Part shown: piece after piece, positions 1-21,645 of the stretch | Layout of the letters: each line of letters begins with the position of its first letter | Numbering within the stretch: the stretch's first letter is position 1 | Assembly (NCBI GenBank): GCA_023412495.1 | Contig: JAEYNP010000063.1 | Location: 1-21,645, forward strand | Origin: Pseudomonadota bacterium | Lineage (GTDB): Bacteria; Desulfobacterota; Desulfobulbia; Desulfobulbales; Desulfocapsaceae | Length of the DNA stretch: 21,645 nucleotides | Direction: 5' to 3' | Position numbers and translations under genes: made by a program | The notes under the pieces: model-generated | Seen by the model: the letters and a program-made list of their open reading frames with translations, nothing else | What the model was told of the DNA's origin: nothing | The model's database searches: none

Positions 1-3
1 GAT

Positions 4-122
4 GAGGACTGAGGACCGAGGACTGAGGACTGAGGACTGAGGACTGAGGACTGAGGACTGAGGACTGAGGACTGAGGACTGAGGACTGAGGACTGAGGAC
101 TGAGGACTGAGGACTGAGGACT
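4..122. repeat. Tandem heptamer array, 17 units of GAGGACT
   Basis: Seventeen consecutive 7-bp units of GAGGACT occupy this stretch; only the second unit differs (GAGGACC), and a truncated eighteenth unit (GAGGAAA) follows. The array begins at the window edge and may extend further left. Because the unit is 7 bp, each forward frame meets a TGA every 21 bp, so it is not coding on the plus strand. Near-perfect identity of the units implies recent expansion or homogenisation. Inverted copies lie at 166-195, next to the manC stop codon. Confidence 0.95.
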
Positions 123-165
123 GAGGAAAGGTAAAACGGCCATGTGCCGAAGGGAAGAAAAATTA

Positions 166-195
166 CTCAGTCCTCATAGCTCAGTCCTCAGTCCT
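166..195. repeat. Inverted copies of the heptamer beside the manC 3' end
   Basis: AGTCCTC occurs at 169-175 and 183-189, followed by a partial AGTCCT at 190-195. These are reverse complements of the GAGGACT units at 4-122, separated from them by about 40 bp of ordinary sequence. A transcript running out of manC on the minus strand would carry GAGGACT units followed by AGTCCTC units and could form a long hairpin, which might act as a 3' stabiliser or terminator. That function is inference. Confidence 0.8.
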
Positions 196-200
196 ACGCA

Positions 201-1601
201 TTATCTCCCGTACACATCGTCGAAACGGACGATATCGTCTTCGCCCAGGTAACTGCCGATCTGGATCTCTATCAACTCGAGGGGGATCACCCCGGGGTTT
301 TCCAGCCGGTGCATAGTGCCTTCCGGAATGTAGGTCGACTGATTTTCGTGCAGCAGAATTTCCTGGTCGCCGACGATAACCCTGGCGATACCGGAAACCA
401 CCACCCAGTGCTCGTGGCGATGATGGTGCATCTGCAGGGACAATTTGGCCTTGCTGTTGACGGAAATCCGCTTGATCTGGAATCGCGGCAACTCCTCCAG
501 CACGGTATAGCTCCCCCAGGGGCGGTAGACGGTCGTGTGATGACTGAATTCCTTGCGCGACTCCGCCTTCAGCCGGGCGACCACCTTCTTCACCTCCTGG
601 GACCTCGACAGCGGGGCAACCAAAACGGCGTCGGCGGTTTCCACCACCAGAGTATCCTCCATGCCGACGGCCGCGACCAGCACAGTCTCGGCCTTCACCA
701 GACAATTCCTGGTATCCGTAAGCATCACGTCCCCCCGGACAACATTGCCCTTGTCGTCTTTCTCGAGGACATCCCATAGCGCCTTCCATGAACCGATATC
801 GCTCCAACCGAGATCGGCTGCCACGACGGCGCCTTTCGCGGTCTTCTCCATCAGTGCATAATCGATGGAGTCGTTGGGGCATCGTGCCATGGCCGTCCTG
901 TCCAGACGGTAGAACCGGCCGTCCCTGGTGCCCTTCCGCACCGCCTCGCCCATGGCCGCCAGCATCTCCGGGGCAAACTCGGCCATCTCGGCCATGAAGG
1001 TGCCTGCCGCAAAGGCGAACATCCCGCTGTTCCAGAAATAATTGCCTTTGGCAAGATACTCTTTGGCAAGGACCAGATCGGGCTTCTCCTTGAATGAGGC
1101 GATGCGGTTCCCCTCCCCTCGCTCGATATAGCCGTAGCCGGTCTCCGGTCCGGTCGGCTGGATGCCGAAGGTGACGACGACGCCGTCGCCGGCGAGCCTC
1201 GCCGCCTCCCGGACCGCCTCGACGAATTCTTCCTGCTTCAGGACCACGTGGTCGGCCGGCAGCACAAGGAAGACGACCTCCTCGCCCAGGTCCCGGCAGT
1301 ATTCCGCCGCGGCGCAGATCGCCGGGGCTGTATTGCGGCCGACCGGTTCGAGAATGATGGAGAAGTCCTGGAAGTTCTGCAGTTCCTCGATCTGCTTGAG
1401 GGTAATGAAACGATGCTCCTCCCCCACCACGACGACCGGCGGCAGGGCGTCCGGCAACCGGGCCGCCCGCAGGAGCGTGGTTTGGAGCAAAGAAGTGTGG
1501 TTGGTGAGGCACAGGAGCTGCTTGGGATACAGTTCCCGGGACAACGGCCAGAGACGCGAACCTGTGCCGCCGGCCAGAATTATCGGTTGAATTTTTGCCA
1601 C
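201..1601 (-). CDS. manC: Mannose-1-phosphate guanylyltransferase / mannose-6-phosphate isomerase
   Basis: This bifunctional cytoplasmic enzyme (type II) makes GDP-mannose from mannose-1-phosphate and usually also isomerises fructose-6-phosphate and mannose-6-phosphate. The N-terminus carries the nucleotidyltransferase signature AGGTGSRLWPLS (about residues 10-21) followed by PKQ. The C-terminal cupin isomerase domain has QMHHHRHEHW at about 390-399, a metal-binding histidine cluster, and IPEGTMHRLEN further on. The 466-residue length matches the family. I chose the GTG at 1601 because AGAGGA lies 5 bp upstream and homology starts there; the reading frame is open further upstream but that part overlaps manB and shows no homology. 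It lies 26 bp after manB and is surely co-transcribed with it. The stop codon sits directly beside the inverted heptamer copies. Confidence 0.95.
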   Translation of the reverse strand: MAKIQPIILAGGTGSRLWPLSRELYPKQLLCLTNHTSLLQTTLLRAARLPDALPPVVVVGEEHRFITLKQIEELQNFQDFSIILEPVGRNTAPAICAAAEYCRDLGEEVVFLVLPADHVVLKQEEFVEAVREAARLAGDGVVVTFGIQPTGPETGYGYIERGEGNRIASFKEKPDLVLAKEYLAKGNYFWNSGMFAFAAGTFMAEMAEFAPEMLAAMGEAVRKGTRDGRFYRLDRTAMARCPNDSIDYALMEKTAKGAVVAADLGWSDIGSWKALWDVLEKDDKGNVVRGDVMLTDTRNCLVKAETVLVAAVGMEDTLVVETADAVLVAPLSRSQEVKKVVARLKAESRKEFSHHTTVYRPWGSYTVLEELPRFQIKRISVNSKAKLSLQMHHHRHEHWVVVSGIARVIVGDQEILLHENQSTYIPEGTMHRLENPGVIPLELIEIQIGSYLGEDDIVRFDDVYGR

Positions 1602-1627
1602 TATCGTCCTCTTTGGTTGGGGTGGTC

Positions 1628-2983
1628 TTAACGGATGAGGTGAAGCAGTTGTTCGGTCTTCTCCTGCAGGAGCCGCGCATCGCCTCTCGTCTCCACGTTC
1701 AGGCGGAGCAGCGGTTCGGTGTTTGATTTGCGGATGTTGAAGCGCCAGTCGGGATAGGCGACCGACAGACCGTCGGTGTAATCCTTTTCCCCGTCTTGGT
1801 GGGTGGCGAGGATTCTGGCAATGACGCCATCGGGATCGACGACCTTGCTGTTTATCTCGCCGGAAACCGGAAAGGCAGCCATCCGGTCCGTCACAAGCGT
1901 GGAAAGCTTTTTCCCTTCCCTGCTGAGCAGGGCGGCCACCAGCAGCCAGGGAACCATTCCCGAATCGCAGTAGCCGAAATCGCGGAAGTAGTGGTGAGCC
2001 GACATCTCGCCGCCGTAAAGGGCGTTTTCCGATCGCATCCGTTCCTTGATGAAGGCATGGCCGGTTCGGGTCATGACCGGGATGCCTCCCGCCTCCCGCA
2101 CCTGTTCTTCGGTATTCCAGGTCAACCGCGGGTCGTAGAGGATTTTCGCGCCGGGCTCCTTCACCAGCATCTCGCGGGCCAGAAGCCCGACGATATAGTA
2201 GCCCTCGATGAAGCGCCCCGTCTCGTCCCAGAAGAAGCAACGATCGAAATCCCCGTCCCAGGCGAGCCCAAGGTCCGCCCCGTGCTCGCGCACCGCCCGG
2301 GCCGTCTCCTCCCGATTTTCCGGGAGCAGGGGGTTCGGCACACCGTGGGGAAAGGTGCCGTCGGGATCATGGTGGAGCCTGACAAACTGGAAAGGCAGGT
2401 GCCCTGCCAACCTGTCGATGATCGCACCGGCGCAGCCGTTGCCGCTGTTGACCACAATCTTCAGCGGCGCGAGTTCCTGCGGCTCGACATAACCGAGGAG
2501 ATGCCGGATATAGTTGTCCTTGTTATCCAGTCGGATGAGACGTCCTGGGGCTACGGCGGGAACCGGAGGGCTGCCGGCAGCAATCAGCCGGGCCATCTCC
2601 CGCAAACCGGATTCGCCGGTCACCGGTCGAGCCCCTCCGGCTACCAACTTCATACCGTTGTAGTCGGCCGGATTGTGGCTGGCGGTGACGATCACGCCCC
2701 CGTCGACGCCGTCCCCTTCCATGCTGAAGGCGGCGTGATAGATCTCTTCTGTGCCGCAGAGGCCCAGGTCGAGCACCTCGACACCCATCTCCCGCAGTCC
2801 GGCGGACAGCGCCTCTCCAAGGGTCTCGCTGCTCAGCCGGATATCGCGCCCGACAACAACCTTGCGCAGGCCGTACACAGCCGCAAAACTGCGGCCTATC
2901 TGCCGGGCCAGTTCCGGGTTCAGTTCGTCCGGCACCCGACCCCGGATATCGTATGCCTTGAAGGAGGTAAGATTCGCAGCCAT
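1628..2983 (-). CDS. manB: Phosphomannomutase / phosphoglucomutase
   Basis: This alpha-D-phosphohexomutase interconverts mannose-6-phosphate and mannose-1-phosphate (often also the glucose phosphates), feeding the adjacent manC. The 451-residue protein begins with KAYDIRG (9-15). It has the active-site phosphoserine loop VTASHNP with Ser102, the Mg-binding loop DGDFDR (243-248), the sugar-binding motif GEMSAHHYF (325-333) and the phosphate-binding motif RKSNTEPLLRLN (418-429). All four canonical elements are intact, so it should be active. The start at 2983 (MAANLTSFKAYDIRG) has AAGGAA about 7 bp upstream; an in-frame ATG at 3022 would add 13 residues of low-complexity charged sequence and is less likely. 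It could equally be named algC, since sugar preference cannot be read from sequence. Confidence 0.93.
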   Translation of the reverse strand: MAANLTSFKAYDIRGRVPDELNPELARQIGRSFAAVYGLRKVVVGRDIRLSSETLGEALSAGLREMGVEVLDLGLCGTEEIYHAAFSMEGDGVDGGVIVTASHNPADYNGMKLVAGGARPVTGESGLREMARLIAAGSPPVPAVAPGRLIRLDNKDNYIRHLLGYVEPQELAPLKIVVNSGNGCAGAIIDRLAGHLPFQFVRLHHDPDGTFPHGVPNPLLPENREETARAVREHGADLGLAWDGDFDRCFFWDETGRFIEGYYIVGLLAREMLVKEPGAKILYDPRLTWNTEEQVREAGGIPVMTRTGHAFIKERMRSENALYGGEMSAHHYFRDFGYCDSGMVPWLLVAALLSREGKKLSTLVTDRMAAFPVSGEINSKVVDPDGVIARILATHQDGEKDYTDGLSVAYPDWRFNIRKSNTEPLLRLNVETRGDARLLQEKTEQLLHLIR

Positions 2984-3104
2984 TTTTTGTTTTCCTTTTT
3001 CCCTTTGCTTCGGTATATTCACGGCACGCAGGCTGAGGGATTTTAAAGTAAAATCACAGAGACAGCAATAACCAAACTACATTCACCCCAACTTATACGA
3101 GATC

Positions 3105-4001
3105 ATGAAAGGCATAATACTTGCCGGCGGTTCAGGCACCCGACTCTATCCGCTTACCAAAGTTGTCAGCAAGCAGATGCTTCCGGTCTACGACAAGCCG
3201 ATGATCTACTATCCCCTGTCGGTGCTGATGCTTGCGGGGATAAAAGAGATCCTCATTATCTCCACGCCCCATGATCTTCCCGGATTCAAGGAACTGTTCG
3301 GCGACGGGAGCCAACTTGGCCTAACCATCAGTTACGCCAAACAACCGCGTCCCGAGGGGCTGGCTCAGGCCTTTCTTATCGGTAAATCCTTCATCGGCAG
3401 GGATACTGTTGCCCTGATCCTTGGCGACAACATCTTCTTCGGCCAGGGGTTCTCCAGGATACTCAGGGAATGCGCCAAGCTCGAGAATGGCGGGCTGATC
3501 TTCGGCTATTTGGTCAAGGATCCGGAGCGCTACGGGGTGGTGGAATTCAACGGCAACAACGAGGTGGTCAGCATCGAAGAAAAACCGGCCATACCAAAAT
3601 CGAAGTATGCGGTGCCGGGGCTCTATTTCTACGACAACGACGTTATCGCCATTGCCGAGCAGGTCAAACCCTCGGCCCGGGGCGAACTGGAAATCACCGA
3701 CATCAACAACGAGTATTTGCGCCGCGGCACGCTTAGAGTAGAACCCCTGGGGCGCGGCTTCTGCTGGCTGGACACCGGCACCCACGAATCCCTGCAGCAG
3801 GCTGCAAGTTACGTCCAGGCTGTGCAGGAGAGGCAGGGGCTGAAGATTGCCTGTATCGAGGAAATTGCCTACCAGCTGGGCTATATCAACGCCGATCAGC
3901 TGGAAGCGCTGGCCGCCGATATGTTGAAGAATCAATACGGCCGCTATATCACCGAGTTCGTCGCCGAGGAAAAGAACAATACCGGCTCCCATAATAATTA
4001 G
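3105..4001 (+). CDS. rmlA: Glucose-1-phosphate thymidylyltransferase
   Basis: This enzyme catalyses the first step of dTDP-L-rhamnose synthesis, joining dTTP and glucose-1-phosphate. The nucleotide-binding N-terminus ([13 protein letters not shown], then [18 protein letters not shown]) is canonical, as are [12 protein letters not shown] and the [10 protein letters not shown] segment typical of RmlA. At 298 residues it is the usual size. The start is divergent from manB across about 120 bp, which should hold both promoters; no strong ribosome-binding site is visible before the ATG. Its TAG stop (3999-4001) consists of bases of the structured repeat that starts at 3998, so the repeat abuts or has replaced the natural 3' end. 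rmlD follows after the repeat; rmlB and rmlC are not in the window. Confidence 0.95.
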
Positions 4002-4113
4002 TACCTTAGCGATTCGTTTCTTGCTTTTTGAAACGAATCTCGTGAAGGCACTTACCCCCTCTGCTGTGGGTGGGGATAACAGCCCTTGGGTTGCGGGTGT
4101 CAGCCCGAATGAG
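3998..4113 (+). repeat. Structured dispersed repeat, copy A (short form)
   Basis: This is the first of four copies of an intergenic element. It starts TTAGTACCTTAG and ends in a CGAATGAG variant of the CGCATTAG end. Hairpin 1 pairs GATTCGTTTC (4011-4020) with GAAACGAATC (4030-4039). The hairpin 2 segment seen in copies B and D (TACCCC...GGGGTA) is deleted here. A CCCC/GGGG stem and a final GCGGGT/GCCCGA stem follow. Relative to copy B, an A-T pair in hairpin 1 is replaced by G-C on both arms. It sits between rmlA and rmlD and supplies the rmlA stop codon. Confidence 0.9.
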
Positions 4114-4137
4114 ACGGTTCAAGAGTAAGGAGCACGC

Positions 4138-5025
4138 ATGAAAATTGTCATTATCGGCGCCCATGGCCAGTTAGGCACGGACTGCTGTCAGTTATTCTCC
4201 CCCGTGCACGAGACCATCGGCTGCGACCTGCCCCGCATCGATATCGGCAACGAGGCGGTCGTCACGGAATTTCTGTCCGCCCAACGTCCCAACGTCATCA
4301 TCAACTGTGCCGCCTACACGGCGGTGGACGCCTGCGAGCAGGAGGTGCAGCTCGCCTGGCGGATCAATGCCAAGGGCCCGGAACATCTCGCGAGAGCCGC
4401 GGACAGACTGGATTGCCGGCTCATCCACGTCTCCACCGATTACGTCTTCGACGGCAAAAAAACTGTCCCGGAAGCCTATGTGGAAACCGACGCCACCAAC
4501 CCCCTTTCCCAATACGGCAAAAGCAAGCTGGCCGGGGAACAGGCGGTGGCAAGCGGATGCGCCGATCATGCCATTATCCGCACCGCCTGGCTCTACTCGG
4601 CCTACGGTAAGAATTTCCTGAAAACCATGATGAGGCTGGCCCTGGCTGGTCCGGGCCGGGAGTTGAAGGTGGTGGACGATCAGCATGGTTCCCTCACCTG
4701 GTCGAGGACCCTCGCCAGGCAGATCGGCCGAATCCTTTCCTCCGATATCCAAGGCGTCGTCCACGCTACCGCCGAAGGAAATTCGACCTGGTATCAGGCT
4801 GCCAGGTATTTTCTCGATGCGATGGGGATCGGCTACACCATGCGCCCCTGCACCACTGCCGAATATCCCACGCCCGCCCACCGGCCGGCCAACTCGATCC
4901 TGGAAAACGCGGTTCTGAAAAGAGCCGGAATTTCATCCTTTGTGGACTGGCGGGAAGACCTCGACACGTTCGTCGCGGAGTTCAGGGACCAGCTGCTCAC
5001 CGAAGCGCGCAAGGTAAAGGCATGA
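4138..5025 (+). CDS. rmlD: dTDP-4-dehydrorhamnose reductase
   Basis: This NADPH-dependent short-chain dehydrogenase catalyses the last step of dTDP-L-rhamnose synthesis. The Rossmann motif is seen as GAHGQLG (8-14). INCAAYTAVDACE, HVSTDYVFDG and the catalytic YGKSKLAGE (Tyr/Lys pair) are all present, as is the DDQHGSLTW segment typical of RmlD. At 295 residues it is full length. AAGGAG about 6 bp upstream of the ATG gives a strong ribosome-binding site. It lies 136 bp after rmlA, and almost all of that gap is repeat copy A; co-transcription would therefore have to pass through the hairpins. The unrelated pilZ gene converges from the other side. Confidence 0.94.
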   Translation: MKIVIIGAHGQLGTDCCQLFSPVHETIGCDLPRIDIGNEAVVTEFLSAQRPNVIINCAAYTAVDACEQEVQLAWRINAKGPEHLARAADRLDCRLIHVSTDYVFDGKKTVPEAYVETDATNPLSQYGKSKLAGEQAVASGCADHAIIRTAWLYSAYGKNFLKTMMRLALAGPGRELKVVDDQHGSLTWSRTLARQIGRILSSDIQGVVHATAEGNSTWYQAARYFLDAMGIGYTMRPCTTAEYPTPAHRPANSILENAVLKRAGISSFVDWREDLDTFVAEFRDQLLTEARKVKA

Positions 5026-5161
5026 AGACCACCGGCCAGGAGCCTTCCGTTTAAAGCCATTTTTCTCAGATCGAGTCATTTTCGAAACTCAGGCGCAGTC
5101 ATGCATTTAATATTACGAGCATTAATTTTTAAAAATGACAAAGAGATGGGGGAAGGAAAGG

Positions 5162-5184
5162 GCATAACCCAACAGGCTCCTAGC
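5162..5184 (-). repeat. Short dispersed repeat at the pilZ stop codon
   Basis: Read on the minus strand this is GCTAGGAGCCTGTTGG followed by GTTATGC. The same 23-bp stretch, with two transitions, occurs on the plus strand at 9211-9233. In both places the TAG inside it is the stop codon of an unrelated gene (pilZ here, fpg there). Confidence 0.8.
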
Positions 5185-5557
5185 GGTCCTCGTTGTAGCT
5201 GAAATCCTTGATGAGCGAAGAAATGAGTTCCCTCGCGGCCGGATCGAGCTCCTGGATCTGAAAACCGACGAGATAGAAATCGGGATTGGCGTCGTTCTTG
5301 CACCAGCGGCTGGTCGCGGTAAAGATGATCTCGGTCTGATCCTTCATCTGGGTAGGGAGACGCATCCGCAAGCGATAATCCTCGCCTACCGGGATTGGAT
5401 TGTCGCCGACCAGCATAATCCCTTTCTCGGAGATATCGACCAGATGCCCGAGAATCTTACTGCTCATGCCATCGAAGACCCGCAGGTAAAAGACAAGATA
5501 CTTGCGGCTCACTTGGCGCGAATCCCGTTCGTTCCCCGCTCCTTGCCTGGTATCCAT
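5180..5557 (-). CDS. PilZ domain protein (putative c-di-GMP receptor)
   Basis: This 125-residue protein consists of essentially one PilZ domain. The c-di-GMP-binding signature is visible as an RxxxR motif (RQVSR, about residues 14-18) followed by DISEKG (the D/NxSxxG motif) roughly 25 residues later, and the rest fits the PilZ beta barrel (YRLRMRLP, then TATSRWCK). No signal peptide or membrane segment is seen, so it should be a cytoplasmic adaptor that responds to c-di-GMP. The start has AGAGGTG about 6 bp upstream. Repeat copy B lies immediately upstream and separates it from UPF0280, so the pilZ promoter must lie within or close to the repeat. Its target is unknown; control of exopolysaccharide or motility is a guess from context. 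Confidence 0.88.
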   Translation of the reverse strand: MDTRQGAGNERDSRQVSRKYLVFYLRVFDGMSSKILGHLVDISEKGIMLVGDNPIPVGEDYRLRMRLPTQMKDQTEIIFTATSRWCKNDANPDFYLVGFQIQELDPAARELISSLIKDFSYNEDR

Positions 5558-5606
5558 TTCTGCACCTCTTGAAGTTCTTTTATTATGCTATAGCCAAATA
5601 TAGTCA

Positions 5607-5750
5607 CTAATGCGGGCTGACGCCCGCAGCCCAAGGGTTGTTATCCCCTCCCACAGCAGAGGGGACTCTTTTCAGTACCCCCTTGAGGGGTATAAGTATC
5701 TTCACGAAATTCGTTTCTATGAAACAAGAAACGAATTTCTAAGGTACTAA
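5607..5750 (-). repeat. Structured dispersed repeat, copy B (full length, reversed)
   Basis: This is the cleanest copy. In plus-strand order it has hairpin 4 (GCGGGC 5612-5617 / GCCCGC 5622-5627), hairpin 3 (TCCCCTC 5644-5650 / GAGGGGA 5659-5665), hairpin 2 (TACCCC 5676-5681 / GGGGTA 5687-5692) and hairpin 1 (GAAATTCGTTTC 5706-5717 / GAAACGAATTTC 5728-5739, a perfect 12-bp stem). It begins CTAATGC and ends AAGGTACTAA. It lies between the UPF0280 stop and the pilZ start, in opposite orientation to the other three copies. Confidence 0.93.
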
Positions 5751-5792
5751 CCGCAGAGATCGATATTTCCGAATCATCCCGTGGTCTCAGCC

Positions 5793-6572
5793 TTAGACGA
5801 GGCGTACAAGTTCAACATCGCCCACCGCGCCTATCTTTTCACCGCAAACGACCACCACTCCTCCGATTCCGGCGATGGCGCGGCTAACCGCAAGCGCCCG
5901 CCTAATACCCGCCTCTCCTTCAGCGGCCCGGCCGACTTCGTTGCCCAGACGGGTAGCCGCCGCATCGGCCAAGGCGGCGCCTCTGGCAATGACCGTCACC
6001 GAATCGGCCTCGCCGAAGCTGAGGGAGTGGCCCACCTTGCCTGATGACGTACAAACCGCCACCGGCATGGTCTCGGCCGGAAGTTTCACCCCCACTTTCA
6101 GGCTAAGGGGCGACTCGCCGGCGAAGATAGCCACCGTACATTCAGTGGCCCGGCTGATAAATATATCGCCCCCGTTTTCCACCATCACCTCCCGGCAACC
6201 CTCCCTCAGCAGAGCTCGGCCGACATATTCGGCAATCGCTCCCGCCACCGCGGCCATAGGGCCAACACCGGCAATGCTCCCGGCGGTAAGCATATCCCGT
6301 ACTATCGGCGGAGCAAGGATATCATCCGGCAGGGGCGTCAGAGCGGACAGAAACTCCGGATGACGCCGGATATACGTTTCCACCGGCAGCCGAAACTGCA
6401 GGGCCAGCTCGAAGGCCCTGTCCGAAACTTCTCGATCGGCAAGGATATGCAGATCGGTATCTTTCACCCGGGCAAAAGAAGAGAGCAGACGGCTTTCCGA
6501 CGCCAGGGCCCGATAGGTGCGCTCCACATAGGAATGGGGTTGTCTTGCCTTGACGCGTTTCACATCGATCAT
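5793..6572 (-). CDS. UPF0280 family protein (ApbE-like)
   Basis: This 259-residue protein matches the UPF0280 family, which I recall as related to the ApbE flavin-transferase fold; its function is not established. Visible elements are AGVGPMAAVAGAIAE (101-115), ENGGDIF (132-138), CTSSGKVGHSLSFGEADS (174-191) and ARGAALADAAATRLGNEV (197-214). The NGGD motif and the ADAAAT segment resemble ApbE elements. There is no signal peptide, unlike periplasmic ApbE. The ATG at 6572 lacks a strong ribosome-binding site. It lies 74 bp downstream of cvpA on the same strand, and the two may be co-transcribed. A role in flavin or cofactor attachment is only an inference. Confidence 0.8.
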   Translation of the reverse strand: MIDVKRVKARQPHSYVERTYRALASESRLLSSFARVKDTDLHILADREVSDRAFELALQFRLPVETYIRRHPEFLSALTPLPDDILAPPIVRDMLTAGSIAGVGPMAAVAGAIAEYVGRALLREGCREVMVENGGDIFISRATECTVAIFAGESPLSLKVGVKLPAETMPVAVCTSSGKVGHSLSFGEADSVTVIARGAALADAAATRLGNEVGRAAEGEAGIRRALAVSRAIAGIGGVVVVCGEKIGAVGDVELVRLV

Positions 6573-6646
6573 CCGTTAAGCTGAAGCGCTCCTGCCTTCC
6601 CGGGGCAACCGGAAAAGACGCCGGAACTCGGTTCTTCGAAAGGAGT

Positions 6647-7249
6647 TCACGGCCTGGTGGATAGAGGTTGCTGCGGGTTCCGCTCGCCTATGGTCGGTGA
6701 AAGATATCCCTTCACCGCATCGATCGCGATGGCCGGCTGCTTCTGCCGGAGCGCCTTCCTGACTTCCTCGTCGCGGATCAGCCTCATGGTAAACTCAGAC
6801 GCCTCGCCCAAGGGCTGGCAAGTGACACAGTTCTTCTGCAATTCGCTTTCCGGGACCAGTATCGTCCCCAGCATTATATGCAGCAAAACCACCAGAATCG
6901 CCGCCTTGGCAAATCCGACCGCACCGCCAAGCAGGCGATCGAACCAGGAGGTGATTGTCAGCTGAATCACATAGCTCAACATCTTTCCCAGCAACATAAC
7001 CACGACGTAGGCCGCGATAAAGAGGATAACGTAACTGGCGAGGAAAACGATGGTGGGATTCGTCGAAAATTCTCGCAAAATCGGAAAGAGTTTGTCATGA
7101 TGCTGACTTGCGGCGAAGTATCCGACATAGAGGGCGAGCAGCCCGGTAACCTGCCTGAGCATACCCAGCCACATTCCGCGGGCTATGAGTATCGCAAAGA
7201 GACCTAAAATTACCAGATCATACGCTGTCAAGCTCCCGACAACCTTCAT
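6647..7249 (-). CDS. CvpA family membrane protein
   Basis: This 200-residue integral membrane protein has about four hydrophobic segments in its first 135 residues (around 8-28, 33-48, 66-90 and 108-132), with the family-typical YDLVILGLFAILIARGMWLGMLRQ start and FDRLLGGAVGFAKA before the last segment. The C-terminus is a hydrophilic cytoplasmic or periplasmic tail containing a CVTC pair, which is unusual. CvpA proteins are linked to colicin V production and to envelope stress tolerance in other bacteria; the molecular role is unclear. An AGGGG site lies 6 bp before the ATG. A TATAAT (minus strand) about 40 bp upstream may be its promoter. Confidence 0.87.
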   Translation of the reverse strand: MKVVGSLTAYDLVILGLFAILIARGMWLGMLRQVTGLLALYVGYFAASQHHDKLFPILREFSTNPTIVFLASYVILFIAAYVVVMLLGKMLSYVIQLTITSWFDRLLGGAVGFAKAAILVVLLHIMLGTILVPESELQKNCVTCQPLGEASEFTMRLIRDEEVRKALRQKQPAIAIDAVKGYLSPTIGERNPQQPLSTRP

Positions 7250-7427
7250 ATAAGCCCCTGATTCATTTAATCTTCAGCCCCATCCCGGATTATATTTTCA
7301 AGCAAGTTAGCAGGAAGGGTCGAAGCCGCGCAAGTTTTTTCTCTCCCGTGAGGGGCCGACAAACTCGCAGCACAGCATGAGCTTCCACCATGTTTCCGGC
7401 AGGAATCGGCGACCGGGAGAACAACTG
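7250..7427. other. Divergent intergenic region between cvpA and repeat copy C
   Basis: This non-coding stretch separates cvpA (minus) from the plus-strand phosphopantetheinyl transferase gene; with repeat copy C the gap totals about 330 bp. Apart from the candidate cvpA -10 element I see no gene or strong hairpin in it. Confidence 0.5.
7289..7294 (-). promoter_or_regulatory. Candidate -10 element for cvpA
   Basis: A perfect TATAAT on the minus strand lies 40 bp before the cvpA start, in an otherwise GC-rich context. The -35 region (TTCCTG at 16 bp spacing) is poor, so this is only a candidate. Confidence 0.35.
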
Positions 7428-7566
7428 TAGTTTTAGAAAATTCATTTCTTGTTTTTCACCCCTCAAGGGAGTGCTGAACCGAATAAGAATGAATTTCGTG
7501 AAGGTAGATCCACTCTGCTGTCGGAGGGGATAACACCCTTGGATTGCGGGCGTCAGCTCGCATTAG
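7428..7566 (+). repeat. Structured dispersed repeat, copy C (rearranged)
   Basis: It starts TAGTTTTAG and ends CGCATTAG. Hairpin 1 pairs AAATTCATT (7438-7446) with AATGAATTT (7488-7496); compared with the other copies a G-C pair has become A-T on both arms. The hairpin 2 module (CACCCCTCAAGGGAGTG) lies inside the loop of hairpin 1 (7451-7484) instead of after it. The hairpin 3 and 4 region (CTCTGCTGT, GGAGGGGATAACA, GCGGGCGTCAGCTCGC) is conserved. It ends 13 bp before the preferred start of the phosphopantetheinyl transferase gene. Confidence 0.88.
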
Positions 7567-7579
7567 CCAACCGAAGAAC

Positions 7580-8407
7580 ATGAAGACATTGGATGATCCG
7601 GCCATCGAAAACCAGTTTCCCGAAGCGTTGCGGCGGTTGACCATCAACCGTTTCGAGACGGCTGCCCTCGGCATGACGCTCCTGGACCAGCAGGCTCTCG
7701 GCGACGGTGCGGACTCCGGCCTTCACGGTCGCGCCGCGGCAATTCTGCACGGCCGCGAGATGGCGCAGGCAGAATCCTATCGACTGAGCAAAAGACGGGC
7801 GGAATTTCTGGCCGGCCGAGTCTCGGCCAAATTGGCCCTGGCGCAGTTCTGGGCAGCAAAGGGCTTTTGCCGAGCCCTCTCGTCTGTGCAAATCGTCAAC
7901 GATCCAACCGGACGTCCCTTTATCAGGATGGAGCCTGTCCCCGGGGATAAAATTCGGCAGCCCCCTGAGATCTCCATCTCTCACGGCGGCGGCTACGGCG
8001 CGGCCCTGGCGGCCGATGTGCCCTGCGGCATCGACCTGCAGGAGCAAAGGCACACCCTGCTGAAAGTGATGGGAAAATACTGCATGGTCGAGGAAGACCA
8101 CATTCTCGCGGCCGCCCTGCCGAAAATGGCGCCGCCGGCCCGCTTGTCGCTCCTCTGGACGGCCAAGGAGGCGGCCAAAAAGGCGTGCAGCTCCCGTTGG
8201 ATGCCCGGTTTTCTCGATCTGCTGCTTGAAGGGTTTGAATGTCAGGAAGGCGACTGCCTGGTCCTCGAACTGCGACTGGCAAGGAGGCCGGAAGATTGCA
8301 GGCTGCCCGCGGCCCTCACCGTTCTGGCCACCACTTTTCATAACCACGGCCTGGCCGTCTGCATCATCAACGAGGCGCGCCGCAATGCCGGAACTGCCGG
8401 AAGTTGA
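7580..8407 (+). CDS. 4'-phosphopantetheinyl transferase superfamily protein
   Basis: This enzyme should transfer phosphopantetheine from CoA to a carrier-protein serine. The 275-residue protein has the two-lobe (Sfp/EntD-like) layout: KRRAEFLAGR (71-80), SISHGGGYGAAL (132-143), the Mg-binding GIDLQ (Asp152) and WTAKEAAKKA (193-202, Glu197). It is somewhat longer than typical Sfp proteins (about 225-240) because of an N-terminal extension. An in-frame TTG at 7544 lies within repeat copy C, so I prefer the ATG at 7580, although no strong ribosome-binding site precedes either. The carrier protein it serves (fatty acid, siderophore or polyketide synthesis) is not in the window. Its 3' end overlaps fpg by 23 bp. 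Confidence 0.85.
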   Translation: MKTLDDPAIENQFPEALRRLTINRFETAALGMTLLDQQALGDGADSGLHGRAAAILHGREMAQAESYRLSKRRAEFLAGRVSAKLALAQFWAAKGFCRALSSVQIVNDPTGRPFIRMEPVPGDKIRQPPEISISHGGGYGAALAADVPCGIDLQEQRHTLLKVMGKYCMVEEDHILAAALPKMAPPARLSLLWTAKEAAKKACSSRWMPGFLDLLLEGFECQEGDCLVLELRLARRPEDCRLPAALTVLATTFHNHGLAVCIINEARRNAGTAGS

Positions 8408-9215
8408 AGTCATCTGCCGGGGCCTACGCCCCCACCTGGTGGGTCGGATCGTCACCGGGCTCCTTACCAGCGGCAAAATCCTCCGGGAGGAAATACCCGT
8501 GGAGCGCCTGCGCCAGGAAATGGTGGATCGCCGGATCATCTCGGTGACCCGCCGGGCAAAATTCCTGCAGATCGGCCTGGAATCCGGGGCGGTGGTCATC
8601 ATCCATCTCGGCATGACCGGCAATCTCGGTTTCTTCTCCCCTGCCATGCCGCCGGCCAAGCACGACCATGTCCGGTGGCTGCTCGACAACGGCCTCGAGC
8701 TCCGCTACAATGACACCCGCCGGTTCGGCTCGATCCGAGTTCTCAGCCAGAAGGAAGTCCCGCGGATCGAGGAAACGGTTTACCAGACGACAGGTCCCGA
8801 ACCTTTCGTCGATGATTTCTCCGCGGAGTATCTCCACCGACTGGCAAAAGGCCGGGAGGTGGCGGTCAAGGTTTTTATCATGACCAACCAGGTGGTGGCC
8901 GGAGTGGGCAACATCTACGCCAACGAGAGCCTCTTTCGGGCAGGCATCAGACCGGACCGGAAAGTATCTTCCATCAGCAGAAAGGAATGGGCGAGACTGA
9001 TCACCGCCATCCGGGAAGTCCTCAGCCAGGCCATCGAATGCGGCGGCTCGACCATCAGCGATTTTGTCAACGCCGGGCGGGAAAAAGGCTATTTCCAGAT
9101 CAACTTCAAGGTCTACGGGAGAAGCGGGATGGCTTGCGCAGCCTGCGGCGCCACCATTGCCAAGAAGACTATCGGCGGCCGGGCCAGCTATAGCTGCCCG
9201 AAATGCCAGAGCTAG
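8385..9215 (+). CDS. mutM: Formamidopyrimidine-DNA glycosylase
   Basis: This base-excision repair enzyme removes 8-oxoguanine and ring-opened purines and has AP lyase activity. The N-terminus MPELPEVE provides the catalytic Pro (after Met removal) and Glu. The conserved Lys in RRAKFLQI, HLGMTG, NDTRRFG, GVGNIYANE and the C-terminal zinc finger (CAACG, then CPKC near the end) are all present. At 276 residues it is full length and should be active. The start at 8385 lies inside the 3' end of the upstream transferase gene, so the two are probably translationally coupled; this pairing has no obvious pathway logic. The TAG stop is part of a short repeat shared with pilZ. Confidence 0.95.
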   Translation: MPELPEVEVICRGLRPHLVGRIVTGLLTSGKILREEIPVERLRQEMVDRRIISVTRRAKFLQIGLESGAVVIIHLGMTGNLGFFSPAMPPAKHDHVRWLLDNGLELRYNDTRRFGSIRVLSQKEVPRIEETVYQTTGPEPFVDDFSAEYLHRLAKGREVAVKVFIMTNQVVAGVGNIYANESLFRAGIRPDRKVSSISRKEWARLITAIREVLSQAIECGGSTISDFVNAGREKGYFQINFKVYGRSGMACAACGATIAKKTIGGRASYSCPKCQS

Positions 9216-9233
9216 GAGCCTGTCGGATTATGC
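9211..9233 (+). repeat. Short dispersed repeat at the fpg stop codon
   Basis: GCTAGGAGCCTGTCGG followed by ATTATGC. It matches the minus-strand sequence at 5162-5184 in 21 of 23 positions. The TAG is the fpg stop codon. Confidence 0.8.
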
Positions 9234-9245
9234 GGGGTGGATTGA

Positions 9246-9331
9246 GTGGACAGAGTGGAACTCGTGGACCATGTGGACTGGGTGAGCGCCGAGCAGCCGG
9301 GCGCCATGTCCACCAGGTCCACAATGTCCAC
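9246..9331. repeat. Inverted 9-bp-period GTGGAC / GTCCAC structure
   Basis: GTGGAC-type units start at 9246, 9255 (GTGGAA), 9264 and 9273, exactly 9 bp apart. Their reverse complement GTCCAC starts at 9308, 9317 and 9326, also 9 bp apart. The two arms can pair into an imperfect hairpin of roughly 27-30 bp around a GC-rich centre. It lies between the convergent fpg and moeA genes, where a bidirectional terminator or mRNA end-protector would fit; no T-tract is seen. Confidence 0.75.
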
Positions 9332-9349
9332 AGCCTCCCAGCTAGACCC

Positions 9350-10591
9350 TTATAACGAGATCAAAGGCATGCCGACCACATGGACCTCGACCTGATCCTC
9401 CGCTTCGTACCGGGATTGGCCTGGCGGCAGCAGGATATGGCAATTCGGGGTCTCCAGCCGACCGGCCAGCCGCACCCGGCACAGCCCCCCGGCAATTTGA
9501 AGTACCCCGTCCTTCAACTGCAGGACGTCAGGTTTCTTTATAATCAGCGGATGGAGCAGTGAAGCCCGCGTCTTCTTCGGCCCCTCTTCCTCTACCCCTT
9601 GCATGAAGAGCAGTGCCGGTCCGACCAGGGTGTGCAGGAGGGTGCGCACGGCATGGGGGGGACCGGGCAGGGCAAAGAACAACGTCTCCCCCAGTTGCCC
9701 GAAGAGCATGCGCTTGCCGGGCCTCATGGCCAGTCCATTGAAGAAGACAAGGCCCCCGGATGCCCAAAAAGCCTCCTCCACCAGATCGTATTTGCCGGGC
9801 CCCATACCTCCGGTGCTGACGACTACATCGCCTTGCCACTCCCTCATTTCGGCAAATACGCTCGAGAGTTCGGCAAAGGTATCCCCGGCGATGCCGAAAT
9901 CGTTGAGCGTCGCACCATAGGAGGCGAGGATTCCCGCAAGGAGCAGGGAATTCGAGGATACCTTCTGTCCGCCCTTCAGGCCTTCCGCCGAAATCTTCAG
10001 CTCGCTGCCGGTGCAGAAATAGCCAACCGCAGGGTTGGCGGCGACCCCGATCTCATTGATTCCGCATGAAGAAAGCAGCTCCAGATGCTCCCCCTGCAGC
10101 CGCACACCTCCCCCAACCAGCCGTTCCCCCCGTGCTATCTCGCTGCCCGCAGGGCGGATGAAGGTGGCAGGGACCTGCAGGAGATGCTCCGGGATCGTTA
10201 CCAGGCCATCCTGTTCCACACATTGCTCGAAGGGAACGACCCGTTCGCTGCCCTCCGGCACCATGCCTCCGGTCATTATCCGGCAGGCGGTCCCCGGCAC
10301 CAGCCTCACAACAGGTTCGACACGGCCGGCTGCGATCTCGTCTACTATCCGGAATTGCCATGTCCCCCCTCCGTCGTCAACCGAAGGGATCACATAGCCG
10401 TCGCGAATCGATTCGGCATACCCTGGCACCGGCTGAGGGGCGGGAATATCTGCAAGGGTTCTCCGGCCGAGGGCATCACGAATCTCGACGTCTTCGGAAG
10501 GCAGTCGGCGGAGATGTTCCAGGATGAGCTGCCGCGCCTTCGACAGCGTACATATGATGTCGTCCTCGTGAGGGGTCGTCTTTCTTTGCAT
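9350..10591 (-). CDS. moeA: Molybdopterin molybdenumtransferase MoeA family protein (divergent)
   Basis: MoeA inserts molybdate into adenylylated molybdopterin, in the cytoplasm. The 413-residue protein has family elements in order: SIRDGYV (61-67), RIMTGGMVPEG (104-114), VSTGGMGPGKYD (258-269), MRPGKRMLFG (289-298) and ALPGPPHA (307-314). Several are altered from the usual pattern: GGVSVGDYD is replaced by GGMGPGKYD and LPGNPVS by LPGPPHA. The final Asp of the GxYD motif is kept. This may be a diverged paralogue rather than the housekeeping enzyme, and no other molybdenum cofactor gene is nearby. A weak AGG precedes the ATG. It converges on fpg, with a hairpin structure between the two. Confidence 0.82.
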   Translation of the reverse strand: MQRKTTPHEDDIICTLSKARQLILEHLRRLPSEDVEIRDALGRRTLADIPAPQPVPGYAESIRDGYVIPSVDDGGGTWQFRIVDEIAAGRVEPVVRLVPGTACRIMTGGMVPEGSERVVPFEQCVEQDGLVTIPEHLLQVPATFIRPAGSEIARGERLVGGGVRLQGEHLELLSSCGINEIGVAANPAVGYFCTGSELKISAEGLKGGQKVSSNSLLLAGILASYGATLNDFGIAGDTFAELSSVFAEMREWQGDVVVSTGGMGPGKYDLVEEAFWASGGLVFFNGLAMRPGKRMLFGQLGETLFFALPGPPHAVRTLLHTLVGPALLFMQGVEEEGPKKTRASLLHPLIIKKPDVLQLKDGVLQIAGGLCRVRLAGRLETPNCHILLPPGQSRYEAEDQVEVHVVGMPLISL

Positions 10592-10830
10592 CAGTCAGCA
10601 ACCTGTTACCGCAAGAGTTCATCGATGGTCCGCTCGGCTGCCCGGCAGTCGCATTGCGGGGGCTATTCTTGTATCCTGCGAAGCACCGAAGACCGTGAGA
10701 TTTTTCATCGAAATTTTTCGGGCTCACTCTTTTCGTAAGAACAAACGAGAACATCGCGGCCATAGTATACCCATTGCCGGATGAACTCCAAGGAGAATTT
10801 TTTGGTGCATGACAAGGAAGAACGTGAGCG
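10592..10830. other. Intergenic region upstream of moeA
   Basis: About 240 bp between the moeA start and the 3' end of the sugar transferase gene. I see no convincing gene; it should hold the moeA promoter, but no good -35/-10 pair was picked out. Confidence 0.4.
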
Positions 10831-10850
10831 AAAAGAGGCTCCGAGAAGCC
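10831..10850 (-). terminator. Weak candidate terminator after the sugar transferase gene
   Basis: Directly after the TAG stop, the minus strand reads GGCTTCTCGGAGCC followed by TCTTTT. The stem is only about 4-5 bp, so this is a weak intrinsic terminator candidate. Confidence 0.35.
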
Positions 10851-12230
10851 CTATCTCGAACCCTCCCGGGCAAGGATGGTTTTCGCGGTCTTGAAGATGA
10901 TCAGGAAATCGAAGGCGAGGGACAGATTTTTCATGTAGTAGAGGTCGTATTCCAATTTTTTTAGAGCATCGTGCTCCGAGGCTCCGTAAGGATAACACAC
11001 CTGGGCCCATCCGGTTACCCCCGGCCTGAGCTCGTGCCGGATATCGTAAAATGGAATTTTTTTGACAAGCTCGTCGATGAAGACCTTTCTTTCCGGCCTC
11101 GGCCCGACCAGGCTCATCTCGCCTTTGAAGATATTGATCAGCTGCGGCAATTCATCGATGCGCAGCTGGCGTATCACAGCTCCGACCCTGGTCACCCTCG
11201 GGTCGTTTTCCGCTGCCCACACTGCGCCGTCTTTTTCAGCATCCTGACGCATGGAACGGAACTTAATCACCCGGAACGGTCGATTTTTTTCCCCGACCCT
11301 CTCTTGGGTATAGAAGATCGGTCCGGGGCTTTCCAATTTGATGAGGATGGCGGTGAGTGTCAGAACCGGCAGGGTAATGACAAAGAGTGAAATCGCCGAA
11401 ATCAGATCCACGGTCCGCTTGAGCAGATGCGTGACTCGGCTGGACCGGAAGCCGTCAGAATAGATTATCCAGCTGGGGGGAACTTTCTCCACCAGGATCT
11501 TACCGGTGAGCCTCTCAAAAAAGTTAACCCCCTGCTCTATGAAGAAGCCCCGCATCTTGTATTTAAGCAGGGTCTGAACCGGGGTCTCGCCCCGCGGGTC
11601 ATCGAGGGCGACCACGATCCGCTGCAGTTTATGCCGGCGAAAGAGCTCCTCATAGTCCTCCAGTCGCGGCCGAACGGGTGCCTTGTACGGATTGAAGGAC
11701 GGTTGCCCCGTCCCGACGAAGCCGCATATCCTGTGCACCGAATCCGGAACGCCTTCCACCTCCCTGGCGATATCGGCGGCGAGGGCGCCGGTCCCGACCA
11801 CCAGGACATCTTGAACAAAGTACCGGTTTCGCAGGATAAAATAATACCCTCCTCGCCACAATATAACAGTCAGGCATATACCAACATATCCAATCAGAAA
11901 AATTTTCGTATTAATGATCATATACGGAACAATATAGTATATGGCCGCGAGAATAACACAACCAACTCCAAAGGATTGAACCATACGGGTAAAAGTGTTA
12001 GGAATAGTCAGGTCTCCATTGACATTATAGAGATCGAAAAAATACAGGCAAAGAAGAAAAACCCCAGTAACAAGAAGAGCTCTTGCGGAGTTCATCGGTA
12101 AATCCAGGTAAAAAAGAGTCGATCCCAAGATATACCAATCCACAACCACGAGCGACATAAAAATAAGGAACCCTTCACCCAAAAAAAACACCACGTTCCT
12201 TAATTTGTAATATGAATTGATTATAAACAT
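10851..12230 (-). CDS. Polyprenyl-phosphate sugar-1-phosphate transferase, exosortase-associated EpsB type
   Basis: This membrane enzyme should start exopolysaccharide repeat-unit synthesis by moving a sugar-1-phosphate from a nucleotide sugar to undecaprenyl phosphate. The 459-residue protein has an N-terminal membrane part (hydrophobic segments around 12-30, 50-66, 88-104 and 108-124), a soluble Rossmann-like linker (VLVVGTGALAADIA, 142-155), another membrane segment (275-297) and the C-terminal sugar transferase domain with KFRSMR (323-328), RIDELPQL (357-364), SLVGPRPE (373-380), LRPGVTGWAQ (401-410) and YDLYYMKN (428-435). The layout fits the PEP-CTERM/EpsB family (TIGR03013, from memory). 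The first roughly 120 codons are strikingly AT-rich compared with the rest. No clear ribosome-binding site precedes the ATG at 12230. The donor sugar cannot be read from sequence. Confidence 0.9.
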   Translation of the reverse strand: MFIINSYYKLRNVVFFLGEGFLIFMSLVVVDWYILGSTLFYLDLPMNSARALLVTGVFLLCLYFFDLYNVNGDLTIPNTFTRMVQSFGVGCVILAAIYYIVPYMIINTKIFLIGYVGICLTVILWRGGYYFILRNRYFVQDVLVVGTGALAADIAREVEGVPDSVHRICGFVGTGQPSFNPYKAPVRPRLEDYEELFRRHKLQRIVVALDDPRGETPVQTLLKYKMRGFFIEQGVNFFERLTGKILVEKVPPSWIIYSDGFRSSRVTHLLKRTVDLISAISLFVITLPVLTLTAILIKLESPGPIFYTQERVGEKNRPFRVIKFRSMRQDAEKDGAVWAAENDPRVTRVGAVIRQLRIDELPQLINIFKGEMSLVGPRPERKVFIDELVKKIPFYDIRHELRPGVTGWAQVCYPYGASEHDALKKLEYDLYYMKNLSLAFDFLIIFKTAKTILAREGSR

Positions 12231-12278
12231 ATGTGCGTATTTATTGAAAATAATGAACTTAATGTTTGCTAGGTTTAC

Positions 12279-12306
12279 ATTATATCACCCTTTGAATAAA
12301 AAACAA
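12279..12306 (-). promoter_or_regulatory. Candidate promoter of the sugar transferase gene
   Basis: On the minus strand TTGTTT (12301-12306) is followed after 16 bp by a perfect TATAAT (12279-12284). The start codon is 48 bp downstream. The -35 matches only three consensus bases. Confidence 0.5.
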
Positions 12307-12428
12307 GGTGCGTCACAAAGTCTCACGCTCATTGTCGGAGAAATGCGATAACGGCGAGCCACGGCAAATCCTGAAGAAACAGATTATTGGCGAGGTGCAG
12401 TTGGAGAGCAGATGCCCGAAAACGACAA

Positions 12429-12545
12429 GCCCCTGGCCAGGGCTGACCAGGGGCGGATGTTGCAGGGGCATCTCGAAACGATGTCCCATTGCGGTGGTGC
12501 AGGCGGAACCATCCCCCGACTGCCCCGGAGGGGCTGTCGGGGGAT
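12429..12545. other. Cluster of three strong hairpins in an intergenic region
   Basis: Three successive stems are visible: GCCCCTGG (12429-12436) with CCAGGGGC (12447-12454); GGGGCATC (12465-12472) with GATGTCCC (12480-12487, one G-U); and a 16-bp arm starting ATCCCCCGAC (12511-12526) with its complement (12530-12545, one mismatch) around a 3-nt loop. No run of T follows on either strand, so these are not standard intrinsic terminators. The region 12307-12555 contains no convincing gene. A structured non-coding RNA or a mobile-element remnant is possible. It lies upstream of the candidate sugar transferase promoter, so it would not be in that transcript. Confidence 0.6.
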
Positions 12546-12555
12546 CAGTTCGTGA

Positions 12556-12698
12556 TTAGTACCTTAGAAATTCGTTTCTTGTTTTTTTGAAACGCATTTC
12601 GTGAAGGTACTTATACCCCTCAAGGGGGTACTGAAAAGAGTCCTCTCTGCTGTTGGAGGGGATCACGACCCTTGGGTTGCGGGGTCAGCTCGCATTAG
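12556..12698 (+). repeat. Structured dispersed repeat, copy D (full length)
   Basis: It starts TTAGTACCTTAG and ends CGCATTAG. Hairpin 1 pairs GAAATTCGTTTC (12567-12578) with GAAACGCATTTC (12589-12600), with one mismatch; hairpin 2 pairs TACCCC (12614-12619) with GGGGTA (12625-12630); the hairpin 3 region (CTCTGCTGT, GGAGGGGAT) and a shortened hairpin 4 (GCGGGGTCAGCTCGC) follow. On the minus strand its CTAATGCG end provides the TAA stop codon of the small FnIII gene. Confidence 0.92.
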
Positions 12699-13075
12699 CT
12701 TTTTTTCTCTATTTTGATGATCATGGGAGCTATCCCGGGTTCAACGGTGACTACTTCCGAGTACCCGCTTTCTTCGCTGTCATTGTAGGCAGTGAGGACA
12801 AACTGGTAGGCCTCGCTCGGCGATAGGCCGGTCACCGTATACGTAGTGACGTTGCCCACCACGATAGGGGCGCTGCCCTCGGTCAGGCCCGATCCCGAAT
12901 AGGGGGCGGCCGAATCGGTTCCCGTCTTGTAGTAAAGCTTGTAGCCGACTACCGGTTCCGGATTCGCCGTCCAGACAAAAGACACATCCCGGGCGAAAGA
13001 CAGGCTGGGGAAGAACAGCAGGGCGGCGCCAAGCAAGGCAGCTTTTACGGTTCGATTTGCATTAAGATTCTTCAT
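12695..13075 (-). CDS. Small secreted fibronectin type III domain protein
   Basis: The 126-residue protein has an N-terminal signal peptide (positive start, hydrophobic core about 11-23, likely cut after SLSFA near residue 28) followed by a single FnIII domain: FVWTANPEPVVGYKLYYKTG, then TYTVTGLSPSEAYQFVLTAYNDS. It should be exported and act as a binding or structural module at the cell surface; the partner is unknown. AAGGAA lies about 8 bp before the ATG. It follows the large PKD protein by 32 bp and is probably co-transcribed with it. The end of the protein (IIKIEKKS) runs straight into repeat copy D, which gives the stop codon; the original C-terminus may have been altered. No PEP-CTERM-like tail is present. 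Confidence 0.82.
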   Translation of the reverse strand: MKNLNANRTVKAALLGAALLFFPSLSFARDVSFVWTANPEPVVGYKLYYKTGTDSAAPYSGSGLTEGSAPIVVGNVTTYTVTGLSPSEAYQFVLTAYNDSEESGYSEVVTVEPGIAPMIIKIEKKS

Positions 13076-13107
13076 TTTCTGTGATTCCTTATGATGTGAA
13101 GTCGGGG

Positions 13108-15018
13108 TTATTGTTGCACCGTTGCCGCAGCACCGAAGACGAGGTAGCCGACGACTTCTTCAACGTGGTTGGTCTCTGCATCCTTGGACTTCTCCTCCTC
13201 GATCTTCACCTGGACAGCCGTGTTGGTCCGATCCTTGAAGCGAACCGCCGCGGTATCGTTCCCCGCGGTTGTCTGCATTCCGGCGACAATGGCCGGCTGC
13301 TCGGGGAATGCGGTCTTGAAAGTAATGTTCGTCCAATTATGGGTGGCGTTATTCTCGGTGACACCGGCTTCGAAGAGCAGGCCGGAGATCTCTCCCTGGC
13401 CGGGCTCCAAGGCCAGGTAGCCGATTGTCTCGGGCATATGCGAGTTCATCGTCGATTCCTGCTCCTGCAGGCGATACGCAAAGGAGTTGACTTGAATATT
13501 TCTCACCCTGCCGGTGACGGCATCGGTTTCATTGTTCGTTACCACCTGGGTCAGGATGACCGGAACGACCTTAAACGGCTGCTTAAGGGCAACCTGGGAA
13601 AAAGTGGTGGTACCGGTAAAGGTGCCGGCTTCAATCTTGCTGCCGTTGCTCAAGGTGTGCACACCTTTTTCAATTACCAGGTAATTGACGGTTTCCATCA
13701 CGTGGGTTTGATCCAGGTAATCCCACTCCTGCATGCGGATCTCGAAACCCTGCTGATTGATGTTGCGGATGCGTACGGTAGCCGGATCGGTTCCTTGAAT
13801 CGTGGGAGGACCGGCAATGACCACAGGATCGACAAAGGGAGTCTCGAAGAGAACCTTGACCCATTCATGATTAATGCTGATTTCGCCCACTTCGATGGGG
13901 AGCGAGGCACCGACCTGGAGCTCCTTGCTGGCCGTAGCGGTAGCGCCTTTCTCATCAGTAACCTGCAAGGAGACGGTATAGGCGCCTGTCTTCGCATAGG
14001 CGTGCTGGGCGGTTGCACCGCTGCCGGTCGCGCCGTCGCCGAAATCCCAGCTGTATTGGACGATGGAACCGTCCGGGTCGGAGGATTGCGCACCATCGAA
14101 AGCAACCGTCAGGCCCTGGGACGCATTCGCAGAGATGATGGCGGTGGGTTTTTTGTTCTCCGCCGTGGGCTGACCGACGACGATGGGGGTTTCAGTGGAA
14201 TCGGTCGAGCCGTAGCTGTCCTCGACGGTGAGCCGGGCGTAATAGGTGCCTGGAGCGGTGTACGTATGGGAGACGGTTGCTCCCGCCGCCTGGGCACCGT
14301 CTCCGAAGGTCCAGCTGTACTTGGCCAACGTCGCCTTGGTGGCGGTCGAGGAAGAACCGTCGAAATTCACGGTCAACGGCGCGTTACCGGCGGCAGTCGA
14401 AGAAGAAAGCACCGCGGTCGGCGGATATGCTTCGCTGGAAGTCAGCGCGCCGGAAAGCTGTTTTTCACCGCCGTTGCCATCCACCGCAGCAATGGTGAAG
14501 GTGTTGTCGGCGGTGGAGAATTCGGATGTATAGGTGAACTGCCTGGCCGAAGGATCGGTAACTTCCTGGATCAGAGTCCCGTTGTTGTAGATGCGGAACC
14601 CACCCTGGTTGGCCGTGCCGCTGTCCACCTCCCAGGCCAGATTGACGCTATGGGTCGAGCTGACGACAAAAGAATATGCCGGAGAAGGGAGGCTTTCGGT
14701 ACCGTCGTCATAATATGCTTTGAGAGTGAAGTCGAAGGTGCCGTCTTTCGCGGTAAAGGCACAAGCCATTTTGGAAACGGTCGGATCGTTTGTGGCGCAG
14801 ATCTGACTGCCTTCCATGTACAACCGGTAACCGGCCAGTTTTTTGGTCGAATCGATCGGGTTATCGAAGGAAAAGTCGATTTCCAGGTTTCGCTCTGAAG
14901 CTCCCAGGGTAATTCCTCCTGCACCCATCGACAACGATGGTATGCAGAGTGAAAGAATAAACAGAAGCAGCAGGTTGTACATCTTGATTGGCTTTGAAGG
15001 TAGTTGAGCGGTATTCAC
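13108..15018 (-). CDS. Secreted PKD-domain protein with three C-terminal beta repeats
   Basis: This 636-residue extracellular protein has a signal peptide (hydrophobic 14-30, likely cut near residue 33), two FnIII-like segments (about 35-120 and 120-195), two PKD domains (about 198-281 with YSWTFGDGA, and 290-369 with YSWDFGDGA), and three related C-terminal repeats (about 374-452, 456-540 and 546-630). Each repeat has a PxVxA-type strand, a V-RIRN or V-RFKD strand, a QE- or EE-rich strand and ends ETVNYLVIEKG, ETIGYLALEPG or EEVVGYLVFG. The repeats resemble H-type lectin-like folds, so carbohydrate binding at the surface is a reasonable guess. GTG at 15018 is preferred because AAGGAG lies 6 bp upstream. 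There is no hydrophobic sorting tail. It probably forms an operon with the small FnIII gene. Confidence 0.85.
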   Translation of the reverse strand: MNTAQLPSKPIKMYNLLLLFILSLCIPSLSMGAGGITLGASERNLEIDFSFDNPIDSTKKLAGYRLYMEGSQICATNDPTVSKMACAFTAKDGTFDFTLKAYYDDGTESLPSPAYSFVVSSTHSVNLAWEVDSGTANQGGFRIYNNGTLIQEVTDPSARQFTYTSEFSTADNTFTIAAVDGNGGEKQLSGALTSSEAYPPTAVLSSSTAAGNAPLTVNFDGSSSTATKATLAKYSWTFGDGAQAAGATVSHTYTAPGTYYARLTVEDSYGSTDSTETPIVVGQPTAENKKPTAIISANASQGLTVAFDGAQSSDPDGSIVQYSWDFGDGATGSGATAQHAYAKTGAYTVSLQVTDEKGATATASKELQVGASLPIEVGEISINHEWVKVLFETPFVDPVVIAGPPTIQGTDPATVRIRNINQQGFEIRMQEWDYLDQTHVMETVNYLVIEKGVHTLSNGSKIEAGTFTGTTTFSQVALKQPFKVVPVILTQVVTNNETDAVTGRVRNIQVNSFAYRLQEQESTMNSHMPETIGYLALEPGQGEISGLLFEAGVTENNATHNWTNITFKTAFPEQPAIVAGMQTTAGNDTAAVRFKDRTNTAVQVKIEEEKSKDAETNHVEEVVGYLVFGAAATVQQ

Positions 15019-15676
15019 GTAATCTCCTTGTTATTTTCTCGTTTCCAATAGCTCATCGGAGCGTATCGCTGTCAATCCCGTTCCAAGGGCAGAGCCCCAT
15101 GCCAAAGCGCAGGCTTTGATATTTTACAAATTCAACTCACTCGAAGAATTAATACAATCCAACTCTTCATCTTTCCCTCGAGGAGAGAAGCAGTAGACCA
15201 TACCTGAGGTAAATCCTGAAGAGCGCCCCGCACCTTTTTTCCTTTTGCAGCAGCAGAGGCGTCGACATTTCTTTGCGATGATAGCAGAAAACGTGCCAGC
15301 ACCTCCTAAGCAAATCGACTATGCCAACATATTCACTTAATCTCAAAGTCTTACCTGACCAACGAAAAATGATGGTTGACAGATCCAGACACATTTTCAC
15401 GTCAGCGTGGTTACTAAAAGGGAATTGGGCCGCCTGATATTGAAATGGGGAGAGAGAAGGATGTTTTCCCTGAAGAAAAGAACAAATATAAGACGGAGAT
15501 CTGAGCTTCATATCGAAGTCGAAATCAACAAAACCAGAATTACACAAACAACTCCTATTGACAGTTATAGTATCTAATGATATTTTTCTGAATAGCTGAT
15601 TTAATAGAAAATTTTTAAAAAATTACCGAAATTATTTTTAATGATATCAAAAAAATCCTAACAAACAATAATTTAC
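15019..15676. other. Long AT-rich intergenic region between divergent loci
   Basis: About 658 bp separate the PKD gene (minus) from the deacetylase operon (plus). The region grows AT-rich toward the plus-strand operon. A 126-codon minus-strand frame (15167-15547) shows no recognisable family, signal or ribosome-binding site, and I do not call it. Two small hairpins lie at 15087-15097 (GGGC/GCCC) and 15103-15118 (CAAAGC/GCTTTG), on the PKD side. A good plus-strand promoter candidate lies at 15558-15586. Confidence 0.6.
15558..15586 (+). promoter_or_regulatory. Candidate sigma-70 promoter of the exosortase operon
   Basis: A perfect TTGACA (15558-15563) is followed by a 17-bp spacer and TATTTT (15581-15586, four of six consensus bases). 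It would give a 5' leader of about 85 nt before the deacetylase ATG at 15677. Confidence 0.55.
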
Positions 15677-16549
15677 ATGCAGTTCATTAGGAATTGTCTC
15701 ACTATAGATGTGGAGGACTACTTCCAGGTTAACGCCTTTGCCGCCCGGATCAACAGGAACCAGTGGCAATCCTTTCCGCTCCGGGTCGATCGGAACACCG
15801 GCCGAATCCTCGACATACTCGATGCACATGGCATAAAGGCGACTTTTTTTGTGCTGGGCTGGGTTGCCGAGCGATTGCCTGCCCTGGTACGTGAGATCCA
15901 CGGGCGCGGCCACGAGATCGCCTGTCACGGCTTCTGGCATGAGCTGATATTCCAGATCGGCCCTGATAAATTTCGCGAAGACATCCGGCGGGCGAAGAAC
16001 TTGCTCGAAGACCAGATCGGCCAGCGGGTGAACGGCTACCGCGCTCCCAGCTACTCCATCACCAACCGGTCGCTGTGGGCGCTGACCATTCTCGCCGAGG
16101 AGGGATTCACTTATGATTCCAGTATATTTCCGATTTTTCACGACACCTACGGCATTCCCGAGGCCAAGCGCTTCCCCCATATCATCGAGACCGATGCCGG
16201 CAGCCTGCACGAATTTCCCTTGACAACCCTCTCCCTGAAACTCGGCGGAAGGACAATCCATCTGCCCATCGCCGGCGGAGGATATCTGAGACTCCTGCCG
16301 GCGGGTGTCATCCGCCGTGGGATCGCCTCGATCAATGAAAAAGAGCGGCAGCCGGCAGTACTCTACGTCCATCCCTGGGAGATCGACCCGGACCAGCCGC
16401 GCATCAAGGCGGGGATGAAATCGCGATTCAGACACTACCTGAATCTTCGCGGCACCGAAAAAAAGCTCAGGTACCTGTTTACAGAGCTGTCGTTCGCCCC
16501 CATGAACGTATTTTTCTCACAATCCGGAGCAACCTGTGCAAAAAACTGA
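15677..16549 (+). CDS. XrtA-associated polysaccharide deacetylase
   Basis: This NodB-type deacetylase probably removes N-acetyl groups from the exopolysaccharide. The 290-residue protein has LTIDVEDYFQV (8-18, catalytic and metal Asp), ATFFVLGW (55-62), the metal-binding pair in CHGFWHE (His84 and His88), GYRAPSYS (120-127) and HPWEID (232-237). The DVEDYF start, and the position next to exosortase, fit the PEP-CTERM-associated deacetylase family (TIGR03006, from memory). No signal peptide is seen, so it may act in the cytoplasm or at the inner membrane. It overlaps the next gene by 14 bp and opens a five-gene overlapping operon. A TTGACA promoter lies about 100 bp upstream. Confidence 0.92.
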   Translation: MQFIRNCLTIDVEDYFQVNAFAARINRNQWQSFPLRVDRNTGRILDILDAHGIKATFFVLGWVAERLPALVREIHGRGHEIACHGFWHELIFQIGPDKFREDIRRAKNLLEDQIGQRVNGYRAPSYSITNRSLWALTILAEEGFTYDSSIFPIFHDTYGIPEAKRFPHIIETDAGSLHEFPLTTLSLKLGGRTIHLPIAGGGYLRLLPAGVIRRGIASINEKERQPAVLYVHPWEIDPDQPRIKAGMKSRFRHYLNLRGTEKKLRYLFTELSFAPMNVFFSQSGATCAKN

Positions 16550-17588
16550 CCATTCAACCTGCAGCGTCGAAACCGATTGCGTCGATCGGGACGGATGGGA
16601 TGTCTATGTCGAAACCCACCCCGCCGCCAGCAATTACCATCAATACGGCTGGCGTGAGGTTATAGAGGGCAGCTTCGGTCACCGGTGCCTTTACCTGGCT
16701 GCCCGGAAAAGCGACAATGTTATCGAAGGGATATTGCCGCTCGTGCTGATGCGGAGCCGATTGTTCGGGCGTTTTCTCATTTCCCTCCCGTTCTTCAATT
16801 ACGGCGGCGTACTCTGCCACGGACGGGAAGCCGGCGACGCGCTTATGGCCAGGGCGGTCGGCCTGCAAAAGGAATTCGGTGCGGAATATATCGAGTTGCG
16901 GCATACCGAGCCGTGGTCGGCCGAGTTGCCCACGAAACAACATAAGGTTGCCATGATCCTCGATCTCGCCGAAAGTTCGGAGGCACTCTGGCAAGGCTTC
17001 AACCCAAAACTCCGCAATCAGATCCGCAAAGCTGAAAAAAGCGATCTCACGGCCACTGTCGGCGGCAGAGAACTACTGGCCGACTTTTACCGTGTTTTCG
17101 CCCGCAACATGAGAGATCTCGGCACCCCGGTGTACAGTCGGAAGTTTTTCTCCCGCATTCTGGCGGTATTCCGGGAGAAGAGCCATATCATCGTCGTGCA
17201 TCTTCAAAAGAAACCCGTTGCTGCCGGCCTGGTCAGCCGATTTCACGATACGATGGAGATTCCCTGGGCCTCTTCCATCCGTGCCTACAACCCGCTGTGC
17301 CCCAACAACCTGCTGTACTGGACGGCTCTGCAACTGGCGCTCGCGTCCGGCTGCAGGCGGTTCGACTTCGGCCGGTCCACACCCGGGGAAGGAACCTACA
17401 ATTTCAAGAAGCAATGGGGTGCCAGACCGACCCTGCTGCATTGGCAGTATCTGCTGCCGGAAGGGAGGGCCATGCCGGAACTGAACACGAAAAACCCGAA
17501 ATTCGATTTGGCTATCAAGCTCTGGCGGAAGCTGCCGCTCCCTGTCACCAGGCTGCTCGGCCCCCGGATCGTGAAGTGCATCCCGTGA
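16536..17588 (+). CDS. FemAB-like GNAT-fold protein, XrtA system-associated
   Basis: This 350-residue protein belongs to the FemAB-related acyltransferase group found with exosortase/exopolysaccharide loci (TIGR03019, from memory). FemAB relatives transfer amino acids from aminoacyl-tRNA to peptidoglycan precursors; the substrate of this subgroup is not established. Visible features include YHQYGWREVIEGSFGH near residues 34-49, FFNYGGVLCHG, the charged segment NPKLRNQIRKAEKS and a C-terminal RRFDFGRSTPGEGTYNFKKQW segment. The GTG start at 16536 has GGAG about 7 bp upstream and lies inside the deacetylase gene. Its TGA stop overlaps the GTG start of the next gene as GTGA. It probably decorates the polysaccharide or its lipid carrier, but this is inference. 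Confidence 0.88.
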   Translation: MQKTDHSTCSVETDCVDRDGWDVYVETHPAASNYHQYGWREVIEGSFGHRCLYLAARKSDNVIEGILPLVLMRSRLFGRFLISLPFFNYGGVLCHGREAGDALMARAVGLQKEFGAEYIELRHTEPWSAELPTKQHKVAMILDLAESSEALWQGFNPKLRNQIRKAEKSDLTATVGGRELLADFYRVFARNMRDLGTPVYSRKFFSRILAVFREKSHIIVVHLQKKPVAAGLVSRFHDTMEIPWASSIRAYNPLCPNNLLYWTALQLALASGCRRFDFGRSTPGEGTYNFKKQWGARPTLLHWQYLLPEGRAMPELNTKNPKFDLAIKLWRKLPLPVTRLLGPRIVKCIP

Positions 17589-18862
17589 GCGTGCGCATCG
17601 GCAGAACACTGCCGCCGGCGGTAGCCTCGATCGGCCTGCGCGATTTAGGCCACGGCCTGCTCGCCATGCGGCGGAAGAACAAGGCGACCGCCGCCTTTAC
17701 CGACGACCTGAAAGAATTCTTCCAGGTCAGCCAGTGCTGGCTGCTGTCGTCGGGCAAGGCCTCGCTGGCCATCATCCTCCAAGCGTTGCGGGAACTCCAG
17801 CCGGAGAAGGATGAAGTGCTCATCCCCGCTTTTACCTGCTATTCGGTCCCTGCCGCCATTTTTCGGGTGGGCCTGAAGATCAGGATCTGCGATATCGAGC
17901 CGGATACGCTGGACTTTGACTACCGGGAGCTTGCCCGTCAGGTATCGGCTCCCCGGCTGCTCTGCGTGATTCCCACCCACCTCTTCGGGGTGACCGCCGA
18001 TATCCCGAAGGTCCGCGCGGTCATCGGCAAGAGAGAGATCGCGATCGTCGAGGATGCGGCACAGGTTATGGGCGGTGAACGGCGGGGCCGGAAAGCCGGC
18101 ACACAGGGCGATGTCGGTTTTTACAGTCTTGAGCGGGGCAAGGCTTTTTCCACCGTGAAGGGTGGGATAATCGTGACTAACTCCCCTGCCATCGGCGAGG
18201 CCCTGAAGAGAAAGGTTGCTGCCATTCCGCCCCCCGGCCTGTCGGAACAATGCATCATGGCATTGTACGCGGCCGCACTTGCGGTCTTCACCCGGCCCTG
18301 GCTGTACTGGATTCCCAAGTCGCTGCCCTTTCTCCGGCTGGGGGAGACGCGTTTCGAGCCGGATTTTTCGATCAAACTGTTGTCCGACTTCCAGTCGGGG
18401 ATGGCAGCGGACTGGCGGAACCGGCTTCTAGAGGATAAGCGATGCAGGGCCGAAAACTCCGCCTTTTTCGAAAAGCTGGGGATTCCCCCAAGCTGCCCCC
18501 CGGAAACGCTCTTCTCCGGACCGCTCAGATATCCCGTCCTGGCGGCGAACCGGGAGAAAAAAATGGCGATGCTCCGGCAAAGCGAACGGCTGGGGCTGGG
18601 GGCCGCGGATGTCTATCCGGGCACGGTGGATACTATCCCCCGCCTCAAGGGATCGATTGTAGGCGGCTGCTCGGTGAAGGCCCGGACAATCGTTGAAAGG
18701 ATCTTCACACTTCCGGTGCACCCACTGGTGACCGGGGCTTATTTGCGGAAAATTGCCGACTTGGCAGGAAACCGGGAAGAGACTGGCGAAAACTACAGAC
18801 AACAACCCAAAATAAAGGAGGCAGGACTCGGTGACGGTATTCAAGAAGATATCAGGCGTTGA
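17585..18862 (+). CDS. DegT/DnrJ/EryC1-type PLP-dependent aminotransferase
   Basis: This cytoplasmic PLP enzyme probably aminates a keto-sugar nucleotide used for the exopolysaccharide. The 425-residue protein shows SSGKASLAI (55-63, cofactor phosphate region), PAFTCYSVPAAI (81-92), VEDAAQ with Asp157, and FYSLERGKAFSTVKGG (179-194), where Lys186 aligns with the Schiff-base lysine of the family. The C-terminal half is less typical. The GTG at 17585 overlaps the FemAB stop by 4 bp; a second GTG 6 bp later is possible. The frame is open further upstream, but that stretch lies inside the FemAB gene. It overlaps the exosortase gene by 32 bp. The sugar substrate is unknown. Confidence 0.85.
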   Translation: MSVRIGRTLPPAVASIGLRDLGHGLLAMRRKNKATAAFTDDLKEFFQVSQCWLLSSGKASLAIILQALRELQPEKDEVLIPAFTCYSVPAAIFRVGLKIRICDIEPDTLDFDYRELARQVSAPRLLCVIPTHLFGVTADIPKVRAVIGKREIAIVEDAAQVMGGERRGRKAGTQGDVGFYSLERGKAFSTVKGGIIVTNSPAIGEALKRKVAAIPPPGLSEQCIMALYAAALAVFTRPWLYWIPKSLPFLRLGETRFEPDFSIKLLSDFQSGMAADWRNRLLEDKRCRAENSAFFEKLGIPPSCPPETLFSGPLRYPVLAANREKKMAMLRQSERLGLGAADVYPGTVDTIPRLKGSIVGGCSVKARTIVERIFTLPVHPLVTGAYLRKIADLAGNREETGENYRQQPKIKEAGLGDGIQEDIRR

Positions 18863-19682
18863 CAGATTGAAGATGCTTTCGCTGCTGCTCTTTTGGCTCG
18901 CGCTCTTCTCTCCTATCTATCCGGACATGGTCCGGGATTGGCTCTCTGACCCGGACAACTCCCACGGCTTCATCGTGCCTTTCGTGGCCTGCTACTTTAT
19001 CTGGAACAGGAGAGACCGGCTCAATCCGATCACCATCGCGGACTCGTGGTGGGGCTGCCTCATGCTGATCGCCACGCTGACCCTGTACGTGCTGAGCGTG
19101 GCGGGCGGCCTGACATTTCCCGCCAGGGTGGCGATGGTACTCTCGCTCTTCGGCCTGGTCTGGTGCATGCTGGGAAATGCAACAATACGTGTTCTGGCCT
19201 TTCCGATCCTCTTCCTGCTGTTCATGATTCCGGTACCCTATTCGCTGATCAATCTGGTTTCCGGCCCCCTGCAGCTCTTGGCCACAAAAATCTCCGCCGG
19301 CGTGATCGCGGCATGTTCCATCCCCGTCTTTCGCGACGGCAACATGCTCTATTTTGTCAGGACACAACTCGAGGTGGCCGAGGCCTGCAGCGGCATCAGG
19401 TCGATCATCTCCCTGTCGATGCTGGCCGTGGCCTTTGCCAGTCTGAGCCAGGCCGGGTGGGCCGGGAAAGCCACCCTGATCCTTCTGGCCATACCGATCG
19501 CCCTGGCGGGCAATATCATCCGTGTCACCGGCACCGGCATCCTTGCTCATTTCTTCGGAGACCGTGTGGCTCGAGGTTTTCTTCACGAGTTTTCAGGAGT
19601 TGCCATCTTCGTCCTGGGATTCGCCGTGCTCTTTTGGATCTATACCCTGATTAACAGAAAGGTATCCGTCAATGTCCAATAA
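18831..19682 (+). CDS. xrtA: Exosortase (XrtA/EpsH family)
   Basis: Exosortases are multi-pass inner-membrane cysteine proteases that process PEP-CTERM-type C-terminal sorting signals, coupled to exopolysaccharide production. This 283-residue protein has about eight hydrophobic segments, the NSHGFIVP motif (43-50), and the proposed catalytic set: Cys186 in EACSGIRS, Arg231 in NIIRVTGT and His252 in LHEFSG. The GTG at 18831 has AAGGAGG upstream, and the start lies inside the aminotransferase gene. epsI follows with an 11-bp overlap. The gene neighbours (deacetylase, FemAB, EpsI) support the XrtA subtype, though XrtB/XrtD cannot be excluded from sequence alone. No protein with a recognisable PEP-CTERM tail lies in the window, so its substrates must be elsewhere. 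Confidence 0.92.
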   Translation: MTVFKKISGVDRLKMLSLLLFWLALFSPIYPDMVRDWLSDPDNSHGFIVPFVACYFIWNRRDRLNPITIADSWWGCLMLIATLTLYVLSVAGGLTFPARVAMVLSLFGLVWCMLGNATIRVLAFPILFLLFMIPVPYSLINLVSGPLQLLATKISAGVIAACSIPVFRDGNMLYFVRTQLEVAEACSGIRSIISLSMLAVAFASLSQAGWAGKATLILLAIPIALAGNIIRVTGTGILAHFFGDRVARGFLHEFSGVAIFVLGFAVLFWIYTLINRKVSVNVQ

Positions 19683-20322
19683 ATCCTATGCCACCTGTTT
19701 GTTGGCAATGATCTTTGCGGCAGGAATCCTGGGCGCCCGCTCGTCGGTCTCGGTGCCTGTCGTCATTCGGACCAATCTCGAAAATCTCCCCATGATGGTC
19801 GACAACTATACCGCCAAGGAGGCCTCCTTTCCCGACGCGGTTTACAGGGAACTCAACGCCGACAAGCATGTTTACCGCCATTACATCTCAGGAAACGGCG
19901 AGTCGGTCAGCCTGTATATCGGCTATTACGGCACGGCGAAAGGCGGCAGGACCGGACACAATCCCTATGCCTGCCTACCCAGCCAGGGTTCCGCGATCGT
20001 CGACACCGATGTGATGTACCTCCGGCAGACCGTCACGGGGAAAGACCTGCCGGTCAACTATGTACTGGCGCGGAAAGATGGAGTCGATACCGTCCTGCTG
20101 CACTGGTACCAAGCGGCGGGCACGAAGGTCATGGCAACGGGACTGATGCAGAATATCGAACGCTTTACCGGCAGGCTCCTCCGCAATCGCGATGACGGCG
20201 CCTATGTGCAGATTTCGTCAGCCGCACAGGGAGATGATGTCTCAAAAACACGAGAGAAGGTAAAGGAATTCGCCGAACGGGTTTTGAATCTGCTGCCGGA
20301 TTACTGGCCCGAGGAACGCTAA
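19672..20322 (+). CDS. epsI: EpsI family exosortase-associated protein
   Basis: The 216-residue protein belongs to the EpsI (DUF3485) family, found either next to exosortases or fused to their C-terminus. It has an N-terminal hydrophobic segment (about 7-22), which may be a signal anchor, and the family region LYIGYYGTAKGGRTGHNP leading into CLPSQG (Cys101), normally seen as a conserved Cys-Leu-Pro stretch. It probably acts in the periplasm with the exosortase, but its role is not known. GAAAGG lies about 8 bp before the ATG, and the start overlaps the exosortase gene by 11 bp. It ends the operon; a strong hairpin lies 34 bp downstream. Confidence 0.9.
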   Translation: MSNKSYATCLLAMIFAAGILGARSSVSVPVVIRTNLENLPMMVDNYTAKEASFPDAVYRELNADKHVYRHYISGNGESVSLYIGYYGTAKGGRTGHNPYACLPSQGSAIVDTDVMYLRQTVTGKDLPVNYVLARKDGVDTVLLHWYQAAGTKVMATGLMQNIERFTGRLLRNRDDGAYVQISSAAQGDDVSKTREKVKEFAERVLNLLPDYWPEER

Positions 20323-20355
20323 CTCCCCTTCAGACACAAGGTACGCAGAAATGGA

Positions 20356-20389
20356 TGCGCCCTTTCCGGCAGAAGCCGGAAAGGGCGCA
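20356..20389. terminator. Perfect 15-bp hairpin between convergent genes
   Basis: TGCGCCCTTTCCGGC (20356-20370) and its exact reverse complement (20375-20389) flank an AGAA loop. It lies between epsI (plus) and the FnIII/jelly-roll gene (minus), so it could end transcription from both sides. No clear T-run follows on either strand, so termination is likely but not certain. Confidence 0.65.
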
Positions 20390-20452
20390 GGTTCGAGAGG
20401 TCACGGCTTGTGGATGCCTCTACAAGCCGCTGTATCACGGAAAAGCCCGGCC

Positions 20453-21645
20453 TTAATTGGACACGACCTTGAGGCCGGTCGGCGCGCTGAGCGGCACCCA
20501 CGGCAGGGCCGTTGTTACCGTCAATTCGTCGAGCCACATGGTCTGCGCAATCGGCGAGCCGTCGCTCATATATGGAGCCAACACGAACTGCGCCCACTTC
20601 TTGGTGGCGTCCTGGGCGGTGCGGTACAGGACATCCTGGCGGTCGATGACTCGAACGCCATCAACCCACTGCATCATGACGCCGTCGGCCAGTCCCTTGC
20701 CGCCGCTGACGGTGTTCATCTTCATATAGACTTCCACCTTATGCCATGCGTTGGGAGAGACGGTGCTCGTGTGGGCCTTCCACAGATTGGCGCTGAAGTA
20801 CGGATTCGTCCCGGAGCAGACGCCTGTTACGCCCGCGGGAACCGGGGTATTGCAGTAAGCCACGCTTCTTTCCTCGGTAACAGAGGTCAGATTGTTCGGC
20901 GGCGTGCCGTTGGCGGTGTTGATCCTCCTTTGATCCTGGATCGCCAGTTGCGGCCTGATGGCATATGCGTTGCCGATATCGGAGACAAACTCGATATAGG
21001 AACTCAGATAGTTCGAGGCAAGCGACGACCAGACGCCGTCCAGGTCCGAGAGAATCTGGATCATATGCGGATCATAGGTCTTCTGCGAACCACGCCATCC
21101 CGACTGGAACTTCACGTAGAACGAGACGTAGAGACTTTCGGTCGGGGTGAACTGCTTGCGCATCGCCCCTCCATTGGTCGGTTTGGTCGCCCCTTGCGCC
21201 CAGGCCCACTGCAAGCCGTTGCCCGACTGTCCGCCGGATACCACTGAGCCGTGGGTGGTAGCGTCATACCAGCCTCTAGAGGCGAAACTGCCATTCTCGA
21301 AACTCTCCTGCAGGAGGGTTGTCGCGGCAGTCTGGGTCGTGGCGCTTGCCGCGACGGATTGCGCCGACTCGTTGCCGGCCTTATCGATAGCCGACACCTT
21401 GTAGCTGTACGAGGTGGAGGCCGAGAGACCGGAATCCGCATACGAGGTGGTCGTGGTCGTGGTGACCAGGGTACCATTGCGGTACACCTTGTAACCGGTT
21501 ACCCCGATGTTGTCGGTCGACGCGGTCCAGGTGAGGTTGATGGACGATGAAGAAACCGCAGTGGCGGTCACCCCGCTCGGGACGGAGGGAGCCGTCGTGT
21601 CCGGCGGCGCCTGCGTCGTGGCGCTTGCCGCGACGGATTGCGCCG
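20453..21645 (-). CDS. Secreted-type protein with FnIII modules and a C-terminal jelly-roll domain (5' truncated by window)
   Basis: Only the C-terminal part, about 396 codons, is in the window; the frame stays open to the right edge. Visible domains are an FnIII module (INLTWTAST, TGYKVYRNGT, YSYKVSAIDKAGNES) followed by an Ala/Ser/Thr linker and a domain of about 260 residues with ESFENGS at its start, VSFYVKFQSGW, KVEVYMKMNT and WLDELTV at its end. That domain looks like a concanavalin-type jelly roll, as seen in carbohydrate-binding proteins and some polysaccharide lyases; no catalytic residues can be assigned. The linker DNA at about 21330-21365 recurs almost identically at 21612-21645, which implies recently duplicated FnIII modules. 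The protein ends with SAPTGLKVVSN, like the start of another FnIII domain cut short. Confidence 0.8.
   Translation of the reverse strand, partial: AQSVAASATTQAPPDTTAPSVPSGVTATAVSSSSINLTWTASTDNIGVTGYKVYRNGTLVTTTTTTSYADSGLSASTSYSYKVSAIDKAGNESAQSVAASATTQTAATTLLQESFENGSFASRGWYDATTHGSVVSGGQSGNGLQWAWAQGATKPTNGGAMRKQFTPTESLYVSFYVKFQSGWRGSQKTYDPHMIQILSDLDGVWSSLASNYLSSYIEFVSDIGNAYAIRPQLAIQDQRRINTANGTPPNNLTSVTEERSVAYCNTPVPAGVTGVCSGTNPYFSANLWKAHTSTVSPNAWHKVEVYMKMNTVSGGKGLADGVMMQWVDGVRVIDRQDVLYRTAQDATKKWAQFVLAPYMSDGSPIAQTMWLDELTVTTALPWVPLSAPTGLKVVSN
21331..21364 (-). repeat. Internal near-identical linker repeat, copy 1
   Basis: Thirty-four bases here match 21612-21645 except for one base. Both encode the linker SVAASATTQA between FnIII modules of the same protein. 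Confidence 0.75.
21612..21645 (-). repeat. Internal near-identical linker repeat, copy 2 (runs to window edge)
   Basis: This is the second copy of the linker at 21331-21364. The similarity may continue beyond the window, which would mean the whole FnIII module is duplicated. Confidence 0.7.

Follow-up and report, generated by a model that had tools for sequence, protein, structure and literature searches.

A high-copy family of gene-free, hairpin-built elements beginning at TTAG in Desulfobulbales-type bacteria

Results

The stretch of DNA analysed here (the window, 21,645 nucleotides) contains four related copies of a hairpin-built sequence, A to D (Table 1). These had been recognized at the same positions and strands in a sequence-only reading of the window, and pairwise identity and alignment confirm them: B and D are 92% identical over 128 nt, A and B 90% over 58 nt, and B and C 91% over 32 nt. 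Copy A illustrates how the family touches operons, being located between rfbA-like and rfbD-like ORFs with its TTAG including the stop codon of the former.

Table 1. Features of the four copies in the window
Feature	Coordinates	Strand	Description
rfbA-like ORF	3105-4001		Stop codon within the TTAG of copy A
Copy A	3998..4113	+	Without hairpin 2; 3' end degenerate; alignment, fold
A, hairpin 1	3998-4054	+
A, hairpin 3	4055-4075	+
A, CCCTTGGGTT	4083-4092	+
A, hairpin 4	4093-4107	+
Copy B	5607..5750	-	Full type; pairwise comparison, alignment, fold
B, hairpin 1	5750-5693	-
B, hairpin 2 with CTGAAAAGAGT	5692-5665	-
B, remainder		-	Hairpin 3, CCCTTGGG, hairpin 4, 3' end CATTAG
Copy C	7428..7566	+	Nested type, the loop of hairpin 1 enclosing hairpin 2; degenerate 5' end; hairpin 3 and hairpin 4 sequences present; 3' end CATTAG; alignment, fold
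Copy D	12556..12698	+	Full type; alignment, fold
D, TTAG	12556-12559	+
D, hairpin 1	12556-12613	+
D, hairpin 2	12614-12630	+
D, CTGAAAAGAGT	12631-12641	+
D, hairpin 3	12642-12661	+
D, hairpin 4	12679-12693	+
D, 3' end ATTAG	12694-12698	+

In the alignment, all four copies have hairpin 1, and all have sequence corresponding to hairpins 3 and 4. The ends that had been described as shared are not common to all, since A ends CGAATGAG and C, lacking TTAGTACCTTAG, reads TGTAGTTTTAG instead. Similarly, the series of up to four stems holds in part: hairpin 2 follows hairpin 1 in B and D only, is missing from A and is nested in C, a layout that recurs in relatives (L186, L187, L202, L203, L210, L214 and L220). 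RNA folds of A to D are stronger than those of dinucleotide shuffles (z of -2.9, -5.3, -4.4 and -4.7, respectively); neither C nor D forms hairpin 3 as drawn in its minimum-energy fold, and the inner stem of D has one uncompensated mismatch. Of the compensatory changes reported earlier, the G-C to A-T change on both arms of hairpin 1 in C and the G-U pair in hairpin 4 of the same copy were seen, while the A-T to G-C change in hairpin 1 of A is ambiguous because the minimum-energy fold pairs the altered bases with other partners.

Many further copies were found in relatives, so an absence of further copies, named earlier as a refutation, is false for these genomes. A covariance model of hairpin 1 gave matches in 100 of the 257 genomes in the order of G001 (E<=1e-3) and in 63 of the 93 in its family; in a phylum sample, 19 of 395 genomes had matches at E<=1e-4. 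At least 40 strong matches are present in G001, where 40 of 166 candidates were scored and 39 of the matches cover hairpin 1, and G077 has at least 40 (40 of 74 scored); G076 has 34 at E<=0.01 in 1,586,790 bp, 27 of these below 1e-6; and G080 and G253 have 20 and 14 hairpin-1 matches (21 candidates scored in each). The four copies are members of a high-copy, gene-free element family in Desulfobulbales-type bacteria, a repeat that is common in these genomes. With four copies in 21.6 kb the window is, as had been remarked, dense compared with 34 in 1.59 Mb of G076, but it was chosen by a reader. The copy tallies omit copies near contig ends, duplicates and matches without a 5' end, those of arm copying and orientation also omit matches without the TTG-T loop, and the hairpin-1 profile under-counts nested and changed-interior copies. 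A scan of genome contigs with one exact pattern found one MAG record; exact patterns miss most copies, so this count is uninformative on spread. Copy D had no blastn match in phages and plasmids, and three exact patterns had none in IMG/VR.

Elements of the family measure some 70 to 190 nt. They start with a 5' TTAG and a 58-nt hairpin 1 that hardly varies, continue with exchangeable GC-rich hairpins and close with a hairpin and then TTAG or a near form. The left tetranucleotide is TTAG in 110 of 131 copies and GTAG in 1, a count to be read with the fact that the search profile itself includes these bases; the right-end TTAG is less conserved. An alignment of 74 copies (75 listed, less one row whose layout was of a different, C-like type) shows more pairing and covariation than shuffled and slid controls. 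The internal loop and hairpin loop of hairpin 1 are largely conserved, and several unpaired columns (bulge A and GT; TTG..TTT in the loop) reach 90% conservation or more, as the stem does.

Such strong folds and a conserved loop and bulge would suit a functional RNA or a transcription terminator or attenuator, copied around for regulating its neighbors, as would the position of 102 of 117 copies between genes (simple ORF calls, copies at an edge left aside). Against this, no Rfam covariance model matched the window at its gathering score, and the T-run of hairpin 1 sits in the loop, not 3' of the stem. A terminator is also disfavored because the copies have no orientation preference towards genes: of 121 copies, 28 are sense and 35 antisense in gaps between co-directional ORFs, the others being divergent (20), convergent (19), within a called ORF (15) or at an edge (4), again by simple ORF calls. 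The structured RNA that had been offered as one of two readings is thus disfavored, and we regard a regulatory role of this kind as very unlikely. At low thresholds, copy D gives 11 Rfam matches, all of them under gathering scores.

Several observations indicate movement. Three loci (L188, L189 and L190) share a 117-nt unit letter for letter, in flanks that are 20 to 26% alike. In G063 the same holds for an 88-nt unit at two loci (L267 and L269), whose left flanks are 24% alike, the right flank of L267 being cut by a contig end. The family has amplified recently, therefore, in at least two genomes. The site of copy A is empty in G077 and G076 and that of copy D is empty in G077; the site of copy C is empty in G076, with no element seen in G077, where there is an assembly gap close by; and at the site of copy B, G076 has another subtype in the matching intergenic space. 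A clean empty site at base resolution was not found among relatives because they are too diverged, the best in the genus being ~80% identical. A second 5' end lies within 230 nt in 11 of 182 copies versus 1 in a control stretch, and in 9 of these 11 (9 of 182 copies) the joint is where the terminal hairpin ends, with one tetranucleotide shared; in L192, L282 and L056 the fusion partner has a different interior. Units repeated without change at separate sites, empty sites, joined copies and the many copies in relatives give good support to the earlier proposal of a non-autonomous mobile element (MITE- or REP-like).

The nature of the ends bears on how such an element would move. The IS5 group has a YTAR target preference, which TTAG fits, and TTAG is present at both ends in many copies, which could be a target-site duplication. 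A double-strand, DDE-type MITE would carry such a 4-bp duplication, its ends being acted on by an IS transposase. However, there are no terminal inverted repeats (5' TTAG-TACC versus 3' hairpin-TTAG), and of eight copies whose left tetranucleotide is a variant and whose terminal hairpin is recognized, one (L034) has identical letters on the right. The single TTAG common to fused copies also speaks against this type of element, without excluding it by itself, and we consider it quite unlikely.

A REP-type or IS200-like transposase, which had been put forward as the cognate enzyme, was looked for and none was found associated with the element. Y1 (PF01797) genes are present in 54 of 60 family genomes, and it is possible, if rather unlikely, that a resident Y1 gene mobilizes the element from far off in the genome, as in classical REP/RAYT systems; an imperfect hairpin with a tetranucleotide at its 5' foot, the high copy number and the tandem clusters are what these systems would lead one to expect. 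Against this, the tetranucleotide is TTAG, not GTAG or GTGG, and no Y1 gene was flanked by an element pair among 87 distinct loci (91 scanned, 279 kb). A copy was present only at L143 (=L231), L149 and L236, 0.3 to 3 kb away; these 3 of 87 loci are fewer than the ~6 copies expected by chance at the density of G076, so that RAYT adjacency is not supported. The degenerate copy at L236 is near an IS200-like fragment and looks like chance. PF01797 had no match in copy-rich G080 and G253, and G063, with its fresh copies, has two weak PF01797 fragments; the assemblies may be incomplete. Neither the location of Y1 genes nor their presence supports the known Y1 family as mover. IS91/Y2 (PF04986) was rejected as a driver, with no match in 3 of the 10 copy-bearing genomes tried (G009, G299 and G081).

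IS200-like elements are expected to have a replication-strand bias, and none is shown here. Copies lie on the G-rich strand in 21 of 36 cases in G001 and 24 of 34 in G076 (18 of 27 for stronger matches, p=0.12), giving 45 of 70 together (p=0.022 versus one half, and 0.21 versus the WTTAG strand skew in G076). We dropped this as evidence because the target itself is strand-skewed, and the counts do not go beyond the WTTAG background.

Discussion

The element begins at TTAG, is mostly intergenic in either direction and joins other copies via one shared tetranucleotide. Our results make it probable that the family consists of non-autonomous, hairpin-built mobile elements of REP/IS200-like type that are handled as single-stranded DNA. 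In exposed single-stranded DNA both ends would form hairpins, and a putative enzyme acting in trans would recognize the nearly invariant hairpin 1 together with the terminal hairpin and cut next to TTAG; the conserved unpaired columns of hairpin 1 are in keeping with such recognition. The piece might then insert 3' of a TTAG without further target duplication, by analogy with REP/RAYT and IS200/IS605 systems. The inner hairpins may be passengers, which would explain their exchange. By mechanism, an HUH-type nuclease is the likeliest class of enzyme, as a candidate. Hairpin-1 copies are only slightly more alike within G001 and G076 (0.91 in both) than between genomes (0.86 to 0.89), and in G077 (0.87) not at all, which speaks against this explanation, as does the lower conservation of the right-end TTAG. 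A bolder reading, which we hold to be doubtful, is that these are a new class of single-strand-DNA elements built from exchangeable hairpin modules, in which a fixed 5' recognition hairpin and any of several terminal hairpins are joined at TTAG, spread through a bacterial order by an enzyme outside the known Y1 and Y2 HUH transposases.

Several known systems resemble the family in part. Correia, ERIC, NEMIS and RUP MITEs are likewise short, gene-free, intergenic and multi-copy, but they carry terminal inverted repeats, in most cases with a TA duplication, and neither was seen here. The palindrome elements derived from IS200/IS605 (PATEs), which are deletion derivatives, have hairpins towards both ends, a fixed tetranucleotide by the left end and no terminal inverted repeats, as in the present family, whose ends and fusions would fit such a derivative. 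As differences, no parent IS coding for a TnpA between ends like these was seen among the Y1 loci scanned, no clear guide sequence was visible by eye 5' of the terminal hairpin, and two copy-rich genomes gave no Y1 match. The REP, BIME and REPIN sequences mobilized with RAYT (TnpA-REP) also have a bulged hairpin with a tetranucleotide at its 5' foot, many copies, intergenic positions and clusters or tandem repeats (PMC6006769, PMC3733652). Their tetranucleotide is GTAG or GTGG, whereas here it is TTAG, and the present element differs in its 58-nt first hairpin, its chained extra hairpins, its defined 3' end at a second TTAG and in not being seen beside a Y1 gene of its own. Class 3 and subclass 2.6 TnpA-Y1 repeats have atypical structures and non-GTAG hairpins, with high copy number for class 3, and were recognized beside their Y1 genes (PMC6006769); for the element here no Y1 neighborhood was found. 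The matches listed in literature word searches contain no description of the family, and one under other words would be missed; a table row on Desulfotalea in PMC12306157 does not name the repeat. A match to an already described repeat family, which had been raised at the outset, was thus found neither in Rfam at gathering score nor in these searches. The family may serve as a test case for the spread of hairpin repeats that have no transposase next to them.

The covariation is real. It had been taken to mean that the fold is under selection, and covariation above controls is in keeping with this. However, 35 of 47 doubly changed cells in the 74-copy alignment fall in one base pair, and arm-to-arm copying was flagged in 5 of 125 copies. 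Such copying can yield paired changes without selection. The earlier statement is thus only partly right, and the family offers a further test case of which of the two produces paired changes in hairpin repeats.

Structure of the four copies

The four hairpin-built repeats (copies A to D) lie where the sequence-only reading had placed them, and their folds beat those of shuffled sequence both as RNA (z of -2.9, -5.3, -4.4 and -4.7 for A, B, C and D) and as DNA on both strands of all four copies (z of -2.8 to -7.2). The ends, once thought common to all copies, are not: A is without the CATTAG end and C without the TTAGTACCTTAG end. Hairpin 2 follows hairpin 1 only in B and D, is missing from A and lies within the hairpin 1 loop in C. 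The compensatory changes reported earlier are clear in C; in A they are ambiguous because the best fold gives the altered bases other partners. Copy D has an uncompensated mismatch.

Copies of the hairpin-built element in the window
Copy	Position	Strand	Description
A	3998-4113	+	related repeat in window
B	5607-5750	-	related repeat in window
C	7428-7566	+	related repeat in window
D	12556-12698	+	related repeat in window

Abundance and spread

The copies belong to an element family that is widespread, recently active, non-autonomous and of a hairpin-chain type, of which we found no description in the literature searched. A MAG named Desulfobacterales bacterium GWB2_56_26 has an RfbA-like protein 92% identical to that of the window, and the other named relatives include Desulfoprunum and Desulforhopalus, both Desulfobulbales (NCBI taxonomy); going by these names, the window probably belongs to this order. 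By a protein that we take to be UPF0280-like, genome G077 is the closest compared genome (86% identity), followed by G076 (76%). The sole match in one exact-pattern scan of genome_contigs was the MAG record JAHJLI010000229.1, which belongs to genome G001. In this genome at least 40 matches to copy B are strong (the best 40 of 166 candidates), and 39 of these span hairpin 1; G077 has at least 40 matches (the best 40 of 74). G076 has 34 copies at E<=0.01 in 1,586,790 bp, 27 of them below 1e-6, which extrapolates to about 140 copies over its 6.5 Mb.

A search with copy D found matches at E<=1e-3 in 38 of 60 genomes from G001's family. In a covariance-model search of relatives, of the kind proposed from the sequence, a model of hairpin 1 built from 74 copies found the element (E<=1e-3) in 100 of the order's 257 genomes, namely 63 of 93 in G001's family and 37 of 164 elsewhere in the order (counted by hand from the listing), and most of the latter 37 hold few copies. 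A phylum sample gave matches in 19 of 395 genomes at E<=1e-4, 3 being family genomes and 16 new to the comparison. No match to the element was found by blastn in phages and plasmids, or by an exact-pattern scan in IMG/VR.

Modular anatomy and covariation

Most copies start at the 5' end with TTAGTACCTTAG. In the 58-nt hairpin 1, which is near-invariant among copies, an outer stem leads through an internal loop (A versus GTG) to an inner stem and the loop TTGTTTTTT. On its 3' side stand exchangeable hairpins (CCCGTTTATCGGG, CCCCTTGTGGGG, the pair CCCCTCAAGGGGG and CTGAAAAGAGT, a CCGG...CCGG hairpin, or a tail as in the window copies), and TTAG or a near form follows the last hairpin. Among the loci collected up to that stage of the analysis, the CCCCTCAAGGGGG plus CTGAAAAGAGT module occurs 42 times, 32 after hairpin 1, 5 within its loop and 5 elsewhere. 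Three loci (L032, L058 and L059), read by eye, keep the outer stem and have different interiors. The exchangeable hairpins, moved module and altered interiors show that copies are module mosaics built round a fixed 5' part. The outer stem shared by these three loci is TTAGTRCCTTA...AAGGNACTT, and the differing interior of about 60-80 nt (by eye) is perhaps a further structured module.

In the 74 copies, 92.4% of cells pair, compared with 89.5% after shuffling and at most 55.3% with one side slid, and 47 doubly changed cells were observed against 14.2 in shuffles. The proposed covariation thus exceeds the controls; however, 35 of the 47 cells fall in a single pair (columns 20 and 40, where all four Watson-Crick types occur), and arm-to-arm copying of the asymmetric loop was flagged in 5 of 125 copies (L030, L140 and L135, and less clearly L052 and L143). 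Template switching of this kind can yield paired changes without selection. That unpaired bases are conserved speaks for joint recognition of sequence and shape.

Gene context

By simple ORF calls, made without a trained gene finder, 121 copies lie in co-directional gaps (28 sense, 35 antisense), divergent gaps (20) or convergent gaps (19), in a called ORF (15) or at an edge (4). This is the orientation spread that a mobile element gives, and is not the pattern expected of a terminator or riboswitch.

Mobility and ends

Three loci of G076 (L188, L189 and L190) hold one identical 117-nt unit in unrelated flanks. In genome G063, L267 (right flank cut short by the contig end) and L269 hold one identical 88-nt unit, from which L265 differs by 2 bases and L270 by 1. 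Neither G077 nor G076 carries an element at site A. Site C of G076 is empty, and no element is seen there in G077, where the assembly has a gap nearby. G077 also lacks the element at site D, for which the G076 counterpart could not be aligned. The space of site B is occupied in G076 by a different subtype, and G077 has a copy in a neighbouring space.

A second 5' end lies within 230 nt downstream in 11 of 182 copies; a control stretch at a distance of 400-570 nt gave 1. In nine of the 11, the elements meet where the terminal hairpin ends and share one tetranucleotide, TTAG in 8 and TGAG in L031; at L057 the second end consists of an 11-nt likeness only. Fused copies include a run of four (L199) and two pairs (L272, L273), and L192, L282 and L056 are joined to elements whose interior differs, an arrangement not accounted for by simple duplication. 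T-rich bases precede TTAG (T in 63% at -1), no terminal inverted repeats were present in the copies examined, and a variant left tetranucleotide was matched at the right end in 1 of 8 copies. TTAG seems rare in the G076 contigs (1.59 Mb; 1243 on the G-rich strand, 1122 on the other), which would leave few targets for TTAG-directed insertion.

Candidate enzymes

Judged by its anatomy, the element would work like REP and IS200-derived repeats, as a REP or IS200/IS605-type hairpin element. It departs from REP/RAYT on two of the points of membership tested: its tetranucleotide differs, and no adjacent cognate gene was seen. Genes for Y1 (PF01797), one of the HUH transposase families, occur in 54 of 60 family genomes, and the REP-type or IS200-like transposase suggested earlier was not found associated with the element: none of 91 Y1 loci (87 distinct, 279 kb) was seen flanked by it. 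A copy is present only at L143 (the same as L231), L149 and L236, in no case as a flanking pair; about 6 copies would be expected by chance at G076 copy density. PF01797 had no match in genomes G080 and G253 (at least 20 and at least 14 element matches, 21 candidates scored in each) and two weak fragments only in G063, and Y2 (PF04986, IS91) is present in 7 of 10 genomes and absent from G009, G299 and G081; in all of these, incomplete assemblies may hide genes.

The G-rich strand holds 24 of the 34 G076 copies and 21 of the 36 from G001. Pooled, this excess over one half (p=0.022) does not go beyond the WTTAG skew of G076 (p=0.21), and the counts give no evidence of a replication-strand preference. 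Hairpin 1 likeness is only slightly greater within than between genomes for G001 and G076; G077 shows no such excess. These results leave a single-strand, HUH-type mechanism as an inference, with HUH-type enzymes as candidates.

Other features of the window

Another dispersed repeat, about 147 nt long (5035-5184), lies downstream of an rfbD-like ORF, with 8 further places at 74-85% identity among the matches listed in G077 and G076. Positions 3-195 carry about 18 units of the tandem 7-bp repeat TGAGGAC, with an inverted stretch at 163-195. Judging by appearance, the ORFs at 18831-20322 resemble those for a membrane protein of exosortase type and for a protein of EpsI type, within a cluster of exopolysaccharide genes. 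Two more GC-rich palindromes (12425-12541), perhaps ordinary terminators, stand directly before copy D.
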